A DNA stretch of 53,823 nucleotides, taken from Clostridia bacterium 41_269. Its GTDB lineage: Bacteria > Bacillota > DTU086. The stretch lies in contig LGEZ01000015.1 of the NCBI GenBank assembly GCA_001508005.1, positions 1 to 53,823 on the forward strand, read 5' to 3'. Below are positions 1 through 53,823 of this stretch, in pieces (position 1 is the stretch's first letter; each line of letters begins with the position of its first letter). The notes below the pieces were generated by a model. It made no database searches. It had not been told where the DNA came from and saw only the letters and a list, made by a program, of their open reading frames with translations. Made by a program: the position numbers and the translations under genes.

Positions 1-51
1 TTTACTAAATATTACGGCTCCCTTGGGCATTTTTTAGGTTTTTTCTTTATT

Positions 52-88
52 AAAAAAAGACTGCCGAACTAGACTTTGTCGACAGTCT
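52..88 (-). terminator. Rho-independent terminator after truncated mutS
   Basis: On the minus strand a stem of about 10 bp (AGACTGTCGA pairing with a matching 3' arm, one G-T pair) is followed by seven T. The 5' arm lies inside the last codons of the shortened mutS frame, so the foreign 3' end brought its own terminator. Confidence 0.7.
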
Positions 89-1610
89 GTATATATCTTT
101 CACAGTTCACAAGAGTTTGTTTTCTAATATAATCTTCTGGAACTGCATCTATATTAGCTTTAGTAACTTCTATAAAATAACCAAAAACTTTATTAAATTT
201 AATCTTGAGAGATTTAATACCTGTACGCTCTCTTTCTTTTTGTTCTAGATTTAGTATCCACTGCTTACTGTTTTTTAAAATATTTCTAAGTTCATCGATT
301 TCTGAAGAGTACCCAGGTTTAAAAATATTTCCCTCTCCTACTGAAGAAGGAGGATCATCTACAATAGCCTTTTCAATAGTATCTACAATTTCAGGAAGCT
401 CTCGTAAATTTTCTCTTAGTAATTTTATTTTTCTGCTGCCGCATTGTGAAATACATAATTTTATTTCAGGCATCTGCTTCAGCGAATCTTTTAAATTTAT
501 TAAATCTTTTGGGGTGGCATTTCCATACGAAATTTTTGAAATCAAACGTTCTAAGTCATATACATAGTAAAGAAGATTGAAAAGTTTTTTTCTTATTAAA
601 GTATTGTTTTTAAATTCTTCCACAGCTTCAAGTCTCAAATTTATTTCATCTTCGTCTCTAAGGGGAAGCTCGATCATATTTTTGAGAAAACGACTTCCCA
701 TAGCGGTTCTAGTTTTATCAAGAACATGCTGAAGGGTAAATTTTTCATTTTCGGACTTGGAAGAAGTAAGATCTAAATGCTTTCTGGTGGAAGGATCCAG
801 CATCATATACGCTTCTGCCTGATAGGGAACTATTTTTAAAAAATGACGCAGGCTTGCTTTCTGTACATTTTGAAGATAATTCAATAAAATCCCTGCAGCT
901 GCAATACCTGCATTCATATGCTCACAGCCAAAGCTTTTCAATGAAACTACCTTAAAATGTTTGATTAAGGTTTCTTTATAGACTTTAAAAGAATCTTTTT
1001 TAAAAGTAACTATGTTAACCAGAGATTTTGGAAATTTTTCTCTAATGTCATCCCATAACTTAAAACTAGTAAAATTATCTGAAACCACGAATTCAGATGG
1101 ATTGATCCTTATAATTTCACTAAAGAGCTTATCTGTCCCGTCGGCATCAAATTCAGTAACCTTGAGAGATCCTGTAGAAACATCTGCAAAAGACAAACCA
1201 TAATTATTACTAAAAAATACTAATGAAACTATGTAGTTATTACTTTTAGCATCAAGCATTTCAGCATCAATTACTGTGCCAGGAGTTATAACCTTAACTA
1301 CTTCTCTTTTTACTAAACCTCTGCTTTGTGAGGGATCGCTTACCTGTTCACAAATAGCTACTTTAAATCCATTCTCAATCAATTTTGCTATATAGCTACT
1401 CGCAGAGTGAAAGGGAACTCCACACATGGGAACCTTTTTTCCTTTACCCACTTCCCGACTGGTAAGAGTAATTTTAAGTACTTTGGATGCTTTAAGGGCA
1501 TCTTCTAGAAACATTTCATAAAAATCTCCTAGTCTGAAAAAAAGGATTGCGTCCTTATACTGCTCTTTTATCTCAAAATACTGCCGCATCATAGGTGTTA
1601 ATTCACCCAA
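69..1610 (-). pseudogene. mutS: MutS mismatch-repair protein, truncated (ATPase half missing)
   Basis: MutS recognises mispaired bases in newly replicated DNA and recruits MutL. The N-terminal mismatch-binding domain is clear (LTPMMRQYFEIKEQYKD, then FFRLGDFYEMF), as are the connector and core/lever domains up to the clamp region (GYFIEVTKANID). The frame ends about 513 codons in, right after the conserved NCERYI, with six unrelated residues and a stop. Full MutS is about 850-900 residues, so the Walker A/B ATPase and dimerisation domain is absent. TTG at 1610 is preferred because GGGAGGGG lies 8 nt upstream; an in-frame TTG at 1637 is possible. It follows miaB closely, as in many Firmicutes. 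Without the ATPase it should not support mismatch repair. An assembly join at the window edge is an alternative explanation. Confidence 0.85.
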
Positions 1611-1648
1611 ATAACCATCCCCTCCCAATAATTCCAACCAGGGTTATA

Positions 1649-3007
1649 TTAATGCCTGACAATTTTTCCACTTAGGGACCATGTCTGTGCAGATATAATT
1701 TCTACATTTTGGAAAGTACCATAAAGTTTCCTGCTTAGATCATCTTCTTGGATGTTTACAATTTTATTGGTTTCTGTTCTGCCAGCATAAATCTTTTTAC
1801 CTTCTTTTTCTTCTTCGCTATCAATCAATACTATAAAATTCCTGCCCACAAGTTCTTTATTAATTTTTAGACTTATTTTATTCTGCAGCTCCATGAGTTC
1901 CTGAAGCCGCTCCTTTTTTTCCTCTAGGGAAACATCATCTTTAAATTTTTCTGCCGCTGCAGTTCCTTTTCTTGGAGAATAAATAAACATATAGGCATTA
2001 TCAAACTCTGCTTCTTTAACCACATCAAGAGTTTGTTCGAAATCTTCTCTGGTTTCTCCAGGAAAACCTACGATTATATCTGTTGTTATGCTTACCCCAG
2101 GAATACTTGATTTAATTTTTGAAACTAAGCTGAGGTATTCTTCACGGGTATATCCTCTGTTCATACTCCTTAATACTTTATTGCTTCCTGCCTGAACAGG
2201 AAGATGAATATGATTGCATATCTTATCATAATCAGCAATTGTCCTAATCAACTTTTCTGAAAAATCTTTAGGGTGAGAAGTCATAAAACGTATTCTTTCC
2301 ATTCCGTCTATTTCCACCACTTTTTTTAGTAAATCTGAAAAATCTATTTCTTCTCCTAAATCTTTCCCATAAGAATTAACATTTTGTCCTAGAAGCATTA
2401 CTTCTACGCAGCCGTTTTCAGCCAAATATTTAATTTCATTTATAATATCCTTAGGCTTCCTGCTTCTTTCTCTACCTCGTACAAAGGGAACAATACAGTA
2501 TGAACAAAAATTATTGCATCCATAACTAATAATTACTTTAGATTTTAAAAAATCTTTTCGCTTTTTATAAAAATCCTTTTCCTCAGGAATACCTTTATCT
2601 TTTTCCCATATTTCCAGTACCCTTTCTTTTTCTAAAAAAGCCCGATTTAATAACTCAGGTAATCTATCAATATTATGGGTTCCAAAAATTATATCAACTT
2701 CTGGAAACCTTTTCTGTATTTTTTCACCCACTCCTTTTTGCTGCATCATACATCCGCCCACGGCTATTACTAAATCCAACCTATCTCTTTTAATTTTAGA
2801 AAGCTCTCCCAATTTAGCATATACTTTATTCTCGGCTTTTTCCCTAACACAGCACGTCACCAGCACAATTAAGTCAGCCTCATTTATACTAGCTACCTCT
2901 TTCATTCCCATATCTTCTAACATGCTCTGTATAATTTCCGTATCCCTCTCATTCATCTGACATCCCCAAGTTAAAGTCATATATTTTAAATTCTCTAACA
3001 TCTTCAT
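1649..3007 (-). CDS. miaB: tRNA-2-methylthio-N6-dimethylallyladenosine synthase MiaB
   Basis: Methylthiotransferase that adds a methylthio group to i6A37 in tRNAs reading UNN codons, stabilising codon-anticodon pairing. Domain order is complete for the family at 452 residues: an N-terminal UPF0004 domain with three cluster cysteines (WGCQMNERD, VTCCVREKAENK, GGCMMQQ), a radical-SAM core with CNNFCSYC, and a C-terminal TRAM domain from about residue 380. ATG at 3007 has GGAGTGG upstream. It lies downstream of kamA beyond a terminator and directly upstream of mutS, the usual miaB-mutS pairing. RimO in this window (17,576) is the paralogue that acts on ribosomal protein S12. Confidence 0.95.
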   Translation of the reverse strand: MKMLENLKYMTLTWGCQMNERDTEIIQSMLEDMGMKEVASINEADLIVLVTCCVREKAENKVYAKLGELSKIKRDRLDLVIAVGGCMMQQKGVGEKIQKRFPEVDIIFGTHNIDRLPELLNRAFLEKERVLEIWEKDKGIPEEKDFYKKRKDFLKSKVIISYGCNNFCSYCIVPFVRGRERSRKPKDIINEIKYLAENGCVEVMLLGQNVNSYGKDLGEEIDFSDLLKKVVEIDGMERIRFMTSHPKDFSEKLIRTIADYDKICNHIHLPVQAGSNKVLRSMNRGYTREEYLSLVSKIKSSIPGVSITTDIIVGFPGETREDFEQTLDVVKEAEFDNAYMFIYSPRKGTAAAEKFKDDVSLEEKKERLQELMELQNKISLKINKELVGRNFIVLIDSEEEKEGKKIYAGRTETNKIVNIQEDDLSRKLYGTFQNVEIISAQTWSLSGKIVRH

Positions 3008-3048
3008 TATCAGTCCACTCCAATAATTTATTTGTATATTTTACTTTT

Positions 3049-3077
3049 TAAATTTAAAGCCCTGGTATGCCAGGGCT
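3049..3077 (-). terminator. Terminator after kamA
   Basis: Minus-strand GCCCTGG-CATA-CCAGGGC hairpin followed by TTTAAATTT, directly after the aminomutase stop codon and before miaB. Confidence 0.7.
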
Positions 3078-3084
3078 TAAAAAG

Positions 3085-4353
3085 TTAGTTTGCTTTATTA
3101 GCATATTTTATCATTCTACCTTCCCAATTCCTAATTATAACATAATCTTTACCCGCTGAAATAAGATATTCTGGTAGTATGGGTGTCTTACCATATCCTC
3201 CTGGAGCATTAATAATATATGTGGGAATGGCAAGACCTGAAGTATAACCTCTCATTTTCTCCATAATTTCTATTCCTTCTTCAACTCTGGTTATAAAATG
3301 AGAAGTGCCAGTAACTGCTTTTGCATGGAAAAGATAATAAGGCTTTATACGAGCCTTAAGTAGCTCATGACAAAGTTTTTTCATTATATGGGGATCATTG
3401 TTAATGGATTTAAGAAGAACTGATTGATTCCCCAAGGGAACCCCTGCTTTTGCAAGTTTGTCAGTAGCAACCAAAACTTCCTTTGTAATTTCTTTAGGAT
3501 GATTAAATTGGGTATTTACATAAACAGGGTGGTGCCTCTCTAAAATTGAACAAAGGTCATCCGTAATCCTTTGAGGCATTGTTGCCAGTGTTCTGGACCC
3601 AAAGCGTTTGATTTCAACATGTTCTATCTTATCTAATTTTGTTAATATCCAGTCTATTTTATCGTCGTCCAGTAAAAAAGCATCTCCTCCCGTAATTAAC
3701 ACATCTCTTATTTCAGGATTATTTTCTATATATTTTATAGCCTCTTCTATTTCTTTGAGTGATCTGGCCCTATCTACCTCTCCAATATTTCTTCTCCTTT
3801 GGCAGTGACGGCAGTACATGGAACACTGATTTGTAACATTAACAATTAATCTGTCGGGATATCTCCTTGTGATACATGGTGCTGGTGAAGTATATTCTTC
3901 AGCCATAGGATCATCATCAACCACATCTAATACATCATTTAGTTCCAAAATTGAAGGAATAGCCTGTTTTCTAATGGGACAGTTAGGGTTATTTGGATCC
4001 ATAAGGCTGACGTAATAAGGAACAGCTGCCCATCGATATTTTTCGCTGACCTTTTTGATTTCTTCAACTTCCTGATCCGTTAAATTTATTACTTTAGCTA
4101 AAGCTTCAACAGTTTCAAAACGATTACGCATCTGCCACCGCCAATCTTGCCAATCTTTTTCTGTAGCATTTAAATATTTTAATATTCTGTGTTTATTCTC
4201 TTCAATTTGATCGGCAAGTTTCAAACCTGTATCTATATTTTTAGAAGCCTCTAAATAATCATTAATTCTTTCTTTTAATTCCTCAGCTCTTTTTAATGCT
4301 AATTGTCTTTTTTTTTCTATGGTTAAATCTTTATCTTTATATTTTTCTTGCAT
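3085..4353 (-). CDS. eam: Glutamate 2,3-aminomutase (KamA family, radical SAM/PLP)
   Basis: Radical-SAM, PLP-dependent aminomutase that moves the amino group between C2 and C3. The radical-SAM cluster motif CSMYCRHC lies near residue 180. Substrate-site residues fit glutamate rather than lysine: lysine 2,3-aminomutase has two aspartates that bind the lysine side chain, while here the matching segments read HAKAVTGTSHF and INAPGGYGKTP, with Lys and Asn in those positions as in characterised clostridial glutamate aminomutases. The product beta-glutamate is a known compatible solute, so a role in osmoadaptation is likely (inference). ATG at 4353 is chosen; a GTG three codons upstream is too close to the AGGAAG site. 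It follows guaB closely. Confidence 0.85.
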   Translation of the reverse strand: MQEKYKDKDLTIEKKRQLALKRAEELKERINDYLEASKNIDTGLKLADQIEENKHRILKYLNATEKDWQDWRWQMRNRFETVEALAKVINLTDQEVEEIKKVSEKYRWAAVPYYVSLMDPNNPNCPIRKQAIPSILELNDVLDVVDDDPMAEEYTSPAPCITRRYPDRLIVNVTNQCSMYCRHCQRRRNIGEVDRARSLKEIEEAIKYIENNPEIRDVLITGGDAFLLDDDKIDWILTKLDKIEHVEIKRFGSRTLATMPQRITDDLCSILERHHPVYVNTQFNHPKEITKEVLVATDKLAKAGVPLGNQSVLLKSINNDPHIMKKLCHELLKARIKPYYLFHAKAVTGTSHFITRVEEGIEIMEKMRGYTSGLAIPTYIINAPGGYGKTPILPEYLISAGKDYVIIRNWEGRMIKYANKAN

Positions 4354-4376
4354 AAATATCACCGCTTCCTCAATTT

Positions 4377-5849
<1,473 letters not shown>

Positions 5850-5860
5850 CTATTGAAAAC

Positions 5861-5888
5861 ATTATAGCACAGAGAAGCCGTCTTACAA
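5861..5888 (-). promoter_or_regulatory. Sigma-A-type promoter for guaB
   Basis: Minus-strand TTGTAA (5883-5888), 16-nt spacer, perfect TATAAT (5861-5866), about 35 nt upstream of the guaB start. The leader is too short for a riboswitch. Confidence 0.6.
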
Positions 5889-5933
5889 CATAAATTACAA
5901 GGCCATTTTGACATGCTCTTTTTCAAGCATATT

Positions 5934-5960
5934 AAAAAAGCACCCTTCTCGGTGCTTTTA
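5934..5960 (-). terminator. Terminator after small HTH gene
   Basis: Minus-strand AAAAGCACC-GAGAAG-GGTGCTTTTTT hairpin with T run, between the small HTH gene and the guaB promoter. Confidence 0.8.
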
Positions 5961-5990
5961 AGTCTTTTAAAATCAATATAATTTTACCTG

Positions 5991-6218
5991 CTAATCGCGG
6001 CCCACAATTGATTGAATACCATATTTTTCAAAATGCTGCCTTAACTGCGCTATAACGTCTTTAGACACACCAAATTCTTTTGCCATTTCAGAATCACTGC
6101 GATTTAGTTTTAAGTTTTCAATAAATTTATCAAAATCAATTTCTAATTCATTTGTTTTATCTCTTAAACTAGGTTGAAGGCTCCATGGAACTCTGGATAG
6201 TGAATTTTTTTCTGCCAC
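5991..6218 (-). CDS. Small helix-turn-helix protein
   Basis: A 75-residue protein starting at GTG, with GGAGG 7 nt upstream. Residues about 38-68 (SDSEMAKEFGVSKDVIAQLRQHFEKYG) look like a compact helix-turn-helix in which FGVSKDVIAQLR would be the turn and recognition helix. It is monocistronic: its own terminator follows, and a gap of about 118 bp separates it from the upstream PHP gene. I do not recognise a characterised homologue. A DNA-binding role is inferred from the motif only. Small proteins of this layout occur in spore-forming Clostridia, but I cannot assign a regulon. Confidence 0.7.
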   Translation of the reverse strand: MAEKNSLSRVPWSLQPSLRDKTNELEIDFDKFIENLKLNRSDSEMAKEFGVSKDVIAQLRQHFEKYGIQSIVGRD

Positions 6219-6336
6219 ATCAATTCCTCCAGCAAATTAATATGCAGTTAATATTATGACCATTTTTTTGTTAAATATTATTTTTATGATAACCTCTTAA
6301 AGCTCCTTACCAAAGCTTCATTCCATAAGCACTTTT

Positions 6337-7164
6337 CTAATCTTTTGTTTTTTCGTAAATTTGCAAAATTACTGATATGTCTACAAAACTTTTACCAAGC
6401 CTATCACCTTCATAACCATGAAAATCTGAACCACCTGTGACAATTAAATTGTACTGTTCAGCTAACTCATTATAAAATCTAATATCATCCAGTGAATGCT
6501 CTGGATAATAAACTTCAATTCCCAACAAACCACCCCTTATTAATTCAAAAATAATTTCATAACTTCCTTTTAAACTTAAGCCAGGATGCGCTAAAACTGG
6601 TATTCCTCCTGCCTTTAATATAACTTCAATTGCTTCAAAAGGAGTAATCTTCTTTCTTGGAACATAAGCCAGTTTTCCTACATCTAATAATGAGGAAAAA
6701 GCTTCATTTGAACTTGGAAAATATCCTCTGCTCACAAGGGCCTTCGCCACATGAGGCCTTCCTATACTTCCATTAGTTTCTCCTTTTACTGCGATAATAT
6801 CTGAAAAGCTTATTTTATATCCTAGTTTATTTAATTTAGAAATAATTTTTTCTATCCGTTCTATTCTGCTTTTTTGAAGAGAATGTAGGTAATCACGAAG
6901 CCAAGATAATTTATAGTTGATATTATATCCCAATATATGCAAATCTAAATCCATCCAGTAACTGCCTATTTCTATTCCTGGAACAATTTTTAAACCTTTA
7001 AATTTTTTTTGTAAAAGCTCATTTTCTCCAAGACCATCTATCGTGTCATGATCTGTAATAGCAATTCCAGCAAGTTCTACCTCTAATGCTTTTTCACAAA
7101 TTTCTTCTGCACTGAAAAAACCATCAGAAGCAGTTGTATGGATATGCAAATCAGCTTTTTTCAT
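6337..7164 (-). CDS. PHP-domain metal-dependent phosphoesterase (TrpH/YciV type)
   Basis: Polymerase-and-histidinol-phosphatase fold hydrolase of 275 residues. Metal-binding motifs are visible: DLHIHTTASDG at the N-terminus, AITDHDTIDG near residue 40, a His-rich mid segment (GRPHVAKAL), VLAHPG near residue 195, and GSDFHG near the C-terminus. Characterised relatives are RNase AM / 3',5'-nucleotide bisphosphate phosphatases that clean up short RNA or pAp, so a nucleotide phosphoesterase role is likely. It starts 10 nt after the dipeptidase stop, so the two are probably cotranscribed. Confidence 0.9.
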   Translation of the reverse strand: MKKADLHIHTTASDGFFSAEEICEKALEVELAGIAITDHDTIDGLGENELLQKKFKGLKIVPGIEIGSYWMDLDLHILGYNINYKLSWLRDYLHSLQKSRIERIEKIISKLNKLGYKISFSDIIAVKGETNGSIGRPHVAKALVSRGYFPSSNEAFSSLLDVGKLAYVPRKKITPFEAIEVILKAGGIPVLAHPGLSLKGSYEIIFELIRGGLLGIEVYYPEHSLDDIRFYNELAEQYNLIVTGGSDFHGYEGDRLGKSFVDISVILQIYEKTKD

Positions 7165-7174
7165 AATTTTAAAA

Positions 7175-8140
7175 TCAGCCCTTTAGCACTCTTTTTAATA
7201 ATCTAATTATATTGCCGCCCATTATTTTTTCTATTTCTGAATCTTTAAATCCATTTTTTGATAATAATTCTATTAAAAAAGGCATTTTCCCTACATGTTC
7301 CAAACCTTTAGGCATGCTTTCTGTTCCATCAAAATCAGAACCTATTCCTATATAATCTACCCCAACAAGTTTTTTTATATATTTAATGTGAGTAACAACA
7401 TCTTCCGCTTCAGCTGTATCAAAGCATTTCCTTAAAAGGAAAGGTACAAAAGTTATACATATTACTCCATCTTTTTCTGCTAAAGCTTTAATCTGTTTTT
7501 GATTAATATTCCTAGGATGATTGCATATTTCATAAACGTTTGAATGAGAAGCGATTACAGGATATTCCGAATATCTTATAACATCCCAAAAGCCGCCTTG
7601 ATTAAGATGGGAAACATCTATAAGCATTCCCAAATTGTTCATTTCTTTTATAACCTCGATGCCAAAATTGCTGAGACCACCTACAGGTTTTTCATTAATT
7701 CCATCTCCAATTGCATTTCTTTGATTCCATGTTAAGGTAAGGCAGCGTACGCCCAAGCGGTAAAAAATGCGTAAAAGAGATAAATCCTCTTGAATAGCTT
7801 CGCCTCCTTCAATACAAAGCAGCGCAGCTATCCTATTGTTTTTTAGAATTCTATCAATATTACAGAAGTTTATAACTATTTCAATCTTAGCTTTGTTTTC
7901 TTCAATTTCTTTAAAAAAATCATCGATTAAATGCAGAGTCCTTTCAAGAGCACAGTGAGGCTTAAACTGCGGTTCCACAAAAACTGCAAAAAATTGTATA
8001 TTTATATTGCCTTCTATCATTCTAGGTATGTCCACATGTCCCTTATCCGAACGAATTCCAATTTTTTTACCTTTATTAATCTCAAGTATGGTATCGCAAT
8101 GAGCATCTGCAATAATAATATCCTTCGATCTCAGCAACAA
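7175..8140 (-). CDS. Membrane dipeptidase (renal dipeptidase family, peptidase M19)
   Basis: Zinc dipeptidase of 321 residues with no signal peptide, so probably cytoplasmic despite the family name. Family motifs: DAHCDTILEIN (zinc ligands His and Asp), the bridging glutamate in CIEGGEAI, LTWNQRNAIGDG, the His in IDVSHLN, VIASHSN, and GIGSDFDG with the conserved Asp. TTG at 8140 has AGGAGTG upstream. In spore formers, M19 peptidases occur near sporulation genes, and spoVS lies just upstream beyond a strong terminator. Substrate, including L-D or D-amino-acid dipeptides, cannot be read from sequence. Confidence 0.93.
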   Translation of the reverse strand: MLLRSKDIIIADAHCDTILEINKGKKIGIRSDKGHVDIPRMIEGNINIQFFAVFVEPQFKPHCALERTLHLIDDFFKEIEENKAKIEIVINFCNIDRILKNNRIAALLCIEGGEAIQEDLSLLRIFYRLGVRCLTLTWNQRNAIGDGINEKPVGGLSNFGIEVIKEMNNLGMLIDVSHLNQGGFWDVIRYSEYPVIASHSNVYEICNHPRNINQKQIKALAEKDGVICITFVPFLLRKCFDTAEAEDVVTHIKYIKKLVGVDYIGIGSDFDGTESMPKGLEHVGKMPFLIELLSKNGFKDSEIEKIMGGNIIRLLKRVLKG

Positions 8141-8159
8141 AAATCACTCCTAAAACAAT

Positions 8160-8201
8160 AAAAACCTGCCTATTAATCTTTAATAATAGGCAGGTTTTTT
8201 T
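8160..8201 (-). terminator. Strong terminator after spoVS
   Basis: Long inverted repeat (AAAAACCTGCCTATTA and its complement) with A/T tracts on both sides, so it could work in both directions. It follows spoVS and precedes the dipeptidase start. Confidence 0.85.
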
Positions 8202-8221
8202 ATGATAATTTTTATCTAAAT

Positions 8222-8482
8222 TTATCTCGGCTCCACAATTAATTTAATAGCAGTTCTTTCTTCCCCATCAATCGTGATATCTGTAAAAGCTGGGATACAA
8301 ATTAAATCAATACCACTTGGAGCAACAAAACCCCTTGCAATTGCGATTGCCTTTACAGCTTGGTTAATAGCACCAGCTCCAATTGCTTGAATCTCTGCAG
8401 CTCCCCTTTCTCTTAAAACTCCTGCCAAAGCACCTGCAACAGAATTTGGGCTTGACTTTGCTGAAACCTTTAACACTTCCAT
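8222..8482 (-). CDS. spoVS: Stage V sporulation protein S
   Basis: Small 86-residue Alba-fold-related protein needed for normal progression of spore coat and core dehydration stages in Bacillus; it is thought to bind nucleic acid. The sequence is highly conserved and full length: MEVLKVSAKSSPNSVAGALA at the start, then the AIGAGAINQAVKAIAIARG segment and the TDITIDGEERTAIKLIVEPR end. ATG at 8482 has GAGGGAGG upstream. Location downstream of rny matches the rny-spoVS linkage in other Firmicutes. It is good evidence that the host is a spore former. Confidence 0.97.
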   Translation of the reverse strand: MEVLKVSAKSSPNSVAGALAGVLRERGAAEIQAIGAGAINQAVKAIAIARGFVAPSGIDLICIPAFTDITIDGEERTAIKLIVEPR

Positions 8483-8771
8483 CAGTTAATACCTCCCTCG
8501 CTGTCTCATTAGTTGAAAATTATCTGCTTCATTTTATCCTATTCGCTTTAATTAAAAAAAATCCTTTTTTAATAATTAAATTTTGCAATATTTTCTAAAA
8601 ATAAAATCCAATTTTTTTTTTCTAAAAAAAACATCTATTTGTAAATATGTTCATTAAACTGGAAATTTATTCTTGAAATTTATTCTTTAAGAATTAAAAA
8701 CCATAACTCTACCTTTTTCTCTAAAAGCAATTATTTCACCCTTAGATTGAGTTCTTACTCTTTCTAAAATT

Positions 8772-9117
8772 TTATTCTAAAATTTTACCAATATCTTCAT
8801 CATACTTTACTAAATCATCTTCATCATACAAGCCATTATATTCAATTACGAGTTGGTCTTTAAAAAACTCTTTTAAAAATTTGATTGTTAAGGTTATTTC
8901 CGTTCCGCTAAGGGTATCCATATCCCTACTGATCTCCATTAAAGTTAAATTCTCATAAAAATTGTATTTTATATCTATAATTTTTGAATGAACATTTTTC
9001 AAATAGTGAAAAGTCTTCAAACATGAAACAAATTGCTTTTGGATATCTGATTAAAATAGAAGCCAACAACTCAAAACTATCTGCACATTTTTCATTTTTT
9101 TTTACCTTTATTTCCAA
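8772..9117 (-). pseudogene. Decayed small hypothetical gene between rny and spoVS
   Basis: A TTG at 9117 with GGGAAGGTG upstream opens a frame reading LEIKVKKNEKCADSFELLAS then ILIRYPKAICF; this frame closes soon after. A second frame, from about 9020 to 8772, carries KTFHYLKNVHSKIIDIKYNF through to DEDDLVKYDEDIGKILE. The two frames abut and overlap in the same orientation. That fits one small acidic protein that lost a middle segment and acquired a frameshift. The function of the intact family is unknown to me. An alternative is an independent 82-residue ORF starting at a TTG at 9020, but it has no good ribosome-binding site. The flanks up to spoVS (8483-8771) hold only A/T-rich sequence. 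Confidence 0.5.
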
Positions 9118-9236
9118 AACTGAAACACCTTCCCTACCATATATAGAGTTTTAACGATTAATAGTTAAGGTAAATTATTATATTCTTCTTTTTATCAGAC
9201 CCATTTCCTTCAAGCAACTGCTGCCAATTATCATAT

Positions 9237-9264
9237 AAAAAGGGCTGCTTAAAATAAGCAGCCC
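9237..9264 (-). terminator. Terminator after rny
   Basis: Minus-strand GGGCTGCTT-ATTTT-AAGCAGCCC with a T run, 14 nt past the rny stop. Confidence 0.85.
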
Positions 9265-9277
9265 CCTATTTTCTCTC

Positions 9278-10753
9278 CTATTTTGCATAATCAACGCAAC
9301 GAGTTTCACGTATGACCACAACTTTTATTTGTCCAGGATATTCCAGTTCATTTTCAATTGTTTTTACAATATCCCTTGCTAATTTTGCAGAACCAGCATC
9401 ATCTATTTTGTCGGGTTTAACCATTATTCTTATCTCACGACCAGCTTGTATGGCGTAAGCTTTTTCTACTCCTTCAAAAGAATCCGCTATTTCTTCCAAT
9501 TTTTCAAGCCTTTTTATATAAGCCTCCAAAGTTTCTCGTCTAGCTCCGGGTCTTGCAGCAGAAATCGCATCAGCAGCTAGAACAAGAGCTGCTTCTATGG
9601 TCTGCGCCTCAACATCTCCATGATGAGCGGCAATGGCATTAACAACCTCTGGAGGTTCATTATATTTTTTTGCAATATCAGCACCTATCTGAACATGTGG
9701 ACCTTCGACTTCGTGATCTACTGCTTTACCTATATCATGAAGCAGACCTGCTCTTTTTGCTAAATTTATATCCACACCTAATTCAGCAGCCATCGTTCCT
9801 GCAAGATGAGCTACCTCAAGGGAATGTTTAAGTACATTTTGACCATAGCTTGTTCTGTATTTTAACCTACCCAAAAGCTTAATTAATTCGGGATGAATAT
9901 TATGAACCCCCACTTCAAAAACGGCTCTTTCCCCTTCAGCTCTAATTATTTGTTCAACTTCCTTTTCTGCTTTTTTAACGGCTTCTTCAATTCTTGCTGG
10001 ATGAATCCTACCATCATTTATTAAATTCTCCAGTGCAATTCGAGCTACTTCTCTTCTTATGGGATCAAATCCGGATAAAATAACAGCTTCCGGGGTATCA
10101 TCAATAATAAGGTCAATACCGGTTAATGTTTCTAAAGTTCTAATATTCCTACCTTCCCTTCCGATAATGCGACCCTTCATTTCATCATTGGGAAGATTAA
10201 CCACAGAAACTGTGGTTTCCGCTACATGATCAGCAGCACATCTTTGTATTGCAGTAGTAATTATTTCTTTTGCTCTTTTATCTGCTTCTTCTTTTGCTTT
10301 GGTTTCTATTTCTTTAATAAGCGTAGCAATTTCATGTTTCATTTCCTGCTCTATATTAGACAATAAAATTTCCCTTGCTTCTTCAGATGATAATCCTGAT
10401 AACTTTTCCAATTCTTCTACTTGTTTAGCGTACTGTTCTTCTAACTTAGAACGAAGATCATCAAGTTCCTGCTGTTTTTTCTGCAGCTGCTCTTCCTTCT
10501 TTTCTATTGCTTCGCTTTTTTTATCCAACTGCTCCTCTTTATAAACCAGCCTTTTTTCTAACCTCTGCAGTTCATTTCTTCTTTCTCTAGTCTCTCTTTC
10601 CAACTCATTTCTTAAAGCATGAACTTCTTCTTTTGCTTCAAGAAGAAGTTCCCTTTTACGCGCTTCAGCTTCTTTTTTTGCTTCTTCTATTATTTTTTTT
10701 GCATCTTGTTCTGCTGAAGTTATTCTCGCTTCAACGATAAGCTTTCGTATCAA
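9278..10753 (-). CDS. rny: Ribonuclease Y
   Basis: Membrane-anchored endoribonuclease that starts mRNA decay in Firmicutes. Present are the long Glu/Lys/Arg-rich coiled coil (about residues 10-135), a KH RNA-binding domain with [15 protein letters not shown], and an HD catalytic domain with [12 protein letters not shown]. The coordinates start at the first conventional codon (TTG 10753), but the frame continues upstream for 20 codons, encoding [20 protein letters not shown], the expected N-terminal membrane anchor. At the position where the family has ATG the sequence reads ATA (10811-10813), 9 nt after GGAGG. The true start is therefore probably 10813 with a non-standard ATA, or the base is an error or mutation. 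Without the anchor the enzyme would be cytosolic. Confidence 0.93.
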
Positions 10754-10813
10754 ATAACCGGCTGCTAAACCGGTAATTAAAGCTATAACTGTTGCTAAAA
10801 CAATACTAGATAT

Positions 10814-11151
10814 ACCATTTCACCTCCTTGCTTTATCCAATTTTCAATGAGCCAAAAAGAAAAACCGAGCGAAACTCGGCTTAAAACTACCAATATACTT
10901 CGGGTTTCCTTAAAAGCAAATACTAAAGTCTGAGCTCAATTAAATAATTTTAGCTCATATTTCAGCAAAAAAGCAAGCTTTCCACAAAAATCAAAAACAA
11001 CTTAACAAAAAAATCTATTTTCAACCCGTATTGGTAGTTTTTTTCACCCTAGCTCCTTCATATGTATTGTATTAAGTTTTATCTAAGATGTCAAGCAGAA
11101 GAGCTGAAACAAAAGTCCGTACAGGCAGGATAAGAATCCATTTTTTAATCA
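10814..11151 (-). other. Structured recA-rny intergenic region; recX absent
   Basis: 338 bp without a gene where many Firmicutes carry recX. It contains the rny ribosome-binding site, a terminator-like hairpin at 10857-10881 (GCCGAG-TTTC-GCTCGG then TTTTTC on the minus strand), and a 13-bp inverted repeat (AAAACTACCAATA at 10884-10896, complement at 11029-11041) enclosing about 130 nt. A weak TTGCTT/TAAAAT promoter-like pair lies inside. The hairpin could end the recA transcript or act as an attenuator for rny. I cannot tell which. Confidence 0.4.
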
Positions 11152-12246
11152 TTAAGTTTCAGGATTTTTCAGCAGAGCTGAATCTTCCAAATTACTTTTT
11201 TCTTCAACACTGCTTTTATTCATATTTTCTTTTTCATTTTTATGTTTACCCCTAAGGAATTTTTCGTTTAGTGTCTTCCTGATTTTATTTTCAATCTTTT
11301 CAGCAATCATGGGATTCTCAACTAAAAAAACCCGCGCATTTTCTCTACCCTGTCCCAAACGGTGTTCCTCAAAGGAAAACCAAGTGCCGCTCTTTTTAAT
11401 TATGTTTAAGTCAACTCCTAAATCCAGCAGATTGCCTTCTTTAGATATTCCTTCTCCATAAATGATATCAAATTCAGCTTCCCTAAAAGGTGGAGCAACT
11501 TTATTTTTTACTACTTTAACCTTTGTACGGCTCCCGATCACTTCATTTCCCTGCTTTAATGTTTCAACTTTTCTTACTTCCATACGAACCGAGGCATAAA
11601 ATTTTAAAGCCCGCCCCCCTGGTGTTGTTTCTGGATTTCCGAACATTACTCCTACTTTTTCCCTTATTTGATTTATAAAAACTGCAACCGTTCGGGATTT
11701 GCTTATAGCACCAGAAAGCTTTCGTAAAGCCTGAGACATAAGTCGTGCTTGAAGACCAACATGAGCATCTCCCATTTCACCTTCTATTTCTGCCCTGGGA
11801 ACCAACGCAGCCACAGAATCAATTACCACCACATCAATGGCACTGCTCCGTACCAAAGCTTCCGCAATCTCTAAAGCCTGTTCCCCAGTGTCAGGTTGTG
11901 AAACCAAAAGATTATCAATATCTACACCTAGGTTCTTAGCATACGTAGGATCAAGGGCATGTTCGGCATCAATAAATGCAGCATATCCACCTTTTTTTTG
12001 TGCCTCTGCTATTATATGAAGGGCGACAGTTGTTTTCCCCGAAGATTCAGGTCCAAAAATCTCAACAATTCGTCCCCTCGGAACTCCTCCAACCCCCAGA
12101 GCTAAATCAAGAGTAAGCGCGCCGGTTGGAATTACTTCTACATTTAATTTAGCAGAAGCTTCTCCCAATCTCATGATTGAACCTTTACCAAATTGTTTCT
12201 CAATCTGTCCCACAGCCATTTCCAAAGCCTTAGTTTTTTCCAGCAT
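11152..12246 (-). CDS. recA: Recombinase A
   Basis: ATP-dependent strand-exchange protein and co-protease for LexA. It is full length at 364 residues. Visible are Walker A GPESSGKT, the Walker B segment [21 protein letters not shown], loop L1 ([20 protein letters not shown]), loop L2 ([20 protein letters not shown]) and a C-terminal acidic, Asn/Lys-rich tail. ATG at 12246 has GGGGAGGG upstream. An SOS box and promoter lie directly upstream, so it is damage-inducible. It is monocistronic or the last gene of the run behind thpR. Confidence 0.98.
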
Positions 12247-12260
12247 TTATAACCCTCCCC

Positions 12261-12321
12261 AGAACATCTGTTCGTACACCCGCTTTTATTTATAATAAAT
12301 TTAATCTTGGGAAAAAGTCAA
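12261..12321 (-). promoter_or_regulatory. recA promoter with LexA (SOS) box
   Basis: Minus-strand TTGACT (12316-12321), 18-nt spacer and TATTAT (12292-12297), followed by CGAACAGATGTTCT at 12261-12274. The last fits the Gram-positive LexA/DinR consensus CGAACRNRYGTTYC closely. The -35 element overlaps the end of thpR. Confidence 0.8.
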
Positions 12322-12872
12322 CTTTCTTTCAGCTTAAATGAAAAGATCTGAGTATAAACAGGCCCTTTAGGCAAAAGCTTGCTTTCCATAAAAACAATTT
12401 CTGAGATGTAATCATTAAAAGTAAAACTTATTTTTGGCAGGGAAGAAATTAAATCTTCAATATTTTTTCTTGAACGAACTCTACCTAGGGTGACATGGGG
12501 TTTAAAATTATTTGAAAATTCAAAATCCATTTCTTGTAGAATATTTTTTAAAAGAGAATATATAAAGTTCAATTCTTTTTGTCCTTGAGTTATCCCCATC
12601 CAAATAACCCTTGGATTTCTTTTATTTGGGAAAACACCTAATCCCGATAGAACGATTTCAAAAGAAGAAATATTTTGCAGTCCACTGCTGATGACAGAAA
12701 TAATTGCATCTGCCTGCTCGCTGCTTATTTCTCCTAAAAAAGACAAAGTCAAATGATAATTTTTTTCTTCTACCCACTTTACATCTGTTTTATATTTCCT
12801 TAGTTTTCCCTGAATTTGATGTATTTTTTGTTTAACTTCAGGAGAAAATTCCACAGCTATAAAAGCTCTCAT
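12318..12872 (-). CDS. thpR: RNA 2',3'-cyclic phosphodiesterase (2'-5' ligase family)
   Basis: A 184-residue member of the 2H phosphoesterase family, which opens 2',3'-cyclic phosphates on RNA (older name LigT). Both catalytic H-x-T motifs are present: HLTLSFLGE near residue 42 and PHVTLGRVR near residue 127. The N-terminus MRAFIAVEFSPEV is typical. It precedes recA, a linkage shared by other Clostridia, and the recA -35 element overlaps its 3' end. Confidence 0.93.
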   Translation of the reverse strand: MRAFIAVEFSPEVKQKIHQIQGKLRKYKTDVKWVEEKNYHLTLSFLGEISSEQADAIISVISSGLQNISSFEIVLSGLGVFPNKRNPRVIWMGITQGQKELNFIYSLLKNILQEMDFEFSNNFKPHVTLGRVRSRKNIEDLISSLPKISFTFNDYISEIVFMESKLLPKGPVYTQIFSFKLKES

Positions 12873-12972
12873 AATGTTACCTCTTTAAATTTATTAAACC
12901 TCTTTAAATTTATTAAAAAGTTAAAAACCATTTCGTTTTCTATTAGATAAAATCCTTCCATAAAACTATAAT

Positions 12973-14370
12973 TTAACGATTAATTATTTTCCGGGTCATT
13001 GTGAAAACTCCGTTAATATTGTTAATGGTAAGTAAATCTGCAGCCCGAAGAACCCAACTTTCATTCTCGTCTTTTTCAAAATGAAGAAGAACAACAGTAT
13101 AAGGAATATCCCTTGAAGTTTGAAGATTTCTTATACCTGCCGCACCACTAGTACCAGCATTAATAATAACAGAACCCCCTTCACTATCTATGGAAAAACT
13201 ATGATTATGCCCGCATAGAAGCACTGGAGCGTATCCGATAAATTCCTCGACAACAGCAGGATTGTGAGCTGCTATAATAACCGGTTTAAACTTTTCCTTT
13301 TTAAGGAATTCCTTTAATTTTTTTATTTCGCTTTCAAATTGAACGTCATTACTGTTAATCATATAGCTGCTTTTTGAGGAAGGATCAGCAACCCCTACTA
13401 TGGGTATGCCTTTTACCACACTACCTCCGCCATTTAATACGATCACGTTTTTAAGTGATGACATGGTCTTAATTACTTCAGGCGAATCATGATTGCCTGC
13501 TACAAAAATATACGGCAATTCCAATTTTTCCACTTCCTCAACAAGAGCAGTTTCAAGAGAAGTTCCAAAATCTGTGATATCACCCGTATCAATAATAAAA
13601 GAAACATCGAAATTAGAAATAACTTTTTTAATAAACTGGTAAGCAGCGGGATTATTATGAATATCTGATATATGAAGGATCCTAATAGAGCTGCTATCTT
13701 CAGAATTTAAAGGCTCTATTTCATCAATTTTTTCAAACATGTCATAAAAATTACTCGCAATAATTTCCATTTGTTTTTCCAGTATGTCTACTTTTACCAA
13801 TGCTTCCTCAGCCATACCTATCATCCATGGAGCTGCTTTAAGTATACCTTGATATTCGGGTGTCAAAAAGCTTCGGGGATTATAAGTACAATAAGTGCTT
13901 AATAACAAAAATGCAGCTGTAAAAATTCCTATTACTGCACCCCGTAGATACACATATATATTTTTGCTTCTAAGAAATACCATTGTAAAAGCTCCACCTA
14001 AAGCAGCAAAAAACAAACTCTGATAAAAAATAGACTTAATGCCCTTATATATCTCATTAACAAAGAGATTAATAACCTCTTGTTTGGTGATGGGATCTTT
14101 GAGCATGTTTTTAAGAACTTCTAAGTCAATATTTTGAAGAGTTATAACTAATTTTAAAGGAGTTTTATGGGTAGCAGCTCTTATCTTACCAAAGGGAGGA
14201 ATAAAAATTTCCGTCTTGCCCCAATCTTTAAAAACCATATCTACCTTAAACTGGAAAGCTTTAATTTGAAAATCAGTACCAGAAAAAAGAAAAACAAAAG
14301 CCAGCGCCCCAACGGCAGCTAGCAGCAATCCAATACAAAAAATATACTTATTTTCTTCCACATCTATCAT
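12973..14370 (-). CDS. Membrane-anchored calcineurin-like metallophosphoesterase
   Basis: A 465-residue protein with one membrane segment near the N-terminus (residues about 10-30), an extracytoplasmic stretch, two more membrane segments at about 108-128 and 138-160, then a metallophosphoesterase domain. All five metal-site motifs are visible: ILHISDIHNN, IIDTGDITDFG, FVAGNHDS, IIAAHNP and LCGHNHSF. The substrate is unknown; cyclic nucleotides, phosphodiesters or envelope precursors are all possible. ATG overlaps the cinA stop by 4 nt, so the two are translationally coupled. Confidence 0.88.
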   Translation of the reverse strand: MIDVEENKYIFCIGLLLAAVGALAFVFLFSGTDFQIKAFQFKVDMVFKDWGKTEIFIPPFGKIRAATHKTPLKLVITLQNIDLEVLKNMLKDPITKQEVINLFVNEIYKGIKSIFYQSLFFAALGGAFTMVFLRSKNIYVYLRGAVIGIFTAAFLLLSTYCTYNPRSFLTPEYQGILKAAPWMIGMAEEALVKVDILEKQMEIIASNFYDMFEKIDEIEPLNSEDSSSIRILHISDIHNNPAAYQFIKKVISNFDVSFIIDTGDITDFGTSLETALVEEVEKLELPYIFVAGNHDSPEVIKTMSSLKNVIVLNGGGSVVKGIPIVGVADPSSKSSYMINSNDVQFESEIKKLKEFLKKEKFKPVIIAAHNPAVVEEFIGYAPVLLCGHNHSFSIDSEGGSVIINAGTSGAAGIRNLQTSRDIPYTVVLLHFEKDENESWVLRAADLLTINNINGVFTMTRKIINR

Positions 14371-14852
14371 TCCTTCAGAAGTTCATCTAAAAAAAACCTT
14401 AATGCTTCCAATACTGTTTTATGTCTTATTTCATGTCTGGAACCTTTGAGGTTCAGCTTAATCCAAGTTTTTCTATCCACCGTACTAAACCCCACAAAAA
14501 CAAGCCCAACGGGCTTGGTTAAAGTTCCTCCTCCAGGACCTGCAATACCAGTTGTAGAAAGACCATAATCAGAATTTGCTAAATTTCTGACACCTTCTGC
14601 CATTTCCACAGCTGTTTCTTTGCTGACGGCTCCATATTGAGATATTATACTTTCTCTTACCCCTAAAATTTCAATTTTTGCTTCATTGCTATAGCTAATA
14701 ATTCCATAACCAAAATAATTCGAGCTACCTGCTACATCAGTTATTGCTGAGGACAGCAGCCCTCCCGTACATGACTCAGCTATAGCCACTGTTTTTTTCT
14801 TCTTTAGGAGCAGTTTTCCTATTTTTTCACTTAAAACAAGCTTTTCATCCAT
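14367..14852 (-). CDS. pncC: Nicotinamide-nucleotide amidohydrolase (CinA C-terminal domain)
   Basis: Stand-alone CinA C-terminal domain of 161 residues, which deamidates NMN to nicotinate mononucleotide in NAD recycling. Family motifs: VAIAESCTGGLLSS with the catalytic Ser, GSSNYFGYGIISYSNEAK, and STTGIAGPGGGT. The N-terminal molybdopterin-binding-like half of full CinA is absent; the ATG at 14852 fits a short form rather than a truncation. Location just upstream of the recA block matches the cinA-recA linkage seen in many bacteria. Confidence 0.92.
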   Translation of the reverse strand: MDEKLVLSEKIGKLLLKKKKTVAIAESCTGGLLSSAITDVAGSSNYFGYGIISYSNEAKIEILGVRESIISQYGAVSKETAVEMAEGVRNLANSDYGLSTTGIAGPGGGTLTKPVGLVFVGFSTVDRKTWIKLNLKGSRHEIRHKTVLEALRFFLDELLKE

Positions 14853-14918
14853 CTATATTATTCACCTTTTTAAAAGATTTTTTAACATTGAACTAAAAAT
14901 TTTATCAACAAATTTAAT

Positions 14919-16400
14919 TTATGCGCATTTTGAGCTGTTAATTAACTGTTTTAATTCTTCACCCATAATGCTTTCATTTCTTTTTAAGTGGTCAGCCATC
15001 TTTTTAAGCACATGAAAATTGTTTTTTAACAATTTCTTAACTTCATTTTCTTCTTGTTTTATTATATTAGTGATTTCTTCATGAAGCATTTCCTTGGATA
15101 AATCTTCTTCGCTTATAACTCCTAAACTTGAAAGTCCGGAAAAAATAATTTGTTTAGCTAATTTAACAGCCTGCTGGAAATCATTGGTTGCTCCAGTACT
15201 TTTACTGCCTAAAAGCAGTTCCTCAGCCAAAGAACCAGCTAAATAAATTTGAATTTGTTTTTCTAAATACTCTCTTGTATATAAGTAATAATCATCTTTT
15301 GGATTCTGCCTTGTATATCCAAGGGCATTTCCCCTAGAAGTTATGGTAACATGGGACACAGAATTGGGGAAAATCAATTCACTAGCTAAAGCATGTCCTG
15401 CTTCATGTACAGCCACTCGGTATATTTCTTCATCATTGGGCTTATTATTAAGCTTTTCTCCCAGCATTACCTTATCTATAGCTTCTCTAAAATGTCTTTG
15501 TGAAATTTTATCTCTATTTTCACGCAAAGCTAAGATTGCAGCTTCATTGGCCACACTTTCCAAATGAGCTCCTGAAAAGCCAAAGGTTTCTTTTGCTATT
15601 ATTTCCAAATCAACATCATTGTCCAAAGGCTTGTTTTTGGTGTGAAGCTTCAAAATTTCCAATCTTCCCTTTTTATCTGGAAGATCAACTTTAACTTGCC
15701 TGTCAAATCTTCCCGGTCTAAGAAGCGCAGGATCAAGCATATCCGCACGGTTGGTTGCTGCTATAACTAGGATTCGGATTTTATCATCAGTGCGAATACC
15801 ATCCATCTCTACTAAAAGCTGATTAAGGGTCTGATCATATTCCATATGACTGCTTTTATAGGTACCCCTTTTATTAGCTAAAACATCGATTTCGTCAATA
15901 AATATTATGCTGCTGCTTTTATTTTCGGCTAAAGCCAGTTCTCTTGCTTTTTTGAATATACTGCGAACCCTCTGAGCACCAACTCCTGCATACATCTCTA
16001 TAAATTCGCTGCCGTTTGTTGCAACAAAAACTGAATCTGTATAAGCTGCAGCTGCTTTAGCCAGTAAAGTTTTTCCTGTGCCAGGAGGTCCGGTTAAAAG
16101 AATGCCTTTTATAGGTCTAATTCCCATTTCTTTAACTTTATCTGCCTTGATAAGGAATTCAAGAGCTTCTTTTAATTCATTCTTTGCTGCTTCCTGACCA
16201 CCTATATCATCAAATGAAATTTTCATTGACGGTTTATACTGACCTGCGTTAAAGCTCCCAAGAAGACCTTTTTGAAATATGGTAAAATAGATCAATCCGC
16301 CTAAAAGAACTAATAAAAAAATAGGCAAAATATTATAGCCTATCCATAAAAGAAATATAGATAAACCAATCAGAACTCCTAAGACAATTTCCTTAATCAA
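14919..16400 (-). CDS. FtsH-like membrane AAA+ metalloprotease
   Basis: A 493-residue FtsH relative. It has two closely spaced N-terminal membrane segments (residues about 5-45) with almost no loop between them, then an AAA+ module with Walker A GPPGTGKT, Walker B IIFIDEID and the second region of homology (ATNRADMLDPALLRPGRFDRQ), and a peptidase domain with HEAGH zinc motif near residue 340. Canonical FtsH is about 600-650 residues with a larger external domain, so this is a shorter paralogue. Targets are unknown. TTG at 16400 has GGGGAAAG upstream. It sits in the rimO-pgsA-cinA run and is probably cotranscribed. Confidence 0.9.
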   Translation of the reverse strand: MIKEIVLGVLIGLSIFLLWIGYNILPIFLLVLLGGLIYFTIFQKGLLGSFNAGQYKPSMKISFDDIGGQEAAKNELKEALEFLIKADKVKEMGIRPIKGILLTGPPGTGKTLLAKAAAAYTDSVFVATNGSEFIEMYAGVGAQRVRSIFKKARELALAENKSSSIIFIDEIDVLANKRGTYKSSHMEYDQTLNQLLVEMDGIRTDDKIRILVIAATNRADMLDPALLRPGRFDRQVKVDLPDKKGRLEILKLHTKNKPLDNDVDLEIIAKETFGFSGAHLESVANEAAILALRENRDKISQRHFREAIDKVMLGEKLNNKPNDEEIYRVAVHEAGHALASELIFPNSVSHVTITSRGNALGYTRQNPKDDYYLYTREYLEKQIQIYLAGSLAEELLLGSKSTGATNDFQQAVKLAKQIIFSGLSSLGVISEEDLSKEMLHEEITNIIKQEENEVKKLLKNNFHVLKKMADHLKRNESIMGEELKQLINSSKCA

Positions 16401-16454
16401 CTTTCCCCACTCCCAGGTATGAAAGTGTCTTCAGTGTCTTCAGCAATTGCAGGA

Positions 16455-16961
16455 TTATTTTCTTTTAATTATTTCATACAAGTAATTATTGCCCTTATGA
16501 AATTGCAAATAAATGTTCTCATTATCAATAAAAATATAAAACTTTTCAATTCCAGCCTCCAAAGCTAATTTAGAAATATAATCATGCATATATATAAAAT
16601 CTCCTTTTGCAATGGCCTGATGTACAGCGAAGCTGCTTTTGTAAAATAATTCTTGTAAAAGCTCATCGCGTTTATCTATGATAACTATGTTTAAATATTT
16701 TGAAGCTTTTAACTCCTTAAGCTTATCTTTTATAGCAGTATATGTTTTTTGAAGATTTTTTACTTCTTTTAACTTTATCTCTAAAACGTTCGTCTCTTCA
16801 TAAAATCTGCTTTCCTCTACCTCCGGCAATGAATTTATATTTTCAACCAATGGTGTTTCCAAAAAATACTTTTTGTAAGTCCACTGCCCAGTAAATAATA
16901 ATCCTAAAACTATTATAACTACAGCTGCTATTAATGGATATTTAAGCCCTTTCAAATGCAC
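16455..16961 (-). CDS. Conserved hypothetical protein with N-terminal membrane anchor
   Basis: A 168-residue protein starting at GTG, with AAGGAGCTGG upstream. One hydrophobic segment (residues about 9-25) is followed by a Glu/Lys-rich, partly coiled-coil domain (residues 45-90) and a mixed alpha/beta end. I do not recognise a family. It lies between pgsA and the FtsH-like gene in the same operon, so a membrane-associated role is likely. It could be a partner or adaptor of the short FtsH paralogue; that is inference from position only. Confidence 0.75.
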   Translation of the reverse strand: MHLKGLKYPLIAAVVIIVLGLLFTGQWTYKKYFLETPLVENINSLPEVEESRFYEETNVLEIKLKEVKNLQKTYTAIKDKLKELKASKYLNIVIIDKRDELLQELFYKSSFAVHQAIAKGDFIYMHDYISKLALEAGIEKFYIFIDNENIYLQFHKGNNYLYEIIKRK

Positions 16962-17043
16962 GATTCCAGCTCCTTTAAGAATTCATAACAAATTATAACA
17001 TATATTTTTCAATAACCATTCTTGAAAGTAATGGAAGTCCTTA

Positions 17044-17589
17044 TTATTTAGGATTTAAAAATACTTCTTTCGCCTTTACAAAATAGCTAATTCCAGAAAG
17101 AGCAGTAATGAAAACAGTGATATAAAGGATTATTCTAATCAAAGAAAATCCCATTATTTTAACATTCAAATCATAGACCAGCAGTAAGATTACCACCACT
17201 ATTACCTGTAGTACTGTTTTAATTTTTCCCCATTTATTCGCTGGAATTACTATTCCTTTATCTATTACAAGGGTTCTTAATCCTGTAACAGCAAATTCCC
17301 TCGCAACTATAATAATCGCTATCCATGCTTCCACACGGTTTAATTCAACTAAATATATAAAAGCAGAAGTAATAAGCAGTTTATCCGCTAGGGGATCAAG
17401 AAATTTTCCTAAATTGGTAACTTCCTTTCTTGCCCTTGCTAAATAACCATCAATTCCGTCAGTACCTGCAGCTAAAAGAAATATAATAGCAGCAAGTATA
17501 TTAGAATAAGGCATTTTAACCAAAAGAATAGCTAAAAAAAGTGGTATCATACTTATTCTAACCAAAGTAATGGTATTAGCTATATTCAC
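17044..17589 (-). CDS. pgsA: CDP-diacylglycerol-glycerol-3-phosphate 3-phosphatidyltransferase
   Basis: Integral membrane enzyme that makes phosphatidylglycerol phosphate. The CDP-alcohol phosphotransferase signature is intact: TDGIDGYLARARKEVTNLGK followed by FLDPLADKLL. Several hydrophobic helices cover the rest of the roughly 181 residues. GTG at 17589 is preferred, with GAGAGG 6 nt upstream; a TTG two codons earlier is possible. Its start overlaps the end of rimO, indicating coupling. Confidence 0.95.
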   Translation of the reverse strand: MNIANTITLVRISMIPLFLAILLVKMPYSNILAAIIFLLAAGTDGIDGYLARARKEVTNLGKFLDPLADKLLITSAFIYLVELNRVEAWIAIIIVAREFAVTGLRTLVIDKGIVIPANKWGKIKTVLQVIVVVILLLVYDLNVKIMGFSLIRIILYITVFITALSGISYFVKAKEVFLNPK

Positions 17590-18913
17590 CGACAACCTCT
17601 CCCATTAAGTCATAATCATATACATGGTTTATATACACATTTACAAAACTGCCAATATGTTTTCTTTCTGCACCTTTAATAATTACTTGTCCATCAATTT
17701 CAGGCGCTTGATTTTCTGCTCTCCCTACATAGGTTTCGTCATTTTCATCTGACTTTCCTTCCACAAGAGCGGGTATTTTTCTATTTAAGAAACGCATATT
17801 TCTTTTTTCGGAAATTTTTAGCTGCATTTCTCTCAATATAGCTAATCTTTTCTCTATTTCTTTTCGCTGTACTCTAGGACCTAAATTATATGCAGGTGTG
17901 CCAATTTGAGGAGAAAAAGCAAAAAATCCTGCCCAGTCAAATTCAGCTTTTTCAAGAAAATCAACTAATTCTTCAAATTCTTTCTGACCCTCCCCTGGAA
18001 ATCCCACAATAAAAGTTGATCTCAGCGTGATATCTGGTATCTCATCTTTTATAAAGAAAATAAGGTCAATATAAGTTTTATAGTCTCCCTCCCTGTTCAT
18101 TTTTTTAAGGAGGTCAGCATTTACATGTTGAAGAGGTATATCTAAATACTTACAAATATTATCATTTTTTTTCATAACATTAAGAAGCGTTTTATCTACT
18201 CTTGTAGGATAATAGTACAGGAAACGAAGCCAGGGAACATCACATTCTTTTGCTATACATTCCAAAAGTTTTGTAAAATTAGTTTTATCATTGAGATCTC
18301 TACCATATAATGAAGTATCCTGCGCTACTAAACATATTTCTTTAACTCCTTTTTCAACAAGTATTTTGGCCTCTTCCAAAACTATATTAAATGGCCTGCT
18401 TCTATAACTACCCCTAAGCTTTGGAATAATACAATAAGAACAGCAGTTAACGCAACCTTCAGCTATTTTTAGATAAGCCGTATGCTTAGGAGTAAGGAGA
18501 AATCTATTACCCACTTTTGGATAATTATATTCTGGTCTACCAACCACACAATACTTTTCCTTTATGCCTTCTGAAATTATATCCTTAACTTTCATAAAAT
18601 CGCCTGTTCCAAAAATAGCATCTATTTCTGGAATTTCATTAAGCAGCTCTTCTTTATACTTTTGGGAAAGGCAGCCTATAACAATAAGATATTTGCATGA
18701 TCCTATTTTTTTATATTCTGCTGCCTCAAGAATCGCAGTAATAGATTCTTCATCAGCTTCTTCAGTAAAAGCACAAGTGTTTATAATTATAACCTCCGCC
18801 TCACTGGGATTTTTTGTTTTAATATAATTACATTTTAATAAATCGTAGATAAGCATCTCAGAATCTATCATATTTTTACTGCATCCCAAGTGCACCAAAT
18901 AAAACTTTTTCAA
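17576..18913 (-). CDS. rimO: Ribosomal protein S12 methylthiotransferase RimO
   Basis: Radical-SAM enzyme that methylthiolates the conserved Asp of ribosomal protein S12. N-terminal cluster cysteines are in VHLGCSKNMIDSE, NTCAF and IGCLSQ. The radical-SAM motif is CVNCCSYC and a TRAM domain ends the protein. The HLGCSKN start and the TDLP-type C-terminal pattern separate it from MiaB. TTG at 18913 follows AAGAAGGTG at good spacing and gives MKKFYLVHLGCSKN, the usual family start. Confidence 0.95.
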   Translation of the reverse strand: MKKFYLVHLGCSKNMIDSEMLIYDLLKCNYIKTKNPSEAEVIIINTCAFTEEADEESITAILEAAEYKKIGSCKYLIVIGCLSQKYKEELLNEIPEIDAIFGTGDFMKVKDIISEGIKEKYCVVGRPEYNYPKVGNRFLLTPKHTAYLKIAEGCVNCCSYCIIPKLRGSYRSRPFNIVLEEAKILVEKGVKEICLVAQDTSLYGRDLNDKTNFTKLLECIAKECDVPWLRFLYYYPTRVDKTLLNVMKKNDNICKYLDIPLQHVNADLLKKMNREGDYKTYIDLIFFIKDEIPDITLRSTFIVGFPGEGQKEFEELVDFLEKAEFDWAGFFAFSPQIGTPAYNLGPRVQRKEIEKRLAILREMQLKISEKRNMRFLNRKIPALVEGKSDENDETYVGRAENQAPEIDGQVIIKGAERKHIGSFVNVYINHVYDYDLMGEVVGEYS

Positions 18914-18943
18914 GGAAGAACACCTTCTTTTTTGTGACATTTT

Positions 18944-18971
18944 AAAGACCGCAGATTTTTCTGCGGTCTTA
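18944..18971 (-). terminator. Terminator after rodZ
   Basis: Minus-strand AAGACCGCAGA-AAAA-TCTGCGGTCTTT hairpin between rodZ and rimO. Confidence 0.75.
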
Positions 18972-18982
18972 TTTGGACTTAT

Positions 18983-19741
18983 TTATTGCTCATCTTCAAA
19001 AGTCCTGGTTACAACCTGCCCAGGTTCTCCTAAGGGAGGCAATTCTGTTCCATTATATATTACTCTAGCTGCTCCAGCATTTCCTAGAGTTATTGTTAAT
19101 TCTGAATCATCTGTAAAGATCTTTTTTTCTCCTTCCTTCATTATTCCTTGAAAAATTGTTTCATCACTGTTTTCTATTTTAACCCAGCATTCTTGATCTA
19201 TAATTTCTATTTCGATTTCTACTCCTTCTTTTTGTTCTTGAATCTTTTTATTGTCAGCTTCTTCTGAAGAAATATCTTCATTACTTTCTTTAACTTCTTT
19301 TTCTTGGGCTATATTTTCATTTATATTTATATTTCTATTACTATCTGGAACATTTGAATCTCCCCAAATATTATTAAGGAATAAGCTTATAGCAAAGAAT
19401 AGTACGATTATCCCAACAGCTACAGCAATAAACTTGAAAAGATTATTTTTTCTTAAAAAAATCTGTTCAGCTTGAAGGGGCTGCGATAACTCATTTTCTT
19501 CTGCAGGAGGAGTAAAAATACTTTCAAATTCTTCTAAAATTTCTTTATAATCAAGGTTCAAAAACTTTGCATAAATTTTTAAAAATCCTTTTGCATATGT
19601 TTTACCAGGAATAACATCAAATTCTTCATTTTCTAATGCCTGAAGATATTTTTTTCTTATTTTTGTAGCTTCCTCTACTTCACGTAGAGATAAACCTAAA
19701 TTTTCCCTTGCTTCTTTTAACTTATTCCCTAAAGTTCCCAA
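18983..19741 (-). CDS. rodZ: RodZ-like cell-shape protein (HTH and DUF4115)
   Basis: A 252-residue bitopic membrane protein. The N-terminal helix-turn-helix (residues about 6-65: GNKLKEARENLGLSLREVEE) is of the type that binds MreB in RodZ, and it is followed by one membrane segment (residues about 104-124), an Asn/Glu-rich linker and a C-terminal DUF4115 beta domain ending GEPGQVVTRTFE. It links the MreB cytoskeleton to wall synthesis. TTG at 19741 has GGAGCTG upstream. It precedes rimO-pgsA as in many Firmicutes. Confidence 0.9.
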   Translation of the reverse strand: MGTLGNKLKEARENLGLSLREVEEATKIRKKYLQALENEEFDVIPGKTYAKGFLKIYAKFLNLDYKEILEEFESIFTPPAEENELSQPLQAEQIFLRKNNLFKFIAVAVGIIVLFFAISLFLNNIWGDSNVPDSNRNININENIAQEKEVKESNEDISSEEADNKKIQEQKEGVEIEIEIIDQECWVKIENSDETIFQGIMKEGEKKIFTDDSELTITLGNAGAARVIYNGTELPPLGEPGQVVTRTFEDEQ

Positions 19742-19754
19742 TGTAAATCAGCTC

Positions 19755-20801
19755 CTATTTTATATTATTAAAATAGTCACGTAGTACTACTGCAGTTTCT
19801 TTCGAATTCTCGTTTTTAATACAAAGTTCATATTTGCTGTCCGGTCCGCTGGGATAGCCATACAATGGGTCATAATATTTTTCCAGTAAATAGCAAATAA
19901 CTTCTTCATATTTTTCTTTTTCAACTAGATCAATCAACCACTGAACTTTACGGGAACCTAACCTATTTTTAAGTTTTAACAAGGCTTGTGAAAGCTCTTT
20001 TTTTCTGCTTTCCGATAAATCCGCAGCATAATCCTTTAAAATTCTGTTAATACGGCTCTCCATAGAAGCATAAATTAATATTTTTCTACCCCTCTGCATA
20101 CCTTTATAAACTGAACTAGGAACTATCAACCTTCCAATTCTTTTGCTTTCACACTCTACAAAATAAGGCTTATCCTCTTTGCCATTCATAATACTTTTAA
20201 ATATATATGACTCAAAACTTTTCTGACTTGGCTGAGTACCAAGTCCAATATCCCCAAACACTGAGCCCCTATTGTTAGCAGCCTTCTCTAAATCAATTAC
20301 ATTCTCTCCTAATTTTTTCAATTCCCTTAGAACTTCCGTTTTACCTACTCCTGTTAGTCCATAAAGAACTACAAATTTTAAGGGGAGCACCTCATATTGC
20401 TCAAAGAACTTATTAACATACCGCCTATAAGCTTTATATCCTCCCCTCAATTGATATACTTCTTCTCCCATAAGATCCACTAAAGTCACAACAGCATGAC
20501 TTCTCATTCCACCTCTCCAGCAGAAAACAACAGGTTTTAAACCACTTTGGCTAAAAGAGCTGATTTTATTCACTAAATCAAAGAGCCGACCTGAAACCAA
20601 TTTTAAACCTAAAACTTTGGCCTCATGGGGTCCCTTTTCCTTATATACTTTTCCTACCTGTTCCCTATCCATATCATCCAACAGGGGAATATTTATGGAT
20701 CCGGGAATTGTATCTGTTTTATATTCTTTAGGCGATCTTACATCTATAAATTTAAAACCTTTTTTAAATAGTACTTCTTCAAGATCAACAATTTTTTTCA
20801 T
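19755..20801 (-). CDS. mnmH: tRNA 2-selenouridine/geranyl-2-thiouridine synthase
   Basis: Replaces sulfur by selenium in 2-thiouridine at the wobble position of Lys, Glu and Gln tRNAs, via an S-geranyl intermediate. The rhodanese domain (residues about 5-125) holds the active-site Cys in VVFCWRGGMRSHAV; a P-loop domain follows with GLTGVGKTEVL. Length (348) is normal. It implies that the cell makes selenophosphate, though selD is not in this window. It lies between ftsK and rodZ. Confidence 0.93.
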   Translation of the reverse strand: MKKIVDLEEVLFKKGFKFIDVRSPKEYKTDTIPGSINIPLLDDMDREQVGKVYKEKGPHEAKVLGLKLVSGRLFDLVNKISSFSQSGLKPVVFCWRGGMRSHAVVTLVDLMGEEVYQLRGGYKAYRRYVNKFFEQYEVLPLKFVVLYGLTGVGKTEVLRELKKLGENVIDLEKAANNRGSVFGDIGLGTQPSQKSFESYIFKSIMNGKEDKPYFVECESKRIGRLIVPSSVYKGMQRGRKILIYASMESRINRILKDYAADLSESRKKELSQALLKLKNRLGSRKVQWLIDLVEKEKYEEVICYLLEKYYDPLYGYPSGPDSKYELCIKNENSKETAVVLRDYFNNIK

Positions 20802-20832
20802 AACTTTTACACACTCTCATAAAACTATATTT

Positions 20833-23058
20833 TTAATTATTTTGGCTGGAGAACAATTTTTGATATTGTTCTAAACTTATTAAAACGCTCCGAGGCTTAC
20901 TACCTTCAAAAGGACCTATATAACCCCTTTTTTCCATTATATCAATTAACCTAGCAGCCCTTGTATAACCAATACGCAGCCTCCTTTGCAAAAGTGATAT
21001 GGAAGCCTGTCCCTGTTCTATGCATAACTGTACAGCCTTTGTTAATAGTTCATCCTCTTCATTATCATATTCTTCTTCATTATCTTGCTTTTGTATATCA
21101 ATTAATTCCTTATCATAAGCAGGTGCAGCCTGACTTTTCAAAAAACGAACGAATGCTTCAATTTCTTCATCTGATATGTATGCTCCCTGTACCCTAATTG
21201 GTTTTACTGCACCCACTGGATAAAAAAGCATATCCCCTCTTCCCAGCAGCTTTTCTGCTCCTCCCATGTCCAGAATAGTCCTTGAATCTGTCTGTGATGA
21301 AACAGCAAAAGCTATCCGAGAAGGTATATTTGCTTTAATGAGACCGGTTATTACATCCACAGAAGGTCTTTGGGTAGCAACCACAAGGTGAATACCCGCT
21401 GCACGAGCCATCTGTGCCAATCGGCAAATACAATCCTCAACATCAGCAGGTGCAACCATCATTAAATCTGCAAGTTCATCAATTAAAACTACAAAATAGT
21501 GTAATATTTCTAATTCATTGCTTTTTGATGCTAATTCGTTATATCTATCTATATCCCTTACTCCATAAATTGCGAATTTTTCATATCTTCTTTCCATTTC
21601 TCTAACCATCCATCTCAAAGCAGCAGCTGCTTTTTTAGGTTCCGTTACAACAGGACATAACAAGTGGGGAACAGCATTATAATGAGTTAATTCTACCCTT
21701 TTGGGATCTATAATCAGCAATTTTAACATATCTGGTCTATTTCTAAATAAGAGACTTACTATCAAAGTATTCATGCAAACACTTTTCCCTGATCCTGTTG
21801 CTCCTGCTATAAGAAGGTGCGGCATATCCCTTAAATTAGCAACAACTGGATTACCTGAAATATCTTTACCCAGTGCAACTAAAAGGGATGATTTTGAACT
21901 GCTAAATTCTTTGCATTCTATAATTTCCCTAAAATATACCATTGATATTTGTTTATTGGGTACTTCAATACCTACAACAGATTTACCCGGTATAGGAGCC
22001 TCAATCCTTACATCTGGTGCAGCAAGGCTTAAAGCTATATCATCAGAAAGACTTACTATTTTGCTTACCTTTACCCCTCTTGCCGGCTGAAGTTCAAATC
22101 TGGTTATTACCGGTCCACAGGTTACCCTGGTAACCTTGGCTTTAACTCCAAAACTAGCCAGCGTCTGCTCAAGGAGTATTACTTTTTCCGCTAAATCCTT
22201 TTCATCAAAATTCTTTTTAGATTTTATTGGTTTCTTAAACAAATCAATGGGAGGAAGCATATACTCTTTGGATTTCCCAACAATATTATGATTAATAACA
22301 TTAATGGTAACGTCTTTATGATGTTCTTGTTCAGCTATTTCGCTAGAATTTTTTATATCCACCTCTGTACTATGTTCGTGTTCAATAATAATTGGAAGAT
22401 CTTTTTTAAATTTTTTATTTAACTTTTCTTCTGGAGCTTCCTCATCAACTTCCACCTCATAAAATAGGAAATTTTCAAACCATTTTTTCGCAGCTTTATA
22501 TATATTTAAAAAAATTTTTCCAATTTTCCATATTCCTTCTTTTAAATAGGTGCCCTTTATTAATATAAAGGAAACAATTACAAAAGTTGCCAATACAATA
22601 TAGCTACCCACTGGACCAAAAGAGATCCCAAGTATGTATGCTATTACCCCTCCTACTAAACCTCCTCCTCTACCTGAATAACCTGCCCTCAAAATATCTA
22701 GAAAGATCATGTTATATTGATTTATCAATGGAATATGCAGAACCGTTAAAAGAATAAGAAAAGCTATTATAATTCCCCATATTAGTCCTTTTATATTTTT
22801 TTTTGATTTGGGTTTGCTTTGAAAAATTTTAAAGCCCAAAAAACACAAGAAAACAGGAAAAGCATATTTCCCCAAGCCGAATAAACTTGTTAAAGTTTGA
22901 ACAATAAAAATACCAACAGCTCCAATAGCCTGATTGGAAAGCTTTTCACCGCCCCATTCATTTAACATCAGCCCCGTTAAACTAATCAATGATAGAGCTA
23001 TTAAAATTAAACCAAATAAATCATTTTTTATTTCCTTTTTTGTTTTATTTTTAGGCAC
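20833..23058 (-). CDS. ftsK: DNA translocase FtsK/SpoIIIE
   Basis: Hexameric septal DNA pump that moves chromosome DNA at division and, in sporulating relatives, into the forespore. It has 741 residues: four to five N-terminal membrane segments (residues about 15-185), a short linker, the alpha/beta motor domain with Walker A GATGSGKS and Walker B VVLIDELADLMM, and a C-terminal gamma winged helix (QLCIEQGQASISLLQRRLRI) that reads KOPS/SRS orienting sites. Position downstream of tepA-ylzJ equals that of B. subtilis spoIIIE. GTG at 23058 has GGGGTGAT upstream. Confidence 0.96.
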   Translation of the reverse strand: MPKNKTKKEIKNDLFGLILIALSLISLTGLMLNEWGGEKLSNQAIGAVGIFIVQTLTSLFGLGKYAFPVFLCFLGFKIFQSKPKSKKNIKGLIWGIIIAFLILLTVLHIPLINQYNMIFLDILRAGYSGRGGGLVGGVIAYILGISFGPVGSYIVLATFVIVSFILIKGTYLKEGIWKIGKIFLNIYKAAKKWFENFLFYEVEVDEEAPEEKLNKKFKKDLPIIIEHEHSTEVDIKNSSEIAEQEHHKDVTINVINHNIVGKSKEYMLPPIDLFKKPIKSKKNFDEKDLAEKVILLEQTLASFGVKAKVTRVTCGPVITRFELQPARGVKVSKIVSLSDDIALSLAAPDVRIEAPIPGKSVVGIEVPNKQISMVYFREIIECKEFSSSKSSLLVALGKDISGNPVVANLRDMPHLLIAGATGSGKSVCMNTLIVSLLFRNRPDMLKLLIIDPKRVELTHYNAVPHLLCPVVTEPKKAAAALRWMVREMERRYEKFAIYGVRDIDRYNELASKSNELEILHYFVVLIDELADLMMVAPADVEDCICRLAQMARAAGIHLVVATQRPSVDVITGLIKANIPSRIAFAVSSQTDSRTILDMGGAEKLLGRGDMLFYPVGAVKPIRVQGAYISDEEIEAFVRFLKSQAAPAYDKELIDIQKQDNEEEYDNEEDELLTKAVQLCIEQGQASISLLQRRLRIGYTRAARLIDIMEKRGYIGPFEGSKPRSVLISLEQYQKLFSSQNN

Positions 23059-23109
23059 CAGCTATCACCCCAGATGTAAAACAAAGGATCAGAACATTAA
23101 ATTAAAAAT

Positions 23110-23883
23110 TTAAGTAAAAATTAACAGAAGCAAACCAACTGTCCAACAGTATATTGAAAAGTAGCTAAGTTTTTTACTATGAAGTATTTTTAAAAGTATT
23201 TTTATAGCAAAATAACCCGAAATACCTGCAAATACTGCTCCCACAAGATACGAAGATAGATTTAAATTAGCTTCGTTTAATATAATTAAGTCCCTGCATT
23301 TTAGTATTGTTGCACCCAAAACAGCAGGAATAGAAAGAAGGAACGAATATTTAGCAGCACTGGAACGACTTAATCCTAGCATTAATCCAAGGGCAATGGT
23401 TATTCCTGAACGGGATATACCTGGAGTTATAGCTAAGCCCTGCCCTATTCCAATAACAACGGCATGCAGGTAATTAAAGTTATCCGAATTTGATTTAAAC
23501 TGGTTTTTCCTGGATAAATATTCTGCAATAAATAGCAATATTCCTGTAATAATTAACATAAAACCCACTATTTTAACTGTTGAAAACATTTTTTCAAACT
23601 GCTCTTCAAAAGATAAGCCAATAATTGCTGTTGGAATTGTCCCAGCAATAATTAGGTAATTATAATGCTGAAAAGGCTTTTTTAATAACTCAATAATATC
23701 ACGCCTGTAAATTGCAATTACTGCTAAAAGAGTGGCAAAATGGACCAAAACTTCAAAAGTAAGTTCGCTATTTTGAATACCCATCAGATACTGCATTATT
23801 ACCAAATGTCCTGAACTGCTAATGGGTAAAAACTCAGTTAAACCTTGAATAATTCCAAGAAAGGCAGCCTGAATATAATTCAA
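23110..23883 (-). CDS. uppP: Undecaprenyl-diphosphate phosphatase
   Basis: Polytopic membrane enzyme that recycles the C55 lipid carrier of wall synthesis and gives bacitracin resistance. The two active-site motifs are visible: GLTEFLPISSSGHL near the N-terminus and PGISRSGITIALGLMLG near residue 160. Hydrophobic helices cover most of the 257 residues. TTG at 23883, after GGGGAGGG, gives MNYIQAAFLGIIQG, the usual family start. Confidence 0.95.
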   Translation of the reverse strand: MNYIQAAFLGIIQGLTEFLPISSSGHLVIMQYLMGIQNSELTFEVLVHFATLLAVIAIYRRDIIELLKKPFQHYNYLIIAGTIPTAIIGLSFEEQFEKMFSTVKIVGFMLIITGILLFIAEYLSRKNQFKSNSDNFNYLHAVVIGIGQGLAITPGISRSGITIALGLMLGLSRSSAAKYSFLLSIPAVLGATILKCRDLIILNEANLNLSSYLVGAVFAGISGYFAIKILLKILHSKKLSYFSIYCWTVGLLLLIFT

Positions 23884-24013
23884 AAAAATACCCTCCCCCA
23901 ACTATTCTTTATCAAAATTACTATCTTAGGTAATTATAGCACACCATAACTTCATCTATATCTTATTAACAATTACAATTTTTGCATTACTATGAATCCA
24001 TGAATTTCAAAAA

Positions 24014-24040
24014 AATTACCAGACCTATGATGTCTGGTTT
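24014..24040 (-). terminator. Terminator overlapping end of ylzJ
   Basis: Minus-strand ACCAGAC-ATCATAG-GTCTGGT followed by AATTTTTTT. The first arm lies in the last codons of ylzJ. Confidence 0.75.
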
Positions 24041-24258
24041 TCAAATATTAAAGTATAATTCATTACTGTACCCGGTTTAAATTTATCATCAAGATAATCC
24101 TGTGGATTGCTGCTTATAAGTCTTACAACTTTTACCGTTCCATCTCCTTGATCCTCTACAACTAAAGATGCTTCTCCCATTTTTATTTCTTTAAAGTTTG
24201 GCTTAACCATATCATCAAATAATAACAACTCTGTAGGAATTAATGTATAAAATATCAT
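24025..24258 (-). CDS. ylzJ: YlzJ-like protein
   Basis: A 77-residue protein of the YlzJ family (function unknown), recognisable by [16 protein letters not shown] at its start and by position between tepA and spoIIIE/ftsK, as in B. subtilis. Its ATG overlaps the tepA stop by 4 nt (ATGA), so translation depends on reading through tepA. Because the 5' part of tepA is displaced by the mobile element, ylzJ may have lost its native promoter. Confidence 0.85.
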
Positions 24259-24650
24259 CTTCCACCTTCTCCGTTGCTCTTTCTTTTTCTTAAATCAATC
24301 AACTCTTTTACCTTTTCTACAGCTTCTGAAAGCCCTCCCACTTCGTTTATCAATCCTACTTTAACAGCATCACGCCCTACCAAAACCGTTCCGATATCCC
24401 TAGCAAGTTCACCAGTTTTAAACATTAATTCCCTGAACTTCTCCTGGCTAATATTGGAATGATCAACAACAAACTTCACCACTCTATCCTGCATTTTATC
24501 AAGATACTCATACATTTGGGGCACACCTAGAACTAACCCTGTTAACCTAATGGGGTGTATGGTCATTGTTGCAGTCTCAGCTATAAACGAATAATCGGCT
24601 GAAACAGCTATAGGAACGCCGATTGTGCCCTTGTCGCTACGGATTTCTTC
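24255..24650 (-). pseudogene. tepA: TepA (ClpP-like translocation-enhancing peptidase), 3' part only
   Basis: Membrane-associated ClpP/SppA-type serine peptidase homologue involved in protein export and spore development in Bacillus. Only the C-terminal part remains: the frame reads [20 protein letters not shown] then [11 protein letters not shown], matching the TepA segment that normally follows a GG-x-HSIGVP motif, and continues to a normal end. Upstream of the Gly-Thr-Ile-Gly the frame is foreign and meets a stop at 24651-24653. Half the catalytic domain is therefore missing, and the gene is split by the element whose recombinase starts 16 nt away. The internal ATG at 24566 could yield a 103-residue fragment. 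The N-terminal half should be found at the other end of the element. Confidence 0.9.
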
Positions 24651-24665
24651 CTATTTATATATACT
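24617..24665 (-). other. Attachment-site junction (attL/attR) inside tepA
   Basis: The tepA-like reading frame stops resembling the family at about 24,620-24,635, and the serine recombinase stop codon is at 24,666. The hybrid site must lie in this short gap. Serine integrases exchange at a central dinucleotide, so no long direct repeat is expected. The exact core cannot be fixed without the other end. Confidence 0.6.
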
Positions 24666-26360
24666 TCACATTTCAACTGCGATTTTAAACCGCACTGCAT
24701 TTTCGCTGCCCGCTTCGCTGAGCTCCATGAGGTTTATGTTATAGACTATCTCCATTTTATCACGCCGGAGAACAATTCTGTCTATGATCTGCTTCAGCAT
24801 TTTCTTTTTGGTTTCCACGGGAGACTCTTTAAAAATTTCAAACCAGCGGGGGGCCAGCCTTGCAAACTGTTTTAAGCTGTCCCGCTCTACCTGCTTCTGC
24901 TGAAGTTCAGCCTTAAGCTCTGCTATCTGCTCCGTTATGACTTTCTCTTCTTCTTCCGCTCTTTTGATTTCCCTGGCCATCATTTCTTCAGAATAAATGC
25001 TTCCTTCCGGATCGGCAAAATACTGGTTCAAACGATCAACCCAGCTGTTTAAACGCCGCCGCACTTTTTTAAGCTCCCTTTCAAGCTGCGCAATCTGCCT
25101 GCTGATCTGGCTGCGGGCTGAAGCCTGCTTCATGTTTACATAGTGCTCTAAACTTCCCAGATCAACATTTTTTAAAAAACTTTCAAGTTCGCTCATAAAA
25201 ATGCCGTCAATCTTTTTCTGTGAGTAGCTTCCCTGACCCGAACAGAACGCCGAACCTTTCCTGGCATGAGTTGAACAGCGATAGACTGCCTTTTTGTATA
25301 CATACACCTTTCCGTTTGGCCTAACAGTTTTTGCGTTTCTGGTGCGGCTTGAGATAAACCCTTTCCCGCAGTAGCCGCACTTTAAAAAGCCCGTCAAAAG
25401 AGCTGTGCTGTCCATGGATCTTGCATCCGGTTTTGTGTTCTTTGAGCGCTTTTTCATTACTTCCATCAGCTTCTGCCATTCCTCAAGGGAAATAATTGTG
25501 TATTCTTTGATGGGCTTTGGATTTCCGTTTTCGTCCCGGGGGATAATTATCTCTGGATTGTTGATGTCATACCAGTTTTTAATCCTAACCCTTGATGTAG
25601 GTGTACTGCCCGGTTTCGTTCGGTTGTAGGCCGGCAGACCGGCTATGATAGGATTCTGCAGAACGGTTCTAACCCTTGCGTCCGTCCACAAACGATTTTC
25701 CCTGGTGCGGTAGCCATGCTCATTTAAGTAAACGGCAATCTTTTTACTGCCCCACTCTTCTTCAAGGTAAAGACGCTTCATGAGGAGAAGTATTTCCGCT
25801 TCTTTCTGATTGATCTCCAGTGGAAGCCCTTTTTTTGAATCCGGAAGTTTAAATCCATAAGGGGGCCTGCCGCCTGACCAGTGCCCCCGTTTTGCCATGT
25901 CCATCATGGAAGTTTTTACCCTGATGGAAGTGTTCTTGCTTTCGGTTTCAGCCTGCCAGCCTTCGATAAAGCGTAGAAGTTTGTCCATCTGATCATCGAC
26001 GTTTAGAGAGCGTCCGCCTGGAGCATCAGCAACCGCTATTACTTCTACCCCTGCATCGTAAAAAGACTTCAGGATCAGCGGATATTCAAAGGACTGCCTG
26101 CTGAGCCTGTCAGCCTTAAATATCAACAGAACGTCAAATTTTCCCTGCAGGGCATCCGATAAAACGTCCTGCAGGATGTCCCTTTTATCCGAAGATATTT
26201 TGAACGCGCTGACGCCGGGCTCTATGTATTCTTTAACCAGTTCCCAGCCTTTTTCAGCGGCAAAATTCCTGATTGTATGCTGCTGTGCGGGTATGCTGTC
26301 GTCTTCGCTTTTCAACTGTTTTTTCGTTGACACCCTGTATAAGGCAGCCGCTCTGGTCAA
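24666..26360 (-). CDS. Large serine recombinase (integrase)
   Basis: Site-specific recombinase of 564 residues that integrates and excises the element. The resolvase catalytic domain (about 1-150) has the nucleophile Ser11 in YRVSTKKQ and the LIFKADRLSRQ segment. A recombinase domain (about 165-280, GRPPYGFKLP) and a zinc ribbon follow (CGYCGKGF, then CSTHARKGSAFC). A coiled coil (about 405-495) ends the protein, as in phage and ICE serine integrases. The TTG start at 26360 has AAGAAGGGA 7 nt upstream. It lies directly inside the tepA junction, so it is the likely integrase of this element. Confidence 0.95.
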   Translation of the reverse strand: MTRAAALYRVSTKKQLKSEDDSIPAQQHTIRNFAAEKGWELVKEYIEPGVSAFKISSDKRDILQDVLSDALQGKFDVLLIFKADRLSRQSFEYPLILKSFYDAGVEVIAVADAPGGRSLNVDDQMDKLLRFIEGWQAETESKNTSIRVKTSMMDMAKRGHWSGGRPPYGFKLPDSKKGLPLEINQKEAEILLLMKRLYLEEEWGSKKIAVYLNEHGYRTRENRLWTDARVRTVLQNPIIAGLPAYNRTKPGSTPTSRVRIKNWYDINNPEIIIPRDENGNPKPIKEYTIISLEEWQKLMEVMKKRSKNTKPDARSMDSTALLTGFLKCGYCGKGFISSRTRNAKTVRPNGKVYVYKKAVYRCSTHARKGSAFCSGQGSYSQKKIDGIFMSELESFLKNVDLGSLEHYVNMKQASARSQISRQIAQLERELKKVRRRLNSWVDRLNQYFADPEGSIYSEEMMAREIKRAEEEEKVITEQIAELKAELQQKQVERDSLKQFARLAPRWFEIFKESPVETKKKMLKQIIDRIVLRRDKMEIVYNINLMELSEAGSENAVRFKIAVEM

Positions 26361-26366
26361 AGAGAA

Positions 26367-26528
26367 TCATCCCTTCTTTTCAACTTTTCCCAGAATCATT
26401 TCTGCAATGCATTTCTTAAACCTTTCAACATTTTCTGGATCGCTCCTTTTTGGGAATATGTTGCATATTTCCATTCCATTTCTTTTTGTAGTCAAATATA
26501 CGAATTCTTCATCTCTTTTGTTTTTCAA
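26367..26528 (-). CDS. Small protein (53 aa) coupled to the serine recombinase
   Basis: TTG start with a GGGGGTG motif 11 nt upstream. It encodes 53 residues, beginning MKNKRDEEFVYLTTKRNG and ending KVEKKG. It is in the same frame as the recombinase and ends in TGA only two codons before the recombinase TTG; its last codons form the recombinase ribosome-binding site. This spacing suggests translational coupling. Small charged proteins next to serine integrases can act as directionality factors or regulators, but nothing in this sequence proves that. I do not recognise the family. Confidence 0.55.
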   Translation of the reverse strand: MKNKRDEEFVYLTTKRNGMEICNIFPKRSDPENVERFKKCIAEMILGKVEKKG

Positions 26529-27065
26529 ATTTTACACCCCCGGTTTAGAGTGCCCAGAATATCCCAAAAAATGCAGGCTATCAAGACATCACCAAAGCCG
26601 AGACCCGGAATGTTGCAGGGTTCGCTTCTTGGCGGCAGCGAGGGTCCGAGAAAGGCTGCGGTAGTTCCTCTCAGAACCCCCGGCTTCATCAGCTGTGGGG
26701 AGGCTCAGACCAACGCTTTGAAAAAAGCATTTGGTCTGCAGTATGGCTAGACCGGTCCGAAAAGTCCCTATATCTGCGATTGAATATTGCTTGCCCATAA
26801 AAAAACAAAGCAGAATTTTGGATAATTTTGGATAAGGAATGATATTTGCCTCCCTGATATTTTTATGGTAATATATAACATGGAAGTTACTGCTAAAATT
26901 GGCATAATACTACAAATCTTTTTTCGCTCTCATTTGTCTTATATACTGACCTGCAATAAACCAATTTTTAGTAAGGGGGGTGGCGGAATTGGATGGGTAA
27001 CGTCTCTCCAAAGAACATGGTTTAAGTCTCTAAATTATAAACTATTATAGAAAAGGGGGAGAAAC
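26529..27065. other. Intergenic region with strong hairpin and tRNA-Leu-like fragment
   Basis: 537 bp with no convincing gene. The first 200 bp are G/C-rich and open on both strands, with no start signal. A strong hairpin at 26706-26738 pairs CAGACCAA with TTGGTCTG and continues inward. At 26976-26992 the string GGGGGTGGCGGAATTGG equals the 5' part of many tRNA-Leu genes, but the rest does not fold as a tRNA. The plus-strand secreted-protein promoter should lie here. Confidence 0.5.
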
Positions 27066-27572
27066 ATGAGGAAACAACGGATGTTAGCTTCGTTACTTGT
27101 TGCTCTCATTGTTGTATGTGCTTTCTCACCAGCTGCCCTTGCTACCATAAAGGGAGGCAATGACCAGTTCACTCATATTTGGGCATATGATGGGGCTCTT
27201 TGGCCATTGACAGTCACTAACTCTTCAAGTGAGGTGTTTACGAGTTATAGTTCAACAAAGAATCTTGTTTACGAACATTACAATGATGGACTAATTAAAA
27301 ATGGACGAATTTTCCCCTATGAGGTTGATATTATGAATTCAACCTATTTGTATAGTGGCAGTACCTTAGCCGGCTCTATGGGCAGTTGGTACAGCTACCC
27401 AGTAATTCATGACCCAGATGACATATGGTATCCCAGAAAACGTACATCCCCACAATTCATGATGTCTAAATCTATTACCGCCAAAACAAAGATTGTCTAT
27501 GGTTACTTTTTGTATGATGGGTATAATCAAATAGGTTTCGACGATGACACTTATAGCTTTAAATTATGGTAA
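27066..27572 (+). CDS. Exported protein of unknown function (168 aa)
   Basis: Plus-strand gene, opposite to nearly all others. ATG follows AAAGGGGGAG. A clear Sec signal peptide spans residues 1-26 (charged start, hydrophobic LLVALIVVCAF, cleavage near ALA-TI). The mature part is about 140 residues, rich in Tyr, Ser, Thr and Trp and free of cysteine. Many short polar and aromatic segments suggest a beta-rich secreted protein. I do not recognise a family. It is followed 22 nt later by the SurA/PrsA-like gene, so the pair is probably one operon. The second protein could be its export chaperone (inference). Confidence 0.75.
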   Translation: MRKQRMLASLLVALIVVCAFSPAALATIKGGNDQFTHIWAYDGALWPLTVTNSSSEVFTSYSSTKNLVYEHYNDGLIKNGRIFPYEVDIMNSTYLYSGSTLAGSMGSWYSYPVIHDPDDIWYPRKRTSPQFMMSKSITAKTKIVYGYFLYDGYNQIGFDDDTYSFKLW

Positions 27573-27594
27573 AATAAATAAAGGAGGTAGCAAA

Positions 27595-28326
27595 ATGAAG
27601 AGACGGGCGACAATTTCGTCACTGATTATACTGGCTATCACATTGCTTTTAGCGGTATCTGCTTATTCCGAAAACGACCCTTTCCGGACTTTAGGAAAAC
27701 AACAAGCTGAAGCTCTGCAAAAATATTCCGAAGATGATGTGGTTGCCCTAGCCAATGGCCAGCCCATTCTTCGTGCTGATTATGAATATCAACTTGCAGA
27801 AATGAAATATGCTAACGTAAAAGCAGATAAAATCTTAAAAGATGCAGCAGAATTCCCCCAAGCCCAAGAGAAAATTTTAAAGCATAAACAACTTGGTGAA
27901 AAATTTAGCCCTGAAGCCAAAGCATTAGCTAATGTTCTCTCACGTGAGCTAATGTACCAGGAAGCATTAAAGAAAGGGCTTAAGGTCTCAGAAGAAGAGA
28001 TAAAAGACTATATTGATTGGGCAAAAGAAAATATGAAGATGGTTAGATCGAAAGATGCCCAGTTCAATGAGTTTGTGAACACGATTGGGGAAGACAAATA
28101 TCTTGAGGAAATTCTCCCCAAAAAAGCAAAACAGTTACTGCTAATTAGTAAGCTGAAAAAACAAATAACCGAAGGGGTATCACCCGATAATATAAACTCA
28201 GAATGGCTTCTATACCAGGCATCTCTTATAAAAAAAGCAGACATTGAATTAATTGACCCGACCCTCACTTCTGCCACCGTCGAAGAAGCAGCAAAAAGCC
28301 TAGAAGCACTAGCCAATCTTAAGTAA
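27595..28326 (+). CDS. Exported SurA/PrsA N-terminal-like chaperone without PPIase domain
   Basis: 243 residues from the ATG at 27595, which has a perfect AAAGGAGG 8 nt upstream; an in-frame ATG at 27544 lies inside the previous gene and is less likely. Signal peptide about 1-24, ending SAYS. The mature region contains VVALANGQPILRADYEYQLA, the pattern that opens SurA/PrsA/PpiD-type chaperones (normally xVNGxxITxxE), then a helical segment with LSRELMYQEALKKGLKVSEE, also typical. The parvulin PPIase domain that usually follows is missing. There is no lipobox cysteine. It is cotranscribed with the upstream exported protein and has its own terminator. Confidence 0.75.
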   Translation: MKRRATISSLIILAITLLLAVSAYSENDPFRTLGKQQAEALQKYSEDDVVALANGQPILRADYEYQLAEMKYANVKADKILKDAAEFPQAQEKILKHKQLGEKFSPEAKALANVLSRELMYQEALKKGLKVSEEEIKDYIDWAKENMKMVRSKDAQFNEFVNTIGEDKYLEEILPKKAKQLLLISKLKKQITEGVSPDNINSEWLLYQASLIKKADIELIDPTLTSATVEEAAKSLEALANLK

Positions 28327-28407
28327 ACTTAGGACTTCTGCATTATTTAGAATGTAAAGGTTCTAGGATAAAGGTGTAAAAAGCCAATTAATCCAGTAAA
28401 TTCATCT

Positions 28408-28447
28408 GCCCTTGCGCTTCCCAATAAGAAGTGCAAGGGCATTTTAG
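28408..28447 (+). terminator. Terminator of the exported-protein pair
   Basis: GCCCTTGC-GCTTC hairpin with its complement GAAGTGCAAGGGC, followed by ATTTTAG. From here to the next hairpin (28448-28633) I see only A/T-rich sequence and no gene. Confidence 0.8.
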
Positions 28448-28633
28448 TTCCGGAACAACAATATTTTATCTTTGAAAGTTATTTGATTTCCAAAGATTTC
28501 AGGGTAGAATTTTTGGCATATTCTCTTTTTAAATGTATTACTACCAATAATAATTTTATTTCCGTCCCCACTAAATTACATTTATCATGTTATTTTCACC
28601 AGATTTATTTAATAATTTATGTGATGTTATAAT

Positions 28634-28671
28634 AAAACCGCTCCCATGCCTTACAGCATAGAAGCGGTTTT
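28634..28671 (-). terminator. Bidirectional terminator after HNH gene
   Basis: AAAACCGCT...AGCGGTTTT stem of about 16 bp with one or two G-T pairs. Both flanks are A/T-rich. Confidence 0.8.
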
Positions 28672-28692
28672 GTCGACAGTCTGACACAGGCC

Positions 28693-29526
28693 TTATGCCT
28701 GCGCTGCGTCTCTACTGTGGGTTTCCAAAAGGAGAATCAGTGCTTCCTTAAGCCAGTCCGCTGCCTTGCCGCCGCTTTCAAAAACCTCTGCCGCAAGAAG
28801 GCAGGCTTTTTCCGCCTTTGCCATAAACACATCGGTTTCCTTTGCCTTTCCGTAGAAAATTTTTATCCTTTCTTCCATCTGACGGGTGGACCACTGATTT
28901 TCCGCAGCTGCAATTATCCACTTTTGAGGATCCGGGGTGCCTGCCGCTATCCTGTGGTGCCGCCATGAAAGAAACGGAACACGCATCTCCTCTTCGGGAA
29001 ACGTTTTAAAGGTTTTAGAAAGCTCCCTTACCTGGGAAGCTGAACAGCCGAGCCAGGAAGCTGCTTTCCTTGAGCTTATCCCCATACCCTCCGTAAGAAC
29101 AAGACAGACTGCTCCTTTTGCCCAGCGGGTGTCGTCTTCGGATTCCTGAAGGGAAGCGTACATCTGGAGGAGCTCTTCCAGGGTGTATTTTGAAAGCTCC
29201 GGAACAGGAGCTGAAGACAGTTCGGGAACCTCTTCAGGAGCGGGCCAGCCGATCTTTTCGCATATTTCTTCAAGGGACAGGCCCTCACGACGGGCGGCAA
29301 TAAGAGCAAGTTCTGTATAGAGTATTTTTCCGTCGTGTGCCTGCCTGTGGCAGTCAAAGCAGAGCTGGATCAGATTCTCTTTTATGTCCGAACCCCCAAG
29401 GCTCCTGGGCCTAATGTGATGGGGCTGACCGGAAGCTTTCTTTCCGCATCGTTCGCAATAAGGTTTCCGGCACCCCTCAATGACACTTTTTGATGCAACC
29501 CTGACAGGTTTTGAAAGGTCAGGCAA
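28693..29526 (-). CDS. HNH endonuclease-domain protein with ParB-like helical C-terminus
   Basis: 277 residues from the TTG at 29526, which has AAAGGGGG upstream; a longer open frame to 29589 crosses a terminator hairpin and is unlikely. The N-terminal HNH zinc domain reads CERCGKK, HHIRPRSLGG, NLIQLCFDCHRQAHDG, with two Cys pairs and the catalytic His-His. The middle region contains a helix-turn-helix (ISSRKAASWLGCSASQVREL). A later segment (FLSWRHHRIAAGT to AAENQWSTRQMEERI) resembles ParB- or phage-type DNA-binding domains. It may be a nuclease or a DNA-binding regulator of the element; its target is unknown. Confidence 0.8.
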   Translation of the reverse strand: MPDLSKPVRVASKSVIEGCRKPYCERCGKKASGQPHHIRPRSLGGSDIKENLIQLCFDCHRQAHDGKILYTELALIAARREGLSLEEICEKIGWPAPEEVPELSSAPVPELSKYTLEELLQMYASLQESEDDTRWAKGAVCLVLTEGMGISSRKAASWLGCSASQVRELSKTFKTFPEEEMRVPFLSWRHHRIAAGTPDPQKWIIAAAENQWSTRQMEERIKIFYGKAKETDVFMAKAEKACLLAAEVFESGGKAADWLKEALILLLETHSRDAAQA

Positions 29527-29550
29527 GCAGGGACCCCCTTTCCGTTCTTG

Positions 29551-29583
29551 AAAAAGATAAGCCCGACCGCTTCCGATCGGGCT
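29551..29583 (-). terminator. Hairpin terminator upstream of HNH gene
   Basis: Minus-strand AGCCCGA...TCGGGCT followed by TATCTTTTT, 25 nt before the HNH start. It would insulate the HNH gene from the membrane-protein gene or act as a leader attenuator. Confidence 0.6.
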
Positions 29584-29690
29584 GCACACGCGCGTACCTT
29601 AACTTTTTGCCGACATTTTTTATATGAATTTGGGCATACTTTGACCTACTGTAAGAATACCACTACTCTGCGTCGCTGTCAAGGATATTT

Positions 29691-30410
29691 TTAGAGCAAC
29701 CTACTGTCGTTTTTTCTTTTCTCTCTAACAAATAAATATACGCTTGTCAACAGCGATATTCCAACAAGGCCAGCCCAAATACCAGTGGCAATATTTCGCT
29801 TTCTGTATGCTTCTTGGGTAAGACGCTTTTTTGCTTCCTTCTGAGCCCACTCAGGCAGTTTGTTAATTTGTTCGGTTAACTTTTTGACACGTCGGTTTGC
29901 ATTTCGCCAGGCATCGCATTCTTTAACCAACTCTGGGGGTATGCTTGGTCTCACAATTTGTTCTGCTTCCATCTGCCATACGGGGTCAGTTGCTGTTAAC
30001 CAAGGGTCATCATACGGAGATTCAAGTTTCGCTTTTAATTGTTCTGCCAGTCGAAGATACTGGGTATGTCCATAACTATGTTTTTTCTTTTCTTCTTTTG
30101 CTTCCGCTAATTTTGCCTCCAAATCCTGCTTTTTCTTTCTGCCCTCCGGGCTTTTTAAGATTAAACTAGCTTCCTTTGCGATAACCTCTTCATTTAAATG
30201 CGGGTATGTTTCACCGCTGTAAACTTCTTCTCCATGCCAACCATAGTAGACAAGCCAATTCTGGCCAGTCCAACGATCGCGAAGGTGAACAATTTTTAAA
30301 TCTTCGTCACTTCCATGCACCGTCTGCGTTGGCCCTTTTTCCCACCTAAAAGGCCAGGCAGCTAGCAATAGCAGTCCTATAACAACAGGCAACAACCATA
30401 CCCGTCTCAA
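29691..30410 (-). CDS. Membrane protein with two TM helices and central coiled coil
   Basis: Unrecognised protein of about 239 residues. TTG at 30410 is preferred because GGGGTGA lies just upstream; TTG codons at 30428/30425 have no such site. One membrane helix sits at the N-terminus (VWLLPVVIGLLLLAAWPF), then a polar domain with many Trp and Tyr, a Lys/Glu-rich helical region (residues about 85-205), and a second membrane helix (WAGLVGISLLTSVYLFV) with a basic tail. Both ends appear cytoplasm-facing, with the middle outside the membrane. The gap upstream (30411-30703) holds no clear gene. Confidence 0.65.
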   Translation of the reverse strand: MRRVWLLPVVIGLLLLAAWPFRWEKGPTQTVHGSDEDLKIVHLRDRWTGQNWLVYYGWHGEEVYSGETYPHLNEEVIAKEASLILKSPEGRKKKQDLEAKLAEAKEEKKKHSYGHTQYLRLAEQLKAKLESPYDDPWLTATDPVWQMEAEQIVRPSIPPELVKECDAWRNANRRVKKLTEQINKLPEWAQKEAKKRLTQEAYRKRNIATGIWAGLVGISLLTSVYLFVREKRKNDSRLL

Positions 30411-30703
30411 AATATCACCCCGCAACAAGTTTCTGAACGATTCGTGAGCTTTGTCAAATAAGCTCGCAGCAGTGCTTGAAACAGGATACTGTGGTTAGTA
30501 CCTATAGATAAGGAGAAATTCATAAACTATGATCTCGGCTCTAAAGACTGCCGGTTAGCGGAGGAATTCGAGGTCATAGTAAGACAACTCGACTTGGGAA
30601 CAACTTGTTCCATTCTGAAGAGGATTGATACTTTAATTTTCTTACTAACTCCACTCAAGCAAAGAAAAGTTGTTCTTATAGTAATCAAACTTCGGATTAA
30701 TTC

Positions 30704-31114
30704 TCACTGTGCCATCTGCTCTAACATTGCAGAAATTGATGCTGTATCGACCCTTTTTTTTCCGGTTTTGTTCCGGTAAGCAAGCTTGACAAGATCTTCT
30801 GATGGAACTACCCAATAAGTGTTGGTCTGCTCCGAATAGAAGATAAAGAAATAATTAGGCCTGGGATCAATGATGTTCATAGCAGCAAAACGTCCTACAT
30901 CTTTGGAGCTGCACTCTTTTGACCTAGCTTTAATTTGAATGTCAAGATAGCGTAGTTCCCCTCCTCTTTCCTGTCGAATTATGCAGTCAATCCCTTGGTC
31001 ATCCACAAGTGTTTGGTACACATCAAAGCCTCGGCGGAGCAACTCGGCTATGACAACATATTCCTGCCGCTTGCCGAAAGAAGCAGTGTTTCGAAAATTA
31101 CGGCCTTTTTCCAA
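30704..31114 (-). CDS. Restriction-fold nuclease-like protein (DUF4365-like)
   Basis: 136 residues from the TTG at 31114, with AAGAGGGA upstream; the longer frame to 31210 lacks a ribosome site. The pattern GKRQEYVVIAELLRRGFDV, then DDQGIDCII, and LDIQIKARS fits the Glu...Asp...Q-x-K core of PD-(D/E)XK nucleases of the DUF4365 type. It lies just downstream of the type III res gene in the same orientation and may belong to that defence operon. Whether it cuts DNA is not known. Confidence 0.7.
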   Translation of the reverse strand: MEKGRNFRNTASFGKRQEYVVIAELLRRGFDVYQTLVDDQGIDCIIRQERGGELRYLDIQIKARSKECSSKDVGRFAAMNIIDPRPNYFFIFYSEQTNTYWVVPSEDLVKLAYRNKTGKKRVDTASISAMLEQMAQ

Positions 31115-31242
31115 AGTGTTCCCTCTTTTCAGCAACCTTTTTTTTATTAATTTGCACTGCTGGACCTTCCATAAAGAAAGATAATCAAAGAAAAATCCAG
31201 GCTTCTTCAATGATGTGTTAGTTCTTTATATAAATTTCCATT

Positions 31243-34212
31243 TTAACATTTTATCCTTTCTACAATGGCTTCTGGATTGTCTAACCAGTAAGCTTTGTAC
31301 CCATCGGGTAGTAGACTTTGATCTTCAGTGTATAAAAACAAATATACTCTTACTTTTAAATCGTTGTATGGAAAGGTGCGCGGCTTTCCTTGAGTATCCT
31401 CAAAAATTTTTTTGAAGCCTTCAATTTTATGTTCAAATTCTGTATGCTTTATTCCCTTCGGATCTGCAAAAACAATATAGTAATTTTTGTCTTTCTTTAA
31501 CCAAAATATAAAGTCCGGATAAAAGTAGCGAAGGCGGTTGGCTTCGGGATCAAAGTACGGAATATAGATTTCGTCTACGTTTTCGTCTATTTTACTAAAA
31601 ACCCACCAGTCGAAATTGCTAAATTTGTTTCCATCCTGACTGATATATTCTTCAAGATCGTTTATAAAACGCACTTCACTGGGATGCCGTATTATATGGC
31701 TTATAAAGTCGATTTTTTGACTATCGGATAGGAGTACTGGCATGTAGTAATGATGAGCAACATGTCTAATCTGCAGGTTCTGCCCGTTAACTTGAAAGAT
31801 TTCTTTATTAGACAGAGATTTTAACTGATTAATAAATTCATCAAAGGATAGTTCTTGCGAGTCAAATTTTCGACGCAATTCTGCCATTTTATTTGGGTAA
31901 TTTTTGACATGAGCAATTTTTTTGGATAATTCTGCAATGTCTTCAAGGAACACTTTTATTTGCTTGAAGTGGCTTATTTCGTTTTCCAGTAGCTTAAAGT
32001 TATCTAACTCTTCGGGTATTACACGAAAATAATTGAACAACTGACTGATAACCAGTTCTATACGACTATAGTAACGGGTAGCCCTAGTATTGAAATACTT
32101 ATCTTGATCGCTTATACACTGTTTGAGCAGTTTGATTTGATCAGGAGATGCGTTATGCAGAGCGACCAGTAATCTTTCATCAGCAAGATAACTTATGTAT
32201 CTTTTGAGCAGTTCCAATTCTTCGGCTGCAATCTTAAACTTACCCATCTTATATTTTTCCTGCTCTATTAAGGGCCGGTCTGCGAAGCGATAGATTGGAA
32301 CAAGCAGGGGATGGTCGTCAACTGTTTCATAATTTACTTCCAGTTCTATTAAATGGCTTGTTTTAACAGGGTCTTCTAAATTCAAGTTTTCAATAACTTT
32401 ATTAAGAGCATTCCTGTTGGTGCCGAATAAGAAGAGAGTTTCCAAAGGCAGCACAATATCTTTTATTTTAGGAAAAAGGACACGCGCTCTTTCGTGTCCA
32501 GCGTTGTACAGGTTTTGCAATCGCTTTCGATTGCCAGCCAATGGCTCAATTCTCACGCCGCGACCTATGGACTGCAAGATAAATTTACGCGCTTCCGTTC
32601 CCGTGCCGATGTTTATAAATGTTATTACGTTGGGACGGTTTGAATCCCAACCTTCATAAAAAGAACGGGAGCCCATGAGGATGTTGATGTATGAGTCGTC
32701 TTCATTAAGGCGCTGGAAAAACCCCTCGTCGTCAAACCCTTCGAGGATATCATAACCAGTCAGTTTGTTTTTAAGCCATTCGCTTATATCGCCGATCTTT
32801 ATGAGGGCAAAAGGCTGGTCAGCATTTTTCAGTTTGAAAGCAATCTCTTGACGATTGGAAGGTCGAACCCAAACTTCGATGTCGCCGGGATTTTCAGCGT
32901 TATAAACGCCCTTGAAGATGTCTTCGGGTTTTAATAAGTCATAAAGCGCCAGATCCAATTTTAACTCTTGATCTTCGAACTTCATCTGTGGCCTATCGGC
33001 CAGTTCCTGCCGCAGTTCTTGTTTGGCCTTCTCCCATACCTGAGCTTCAAATTTGCCCTTTCCTATATCCCTTATCTGCTGGAAAAAGAGTTTAAGATCG
33101 GAATCTTCGGTGTTAACGGAGTTTACCAAAACCAACAGGAGCGGTCGATGGTAAACGCTATTGCCCACTTTACGCTGAACCATTTCGAAGGCACGATGTA
33201 TGTATGCAAGCATAAGTAGGGTTTTCAGTACTACTTTCTTTTTTTCGTCTTCGCTGTAATCTTCATCGTCACGAAATGCCCTGTTTTCTTGCTTCATAAT
33301 GGTTATATGTTTTCCGTAGCCATTTTTAATAAAACGTGCTAAGTTAAAGTCATATGCAGTAGAAATTATATCGTGTTTGTCGGTAAAAGTGGCAGAGAAG
33401 TTGAATAAAAATCCGTTGCGGCTCATAATACTGTATATGTGCTGGCGTTTTGATTCCTCTTTGTCGCCTTTGTGAGCTTCATCTAAAAAGATAAACCAGC
33501 GGCCGTTATCGTCATAGTTTCGGAAGTCCACAATACGCTCTTTTTGTTCGTCACTAAGATTATCAGAACGATAAATGAATACAGTTACTTCATGGTTGGA
33601 GAATAAAGATGCTACTTTCCGCTTGGCTTCGGGGTATTCGCGCAAATCTCTAAGACGGATAAAAAGTTCGTTTCCGGCATTGAATTCGTCCACGTGAACG
33701 CGCAGCTGTTCCAGTAGATCGTCGCGATGGGCAAGAACAAGAAGGTTATGCTGAGGGATTTCTCCAACACGAGCTAGCCTCCACAGTAGCTCCAACATTT
33801 TGACAATGATTAGTGTTTTGCCACTTCCCGTAGCCATCCAAAAAGCCATTCGGTTGATGAAGTTTTTGTAAGAGATACAGTTGTTTTGAGCAGGATAGTG
33901 GTCTGTTAGCAGATTGCGTATATCTTGCCTTTGCTTATCAATAGATATACCTAGATCATCTATATCAATGCCGTTTTGGCGATACCATTCATAAAACTGC
34001 TCTTTGCGCCTGGTAACCGCATTCTGAGATTCACCGGGTTTGTAATCGACGCAATCTTCATAGTACTTCCATAAACCTCGGAGGGCAAATTTAAGCGCTT
34101 CTTGCTGGTAGTCAAAGAGACTTTTATCCTGGGAAAAAGTAGATAAGTCAAAGCACGTCCAGGTAGCCGGAAGATCTGAGATATCCTTTAATAAGTCCTG
34201 TAACTTCAACAT
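31243..34212 (-). CDS. res: Type III restriction enzyme, Res subunit
   Basis: ATP-driven restriction subunit of 989 residues. Helicase motifs: Q-like FDYQQEALKFAL, Walker A MATGSGKT near residue 130, DEAH-type Walker B FIFLDEAHKG, motif III FSATFTD, and motif VI QSIGRGVRIEP. The C-terminal nuclease motif is PDFIFWLKKDKNYYIVFADPKG (PD...DPK). Type III Res cleaves only in complex with Mod, after two inversely oriented sites meet. It begins 8 nt after the mod stop, so the genes form one operon. Because mod is interrupted, Res is probably orphaned at present. Confidence 0.93.
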   Translation of the reverse strand: MLKLQDLLKDISDLPATWTCFDLSTFSQDKSLFDYQQEALKFALRGLWKYYEDCVDYKPGESQNAVTRRKEQFYEWYRQNGIDIDDLGISIDKQRQDIRNLLTDHYPAQNNCISYKNFINRMAFWMATGSGKTLIIVKMLELLWRLARVGEIPQHNLLVLAHRDDLLEQLRVHVDEFNAGNELFIRLRDLREYPEAKRKVASLFSNHEVTVFIYRSDNLSDEQKERIVDFRNYDDNGRWFIFLDEAHKGDKEESKRQHIYSIMSRNGFLFNFSATFTDKHDIISTAYDFNLARFIKNGYGKHITIMKQENRAFRDDEDYSEDEKKKVVLKTLLMLAYIHRAFEMVQRKVGNSVYHRPLLLVLVNSVNTEDSDLKLFFQQIRDIGKGKFEAQVWEKAKQELRQELADRPQMKFEDQELKLDLALYDLLKPEDIFKGVYNAENPGDIEVWVRPSNRQEIAFKLKNADQPFALIKIGDISEWLKNKLTGYDILEGFDDEGFFQRLNEDDSYINILMGSRSFYEGWDSNRPNVITFINIGTGTEARKFILQSIGRGVRIEPLAGNRKRLQNLYNAGHERARVLFPKIKDIVLPLETLFLFGTNRNALNKVIENLNLEDPVKTSHLIELEVNYETVDDHPLLVPIYRFADRPLIEQEKYKMGKFKIAAEELELLKRYISYLADERLLVALHNASPDQIKLLKQCISDQDKYFNTRATRYYSRIELVISQLFNYFRVIPEELDNFKLLENEISHFKQIKVFLEDIAELSKKIAHVKNYPNKMAELRRKFDSQELSFDEFINQLKSLSNKEIFQVNGQNLQIRHVAHHYYMPVLLSDSQKIDFISHIIRHPSEVRFINDLEEYISQDGNKFSNFDWWVFSKIDENVDEIYIPYFDPEANRLRYFYPDFIFWLKKDKNYYIVFADPKGIKHTEFEHKIEGFKKIFEDTQGKPRTFPYNDLKVRVYLFLYTEDQSLLPDGYKAYWLDNPEAIVERIKC

Positions 34213-34220
34213 TTGTTATA

Positions 34221-34925
34221 TCACCACCAAATTAATGGTTTGACAAGTTCCCAAGGGGGAGTTGTAAGGCTTACACGCCTTCCATCTTCAAATTCCACTT
34301 CGTCGGGCTGACTAGGGTCATCCGGCCTTGTGTAAATTCGGCGTATCCATTTGCCGGTGACGCAGGAGAGTGTCTCAGCAAGGTCGATGTTGTCATAGAG
34401 CTTGCTAAGATCTACCCGGATCTCGTTTTTCTCTAAGTCTACAGTCATTACCTTTTCGCCGGTCTGTGTGTTGTCCAGCATCTTAGTATCGCGAAGAAAA
34501 ACATATTGGTTGTAAGGGTCGGTCTGGACAAAAATGGGTTCGGCGTCCTTGTAACAAGCCCGGCGGAGAACGTCTTCATACTGTTCCAATCGGAAATATT
34601 TGATAAAGTGGCTGATGCCTTTGCCGTTTTCCTGAGCTCTGCCGTCTTTCCATTGGTCAGAAAAAATAACCTTTTTAATTCGTGGCAGCAATACGGTATC
34701 AAAATAGTCCGCCATTTCCACAAGAATATACTTGCGTTGTCCTCCATCATGGCGGTTCAGGTCGATTACTGCATGAGCAGTTGTGCCGGAGCCCGCGAAG
34801 AAATCGAGAATAATAGCCGATTCATCGAAATTACATACTCTAATGCAGTCGCTTATGAGATCGACAGCTTTTGGATAAGCAAACAATCCATGTTGCCCAA
34901 ATAAGTTCTTTAAAGTTCTAGTACC
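34221..34925 (-). pseudogene. mod: Type III methyltransferase Mod, C-terminal part (split by IS)
   Basis: 234 residues: GTRTLKNLFGQHGLFAYPKA, then the SAM-binding motif ILDFFAGSGTTAHAVIDLN, and a normal C-terminus ending just before res. The N-terminal part lies at 36,920-38,926. The family segment SATDY-GTRTLKNLFG is cut exactly between Tyr and Gly by an IS200/IS605 element. This half alone could only be translated from a GTG inside the IS right end and lacks the DPPY catalytic motif. Confidence 0.9.
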
Positions 34926-35086
34926 GTGACTTCCTCCCCACACCTAAAGGTGTAGGGCTTCCTGGCGGCAGGCGCACGCACCTGCCGGGTTACACCGGTG
35001 CGAACGACCCTTTTAAAACCCGTTGCCGGAGGGTCTCCCGGAGGGGACCGTCACTTCCGTCCCGACTACTCCAGGTACCGGGCCTT

Positions 35087-36400
35087 TTAAGCCGCGGCCC
35101 TTGGAGATACTTGCACAAACCTGTTGGACCTCTTGTCCCAGCGCCAGACCTGCGGTTCGCCGAAGGTGGAGGGCAGTTTCCAGCCGACGCAGCTCCCGAA
35201 GAGGTACTGTTTCAGCAGGTTGGCCGCGCCGTTGAGGTCGGCCTGAAGGATTAACCTGCACTTTCTGCACACCCACAGCCCGCGGTGCTTCCTCCAGGCA
35301 GGGTTGCGGGCACCGCAGAAACAGCACGTGGAGGACGTATTCTTCTCCGTCCAGGAGTCAGTCTGCACGCCCCGCATGAGGTTCTTGTAACGTTGCTCTG
35401 CGTGCAGCCGGTCGTAGGCCATCTGGTTGATCTTCTGGGTGGCCTTTTTACCCTTCATTCCGGTGCGGGCGGAGCGGCGCAGGTCGGTAAGGTCGCCCAC
35501 CACCGCAAAAGCCACGCCCTCGGCTTCGTCCAGCTCCGCAAAGAGCTTCGTCAGGGCGTGTTCCATCTGCCTGATGCGGCGGTCGAGCTTTTTCAGCCTG
35601 CGGATTTTCGCAGAAAGACACCTTCTCCACCTGCGGGAGCCTTCCTTTAAGCGGCTCATTTTTTCCTGGAAATCGGCTATGGTTTTGTTCCTGTACTGCA
35701 CCTGGGAAAGAATTTCCCGGCAGATGAAGAGGTCCAAAATGCCGCTCAACGTGGCCCGCGCCACCAAGGCGGAGTTGTAGTCGTATGCCGAAACGGCGCC
35801 TGTGCGGTAAACGGGCACCACTCCCAGATCGAAGGTCACGTGGAGTACCAGATTTTCCACTTTGCGGCGGCGGACGACCGCCTTCACCTTGACCTCGACT
35901 GGGGTACCCCTCACTCCCGTGCCGTCGGGCAGGGTGACCGCATCCCACCCGCCGGGTAGTGCGACTTTAATGGGTTCCTTCTTCCGGGAGAGCTTCAACA
36001 CGAGGGAGTCATCCTCAACATTGAAGCCTTGCCTCTTCCAAGTGACGGTGCGGAGGTGGTTTTTCGGCTTGAAGTTTGGCGGGTTCATCTCCAGGTGACC
36101 GTTTTCCCGGTGCTTGCGGTAACCGGACACGGCTTCAAAGTACTCTTCCACCACCGCCTGTGCCGATTGGGAGTGCAGCTCCTTCCACACGGCAAAGGAC
36201 TTAAACTTCGCCTTGAGTTCCGCCTCCGTTGACCAGCGGTTCTCCTGCTTGAGGGTTTCGCGGCTGTGCCAAACGCAGGAGTTCCAGATACGGTTGGCCG
36301 CCAGCATGGCGGGTTGGAAAAGCGGTAATACTTCCAGGCCCAGCGGGAACTGCTTGGTCAAAAGGAGACGGTGAGGGTGCGATTTGCCGCTCCAAGCCAT
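35087..36400 (-). CDS. tnpB: TnpB-like RuvC protein with altered catalytic glutamate
   Basis: Accessory protein of IS605-type elements; active relatives are RNA-guided DNA nucleases using an RNA from the element right end. About 437 residues from the ATG at 36400, which has GTAGGTGA upstream; a GTG at 36409 abuts the tnpA stop. RuvC residues: the first Asp is in AVSAYDYNSALVA, the last in LQADLNGAANLL, and the zinc ribbon has CCFC and CRKC. The usual glutamate (V-x-E-N/D-L) is replaced by Gly-Asp in FAVVGDLTDL, so nuclease activity is doubtful unless another residue takes over. A 100-residue Lys/Arg-rich helical insert lies between motifs. The right-end RNA would cover roughly 34926-35100. 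Confidence 0.85.
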   Translation of the reverse strand: MAWSGKSHPHRLLLTKQFPLGLEVLPLFQPAMLAANRIWNSCVWHSRETLKQENRWSTEAELKAKFKSFAVWKELHSQSAQAVVEEYFEAVSGYRKHRENGHLEMNPPNFKPKNHLRTVTWKRQGFNVEDDSLVLKLSRKKEPIKVALPGGWDAVTLPDGTGVRGTPVEVKVKAVVRRRKVENLVLHVTFDLGVVPVYRTGAVSAYDYNSALVARATLSGILDLFICREILSQVQYRNKTIADFQEKMSRLKEGSRRWRRCLSAKIRRLKKLDRRIRQMEHALTKLFAELDEAEGVAFAVVGDLTDLRRSARTGMKGKKATQKINQMAYDRLHAEQRYKNLMRGVQTDSWTEKNTSSTCCFCGARNPAWRKHRGLWVCRKCRLILQADLNGAANLLKQYLFGSCVGWKLPSTFGEPQVWRWDKRSNRFVQVSPRAAA

Positions 36401-36409
36401 ATGTTTCAC

Positions 36410-36805
36410 CTACTTGTCCTGGCACTCTGCAATGTAGCGCTGGATAGTTTCGGCAGACACCGTACCGGCGGTACCCACGTAGTACGTTCTAGTCCAGAGC
36501 CGCGGCCCCGTCTGTTTGCTTAACTCCGGAAACTTCTGGCGCAGGTAGCGGGAAGTATACCCTTTAATGGTGTTGATGAGGACAGAGGGAGCATGCCTTG
36601 GAGGAGCTGAAACAAAAAGGTGTACGTGATCGGGTTGGATGGAAAGGCTGAGTACCTCTACCTCCCTTTCATCGCAGACCTTCCGAATCAGCCGTTCTAG
36701 TTCCTCGGCAACTGGACCCACCAAAATCTTGCAGCGGTATTTCGGTATCCACACGAAGTGATAGTTTATGTTGTAGTGAGCATACCTGGTCTTTTTAGTT
36801 TTCAT
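36410..36805 (-). CDS. tnpA: IS200/IS605 Y1 transposase TnpA
   Basis: Single-strand transposase of 131 residues. The HUH metal motif is in QPDHVHLFVSAP and the catalytic Tyr in AETIQRYIAECQ near the C-terminus. The N-terminus HYNINYHFVWIPKYR is characteristic. It is intact and full length, so the element could still move and excise precisely when its DNA is single-stranded, as during replication or conjugative transfer. The tnpB-like gene follows with no gap. Confidence 0.95.
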   Translation of the reverse strand: MKTKKTRYAHYNINYHFVWIPKYRCKILVGPVAEELERLIRKVCDEREVEVLSLSIQPDHVHLFVSAPPRHAPSVLINTIKGYTSRYLRQKFPELSKQTGPRLWTRTYYVGTAGTVSAETIQRYIAECQDK

Positions 36806-36866
36806 AGCAAATTCAGTATACTACACTCAGACAAAAAAACAACCCAGCTTTTACTTTTTAACCCGG

Positions 36867-36915
36867 CCGCCGCTTTCATCCCGTCCCCTGAAGGAGACGG
36901 GTCTTCCCGCGGCGG
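36867..36915 (-). repeat. Left-end hairpin of IS element no. 1
   Basis: Outer arms CCGCCGC/GCGGCGG and inner arms CCCGTC/GACGGG separated by unpaired bases. The layout, including TTTCATCCC and CTTCCC in the same places, is shared with the left end of IS no. 2 (52374-52418). Confidence 0.75.
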
Positions 36916-36919
36916 TTTT

Positions 36920-38926
36920 ATAATCTGTAGCAGAGTACTCCTCTTTGTCCCACCAGGTTGGTGGTGTTATGCCTTCTTCGGGCATCCTCGACTTTATATA
37001 AATCGCAAGTTTTCCATTACGATCTTCATCAACTTTAACTTCATTAAGGCTTTGCAACAAGCGTTCAGGAGTCCACTTCCATCTCCTCTGTTGGTTATTT
37101 TCATCTATAGGCCATAGCACCTGTTCATCATCTGCAGGAGGTTCAAGAACAACCCATTCTTCCAATTCTTCATTCCACTCTAATTTAGGAACTCTCCAAG
37201 TTCCAGAAGGGTTTACATAAATAGGATAAAACATTCTGGGCGCTTCTTTTCTAAGACCGCCATGTTTGCGAAAATTGACCCATTCGAAAGCACCTTTATC
37301 ATCTTCTTCCCTGTATCTGGCTTTTTGAGCTTCAGTTCGCTCTAACCGCCCAACAGTCGCCGCATTAGTCTTTGCAAAAAAAAGGGCATATTCGTGGTTC
37401 AGAGAGAAGCCCTTTGGTGTTGAACGCCCTGCAGGATTACTCCTTACTACAGCAATTCCTAACTCTTCAGGGAAGTACAACGATAAGACATGTCTTAAGT
37501 GCAATAATTCGTTATCATCGATAGCAACGCATATTATACCGTTGTTTTTTAGGTAATCCTTTGCAATAGATAGCCTATTTTCTAATAGTGTCATCCAGGA
37601 TGAGTGTTTGTACATATTAACATAGTCAATCTTGCTAGACTCCGTATTATATGGCGGGTCGATGTAGATACAGTTTACTTTCTCATGAAACTTGGGCAAA
37701 AGCGTCTTCAAGGCTTGATAATTTTCACTACAAACAAGCCAACCGTCAAGAACCTGATCTAGCTGGTCGAATAGACTCAAAATTAGTATCTCAAGGTCAG
37801 GAAAATATTTGGTGTCCACGGGCAAATACTGATAGCGGTCGCTCAATCTTTGATCTAATAAATCGGTTTCCTCCCATACGTCGACGGGTTTGAACTCATT
37901 ATCTATCATACCAAGACTACGCCATTCTTGTAGTTGAGCTACCATACCAGGATGTTCGAACAGTCGTTGGAGCATATCCAGCCCTTTTTCTTGAGCGGCA
38001 ATTCGGTCTAACGTAATTATGTAATGACTATCAATTACAAATTTTGGTTTATTCCATATTTTAACTAGTTCATCCTCAAATTGGGCGATAAAGTCAATAA
38101 TCTTGTAGGCTATTTCCTTGAGCACCTGAAGTTGACGAATCCGCTTCTCAGACCATATCGTGCCCCCTCTAGAACCTTCTTCCTTATATTCAGGCTCGAA
38201 TACGTACTGGTAAAGCCACAGGTCAAACTGCTCTCGCAGAAACTTCCGGGCGTCCTTGCATATGAAGTAGTCTACCTCGCTCTGGCGCTCAAATATGCGA
38301 AAGGCACGCTCGAGTACCTCCTCCCCGGGAACCTGGTCTGTATATCGGGGCAGGCCCAGCGCATTCTTGATTTCTTTGCGTATGTTGTCAAGCTTGGTCT
38401 TTCGCCCTTTTTCGGAGTAAGAAACGTTAAAGATTATAGCTCCGTCGTTTCGTATTTCTTTAAAGCTATAAACCAACTCACGTTTCTCATTATTTTTCTT
38501 ATGCTCCAGTGAAGACACATCAAAGAAGAAGCGAAAACTGTCCACCTCAATTTCCATGCTCTTAAATAAGCGATCAGTTTTGACGTAATAAAGCATATGA
38601 GTCTTCCAAAAAAGCATCACATCTCGATCATCGGTATAAACCTGTTCGTATACACGCTCATGTAAGGGAGTGTGACGATAATAAATAGAACCAGATTCGC
38701 TAAAGTAACGGTGAAAGAAGGTATAGAGTCTGTCAAAAAGTTCTTCTCGAAAATCAGGAAAGGGCTCAAGGGCTTTATTTATATCTTCCATTAAACGAGG
38801 AAAGACACTTTTTTCAAAATAGCAGGATTTTATTCTCATTAGGTTTATGAAACCAGATTCGCCTTCAACCTTTGTTCCAACGAATATATCTTTTAAAGCG
38901 TTTAAAAACTTTTGTTCTTTGGTCAC
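36920..38926 (-). pseudogene. mod: Type III methyltransferase Mod, N-terminal part (split by IS)
   Basis: 669 codons from the GTG at 38926 (GGGAGG 8 nt upstream) to the IS boundary; the frame then runs 23 codons into the IS and stops at 36851. Beta-class N6-adenine methyltransferase: the long N-terminal region is of the type III kind, and motif IV reads YIDPPYNTESSKIDYVNMY near residue 435. The SAM-binding FAGSGTT motif is on the other side of the IS. The split protein lacks that motif, so modification is predicted to be off. Removing 34926-36919 joins both parts into one open frame of 903 codons. Confidence 0.92.
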
Positions 38927-39174
38927 AAGTACAGCCTCCCTGATTATATAGCAATTATCTTTAAATTTTCCCAGCAAATAACCATTCCTCTTTTTAAGGT
39001 CTGGTATATTTTCCTTTCCTCTGTTAATGCCGTAAAGCTTTTTAAAACTACTAGTGTGTATCCGTTCCTAGTTCTAAAATGCTTGTACCACTTATTCGTA
39101 CAATCGCAGTATGTTATATTTTTTCGACATCTAGCAGGTTTTTCCTACTAAATATTTCTAATGTTAACTCTGTG

Positions 39175-40962
39175 TTATTTTATAAAACCCTCCCAACCCG
39201 AAGGAGAGCTTTCTACTTGCACATGTATATCCTCAGCCTTAATATTCCTTTCCCTGAAAGGCGTATATTTACCGCCTGAGGTAAGCAAACAGGCACTGGG
39301 ATGTTCTCTGTAAGAAAGCTTTTTGAATCTTAAAGGATTGCCTCCCATCACAAGAGCTATTCCTTCATCAAAGGGGAGCCTGCCCACTTCCGATGGGTCC
39401 ATGAGGGCGCGCTCTTTAGGCGATACGGACACCTGCGCAGTATCCAGTACACCAGCTTTTCTCCTAAAAGAGAACTGCTCCACCGTAGCAGAGCCCAGAA
39501 GGGATGATACATACTCCGTAGTCTCCTTTTCAGCCGCTCCCCAGACCAATCTTAAGGCGCAGCAGCCGATGATTTCCTTCCAGGCTTCGTAAGGGTATCT
39601 CTCTTTTAACTGGGGGAGCGACTGGGCAACCATCATGCAGTTTATGTTTCTGCCCCTCATGGTAGCAATCATGTCTTTAAAGTTGGGCAGGGCCCCTATG
39701 GTGCAGAATTCGTCCATGATAAAGTTCACCCTTACGGGGTTTTTGCCTCCAAACCTGTCCGCCTGACGGGTGAGCCTCAAAAAGAGAAAAGAGAAGAACA
39801 GCGACGATAGAAATTCAAAAGTCCGGTCCGTGTCCGGTATGACGCAGTAGTAAATGCATTTGCGCCTGCCGGGAAGCTCAAGGTCTATGTCGTTTGCTGA
39901 AGTTAATTCCCGGACGGCTTTACTCTGAAAGACCTTCAGCCTTGTACCCAGCCCTGCGATAATGTTGCCCCGGGTTTTTGGTTCGGCCATGCAGAAAAGG
40001 TTGTACGGCCTTTTAGCAGGGTGGTCGTCCGGAAGGCATCTGAAGGTGCCGTCCAGTTCATCGAAACTGCCGCTGGTGAGGAAGTCGTAAATGCCCGCAA
40101 GGCTTCTTTCTTCAGGCTTCATTTCGTGGACAGCGTACAGGACCAAAGCGTTTAAAAGGTTCTGCTCGGATCTCTCCCAGAATTTGTCCCCGCCTGGACG
40201 GTGAGCCGGCCCTTCCGTGTTTTCGATGATGATCTGGGTCAACAAATGGGCGTCCAGCTCGGATCTCACTTCGTCAACGGGGTTCCAGCGATCGCTCATA
40301 TTCATGTCCACAAGGTTGAAGGAGCGGATGACATAGCCCTCATTCTGATAAAGGGTGAGAGTCTCACGGAGTATTTCCCCTTTGGGGTCGGTTGCTATTA
40401 CGGATTCTCCGGAGACAGCCGCCTGAAGGAGATTGGGAAGAATAAAGCTCCACGTCTTTCCCGTCCCGGGAGGGCCGAACACAATGCAGTTGCGGTTCAA
40501 TCTCGGGTTGTCGTGACGGATGGGTTCCCCCTCAAAGGAGCCTATGAGTATCCCCGGGCCGTGACCGAAGCTGAAGAATTTTTCAGCTTCATCACGGGTC
40601 ATCCATCTGGATGTACCGCACGTTGGATCGTCGGAGACCTCAGGCTCCTTTCTGGGAAACAGCTTTTGATGCAGTTCCGGATAGCGCATGTAGTAAGCGT
40701 AGAATACTGCCGATACGCTTGCCAGAGTGATGATGTTGAGGATTATCCACACGGGGATTGAGCCATGAAGCGGGACGGCTATGGCTGCGTAAAAGGGATT
40801 GGTGAAGGACTTCTTCATGAGGTCCCAGTCGGAGAACATAAGAGAGATGCTGCCGAGGAGCCATGCGTCTAGGATGTAGATGATTAAAGCGATTGCGGTA
40901 ATTTTCAGGATTTTCTGTTGGGTCGGGGTGAGGTTTTTGAGCTTTTCTTTTAGGGTTTCCAT
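39175..40962 (-). CDS. VirD4/TraG-type conjugative coupling ATPase
   Basis: Type IV coupling protein of 595 residues that brings the relaxase-DNA complex to the transfer channel. Two N-terminal membrane segments (residues about 18-45 and 70-90), Walker A FGPPGTGKTWSF at about 163-171, and Walker B VNFIMDEFCTIG near 415 are visible, as is the family segment MATMRGRNINCMMVAQSLPQ. AAAGGAGG precedes the ATG. It is the clearest conjugation gene in the element. The 250-bp gap downstream to mod (38927-39174) contains nothing I can identify. Confidence 0.93.
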   Translation of the reverse strand: METLKEKLKNLTPTQQKILKITAIALIIYILDAWLLGSISLMFSDWDLMKKSFTNPFYAAIAVPLHGSIPVWIILNIITLASVSAVFYAYYMRYPELHQKLFPRKEPEVSDDPTCGTSRWMTRDEAEKFFSFGHGPGILIGSFEGEPIRHDNPRLNRNCIVFGPPGTGKTWSFILPNLLQAAVSGESVIATDPKGEILRETLTLYQNEGYVIRSFNLVDMNMSDRWNPVDEVRSELDAHLLTQIIIENTEGPAHRPGGDKFWERSEQNLLNALVLYAVHEMKPEERSLAGIYDFLTSGSFDELDGTFRCLPDDHPAKRPYNLFCMAEPKTRGNIIAGLGTRLKVFQSKAVRELTSANDIDLELPGRRKCIYYCVIPDTDRTFEFLSSLFFSFLFLRLTRQADRFGGKNPVRVNFIMDEFCTIGALPNFKDMIATMRGRNINCMMVAQSLPQLKERYPYEAWKEIIGCCALRLVWGAAEKETTEYVSSLLGSATVEQFSFRRKAGVLDTAQVSVSPKERALMDPSEVGRLPFDEGIALVMGGNPLRFKKLSYREHPSACLLTSGGKYTPFRERNIKAEDIHVQVESSPSGWEGFIK

Positions 40963-40965
40963 GGT

Positions 40966-41835
40966 TTAGCCTCCTTTTATGGTGTATGGGACGATTTCAA
41001 CGCCTGCGGGGGCGAAGCTGGTGGCTTCGGGGGTCGTTATCACGATGCAACGCCTGCCCTCTCTTTTTTGGGCGTACTTGAGGTATTCCTCAAGGTAGTA
41101 GCGTTTTATCAGGTCGTTGTGGAATAAGACTGTTATGAAGGCGTCCCGCCATTCGAAGTGTGCAAAGGGTCTGTTTGAGCTAGAGAGATTGGGAAATCGT
41201 TCTTTTACGAATGAATGGAATTCGGGATTGTATAGCTGTTTGAAGTAAGAAACGCCTGCGGGGTACGGAAGTAGGCATAGTTCCTGCACTCCGCTAGGGA
41301 GTTCGGTTTCGTAGAAGGCTTCGGCTATTTTGGGGTTTGTGTAGAACGCCAAAATCCGCTCTATGTCTATGAGGCGTAAGTTTGTCATTTCGGTTTTTAA
41401 GATTTGCAAGGTTTTCTTCCGTGGCACATTAGTCAGGATATATACGCCGTATTTGGTGTTGTTGATTTTTAAGAAAGCATTAACCTGCGCCCCGTTTTCT
41501 ATAACCTGCTTCCGCTTTAAGTGGATCGCCAAAGTGAAGTCCCAATCGGGAAACTGGGTCATAAGGTCTACAGTAATCGCCTGCTCTTTATAGCGGTGTT
41601 TCGCTATCCGAAGGTTGTTTTCCACGCCTGCCAGACGCATACCTTTTGCAGTCATTCGTATATATCCATTTTCTCGAGTTATCAAGCCTTCTGACGCCAG
41701 TCTTTCAATACGCCTGATGTGATATTTCGATACATTCCCGTAAGCCAGTTTCGCCTGATCGGTTTTTATAACGCCTGCCAAAGAGAGAAGATTAAACAGT
41801 TTTTTGTCCCTTTCAGTTAGTTCGGTTATTGCCAT
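40966..41835 (-). CDS. Replication-relaxation-like winged-helix protein
   Basis: 289 residues. The N-terminal winged helix (about 5-75: LTERDKKLFNLLSLAGVIKT and IRRIERLASEGLI) is typical of the replication-relaxation family found next to coupling proteins on plasmids and ICEs. The C-terminal half is alpha/beta and of unknown role. AGGAGGACG precedes the ATG. It ends 3 nt before the coupling-protein start, so both are in one operon. It may help relaxosome assembly or regulate the operon; the family is poorly characterised. Confidence 0.75.
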   Translation of the reverse strand: MAITELTERDKKLFNLLSLAGVIKTDQAKLAYGNVSKYHIRRIERLASEGLITRENGYIRMTAKGMRLAGVENNLRIAKHRYKEQAITVDLMTQFPDWDFTLAIHLKRKQVIENGAQVNAFLKINNTKYGVYILTNVPRKKTLQILKTEMTNLRLIDIERILAFYTNPKIAEAFYETELPSGVQELCLLPYPAGVSYFKQLYNPEFHSFVKERFPNLSSSNRPFAHFEWRDAFITVLFHNDLIKRYYLEEYLKYAQKREGRRCIVITTPEATSFAPAGVEIVPYTIKGG

Positions 41836-41874
41836 TTTTTCGTCCTCCTGAAATGAGTTTTTAGAGAAGGGTAA

Positions 41875-41961
41875 CCTTTTGCAAAAAATGCCCTGTTTTC
41901 TGCAATATATTCTTTAAACTTTTGCAAAAATCGGCATGTTTTTTGTAAAGCCTTTTGCAGG
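41875..41961 (-). repeat. Short direct repeats upstream of the relaxation operon
   Basis: Three copies of CTTTTGCA (41876, 41919, 41952 on the plus strand). Two extend to CTTTTGCAAAAA followed by a TGCC or CGGCATG block. They sit 40-120 bp before the winged-helix gene start. They could be operator sites for that protein or part of an origin of transfer. Confidence 0.4.
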
Positions 41962-42150
41962 TCTAATCCGTTGCATACCAAGATTTTTCAAGGATGTGGA
42001 GATTCGCTTTTCTGCCATGTGGTTTTGAGGGTACTCAATTTTTGGCGTTGTTACCATGTGGTCGGTCTGAAATTTAGGGGTCTTTTTCGACCCCTTTTTG
42101 GGGGTCGAAAAAGTGCTTTCTGAACTTCCAAATTTGTTATATTTTTCCAC
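41914..42150 (-). CDS. Possible small basic protein (78 aa)
   Basis: GTG at 42150 has TAGGAG just upstream, overlapping the region after the RusA-like stop. The predicted product is Lys/Ser/Thr-rich and has no recognisable fold. Its codons run across a 13-bp perfect inverted repeat (42082-42113) and one of the CTTTTGCA repeats, which suggests the DNA itself may be the functional part. Treat as doubtful. Confidence 0.35.
   Translation of the reverse strand: MEKYNKFGSSESTFSTPKKGSKKTPKFQTDHMVTTPKIEYPQNHMAEKRISTSLKNLGMQRIRPAKGFTKNMPIFAKV
42082..42113. repeat. Perfect 13-bp inverted repeat
   Basis: CTTTTTCGACCCC-6 nt-GGGGTCGAAAAAG. On neither strand is it followed by a long T run outside the stem, so it is not a classic terminator. 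It could be a binding or nicking-related structure near the relaxation operon. Confidence 0.6.
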
Positions 42151-42152
42151 TC

Positions 42153-42707
42153 CTAAATTATGCTGTTTATGACATCTTCTGGATACTCAAGAACGGTGAT
42201 TTCCGTCCTCGGATCGTTTCCCTGATCGCCCGTTAATAACAAAGAAACCGACTTCCAATCGTCCCCCGATATGACTTCTGATATTCGCAAAGCGTTTAAG
42301 ATGTAGCTTACTGCTCTGTTGTCCACATCCCAATTCTTATGCGTGGGAGAAATCAGCTTAATAATGCACAATGCTTTATTGAATTTCACTTTCTGATTGA
42401 GTTTTTTAATAGCACTTACGATGTTTCCCATCCAATAGGCTTTTAACAAACGGTTGGGTACTCGTGTGCTGCTGTTTTTGACTTCCGTTTTGCGTGGCGG
42501 TAAATCTTTTACGGTTATTCTCAATGTTTTGCCGTCAAAAGTCGCTTCAGCATCCGAGTATTTGTCGTTGGGATGTATTTGTTTTGCCCACACCAGCATA
42601 TCCTGTTCCTGCTCAAAGGCTTCCCATATCATGAGCTTCAACTTTTCCGCCTGTTCGTAAATGTCGTGCATTTTTTGACTGATAACTCTTTCAGCAAGGC
42701 TTTCCAC
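42153..42707 (-). CDS. RusA-like Holliday-junction resolvase
   Basis: 184 residues. The C-terminal half matches the RusA core: NWDVDNRAVSYILNALRISE supplies the D-x-D-N signature, and the following ISGDDWKSVS supplies the second acidic pair; TEITVLEY ends the fold. RusA-type enzymes resolve four-way DNA junctions and are common on phages and mobile elements. The N-terminal 60 residues are helical and not part of the minimal fold. It lies in the replication/partition segment. The assignment is by motif and not certain. Confidence 0.65.
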   Translation of the reverse strand: MESLAERVISQKMHDIYEQAEKLKLMIWEAFEQEQDMLVWAKQIHPNDKYSDAEATFDGKTLRITVKDLPPRKTEVKNSSTRVPNRLLKAYWMGNIVSAIKKLNQKVKFNKALCIIKLISPTHKNWDVDNRAVSYILNALRISEVISGDDWKSVSLLLTGDQGNDPRTEITVLEYPEDVINSII

Positions 42708-42719
42708 GACTATACCCCC

Positions 42720-42995
42720 TTAACCGAAAAAGTCCTGTAATTTTTCGGCGAACGCTATGGGATTGAACCCGCTATCTTCTTTTTTCTCGTCATTTTTATC
42801 TTGAGAAACAGGAAAAGCGGAACCGCTTTCCAGCATCCTCTTTATCTCCATGAGGATGTCTTTCATTTCAGCGAGTTCCGCCCCTATGTCCAGCCATTCT
42901 TTTGCTGTCGTTGCCCATGTACCTTTCGGGCATTTAAAGATCGGGTGGTTTACGGGTAGCCACAATTCTATGCGTTTCAAGTCTTTTCGGGGCAT
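42720..42995 (-). CDS. Small ParR-like DNA-binding protein
   Basis: 91 residues from the ATG at 42995, which has AGGAGGGG upstream; the frame is open further to 43019, but without a site. The N-terminus KRIELWLPVNHPIF could form a ribbon, and TTAKEWLDIGAELAEMKDIL a helix pair, as in ribbon-helix-helix partition proteins. The C-terminus is acidic. It follows a ParM-like gene and a repeat cluster, which is the main reason to suspect a ParR role. Sequence similarity alone would not decide it. Confidence 0.5.
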   Translation of the reverse strand: MPRKDLKRIELWLPVNHPIFKCPKGTWATTAKEWLDIGAELAEMKDILMEIKRMLESGSAFPVSQDKNDEKKEDSGFNPIAFAEKLQDFFG

Positions 42996-43041
42996 TTTAA
43001 CCCCTCCTGTACGGGACATTTTTACGGAAATGTTCTTTTTT

Positions 43042-43211
43042 GTCGTAGGTATACGGGTTTAATGCTTAAATTTTGCCCTCTATTCGTTGATGCACAAGGT
43101 TTTTTGTATACCGTTATATTTTCGGGTTTTTCATGCTTTTCTATACGGGTTTAAACCTTAAAAAATTGCCTTAACCCATTGATATATCTACATTCAGGCA
43201 TACCGTATATT
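43042..43211. repeat. Repeat cluster between ParM-like and ParR-like genes (candidate centromere)
   Basis: Two near-identical repeats, TATACGGGTTTAA..CTTAAA..TTGCC, at 43050-43077 and 43142-43170, 92 bp apart. Two inverted partial copies (GTATACCGTTATAT near 43106 and GCATACCGTATATT at 43198-43211) share the GTATAC core. The cluster fills the gap between the two partition-type genes. Confidence 0.55.
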
Positions 43212-44196
43212 AACCTGCACACATTTTCAGGAAACCTACAGCGTTGGCAAAGTACCCTTCTTCCATTAAATAAGGGCAGGGGAACATATCTTTTACGATG
43301 TCAAATAGGAGAGCTGAACCTCCTCCTGCGAATACCGTAAGTACGAGCTTGTCTATTTGCTTTTCCCAAGCTGCAATGGCTCCGCTGACAATTGTTTCGG
43401 CTATTTGTCTCTGAATTTTCATCCACGCAGGAAAGAGATCGATTTTTTTACCCCAAAATACCACGGGCTGACCGTTTATCGTATCTTCGAAAACTGACTG
43501 ATACTCGCTTAAAGGCAAGGTCGAACCCGTAACTTTTTCATATTCCATGGCTATGGCTTTTTGAGCTAAAAATATCCCCGTTTCTACGGAGCCACAACCT
43601 TCCACAATGGGTATGGGCATGTTGTCCTGTATTTCAAACAGAAGATAATCCGTGGTGTAAGTGCCTATATCGAGAACCCCTATTCTTCCTTTTTCGGGGA
43701 TTTCGTCAAGAGCAGCCAGAACTCCCGTACCCTGCGGAAATATGGATACGCCTTTGAAACTTATATACTTTTCTTGTCCTCCGTTTACCATTACGCAGGC
43801 GGATAAATTTGATAATCTTTCTCTTAATTTGTTCTTTTGGTTTTTGTAGTACGAAAGAGGAAGCCCTGCTGCTAAAATAATATCGGGGTTGTTAGAGCCG
43901 TTGGATAACAAATAAGCAGCGGTCAGCAATAGAGCATCGTGCATGTCTTCAGGCTTCTCTTGTCTTCCGACAAAAGCCCTGCAAGAGTTGCTCATGAGAG
44001 CTGCCCTGCCAATTAAAGCCTCGTTTACCCTGCCTTCGTTGGCTATTCTTACTCTGTAGTCTATAACGCCGTTATACATTCCCTCCAGACGGTTAACTCC
44101 TAAAGGAGCGGTTACTGAAGGAAAAGAAATTTTTTCGCCGTTTTCTGAAACGGCTTTTGTGTAGCCATAGCCCACATCAATGCTGATAACTGTCAT
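43210..44196 (-). CDS. ParM/StbA-like actin-family ATPase
   Basis: 328 residues with the actin-like ATPase signature: phosphate-1 ISIDVGYGYTKAV, phosphate-2 GVLDIGTYTTDYLLFE and adenosine motif TVFAGGGSALL. Archaeal and plasmid actin-like families share this short, two-domain form. It would polymerise to push or pull element copies apart. AAGGGGGT precedes the ATG. It begins 11 nt after a small HTH gene. A partition-type filament on an integrated element suggests that the element has a replicating extrachromosomal phase. Confidence 0.88.
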   Translation of the reverse strand: MTVISIDVGYGYTKAVSENGEKISFPSVTAPLGVNRLEGMYNGVIDYRVRIANEGRVNEALIGRAALMSNSCRAFVGRQEKPEDMHDALLLTAAYLLSNGSNNPDIILAAGLPLSYYKNQKNKLRERLSNLSACVMVNGGQEKYISFKGVSIFPQGTGVLAALDEIPEKGRIGVLDIGTYTTDYLLFEIQDNMPIPIVEGCGSVETGIFLAQKAIAMEYEKVTGSTLPLSEYQSVFEDTINGQPVVFWGKKIDLFPAWMKIQRQIAETIVSGAIAAWEKQIDKLVLTVFAGGGSALLFDIVKDMFPCPYLMEEGYFANAVGFLKMCAG

Positions 44197-44207
44197 ATTA
44201 TACCCCC

Positions 44208-44567
44208 TTATTTTGTTTCAACTTTATTTTCGACCTTCTCAAACCTGAAAACGCTTGCGTAATAACAAGCGTCCACTAATTTCTTTCGGATTTCGGAAGG
44301 TCTTAAATTCATGGCTTTAGCAATGTCCGTTATTCTATAACCTTTTGCTAAAGCCACTATTGCAGGACCAGCAGTTGCCCCTAAATAAGCTAAAATGTCC
44401 GTTTGAGAGATGTCGCTCCTTACATATTTTTCGACAAATTTTCTTACCCTGTAATCTCTGAAAACGGCTTCTTTAAAAAGGTTTTTGCGATTTGGTGAGG
44501 CAAATTTGCTCAACTCTGCTAAAAGTTTTTCAGCCCCGTTCATACTTTTGTTTACGTCTTTAGTCAA
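44208..44567 (-). CDS. Small HTH protein upstream of the actin-like gene
   Basis: 119 residues from the TTG at 44567, with AGGAGG 7 nt upstream. A probable helix-turn-helix lies near residues 75-98 (AKGYRITDIAKAMNLRPSEIRKKL). The N-terminal half is basic and helical. It is the first gene of the partition operon and could be its autorepressor or a DNA-binding adaptor. I do not recognise a named family. Confidence 0.6.
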   Translation of the reverse strand: MTKDVNKSMNGAEKLLAELSKFASPNRKNLFKEAVFRDYRVRKFVEKYVRSDISQTDILAYLGATAGPAIVALAKGYRITDIAKAMNLRPSEIRKKLVDACYYASVFRFEKVENKVETK

Positions 44568-44807
44568 AATATATCCTCCTTTCTAGACAATGGCGACACC
44601 TATTTTTAGATTCAATCCGAATGGTTACAGAAAGATAATACGACAGGACTAAAAAGAGAGAAAACATCCATAACCTCACTAAAAAGAACATAAAAAAATT
44701 CGACCCTGTTTTTACGATTTACCCCCACAATGGGGGGAGACCCTTACGACTACGGGAGGTAAAAAAGCAAGGAATGAATTTTTTTTAGAAATCATTAAAA
44801 ACACTCT
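44568..44807. promoter_or_regulatory. Upstream region of the partition operon
   Basis: 240 bp without a gene. It contains the hairpin CCCCC-ACAAT-GGGGG (44711-44725) and two ACTAAAAAGA repeats (44657, 44688). It probably holds the partition operon promoter and the VanW-gene end. No clear -35/-10 pair stands out. Confidence 0.35.
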
Positions 44808-45761
44808 TTATGAGTATCTCTCTTTGTTTAAGCCCCATATCTCAAACTTTAAAGTTTCCCCCTCCCAGTAGCCTTTAATTTTTATGGGTCTGTCTAACTT
44901 ATTGACAAATCTATAGTCCTTACCTGCTGATCTAGCAACTGCTGCGTCTTTGCCGGCAGGAGCATAAGATACAGGCAGGGAATGATGATGAATTTCTGTT
45001 ACTTTAAGTCCTTGTGTGTCTGCAACTGCAAGATTGAGAAGGGTTGAAGCTTTACAAATTCCCCCTCCTACATCTGAAACCCACTTCGGACCTTCGGGAG
45101 TGCCCATAATGGAACGGGCAGGAAGAAAACCTCTTTCTGTTGTGCATACTCCTACACATCTATAAAAAGAGAATTCTTCTCCAGGTTTTACTATCGTTCC
45201 GTCTATTTCAGCCATTGCCCTCATTGCATTGTGGTCTGATGCTCCTCCTTTTTTAGGAAGCTCTGCACTTGCAAGAAGAACAGGGTATTTTGCTTCGATT
45301 AAGTGTCCCATTAAATCAGAGTTAACGAGCTTCATTTCTTTCCCGTTCTCGTACCACAAAAGATAAGGAGCTTCTTCATAGGGAGGAATTCCCGCACATC
45401 TTACATAATCGTTTTCTCTTATTCCCGCCTGCTGAAGCATTTTGCTTATTTCTTCTTTGTTCCCGCCTACCGCTATGAGAACAGGTCTCCGTTCTTTTGG
45501 TATCCTCCCTGCTATTTCAAATGCTTTTTTGGATTCTTCATCCGTGGAGAAGAAAAGAGCTTTGGTTTCTTCAAGGTTTATGTCCCCTTCGGTTGTTGCC
45601 AGTATCGTTGCAAAGATTGCAGGTCTTTCTTTCCTAGAATATAGTGCTTCCATAAGCACGGTTTTTTCTTGATATGTTTCCCTTGCGTATGCTACTCCAA
45701 TGAAAGCGGGAAGGGCTAATGCCAGAGATAAAGCAAAACAGCTTATCTTTTTAAACTTCAT
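44808..45761 (-). CDS. Exported VanW-family protein
   Basis: 317 residues. Signal peptide 1-26 (AFIGVAYA). Residues about 180-317 form the VanW domain: IVKPGEEFSFYRCVG, WVSDVGGGICKASTLLNLAV and a His-rich turn, ending with the short beta domain KIKGYWEGETLKFEIWG. VanW proteins are found in some vancomycin-resistance clusters and widely in Clostridia; their activity is uncertain. The region between signal and VanW domain (27-180) is unassigned. The first 50 residues closely resemble those of the broken gene at 49,100-50,189. TTAGGAG precedes the ATG. Confidence 0.9.
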   Translation of the reverse strand: MKFKKISCFALSLALALPAFIGVAYARETYQEKTVLMEALYSRKERPAIFATILATTEGDINLEETKALFFSTDEESKKAFEIAGRIPKERRPVLIAVGGNKEEISKMLQQAGIRENDYVRCAGIPPYEEAPYLLWYENGKEMKLVNSDLMGHLIEAKYPVLLASAELPKKGGASDHNAMRAMAEIDGTIVKPGEEFSFYRCVGVCTTERGFLPARSIMGTPEGPKWVSDVGGGICKASTLLNLAVADTQGLKVTEIHHHSLPVSYAPAGKDAAVARSAGKDYRFVNKLDRPIKIKGYWEGETLKFEIWGLNKERYS

Positions 45762-45824
45762 GGCTCCTAATCCAAGCTACTCCCCCTTTCCTTTTTTTGA
45801 AAATTTAAGCCACACAAAAAAAAT

Positions 45825-45854
45825 AAGCTCCCGGAAAAAAAACCGGGAGCTTTT
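45825..45854 (-). terminator. Terminator after surface protein, family copy 1
   Basis: AAGCTCCCGG...CCGGGAGCTT then ATTTTTTTT on the minus strand. Similar hairpins end three further exported-protein genes. Confidence 0.8.
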
Positions 45855-45888
45855 GAAGTCGCAAAATTTGATTCTTTTTAGATTGTTC

Positions 45889-48800
45889 TCAAGACTGCTG
45901 TTGAGGTTGTTCCTGATCATCGTAGATTGAAATGTCTATCTTCTTTGTTTCGTGTTCGTACTGAACATAGCTGTTCAAGTTTTCGCTGATGAAGCGAAGC
46001 GGGATGAATGTTCTGTTGTTTACGATTTGTGCTGGCTGAAGAAGTTGTGCAGGCACTCCGTTTACCATTGCTGTCTTCGAGTTAATCTTGAGAACAATCT
46101 TGTTGTCTCCTTTGGATACTATAACCTGCCTTGTTTCGGGCAGCCACTTGACAAGAGCATCGAAGGATTCAAATACGCCACGGACGGGTACGAGTGTTAC
46201 TCCTTCTTTTGCAAAGGGTGCTACATCCAATGTTTTTGCCACTGTTGTGCCGTCTTCAGTTTTTACCGTGTAGGTCGGGTTGTTGAGATACATTGTCAAG
46301 ATTCGGTCTCCTGCTATTATTTCAATCACTTTTGCATCGTTGTCTCTTGAGCCGGAACCCTCGCCGTTTGAAGTGCCGGAATTATCAGTTGTTGTGTTGT
46401 TTGTTGTGTCTGTTGTAGTGGTATCTTTTTCATCTGAACTTTTGCTTGAGCTGGAACCGCTACCGCCTGAACTATCACCTGCACCGCCAGAACCTTCAGA
46501 ACTTCCTGAGCCTGACCCGCCGGTATTTCCGCTGTCAGAACCTCCACCCGTGCTTCCACTATCGGAACCACCTAATCCATCTCCACCTGTGCCACTGTCG
46601 CCACTTCCTGAGCTGCCTTCATCACCGCCAGAATTGCCATCGCCAGAACCGCCACCTGTACTGCCGGAATCGTCTCCTGTACTGCCTTCACCTGTACCTC
46701 CAGAACCACCACTTGAGCCTTGATCGCCAGAACTATCGCCTATACCGCTGTCAGAACCGCTACCTGAACCACTGCCGGTATCACCGCTTTGGCTGCTGTC
46801 TCCAGAGCCACTACCTTGACCGCTGTCGCCAGAGTTACCGCCTTGACCGCTGTCGGAACTACCGCCAGAGCTGCTTCCAGAATCACCGCTTTGACCGTCA
46901 GAACCGTCATTACCGCCTATATCACCACTAGAGCCACTATCACCGCTTGAACTGCCTTCATCTCCACCAGTACTACCGCTACCTTCACCGCTTCCTGTAT
47001 CATCTCCACCTGAAGTCGGTTTTACAACGGTTATTTCTGCGGTAGCAGTTTTATCCTCATAAGACGCTGTAATCGTTGTTGTTCCTTCGCCTACTCCTGT
47101 AACTTTGCCGTTGCTGGCTACTTGTATAATGCTTTCATCAGAACCCTGATATTCTGCTAAATTCGTTACGTCAACGGTAGTGCCGTCAGACATATTGGCT
47201 GTAACGGTTAACTGTTCACTACCGCCCAAAGGAATAGTTAAAGGATTGGGTGTTATGTCAATGCTGTCCACGGTTACTTCAGCCACGGGCAGGGCAAAAA
47301 TTCCTGTAACGGTAGCTGTTTTACCTCCAAAGGATACGGTAATAGTTACTGTTCCTGCGTTTACTCCAGTTACCAAACCTGTATTGGAAACCGAGGCAAT
47401 ATTGTTATTGGAGCTTTCGTAGGAAGCACTATTGGTAACATCTACTGTTGAACCGTCAGGGAAAGTTGCAATAACGGTTAATTGTACAGTATCTCCGACA
47501 AATTTTGTGAATGAAGCAGGGCTTACTGTTATAGATTGCACTCCAGCACTTACTGTTACAGGTACAGATACAGTTTTTCCTTCATAGAAGAAGGTAACTG
47601 TTGTACTTCCTTCAGATACACCAGTTACCAATCCGTTGCTGGAAACCGTTGCAATATTCGGATTAGCACTAACATAAGTGGCTTTATCTGTTACATCAAC
47701 AGTTGAACCGTCAGACATGGTTGCTATGGCAGTTATCTGTTTACTTTCTCCTTCAAATAAGCTGATGCTGGAGGGTACAGCGTTGAGGTCTTCTACCGTT
47801 AGGGTAATTTTAGCACCTACTGCTTCAGGGATTGGAAGGTTTCTCAACCAAGGATAGCTTATACCATCCTGAATATCCCAAACAGTATCAAAATCCCATC
47901 CTGCAAGGGTGTAGGTGCTTTTTTGTAGCATTTCTGAATGTGATTTTTTGGCCGCATAGTCATCCGTTTTTCCAACACATATATCTCCATCCCAAAAACA
48001 GCTTGTTATAACATTGTTGGTAGACCAACCAACAAAACCTTTCCCTGAACAAACTATAGCTGCATAACAGTTCGTAATCGGGGCACTGGTAACAGGAGAA
48101 GAACCCGCAAAACCTCCAGCCCTATTACCATTACCTGTTACAGAACCTCCAACAACAAAGCAATTACTTGTTGTGTTACCATTAGTATTATCTCCTATAA
48201 ACCCTCCGACATCATTTCTTCCTGTAACCTTTACATTAGTAGCATAACATTCACTTATATTGCCTGAAACAGCGTAACCTATAAACCCACCAACATAATC
48301 TGATAAAGTATTACCTAGGGTAATACCATCTACATAGCATTGAGTTATCTCCGCTTTGTATCCTCGACCTATTAAGCCACCTACATACTTAGGCGCACTC
48401 CCAATATTAATATTAGTTGCATAGCATTGCGTTATAGTAGCCCAATCAACATAACCAGTTAAACCACCTACAGATTCACTACCTTTTACAGTGCTATCTT
48501 TAACATAACAATTAGTCAATTTACTGTACCAATCAACATAACCCACTAATGCTCCGACATACTTACTGCCTTTTATATTGAAATTTTCAATACCAAGGTT
48601 TTTAATTTCAGCTTTTCCTACAGAGCTAAATAAACCGATATAATTATTTGAGGATTCTAATGTCAAATTCCGAATTACATGCCCATTTCCGTCTAAAACA
48701 CCTTGAAACCCTATCGGTTGCCATTCAACCCCAGTAAGATCAATGTCATTTGCCAGTTTATAATGGGCAGTTACATCATTTCTTATATTGTTCAAATCCT

Positions 48801-48957
48801 CAACAGTTTTAATAATATAAGGGTCATCTTCTGTACCTGAGCCCTGCATTTCATCAGCGGAGGCTACGCCTACATTAAGTAATATCATTAAAACTAATAC
48901 AGCTCCTAAAACAAGCATGTTATAAACATTTCTCCTACTCTTTTTAAATACTTTCAA
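45889..48957 (-). CDS. Large exported surface protein (GLUG, three BIG2, Ser/Gly linker, copper-amine-oxidase-like domain)
   Basis: 1,022 residues from a TTG with GAGGGGG upstream. Order: signal peptide (1-34); GLUG-type beta-helix repeats (about 45-330; repeated VGGLxGxxxxxxIxxCYxxxxxx); three bacterial Ig-like BIG2 domains (about 380-645; each has GSTVDVT or close, and GLVTGV or close); a linker of about 210 residues made almost only of Ser, Gly, Asp and Glu (about 650-860); a Thr/Asn stretch; and a C-terminal copper-amine-oxidase N-domain-like fold (about 876-1015: VPVRGVFESFDALVKWLP and RTFIPLRFISENL). This C-terminal fold is common on clostridial surface proteins and may bind the wall. 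Role: probable adhesin or mating-contact protein (inference). Confidence 0.88.
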   Translation of the reverse strand: MKVFKKSRRNVYNMLVLGAVLVLMILLNVGVASADEMQGSGTEDDPYIIKTVEDLNNIRNDVTAHYKLANDIDLTGVEWQPIGFQGVLDGNGHVIRNLTLESSNNYIGLFSSVGKAEIKNLGIENFNIKGSKYVGALVGYVDWYSKLTNCYVKDSTVKGSESVGGLTGYVDWATITQCYATNINIGSAPKYVGGLIGRGYKAEITQCYVDGITLGNTLSDYVGGFIGYAVSGNISECYATNVKVTGRNDVGGFIGDNTNGNTTSNCFVVGGSVTGNGNRAGGFAGSSPVTSAPITNCYAAIVCSGKGFVGWSTNNVITSCFWDGDICVGKTDDYAAKKSHSEMLQKSTYTLAGWDFDTVWDIQDGISYPWLRNLPIPEAVGAKITLTVEDLNAVPSSISLFEGESKQITAIATMSDGSTVDVTDKATYVSANPNIATVSSNGLVTGVSEGSTTVTFFYEGKTVSVPVTVSAGVQSITVSPASFTKFVGDTVQLTVIATFPDGSTVDVTNSASYESSNNNIASVSNTGLVTGVNAGTVTITVSFGGKTATVTGIFALPVAEVTVDSIDITPNPLTIPLGGSEQLTVTANMSDGTTVDVTNLAEYQGSDESIIQVASNGKVTGVGEGTTTITASYEDKTATAEITVVKPTSGGDDTGSGEGSGSTGGDEGSSSGDSGSSGDIGGNDGSDGQSGDSGSSSGGSSDSGQGGNSGDSGQGSGSGDSSQSGDTGSGSGSGSDSGIGDSSGDQGSSGGSGGTGEGSTGDDSGSTGGGSGDGNSGGDEGSSGSGDSGTGGDGLGGSDSGSTGGGSDSGNTGGSGSGSSEGSGGAGDSSGGSGSSSSKSSDEKDTTTTDTTNNTTTDNSGTSNGEGSGSRDNDAKVIEIIAGDRILTMYLNNPTYTVKTEDGTTVAKTLDVAPFAKEGVTLVPVRGVFESFDALVKWLPETRQVIVSKGDNKIVLKINSKTAMVNGVPAQLLQPAQIVNNRTFIPLRFISENLNSYVQYEHETKKIDISIYDDQEQPQQQS
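46323..47015 (-). repeat. Low-complexity Ser/Gly/Asp coding repeat
   Basis: About 690 bp of degenerate 9-18-bp units coding runs of Ser, Gly, Asp and Glu in the large surface protein. It has no stops on the opposite strand, giving Pro/Glu/Leu-rich shadow frames. Such tracts vary in length by slippage or recombination. Confidence 0.85.
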
Positions 48958-49065
48958 CTGTTTTCCCCCTCTTTTTATATTTTTCTTGATAATAGATAAA
49001 ATGGGTTTTGTCAGCTTGCAAGCAAAGGCACCCCTCCTTTTTGGTTTGTATAATTTAGCCGTATA

Positions 49066-49099
49066 AAAAAATAAGCTCCCGAAAATTCGAGAGCTTATT
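49066..49099 (-). terminator. Terminator, family copy 2
   Basis: AATAAGCTC...GAGCTTATT with T run on the minus strand, at the stop of the decayed surface-protein gene. Confidence 0.8.
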
Positions 49100-50189
49100 T
49101 TACAGCTTAAATATATTCACCGTTTTTTTCGCTGTATTTCCTGCCAAGTCTTTTACCCTTATCTTTATCGTGTTCATGCCTTTTGTCAGCCCTGAAACCG
49201 TTATCATGTTTACACCAGTATTTATTTTTCCTCCGTTTTGCCAGTTTCCCTCGTTGATTTGATATTCGTACTGTAATTCACTGTTTATGTTATCCGAAAC
49301 CGTTAGCATCAGTTTTACGGAGTTTGTACTTGTTGCTGTTGCTTTGTTGTACCCTTCAAAGCTTTCTATTACACAGAAGGTGGTTGTCTATGACCAAGAC
49401 CACTTCCTGCGAAGCGGAAACCACTCCGTTGGCGTCCTTTACTGCTGCTTACATTCCGAAAACAATTTTGTTTAGTTCCGTTATATTGCCGTTAATATCA
49501 CTTATTTGCAGTGTTAACTTATTTACGCCTTGCTTAACTTCAGCGTATCCTTCAGACAGCAGTTTCCACCCTTCTCCAAAATTGTAGAGTATATAAGGAG
49601 ATGCGTCATCTGATGCGGTTATATCCATTGTAATTGTGCTATTTTTGGTTGCTGTTTGACCTTTGATATGGCTTTCAAAAGTGCCAGCAGGAGATGACCA
49701 GTCTACAAAAAAGTTTCGGTTTATAGTTTTTGATTCCTGCCCCGAGGAATTCCTGAATTTGATTTGTGTCTTATATAGACCGGGACTTTTTACACTTATA
49801 GTTTCCGTAAAACTTCCTTTACCACTGCTGTCTATGGTTAAAGGTTTCCAGTCTGTATAACCTATGAAATTATCCCTTGATATTGCGTACTCTGTCATTC
49901 CTTGAATGTTTTTCATAGTCAGCGTGTAAAAGTTGCCTTTTACAATAAAAGCATAGTCCCCGTTAATATTTATAATTTTTCCGCTGTTAGAGTCAAACCC
50001 TTCGGGAAACTTCACCAGCTTGGAGGAAACTGTTTCAAAGAGTGCAGGTCTTGCCCGTGAAGAAAAAAAGGCTTCAACAGCTATGGATTTTTCTTCCTGC
50101 AATTCCTTTGCGTATGCTATTCCTACAAGAACAGACATCGCTACGGCAAAAGAGCAGATAAAACAGCTTATTCTGTTAATAAACCTCAT
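49100..50189 (-). pseudogene. Exported Ig-like protein, broken by stop and frameshift
   Basis: From the ATG at 50189: signal peptide (VLVGIAYA), then Ig-like beta domains (SPGLYKTQIKFRNSSGQES; DINGNITELNKIVFGM) to a TAA at 49449-49451. The same frame continues beyond it with AAVKDANGVVSASQEVVLVIDN, plausible domain sequence. Near 49,385 it must shift by one base to join CVIESFEGYNKATATSTNSV then KLMLTVSDNINSELQYEY, which runs to 49,100. One premature stop and one frameshift thus interrupt an original gene of roughly 360 codons. Its N-terminal 50 residues are very like those of the VanW-family protein at 44,808. Confidence 0.8.
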
Positions 50190-50247
50190 CGTTTAAAAAA
50201 CTCCCTCCACACCTCCCTTTTTTTGTTCCGAAAACAGCTGCACAAAA

Positions 50248-50281
50248 AAATAAACCCCTGGAAAAACCCAGGAGCTTATTT
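50248..50281 (-). terminator. Terminator, family copy 3
   Basis: Minus-strand AAGCTCCTGG...CCAGGGGTTT with T run after the STAS-like gene. Resembles copies at 45825, 49066 and 52466. Confidence 0.75.
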
Positions 50282-50320
50282 TAGAAATAAAAAGCTACAA
50301 ATAAATTTCTTTGGTAATTA

Positions 50321-50632
50321 TTATACGGTAATAGTTTGTTGTCCAGCGGCTTCCATTTTTTCTTGCATACGCTCAAGCATTACATATTTAATAATTCTTT
50401 TTATCGTTTCATTCGTATTAATAAACTTAATTTGTTTGATTATTTCTTCATTATTAAGAACTAATATTCCAAAAAACTCATCACAAAATGAGTGGCTAGC
50501 TATTCTTATACCTTCAAAATCTATAATAATAGGTGTATTACTGGAACATATTTTAGCCTCTATTTCATTTCTTACGATTTTTCCTAGATTCCTACCCGTA
50601 AGAACCGGCCCCCATTTAGCCATCTTAAGCAA
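50321..50632 (-). CDS. STAS-like domain protein (DUF4325 type)
   Basis: About 103 residues from the TTG at 50632 (GGGAGGGAG upstream); an in-frame ATG at 50623 is an alternative. The segment GPVLTGRNLGKIVRNEI followed by IIIDFEGIRIASHSFCDEFFG matches the STAS-like fold, where beta strand-Asp-Phe-Glu-Gly and Ser-His-Ser-Phe-Cys-Asp-Glu are characteristic. Relatives are often encoded beside anti-sigma-type ATPases and may act in signalling. The gene just upstream is reduced to a 27-codon stub by IS no. 2, so the original partner may be lost. Confidence 0.65.
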   Translation of the reverse strand: MLKMAKWGPVLTGRNLGKIVRNEIEAKICSSNTPIIIDFEGIRIASHSFCDEFFGILVLNNEEIIKQIKFINTNETIKRIIKYVMLERMQEKMEAAGQQTITV

Positions 50633-50648
50633 CAAAGCTCCCTCCCTT

Positions 50649-50731
50649 CTAAAACATACTGTCAAATATATCGCTGGCTGTCTCCGGAAATTCAATATCA
50701 AAAACATCTTTGTTGAGATTTACAGAAACAT
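50649..50731 (-). pseudogene. C-terminal stub of a gene cut by IS no. 2
   Basis: An open frame reading VSVNLNKDVFDIEFPETASD then IFDSMF and TAG, directly upstream of the STAS-like gene and overlapping its ribosome site. Upstream it runs into the IS right end. No matching N-terminal frame is obvious beyond the IS left end (frames close at the A/T-rich junction), so more than a simple insertion may have happened. Confidence 0.4.
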
Positions 50732-50832
50732 GTGAACCACCCCTCCCTTACGGGAGGGGCTTCCTGCTTCACTGGAAGCCTGCGGCCCCTCCACAGGCCT
50801 GACTTCCCGCGGTTCCCGCGGTAGGGAGGCTT

Positions 50833-51939
50833 TTAGGCCGCCTCCAGGGCCAGCGCCCTCTTGAGTATGTTTCGGGCAGCGTTCACATCGCGGTCAAGCA
50901 CAAGCCCGCAGTGCGGGCACTCGTGTAGCCGAACAAACAGGTCCTTAGGCACGGTCTTCCCGCAGTTGCTACATTCCTGCGAGGTGCCGGACGGATTCAC
51001 CTTCACCAGCTTGGTACCAGCCTCCGCCGCTTTGTACTCAAGCATGGCGAGGAACTCGCTCCAGCTCACATCGTGGATGCTCTTCGCCAGGCAATGGGAT
51101 CTCACCATACCTCTGACATTGAGGTTTTCTACCGCTATAAAGCCGTAAACATTTACCAGTCCCCTCGACACCTTATGCAGGAAGTCCCTCCGCTGGTTGC
51201 GGACTTTGGCGTGGAGCTTCGCCAGCTTCCGTCTGGCCTTTTCCCTGTTGCGGGAGCTTTTTTGCTTGCGGAAAAGGCTCCTTTGGACGCATTTGAGCTT
51301 CCTTTCCGTTTTTATAAGGTGCCGCGGATTTTCGATATTTTCTCCGTTAGATAAAGTAGCAAACTTCTCCAGGCCGACATCGACACCGACAGCAGGCCCC
51401 GGACGAACTAAGGGGGCGGATATTTCTACTTCAGTTGCAAAAATTGCCCACCACTTGCCGGTTGCGTCGCGCTTTATGGTGACAGTTTTTACCTTGCCGG
51501 GAATTACCCTGTGCAGTTTTATGCGGACAAGACCGATTTTAGAGAGCCTCAGCTTACCGTCTGCAAGGCAGGCCCCTAGACCCTTGCCAAACTGCGTGAA
51601 TGTCAGCGACTTGTAACGCCCTTTGCCCTTGAAGCGCGGATAGCCGGGCGTGTCCCCATTTTTCACCCTCCGAAAGAAACCTGCAAAAGCCCTCTCTACC
51701 CTGAAGAGGACTTCTTGGGCTGCCTGGGAGTGAACTTCCCGCAGACGCTTATTCGCCTTTTTGGCTTCTCTGAGCCACACTTGCTGTTCGGTGCGGGTAA
51801 CGCTTCTCCTTTCCTGCTCCCAGGCATTTTTCCTTTGAGCCAGGGCTTCGTTGTATATCCACCGGCATGCCTCCAGCCAGTCCAGGAGCTTTTGCTCTTG
51901 TTCCTTATTCGGGTACAGCCTGAATCTGTAGTTACGCAT
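50833..51939 (-). CDS. tnpB: TnpB RNA-guided nuclease (canonical)
   Basis: 368 residues from the ATG at 51939, which overlaps the tnpA stop by 8 nt. Complete RuvC site: Asp187 in AVGVDVGLEKFATL, Glu271 in IAVENLNVRGM and Asp351 in DRDVNAARNIL. Zinc ribbon CSNCG...CPHCG. The N-terminal wedge/REC region (RFRLYPNKEQEQKLL) is typical. Active TnpB uses an RNA from the element's right end (here about 50732-50900) whose 3' guide is the flanking DNA, and cuts sites next to the transposon target motif. Very likely active. Confidence 0.95.
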   Translation of the reverse strand: MRNYRFRLYPNKEQEQKLLDWLEACRWIYNEALAQRKNAWEQERRSVTRTEQQVWLREAKKANKRLREVHSQAAQEVLFRVERAFAGFFRRVKNGDTPGYPRFKGKGRYKSLTFTQFGKGLGACLADGKLRLSKIGLVRIKLHRVIPGKVKTVTIKRDATGKWWAIFATEVEISAPLVRPGPAVGVDVGLEKFATLSNGENIENPRHLIKTERKLKCVQRSLFRKQKSSRNREKARRKLAKLHAKVRNQRRDFLHKVSRGLVNVYGFIAVENLNVRGMVRSHCLAKSIHDVSWSEFLAMLEYKAAEAGTKLVKVNPSGTSQECSNCGKTVPKDLFVRLHECPHCGLVLDRDVNAARNILKRALALEAA

Positions 51940-52336
51940 TACCTTGAGACTCGACATAACGCTTGACATCCTCCAGCTTCACCTCACCCACAGAGGCCAG
52001 GAAATAGCTCGGGGACCAGAAATGGCCGCCCCACAGCTCCTTCTTCAGGTCGGGGAATTTCCGAAAGAGGAGGCGCGCCGAAACCGACTTGAGGGAGTTC
52101 ACAAACTTCGACAGTTGCACCTGGGGTTTCGAGGCGAAAAGGACATGGATGTGATCCAGGTCGGTTTCCTGCTCGATGATCTGCACCCCGAACTTTTTGG
52201 CAACACCGAGGTTTATCTCTTTCAGGCACGAAGAAACCTCTGGTGTCAGCACTTTTTTCCGGTACTTCACACAGCAGACGTAGTGGAACCGAAGTGAATA
52301 TACTGAGTGGCAACCTTTATCTAGCTGGTACTTCAT
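51932..52336 (-). CDS. tnpA: IS200/IS605 Y1 transposase TnpA
   Basis: 134 residues with HUH motif in DLDHIHVLFASKP and catalytic Tyr in EDVKRYVESQ. Complete. It is clearly different in sequence from TnpA of element 1, although the left-end hairpins look alike. The tnpB start lies inside its last codons, indicating coupled translation. Confidence 0.95.
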   Translation of the reverse strand: MKYQLDKGCHSVYSLRFHYVCCVKYRKKVLTPEVSSCLKEINLGVAKKFGVQIIEQETDLDHIHVLFASKPQVQLSKFVNSLKSVSARLLFRKFPDLKKELWGGHFWSPSYFLASVGEVKLEDVKRYVESQGNA

Positions 52337-52373
52337 GCTTTTATTCTATCAGAAGAACTGAAGACAAACAATG

Positions 52374-52418
52374 CCCGCCTTTCATCCCCTTCCTCACGGA
52401 AGGGGACTTCCCGGCGGG
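52374..52418 (-). repeat. Left-end hairpin of IS element no. 2
   Basis: Outer arms CCCGCC/GGCGGG, inner arms CCCCTTCC/GGAAGGGG, with TTCATCCCC and CTTCCC placed as in element 1. Confidence 0.75.
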
Positions 52419-52465
52419 GAAGTTAAAATTTAAAAAAAACCAATTTGAGCCGTTTTAGGCATATG

Positions 52466-52503
52466 TAAAAAAAATAAGCCCCTGGAAAAATCCAGGAGCT
52501 TAT
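52466..52503 (-). terminator. Terminator, family copy 4
   Basis: Minus-strand AAGCTCCTGG-ATTTT-CCAGGGGCTT followed by eight T. It overlaps the stop of the PKD-type gene. Confidence 0.85.
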
Positions 52504-53823
52504 CTGCCTATAATCTGGGATTTTGAGTCGTCATAGATGACCCCTTCTACCCTGACCGTTATGGTGTCCTCTGCTGTTTTTTCTCCTCCACCAAGAAGCC
52601 TCTTGTACGCCGTCAGTTTTATCTCGTATGTTCCGTCAGGCATGTTCTTTGGAATAATCACCACTATGTCCCTGTTCCCTTTTTCGTGCCTCGTATGCCA
52701 CGTCATCACGTCCTGCGGAGGATCCGTCAGCGGTTCGTCCGGCACTAGCTCGGTTGTATTGTCGCTGGTGAATTCGTTGCCAGAGTACCACATCTCAGCC
52801 TCTACTTTGTACGCTTTTCCTGTCGTGGTAGCATAAATAATTATTGCTTCACCTGCTCTGTACACATCTTTATTTGTTTCTCCCTCTATTGCTAATCTGC
52901 CCTCTACCGTTACTTTTACAATCTTAGGTTCAGACCACATTGATTCAAGGTTCGGATGCCGCCATGATGGATCGTCTAATACTCTTAATTGTATTGTGTA
53001 TTCTCCATCTTCATCAAAGCCCATCTCTTCAAAAGTTAATTCCCACTTAGTTACGGTTACAGTTGTTCCGTCTGGTTTTGTTACCTTCCATTCATAGGCT
53101 ATTATTGGGTCCCCTTCAGGATCGCTTGTTCTAACAGTTCTTGTATAAGGTTCATCAGCTGTTATCGGGTCAGGGCTGAAAGATAGTTCTTCTACTACTG
53201 GTGGAAGGTTTCCGTTTATTATTGTTACATACTGGGAATAAGGTTCTGACCACAATCCCTGGCTGTCCTGTACTTTGAGTTCAACCTTATATGTTCCCAC
53301 GCCCATTGAGGATATATTGGTAACCTGTGATGGTATTGTTTTGCTAGTGCTTGTTGTTTCCGTTCTGGAATTGTCTGGTCTTGTGATTGCCCATGTCCAT
53401 TTTACTATTGCGTCTCCGTTTGGATCGTAGCTTTTATCTGTTACGTTCAAAGGCTTGTTCAATACCTGTGTAACAGGCCTTACCTCAAATAGTGCTACAG
53501 GGGGAAGGTTCAGGTTGGATACTACTTTTACTTCAGGATCGCTCCATACCCCTTCTTCGTCCTGTACCCGCAGGTAGATCAGATAAACTTTTCCTGCTGT
53601 AATTGTTGAAGGTGTTCCGCTGTTCCATGTTGTTGCTGTAGCTTCTTTCCATTTCCACTGCTTTGCTATTATCCCCTTGTTGGGCTGCGATTCATGGTCT
53701 AGATCATAACTTTGATCTGTGATGTTTATTCTGAAATTTGATCCGCTGGGCGTTAATGTTACAGTGAATTGAGCTATTGGTTTGCGGTGAACATACAAAG
53801 TCTTTCCCACTAAAGGTTTTAAG
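52500..53823 (-). CDS. Exported PKD/Ig-like repeat protein, 5' end outside the window
   Basis: At least 440 residues; the frame is open through the window edge, so the start and any signal peptide lie outside. Three PKD-type repeats: each has a DxSYDxxxD or TSDPEGD strand, a central aromatic pair (KQWKWKEA, KWTWAI, YEWKVTKP) and a closing segment (LRVQDEEGVWSDP, LKVQDSQGLWSEP, LRVLDD...MWSEP). The last about 140 residues form another beta domain (NKDVYRAGEAIIIYATTTG, DGTYEIKLTAYKRLLGGG). Such repeats build extracellular stalks. It probably belongs to the same surface-protein array as the two other large exported proteins. Confidence 0.85.
   Translation of the reverse strand, partial: LKPLVGKTLYVHRKPIAQFTVTLTPSGSNFRINITDQSYDLDHESQPNKGIIAKQWKWKEATATTWNSGTPSTITAGKVYLIYLRVQDEEGVWSDPEVKVVSNLNLPPVALFEVRPVTQVLNKPLNVTDKSYDPNGDAIVKWTWAITRPDNSRTETTSTSKTIPSQVTNISSMGVGTYKVELKVQDSQGLWSEPYSQYVTIINGNLPPVVEELSFSPDPITADEPYTRTVRTSDPEGDPIIAYEWKVTKPDGTTVTVTKWELTFEEMGFDEDGEYTIQLRVLDDPSWRHPNLESMWSEPKIVKVTVEGRLAIEGETNKDVYRAGEAIIIYATTTGKAYKVEAEMWYSGNEFTSDNTTELVPDEPLTDPPQDVMTWHTRHEKGNRDIVVIIPKNMPDGTYEIKLTAYKRLLGGGEKTAEDTITVRVEGVIYDDSKSQIIGR

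Follow-up and report, generated by a model that had tools for sequence, protein, structure and literature searches.

A mobile element carrying its own large serine recombinase interrupts tepA, which encodes a protein of the ClpP family, at the codons of the presumed active site. The interruption is very probably due to an integrated element of conjugative type whose serine integrase is dedicated to tepA and whose insertion is reversible, and from the sequence the recombinase should restore the gene exactly by cutting the element out. The window analyzed here is an entire contig (C18, 53,823 nucleotides) of a 1.67-Mb draft genome in 30 contigs from a spore-former, in which the sporulation genes spo0A and spoIVA and SASP genes are present.

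The 3' part of tepA lies at 24255-24617 on the minus strand, encodes the C-terminal half with the presumed catalytic histidine of the TMTIHP motif, and is cut at the Val codon of GHSIG-V-P. Its stop codon is overlapped by ylzJ (24025-24258, minus strand), which is followed by uppP and then ftsK/spoIIIE, all at the positions given in the initial annotation, which had described the split. That annotation also asked whether the N-terminal half lies in frame at the other end of the element, and this was indeed what we found. A genome search for the ClpP family located the 5' part elsewhere in the genome, on contig C21 (positions 73838-74237, plus strand) directly after rnj, where it reads ...SLVLGGGHSIGVPI and then continues into the foreign residues EPISLPTA and a stop codon. 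The C-half query matched the window copy only, and the two halves were the sole tepA matches in the host genome; thus, neither the lack of an N-terminal half nor a second intact tepA, which had been named as arguments against the proposal, was encountered. The sequence common to both halves is GTTCCTATAG, and fusing them there in silico gave an intact, continuous, in-frame TepA, so that precise excision would rebuild the gene as had been proposed. Because the 5' part is on C21 and the 3' part on C18, the element interrupts the chromosomal order rnj-tepA-ylzJ. The presumed catalytic serine (motif GHSIGVPI) is on the 5' half and the histidine on the 3' half; this assignment was made by eye and from what is established for ClpP, the computed alignment with the host's own ClpP ending just before the motif. 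With these two residues on separate halves, neither half should work alone.

The recombinase beside the break is encoded by a complete ORF of 564 amino acids (24666-26360, minus strand) and contains Resolvase (PF00239), Recombinase (PF07508), and zinc-ribbon (PF13408) domains, which confirms its earlier identification as a complete large serine recombinase. It resembles the SprA/YokA, TP901-1, phiC31, and A118 integrases. The position of the break itself had to be revised: the split stands, but the junction falls on the GT in the Val codon of GHSIG-V-P (24616-24617), two codons past the presumed catalytic serine, and the GTIG residues just before it, which are similar to host sequence, are encoded by the attP arm of the element. 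Likewise, the recombinase does not end 16 nt from the break; 48 nt separate its stop codon from the crossover, and 25 nt separate it from the att arm. The shared core GTTCCTATAG occupies 24608-24617 of the minus strand and is common to both junctions. We place the crossover at its GT, which is bounded by where the shared core of the window genome overlaps that of G371, on the assumption that all family members use one dinucleotide. The element arm of attR, GTAGCGACAAGGGCACAATCGGC (24618-24640, minus strand), forms one half of the attP dyad, and the tepA target attB is GGACATTCCATAGGAG/TTCCTATAGCTGTTTCAG. The attP rebuilt from attL and attR of the window genome was symmetric at 15/24 positions (p about 5e-5), and those of the other pairs at 16-19/24. 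In all five attL/attR pairs, the attP dyad was centered on the same GT (p at most 5e-5), attB was far less symmetric (7-10/24), and the joined tepA frame was intact, these being the pairs with both junctions readable. Because five pairs break at one codon, the break in tepA is not due to chance. The sites thus have the dyad attP, short central core, and differing attB of a serine integrase.

A conserved ORF of 53 amino acids (26367-26528, minus strand) lies directly upstream of the integrase gene. Small ORFs of about 50-70 residues immediately precede the recombinase in six of six cases with readable upstream sequence; homologues occupy the same place in G001, G390, G371, G187, and G276, and the family has N, F, P, and A at fixed positions in common. 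An AlphaFold model of the 53-residue protein (pLDDT 82) consists of a beta-hairpin plus a helix, and searches by family, sequence, and fold gave no match in Pfam, PHROGs, or the PDB. From its position upstream of the recombinase, the small ORF is a candidate gene for an excision or recombination directionality factor.

We surveyed 399 genomes of the phylum, once with the tepA C-half and a second time with the recombinase. Recombinases of at least 60% identity occurred in exactly seven genomes (G000, G001, G162, G187, G276, G371, and G390), and all of them have a tepA 3' part that breaks off at the same codon. The integrase, in turn, accompanied each split tepA seen in the survey. The next homologue was 40% identical and lies beside a glutamine synthetase-like gene. 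In G001, which belongs to the same genus as the window genome, the recombinase protein is 97% identical and its spacing to the tepA 3' part is nearly equal. The 5' half is cut short by a contig end in G001 and was not found in G276. In G371, 77.6 kb lie between the two halves, and in G187, 26.4 kb. The element of G371 is in the opposite orientation, because its recombinase sits at the other junction. G390, G162, G187, and G371 are members of a single family, as is G402, which matches the Moorella stamsii contig of L049 and L052. Two contigs, G001:C53 (positions 1-152) and G002:C224 (at its end), stop within the tepA 5' half; this might stem from a mixture of integrated and excised forms, or simply from breaks in the assembly.

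Tandem elements separate the halves by 407 kb in G390. A single 407-kb element was considered and rejected, since the interior contains a second recombinase, the left-end gene once more, and an intact attP. The region (G390:C1:1333304-1740200; L128, L133-L152, and L121) comprises an element of about 57 kb followed by one of about 350 kb, and the natural attP between them, at G390:1390430, differs by one base from the reconstruction. This physical attP is direct evidence that the element ends do join as predicted. By eye, the second element contains FlhA-, anaerobic ribonucleotide reductase-, and DNA polymerase-like ORFs, together with six tRNAs.

Besides an intact tepA, Moorella stamsii (L049/L052) and a metagenome-assembled genome (L105) each have another tepA 3' fragment, located 9-12 kb further downstream. 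In both, the fragment is joined to an element-type junction with an att-like arm, and no recombinase was seen in the adjacent 9-12 kb. It looks as though tepA was repaired next to what remains of an element. Seven split genes with the recombinase compared with two remnants accompanied by intact tepA without it gives a Fisher p of 0.03 for few, non-independent cases among the best matches listed in the survey. The presence of the recombinase with split genes, and of intact tepA where it was not seen, hints that excision matters.

The right part of the element runs from 24618 to the end of the window (53823; 29.2 kb), and the left part from 74237 to 118316 on C21 (44.1 kb). If the ends of these physically separate contigs belong to one element, it is at least 73 kb long. 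It encodes a VirD4/TraG-type coupling protein of a conjugation system (39175-40962, minus strand; PF02534, E 1.6e-71), a VirB4/TraG-like P-loop ATPase in two ORFs split by an in-frame stop, an M23/3D peptidase, and an actin-like plasmid segregation protein of the ParM type (43210-44196, minus strand; PF17989 and PF21522). With these genes, including both a coupling protein and a VirB4-type ATPase, the element is of conjugative type. The subset of element proteins scanned yielded no relaxase, and, given also the in-frame stop in the VirB4-like ORF, self-transfer may be impaired. The stop itself (3167-3169, within L109:1769-3748) may represent decay or a sequencing error. We rejected a phage origin because there was no match in viral contigs, and phages and plasmids hold only distant integrases (under 60% identity). 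Several further genes were recognized by eye. A type III restriction-modification methylase-like gene (window 34221-38977) is apparently broken by an IS200/IS605-type element, with TnpA- and TnpB-like ORFs at 35087-36805; a second such pair is at 50833-52336, and the left part has two IscB-like RNA-guided nuclease ORFs (L108:18119-19609 and L126:7399-8736).

The elements appear to have moved recently. Between G000 and G001, the integrase dS was 0.20 versus about 0.9-1.8 for chromosomal neighbors, and between G162 and G390, the dS of the element body was mostly 0.06-0.3 versus about 0.64-1.6 for the chromosome. Element dS below chromosomal dS indicates that the elements travel between species, unlike the inherited skin element. 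Vertical inheritance of the split in G162 and G390 was suggested by an integrase dS of 0.67 against 0.72-0.83 for neighbors, but was ruled out by the low dS of the element body. The tepA 3' half has a dN/dS of 0.05 in G000/G001 and about 0.015 in G162/G390, and split TepA sequences show no acceleration compared with intact ones. Purifying selection was nevertheless rejected as proof that the split gene functions, because element dS is well below chromosomal dS in both pairs; with insertions this young or this mobile, a low dN/dS is not decisive, and much of the divergence time may predate them.

Taking these results together, we propose that the recombinase recognizes the conserved tepA segment encoding the presumed catalytic-serine motif GHSIGVPI, and that a single crossover at the GT of the Val codon would insert the element and leave two silent tepA halves. 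The recombinase and a directionality factor, maybe the product of the small upstream ORF, would then, in some cells, release the element as a circle and restore tepA. Such restoration would be a by-product of element mobility, or at most a heterogeneous switch within the population. No excision product was seen in the window genome, which counts against this explanation.

The insertion might instead be dead, with tepA dispensable, the element permanent, and the halves decaying. Some relatives do live without the gene: 8 of 41 genomes searched gave no tepA match, and therefore tepA can be dispensable. The in-frame stop in the VirB4-like ORF also fits decay, and because the insertions look recent, intact halves may only reflect their youth. 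However, in every readable case the recombinase and the two halves have open frames, split TepA is unaccelerated, and the low dN/dS of the 3' half, with the reservation on divergence time noted above, does not suggest decay. In addition, the tandem copies in G390 with a natural attP indicate that element ends have been joined. We thus regard a dead insertion as unlikely.

The initial annotation suggested programmed excision of the skin type; in such a scheme, the element would be removed in every sporulating mother cell, rebuilding tepA, and kept in the spore genome. The architecture is that of skin, SP-beta, gin, and yin (PMC5595907, PMC10747680, PMC4191935): a spore-linked gene is split, and its halves lie on either side of the element and can be rejoined in frame. 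The host carries sporulation genes, the split TepA lineages are not accelerated, and intact tepA is found alongside in both genomes where an element end was seen with no recombinase close by, all of which would fit this scheme. The link between tepA and sporulation comes from papers on other species. In B. subtilis, YmfB/TepA is expressed in the forespore and has been connected with the breakdown of SASPs. For C. difficile, tepA (CD1323) appears among the genes of the forespore sigma-F regulon (PMC3789822), and SpoVT represses tepA in B. subtilis and B. cereus (PMC5061766). SP-beta excision, on the other hand, is restricted to the mother cell (PMC4191935). Because tepA is a forespore gene where studied, excision limited to the mother cell would leave the forespore copy split. 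Furthermore, the elements were recently mobile between species without vertical maintenance, no match to a sporulation promoter was found upstream of the small ORF and recombinase, and tepA can be dispensable, as noted above. Programmed mother-cell excision is therefore unsupported, and we consider it improbable.

Alternatively, the element might switch the forespore protease gene itself: excision in the spore lineage would restore TepA, followed by re-integration or by maintenance of the circle, for which the ParM-type segregation gene on the element could serve. We regard this as a long shot; if true, a gene-intervening element would here be at work outside the mother cell. Finally, although the genome is a 30-contig draft with the tepA halves on separate contigs, a false joining of the element to tepA during assembly is scarcely conceivable, since identical junctions, accompanied by a matching recombinase and by att arms with dyad symmetry, occur in the one-contig G390 and the two-contig G371.

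The preferred reading, a mobile element with a tepA-dedicated integrase, has relatives among known systems. Serine-recombinase elements split the sporulation-linked genes sigK (skin, in B. subtilis and C. difficile), spsM (SP-beta), spoVFB (vfbin), gerE (gin), and yabG (yin) (PMC5595907, PMC10747680), as is seen here for tepA. As with those elements, exact excision would rebuild the frame, and a small candidate directionality protein is present. Unlike them, the tepA element is of conjugative and not of phage-like type and moves between species, and its target is a forespore gene where studied. The system also resembles the large serine recombinases that target a single conserved bacterial gene, surveyed in PMC10083194, in combining one recombinase family with one conserved coding target, a dyad attP, and a short core; the target here is tepA, whereas the main text of that survey names neither tepA nor ClpP. 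Our literature search also found no paper linking tepA to use as an integration site. Reversible insertion could likewise switch a host gene as in phage regulatory switches or active lysogeny (e.g., the comK prophages of Listeria), a description also given to yin (PMC10747680). In contrast to those phages, the tepA element is not phage-like, and no switching was seen here.

The att sites and crossover bases of this system can be read from the sequence, a candidate excision factor has been identified, and the recombinase with its attP/attB pair may serve as a tool for DNA integration. The tepA-dedicated serine integrases are found in the Moorella family, where they span several genera, and in at least two further families. 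Since the known sporulation elements leave only in the mother cell and tepA is a forespore gene where studied, these elements would be either parasites of a dispensable gene or carriers of a mode of excision that has not yet been described.

What the first reader, a model, noticed from the sequence alone, without database searches (positions are those of the whole stretch)
34221..38926. IS200/IS605 insertion in mod whose exact removal restores a 903-codon frame
The N-terminal part is 669 codons (2,007 nt) up to GATTAT, and the C-terminal part is 235 codons including stop (705 nt) from GGTACT. Removing the 1,994 bp between them gives SATDY-GTRTLKNLFG, which reads as continuous Mod sequence. Y1 transposases excise without leaving a footprint. 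The IS could therefore act as an on/off switch for a type III restriction system; with Mod off, Res is harmless because it needs Mod.
Basis: partly seen in the sequence, partly recalled or inferred. Interest (0 to 1): 0.62.

Follow-up and report, generated by a model that had tools for sequence, protein, structure and literature searches.

The report
Jumping gene interrupts a DNA-methylase gene
A complete, probably still mobile IS200/IS605 element sits inside the methyltransferase gene of a type III restriction system and cuts it in two without losing a base, so excision would restore the gene, but that is true of any insertion by this family and nothing found here shows a switch.

Summary
A 1,994-bp IS200/IS605 element (34926-36919, minus strand; Y1 tnpA plus tnpB) interrupts a type III mod gene after codon 669. 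Both ends were confirmed from independent copies in other genera: left end after TTAT or TTAC, right end ...GGAGGAAGTCAC. An uninterrupted homologue 65.6% identical over 902 residues reads SATDYGTRTLKNLFG across the site, as the joined halves do. The insertion separates catalytic motif IV (DPPY) from AdoMet motif I (FAGSGT), so Mod is almost certainly off. Neither half shows decay and res is intact, so the insertion is probably recent.

The switch interpretation is only weakly supported. Frame restoration is automatic for a family that makes no target duplication. The IS is single-copy here, no empty site or same-site insertion was found in relatives, and reads were unavailable. The element also carries a TnpB with a conserved D-E-D set (glutamate in the known alternative position) and a conserved, structured right-end RNA whose guide would be the mod sequence itself. 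By the ISDra2 model that nuclease cuts the empty site and reinstates the IS. Best reading: an ordinary, recent, potentially reversible knock-out biased towards staying off.

The parts
36920..38926 (-). mod, N-terminal part (669 codons, GTG start), with motif IV DPPY at residue 423
   Evidence: the ORF runs on into the IS and stops at 36851
34221..34925 (-). mod, C-terminal part (234 residues plus stop), with AdoMet motif I FAGSGT at joined residue 712
34926..36919 (-). IS200/IS605-family element, 1,994 bp, no target duplication
   Evidence: ends set by copies in G020, G116, G322, G072, G390, G300
36920..36923 (-). target TTAT, kept at the left flank; predicted TAM of the element's TnpB
   Evidence: TTAT or TTAC precedes position 1 of the comparable copies
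36410..36805 (-). tnpA, Y1 (HUH) single-strand transposase, 131 residues, HVH and Tyr present
   Evidence: PF01797 1.4e-40, NF033573 155.6 bits, PDB 2ec2 1.9e-44
35087..36409 (-). tnpB, RNA-guided nuclease of a divergent branch; D210, alternative Glu355, D391
   Evidence: NF040570 115.2 bits against a cut-off of 100; family alignment
36880..36905 (-). left-end guide AAGA (36902-36905) and hairpin (36880-36901)
34926..34961 (-). right-end guide GAAG (34958-34961), hairpin (34936-34957) and cleavage site TCAC (34926-34929)
34926..35106 (-). putative right-end (omega/re) RNA scaffold: conserved and structured, overlapping the end of tnpB
   Evidence: 55 consensus pairs, 17 with compensatory change
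34910..34925 (-). predicted 16-nt guide of that RNA: the mod sequence GGTACTAGAACTTTAA just outside the right end
   Evidence: position only, by analogy with ISDra2 (PMC8612924); sequence
31243..34212 (-). res, 989 residues, full length compared with relatives, start 8 bp after the mod stop
   Evidence: PF04851 3.4e-16, PADLOC REase_III; collinear matches to relatives over residues 1-983 and 4-988

Best explanation
A self-mobile IS200/IS605 element inserted, probably recently, 3' of a TTAT in a type III mod gene by the family's single-strand 'peel and paste' reaction. It turned Mod off by separating motif IV (DPPY) from motif I (FAGSGT). Because insertion adds only the element, TnpA excision would give an exact mod again, so the knock-out is reversible in principle. 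It is expected to be biased towards staying off: TnpB, guided by an RNA whose 3' end is copied from mod just outside the right end, should cut the restored TTAT-GGTACTAGAACTTTAA site so that repair from the sister copy puts the IS back. Shown: the exact ends, target, intact genes, intact mod halves and the uninterrupted homologue. Inferred: that TnpA and TnpB are active, that excision occurs, and that Mod is off and Res idle.
For: Exact ends and TTAT/TTAC target in independent copies. Guide and target covary: all 12 copies at TTAT have a guide ending in A, and 3 of 4 copies at TTAC have a guide ending in G, Fisher p = 0.007, as the IS608 and ISDra2 pairing mechanism predicts. The copies are related and were tabulated by eye, so p is only a guide. 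tnpA is full length with the HUH motif and Tyr. D210, Glu355 and D391 of tnpB are conserved in relatives. Right-end RNA conserved, with 17 compensatory pairs. Uninterrupted homologues: 70 of 86 loci have one full-length mod frame; L033 matches through the junction. No decay: the window Mod differs alone at 3 (N) and 1 (C) otherwise invariant columns, no gaps, among the lowest of ten sequences. ISDra2 TnpA excision restores an interrupted reporter, about 2e-3 per cell with ectopic TnpA (PMC2806898). TnpB cleaves the donor joint (PMC8612924).
Against: No reads, expression or methylation data, so activity of TnpA, TnpB or Mod is unproven. The element is single-copy in this assembly, so its recent movement here is not shown. 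The canonical RuvC Glu of TnpB is Gly in this branch and activity of this branch is untested. The AlphaFold model of TnpB was too poor to use (pLDDT 48.6).
Confidence: 0.85

Rival explanations
1. A true phase switch: the population is kept as a mixture of IS-containing (Mod off) and IS-free (Mod on) cells by TnpA excision and re-insertion, so the restriction system is switched on and off to the host's advantage.
For: Exact excision restores the frame, tnpA looks intact, neither mod half has decayed, and res is full length. IS-driven switches exist for other genes (IS492 and IS256, cited in PMC9296519), and type III mod genes are known to phase-vary by changes in repeat number (PMC4751487).
Against: Frame restoration is automatic for this family. 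No empty site or repeated insertion at this site was found. mod has 21 TTAT sites on the same strand, so re-insertion at this same TTAT is not favoured. TnpB is expected to destroy the empty site (PMC8612924). Lack of decay is equally expected of a recent insertion.
Confidence: 0.06
2. A dead-end knock-out: the IS is immobile and the R-M system is simply decaying, as defence genes on mobile islands often do.
For: Single copy in the assembly. R-M loci are often broken: at least four of the relatives have mod split by stops or frame changes.
Against: Both IS ends, tnpA, tnpB and the RNA scaffold are intact, and neither mod half nor res has decayed.
Confidence: 0.07
3. Mod still works as two polypeptides, the C part being translated from a GTG inside the right end of the IS (34943) and assembling with the truncated N part.
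For: The C-part ORF is open from GTG 34943. The split lies just before the motif I half, and two-subunit DNA methylases are known in other classes (general knowledge). Tandem tnpA-tnpB transcription would run into the C part.
Against: No promoter-like site was found at the right end on that strand, no clear ribosome-binding site precedes the GTG, and the N part ends with foreign residues read from the IS.
Confidence: 0.02

Closest known systems
ISDra2 and IS608 (IS200/IS605 family, tnpA plus tnpB)
   Same: Y1 transposase related in sequence (PDB 2a6m, 2vhg, 2xm3), hairpin ends, a short guide 5' of each hairpin, insertion 3' of a short target without duplication, TnpB and a right-end RNA.
   Different: Target TTAT here, against TTGAT (ISDra2) and TTAC (IS608). 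TnpB is of another branch with the alternative RuvC glutamate, and scores weakly against the IS200/IS605 TnpB model.
Type III restriction-modification mod-res operons (EcoP15I, Mbo45V)
   Same: Mod with motif order IV then I and Res with a ResIII helicase; closest solved Mod by sequence is Mbo45V 7dsu.
   Different: Mod is about 900 residues with a roughly 390-residue N-terminal extension and belongs to the PADLOC MTase_III subfamily PDLC03638; this copy is interrupted by an IS.
Phasevarions (modA, modB, modD; PMC4751487)
   Same: Mod is the component whose on/off state would be changed.
   Different: Known cases switch by gain or loss of repeat units in mod; here the only candidate is the IS and no switching was observed.
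IS-driven phase variation (IS492 in eps, IS256 in ica; cited in PMC9296519)
   Same: A gene is broken by an IS whose exact loss would restore it.
   Different: Those switches were shown experimentally and use other transposase families; here excision is only inferred and TnpB would oppose it.

Membership tests
IS200/IS605 family element | Y1 HUH transposase TnpA | tested here: met
   PF01797 1.4e-40; NF033573 155.6 bits; 2ec2 1.9e-44; HVH and Tyr present
IS200/IS605 family element | Fixed ends with subterminal hairpins, insertion 3' of a short target, no target duplication | tested here: met
IS200/IS605 family element | Guide-target pairing at the left end | tested here: met
   covariation of the guide's last base with TTAT/TTAC, p = 0.007, one exception
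IS200/IS605 family element | Excision and insertion of single-stranded circles by TnpA | not testable with these tools
   needs an excision assay or reads
RNA-guided nuclease TnpB | RuvC D-E-D residues | tested here: met
   D210, Glu355 (alternative position, 6 residues before the first Cys, as in PMC10711439), D391 conserved; canonical Glu position is Gly305
RNA-guided nuclease TnpB | Right-end RNA with structured scaffold | tested here: met
   conserved fold with compensatory changes; no Rfam match; transcription not tested
RNA-guided nuclease TnpB | Guided cleavage at the TAM | not testable with these tools
   no assay possible
Type III R-M Mod | Beta-class N6/N4 methylase with DPPY and FxGxG motifs and an adjacent ResIII-type res | tested here: met
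   PF01555 in both halves, PDLC03638 603.7 bits, res starts 8 bp after mod
Phase-variable Mod (phasevarion) | Both on and off states observed in one population | not testable with these tools
   no reads; no empty site found in viral contigs

The most novel reading that the evidence does not exclude
The element is a self-limiting epigenetic switch. TnpA excision turns Mod-Res on in single cells, and the mod-guided TnpB RNA, carried over or supplied by a sister copy, turns it off again by cutting the empty site and copying the IS back, so a selfish retention cycle would set the on/off ratio of a restriction system.
Probability: 0.05. Interest if true: 0.65.

Novelty: new member of a known kind. 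Interest (0 to 1): 0.22.

Why it matters
As it stands it is a clean example of a footprint-free insertion that disables a defence system while leaving all its parts intact. If excision were shown, it would be a natural test of whether TnpB retention and reversible gene inactivation oppose each other, and of whether type III systems can be switched by a transposon instead of by repeat slippage.

Tried and rejected
Searched the wrong interval once. No close homologue of mod was found in the same genus or family. Rfam gave no credible match for the right-end RNA. The sigma-70 scan found no outward promoter at the right end. AlphaFold of TnpB with two sequences was too poor to place the active site, so no fold search was run. 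Literature searches found no paper describing an IS200/IS605 element as a switch of a type III mod gene; the library is open-access only.

Full report
Observation. On the minus strand the mod gene begins with GTG at 38926 and is open for 669 codons to GATTAT (36920). After 1,994 bp it resumes at GGTACT (34925) for 234 codons and a stop. In a script the joined halves give one 903-residue frame. The gap holds tnpA (36410-36805), a Y1 transposase, and tnpB (35087-36409).

Boundaries. The element is single-copy in the window's own assembly (repeated copies can collapse in draft assemblies), but copies, parts and derivatives occur in other families of the same phylum: G020, G116, G322, G072, G390 and G300. 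Their left ends begin at the same base after TTAT, or in a few TTAC, and their right ends finish at the same GGAGGAAGTCAC. This fixes the element as 34926-36919 with no target duplication. All 12 left ends at TTAT have a guide before the hairpin that ends in A; 3 of the 4 at TTAC have a guide that ends in G; Fisher p = 0.007. The copies are related and were tabulated by eye, with two degenerate end fragments left out, so p is only a guide. This is the pattern expected if target choice is made by base pairing, as in IS608 and ISDra2.

The gene. Seventy of 86 loci with a recognisable mod frame have one full-length mod ORF. L033, a Thermotogota MAG, is 65.6% identical to the joined protein over residues 2-903 and reads the same SATDYGTRTLKNLFG over the junction. 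Motif IV DPPY (residue 423) is before the insertion and motif I FAGSGT (residue 712) after it, so the truncated product, which reads on into the IS and stops at 36851, lacks the AdoMet-binding motif. Among ten full-length relatives the window protein is the odd one out at only 3 invariant columns in the N part and 1 in the C part, with no gaps; the others range from 1 to 15 and 0 to 4. Res is full length and collinear with its relatives. The system was therefore intact until recently, or is still under selection; the data cannot separate these.

What frame restoration means. Any insertion without a target duplication restores the frame when removed, wherever it lies. Several other copies of this same IS also have long open frames across their empty sites (315, 298 and 213 codons). 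The feature that made the finding attractive is thus a property of the family and is no evidence for a switch.

TnpB. This TnpB is divergent. It passes NF040570 (115 bits, cut-off 100) but is far below the IS200/IS605 TnpB model. In its close relatives the canonical RuvC-II glutamate is glycine (G305), while a glutamate six residues before the first zinc-finger cysteine (E355) is conserved together with D210 and D391 in the intact copies. This is the alternative-glutamate arrangement of Fanzors and a subset of TnpBs (PMC10711439). The 3' region overlapping and following tnpB is strongly conserved and folds with 17 pairs showing compensatory change. By analogy with ISDra2 the RNA would carry mod sequence (GGTACTAGAACTTTAA) as its guide, and the TAM would be the TTAT that excision brings next to it. 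In ISDra2 such a complex cleaves the donor joint, and homology-directed repair is proposed to reinstate the element (PMC8612924). If it works here, restored mod alleles would be attacked. ISDra2 excision itself is real and restores an interrupted gene, about 2e-3 per cell with ectopic TnpA (PMC2806898), so occasional mod-positive cells are plausible.

Setting. The R-M operon lies between a large serine recombinase (24669-26360) and a type IV coupling protein (39175-40962), which suggests an integrated mobile island. No mod of this type was found in the one genome of the same genus; in the family only a weak partial match (33% over 141 residues) was found in one of two genomes.

Verdict. Observation confirmed to the base. 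Interpretation partly supported: a potentially reversible knock-out, yes; a switch, no evidence, and the element's own TnpB argues against an easy one. Ordinary biology, cleanly documented.

Noticed in passing
window 50833-52336 (-): A second, different IS200/IS605 element: Y1 tnpA (51932-52336) and a TnpB of the usual kind (50833-51969); its TnpA is 28% identical to the first.
   Followed up: partly
window 35087-36409 (-): TnpB branch with Gly at the canonical RuvC-II position, conserved alternative glutamate, and Asp-Tyr/Leu-Asn at RuvC-I instead of the usual D-x-G; present in several genera of the phylum.
   Followed up: partly
L147 1448-1680; L148 1444-3032: Shortened relatives of the same IS: an ends-only element of 233 bp and a copy lacking tnpA; both keep the TTAT target.
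   Followed up: partly
window 24669-26360 (-) to 39175-40962 (-): Large serine recombinase, HNH protein, a small PD-(D/E)XK-like protein, the R-M operon and a TraG-type coupling protein: probably a mobile island whose right end was not located.
   Followed up: no
L038, L048: mod relatives split by one in-frame stop codon; L065 and L078 are split by a frame change. These may be sequencing errors or real decay.
   Followed up: no
L058, L083, L092: 1.3-1.5 kb lies between mod and res in these relatives, so extra genes can occur inside the operon.
   Followed up: no
G000:C8:34692-35029 (L144, L145): A broken Y1 transposase gene elsewhere in the genome, two overlapping pieces, one with a stop codon.
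   Followed up: no
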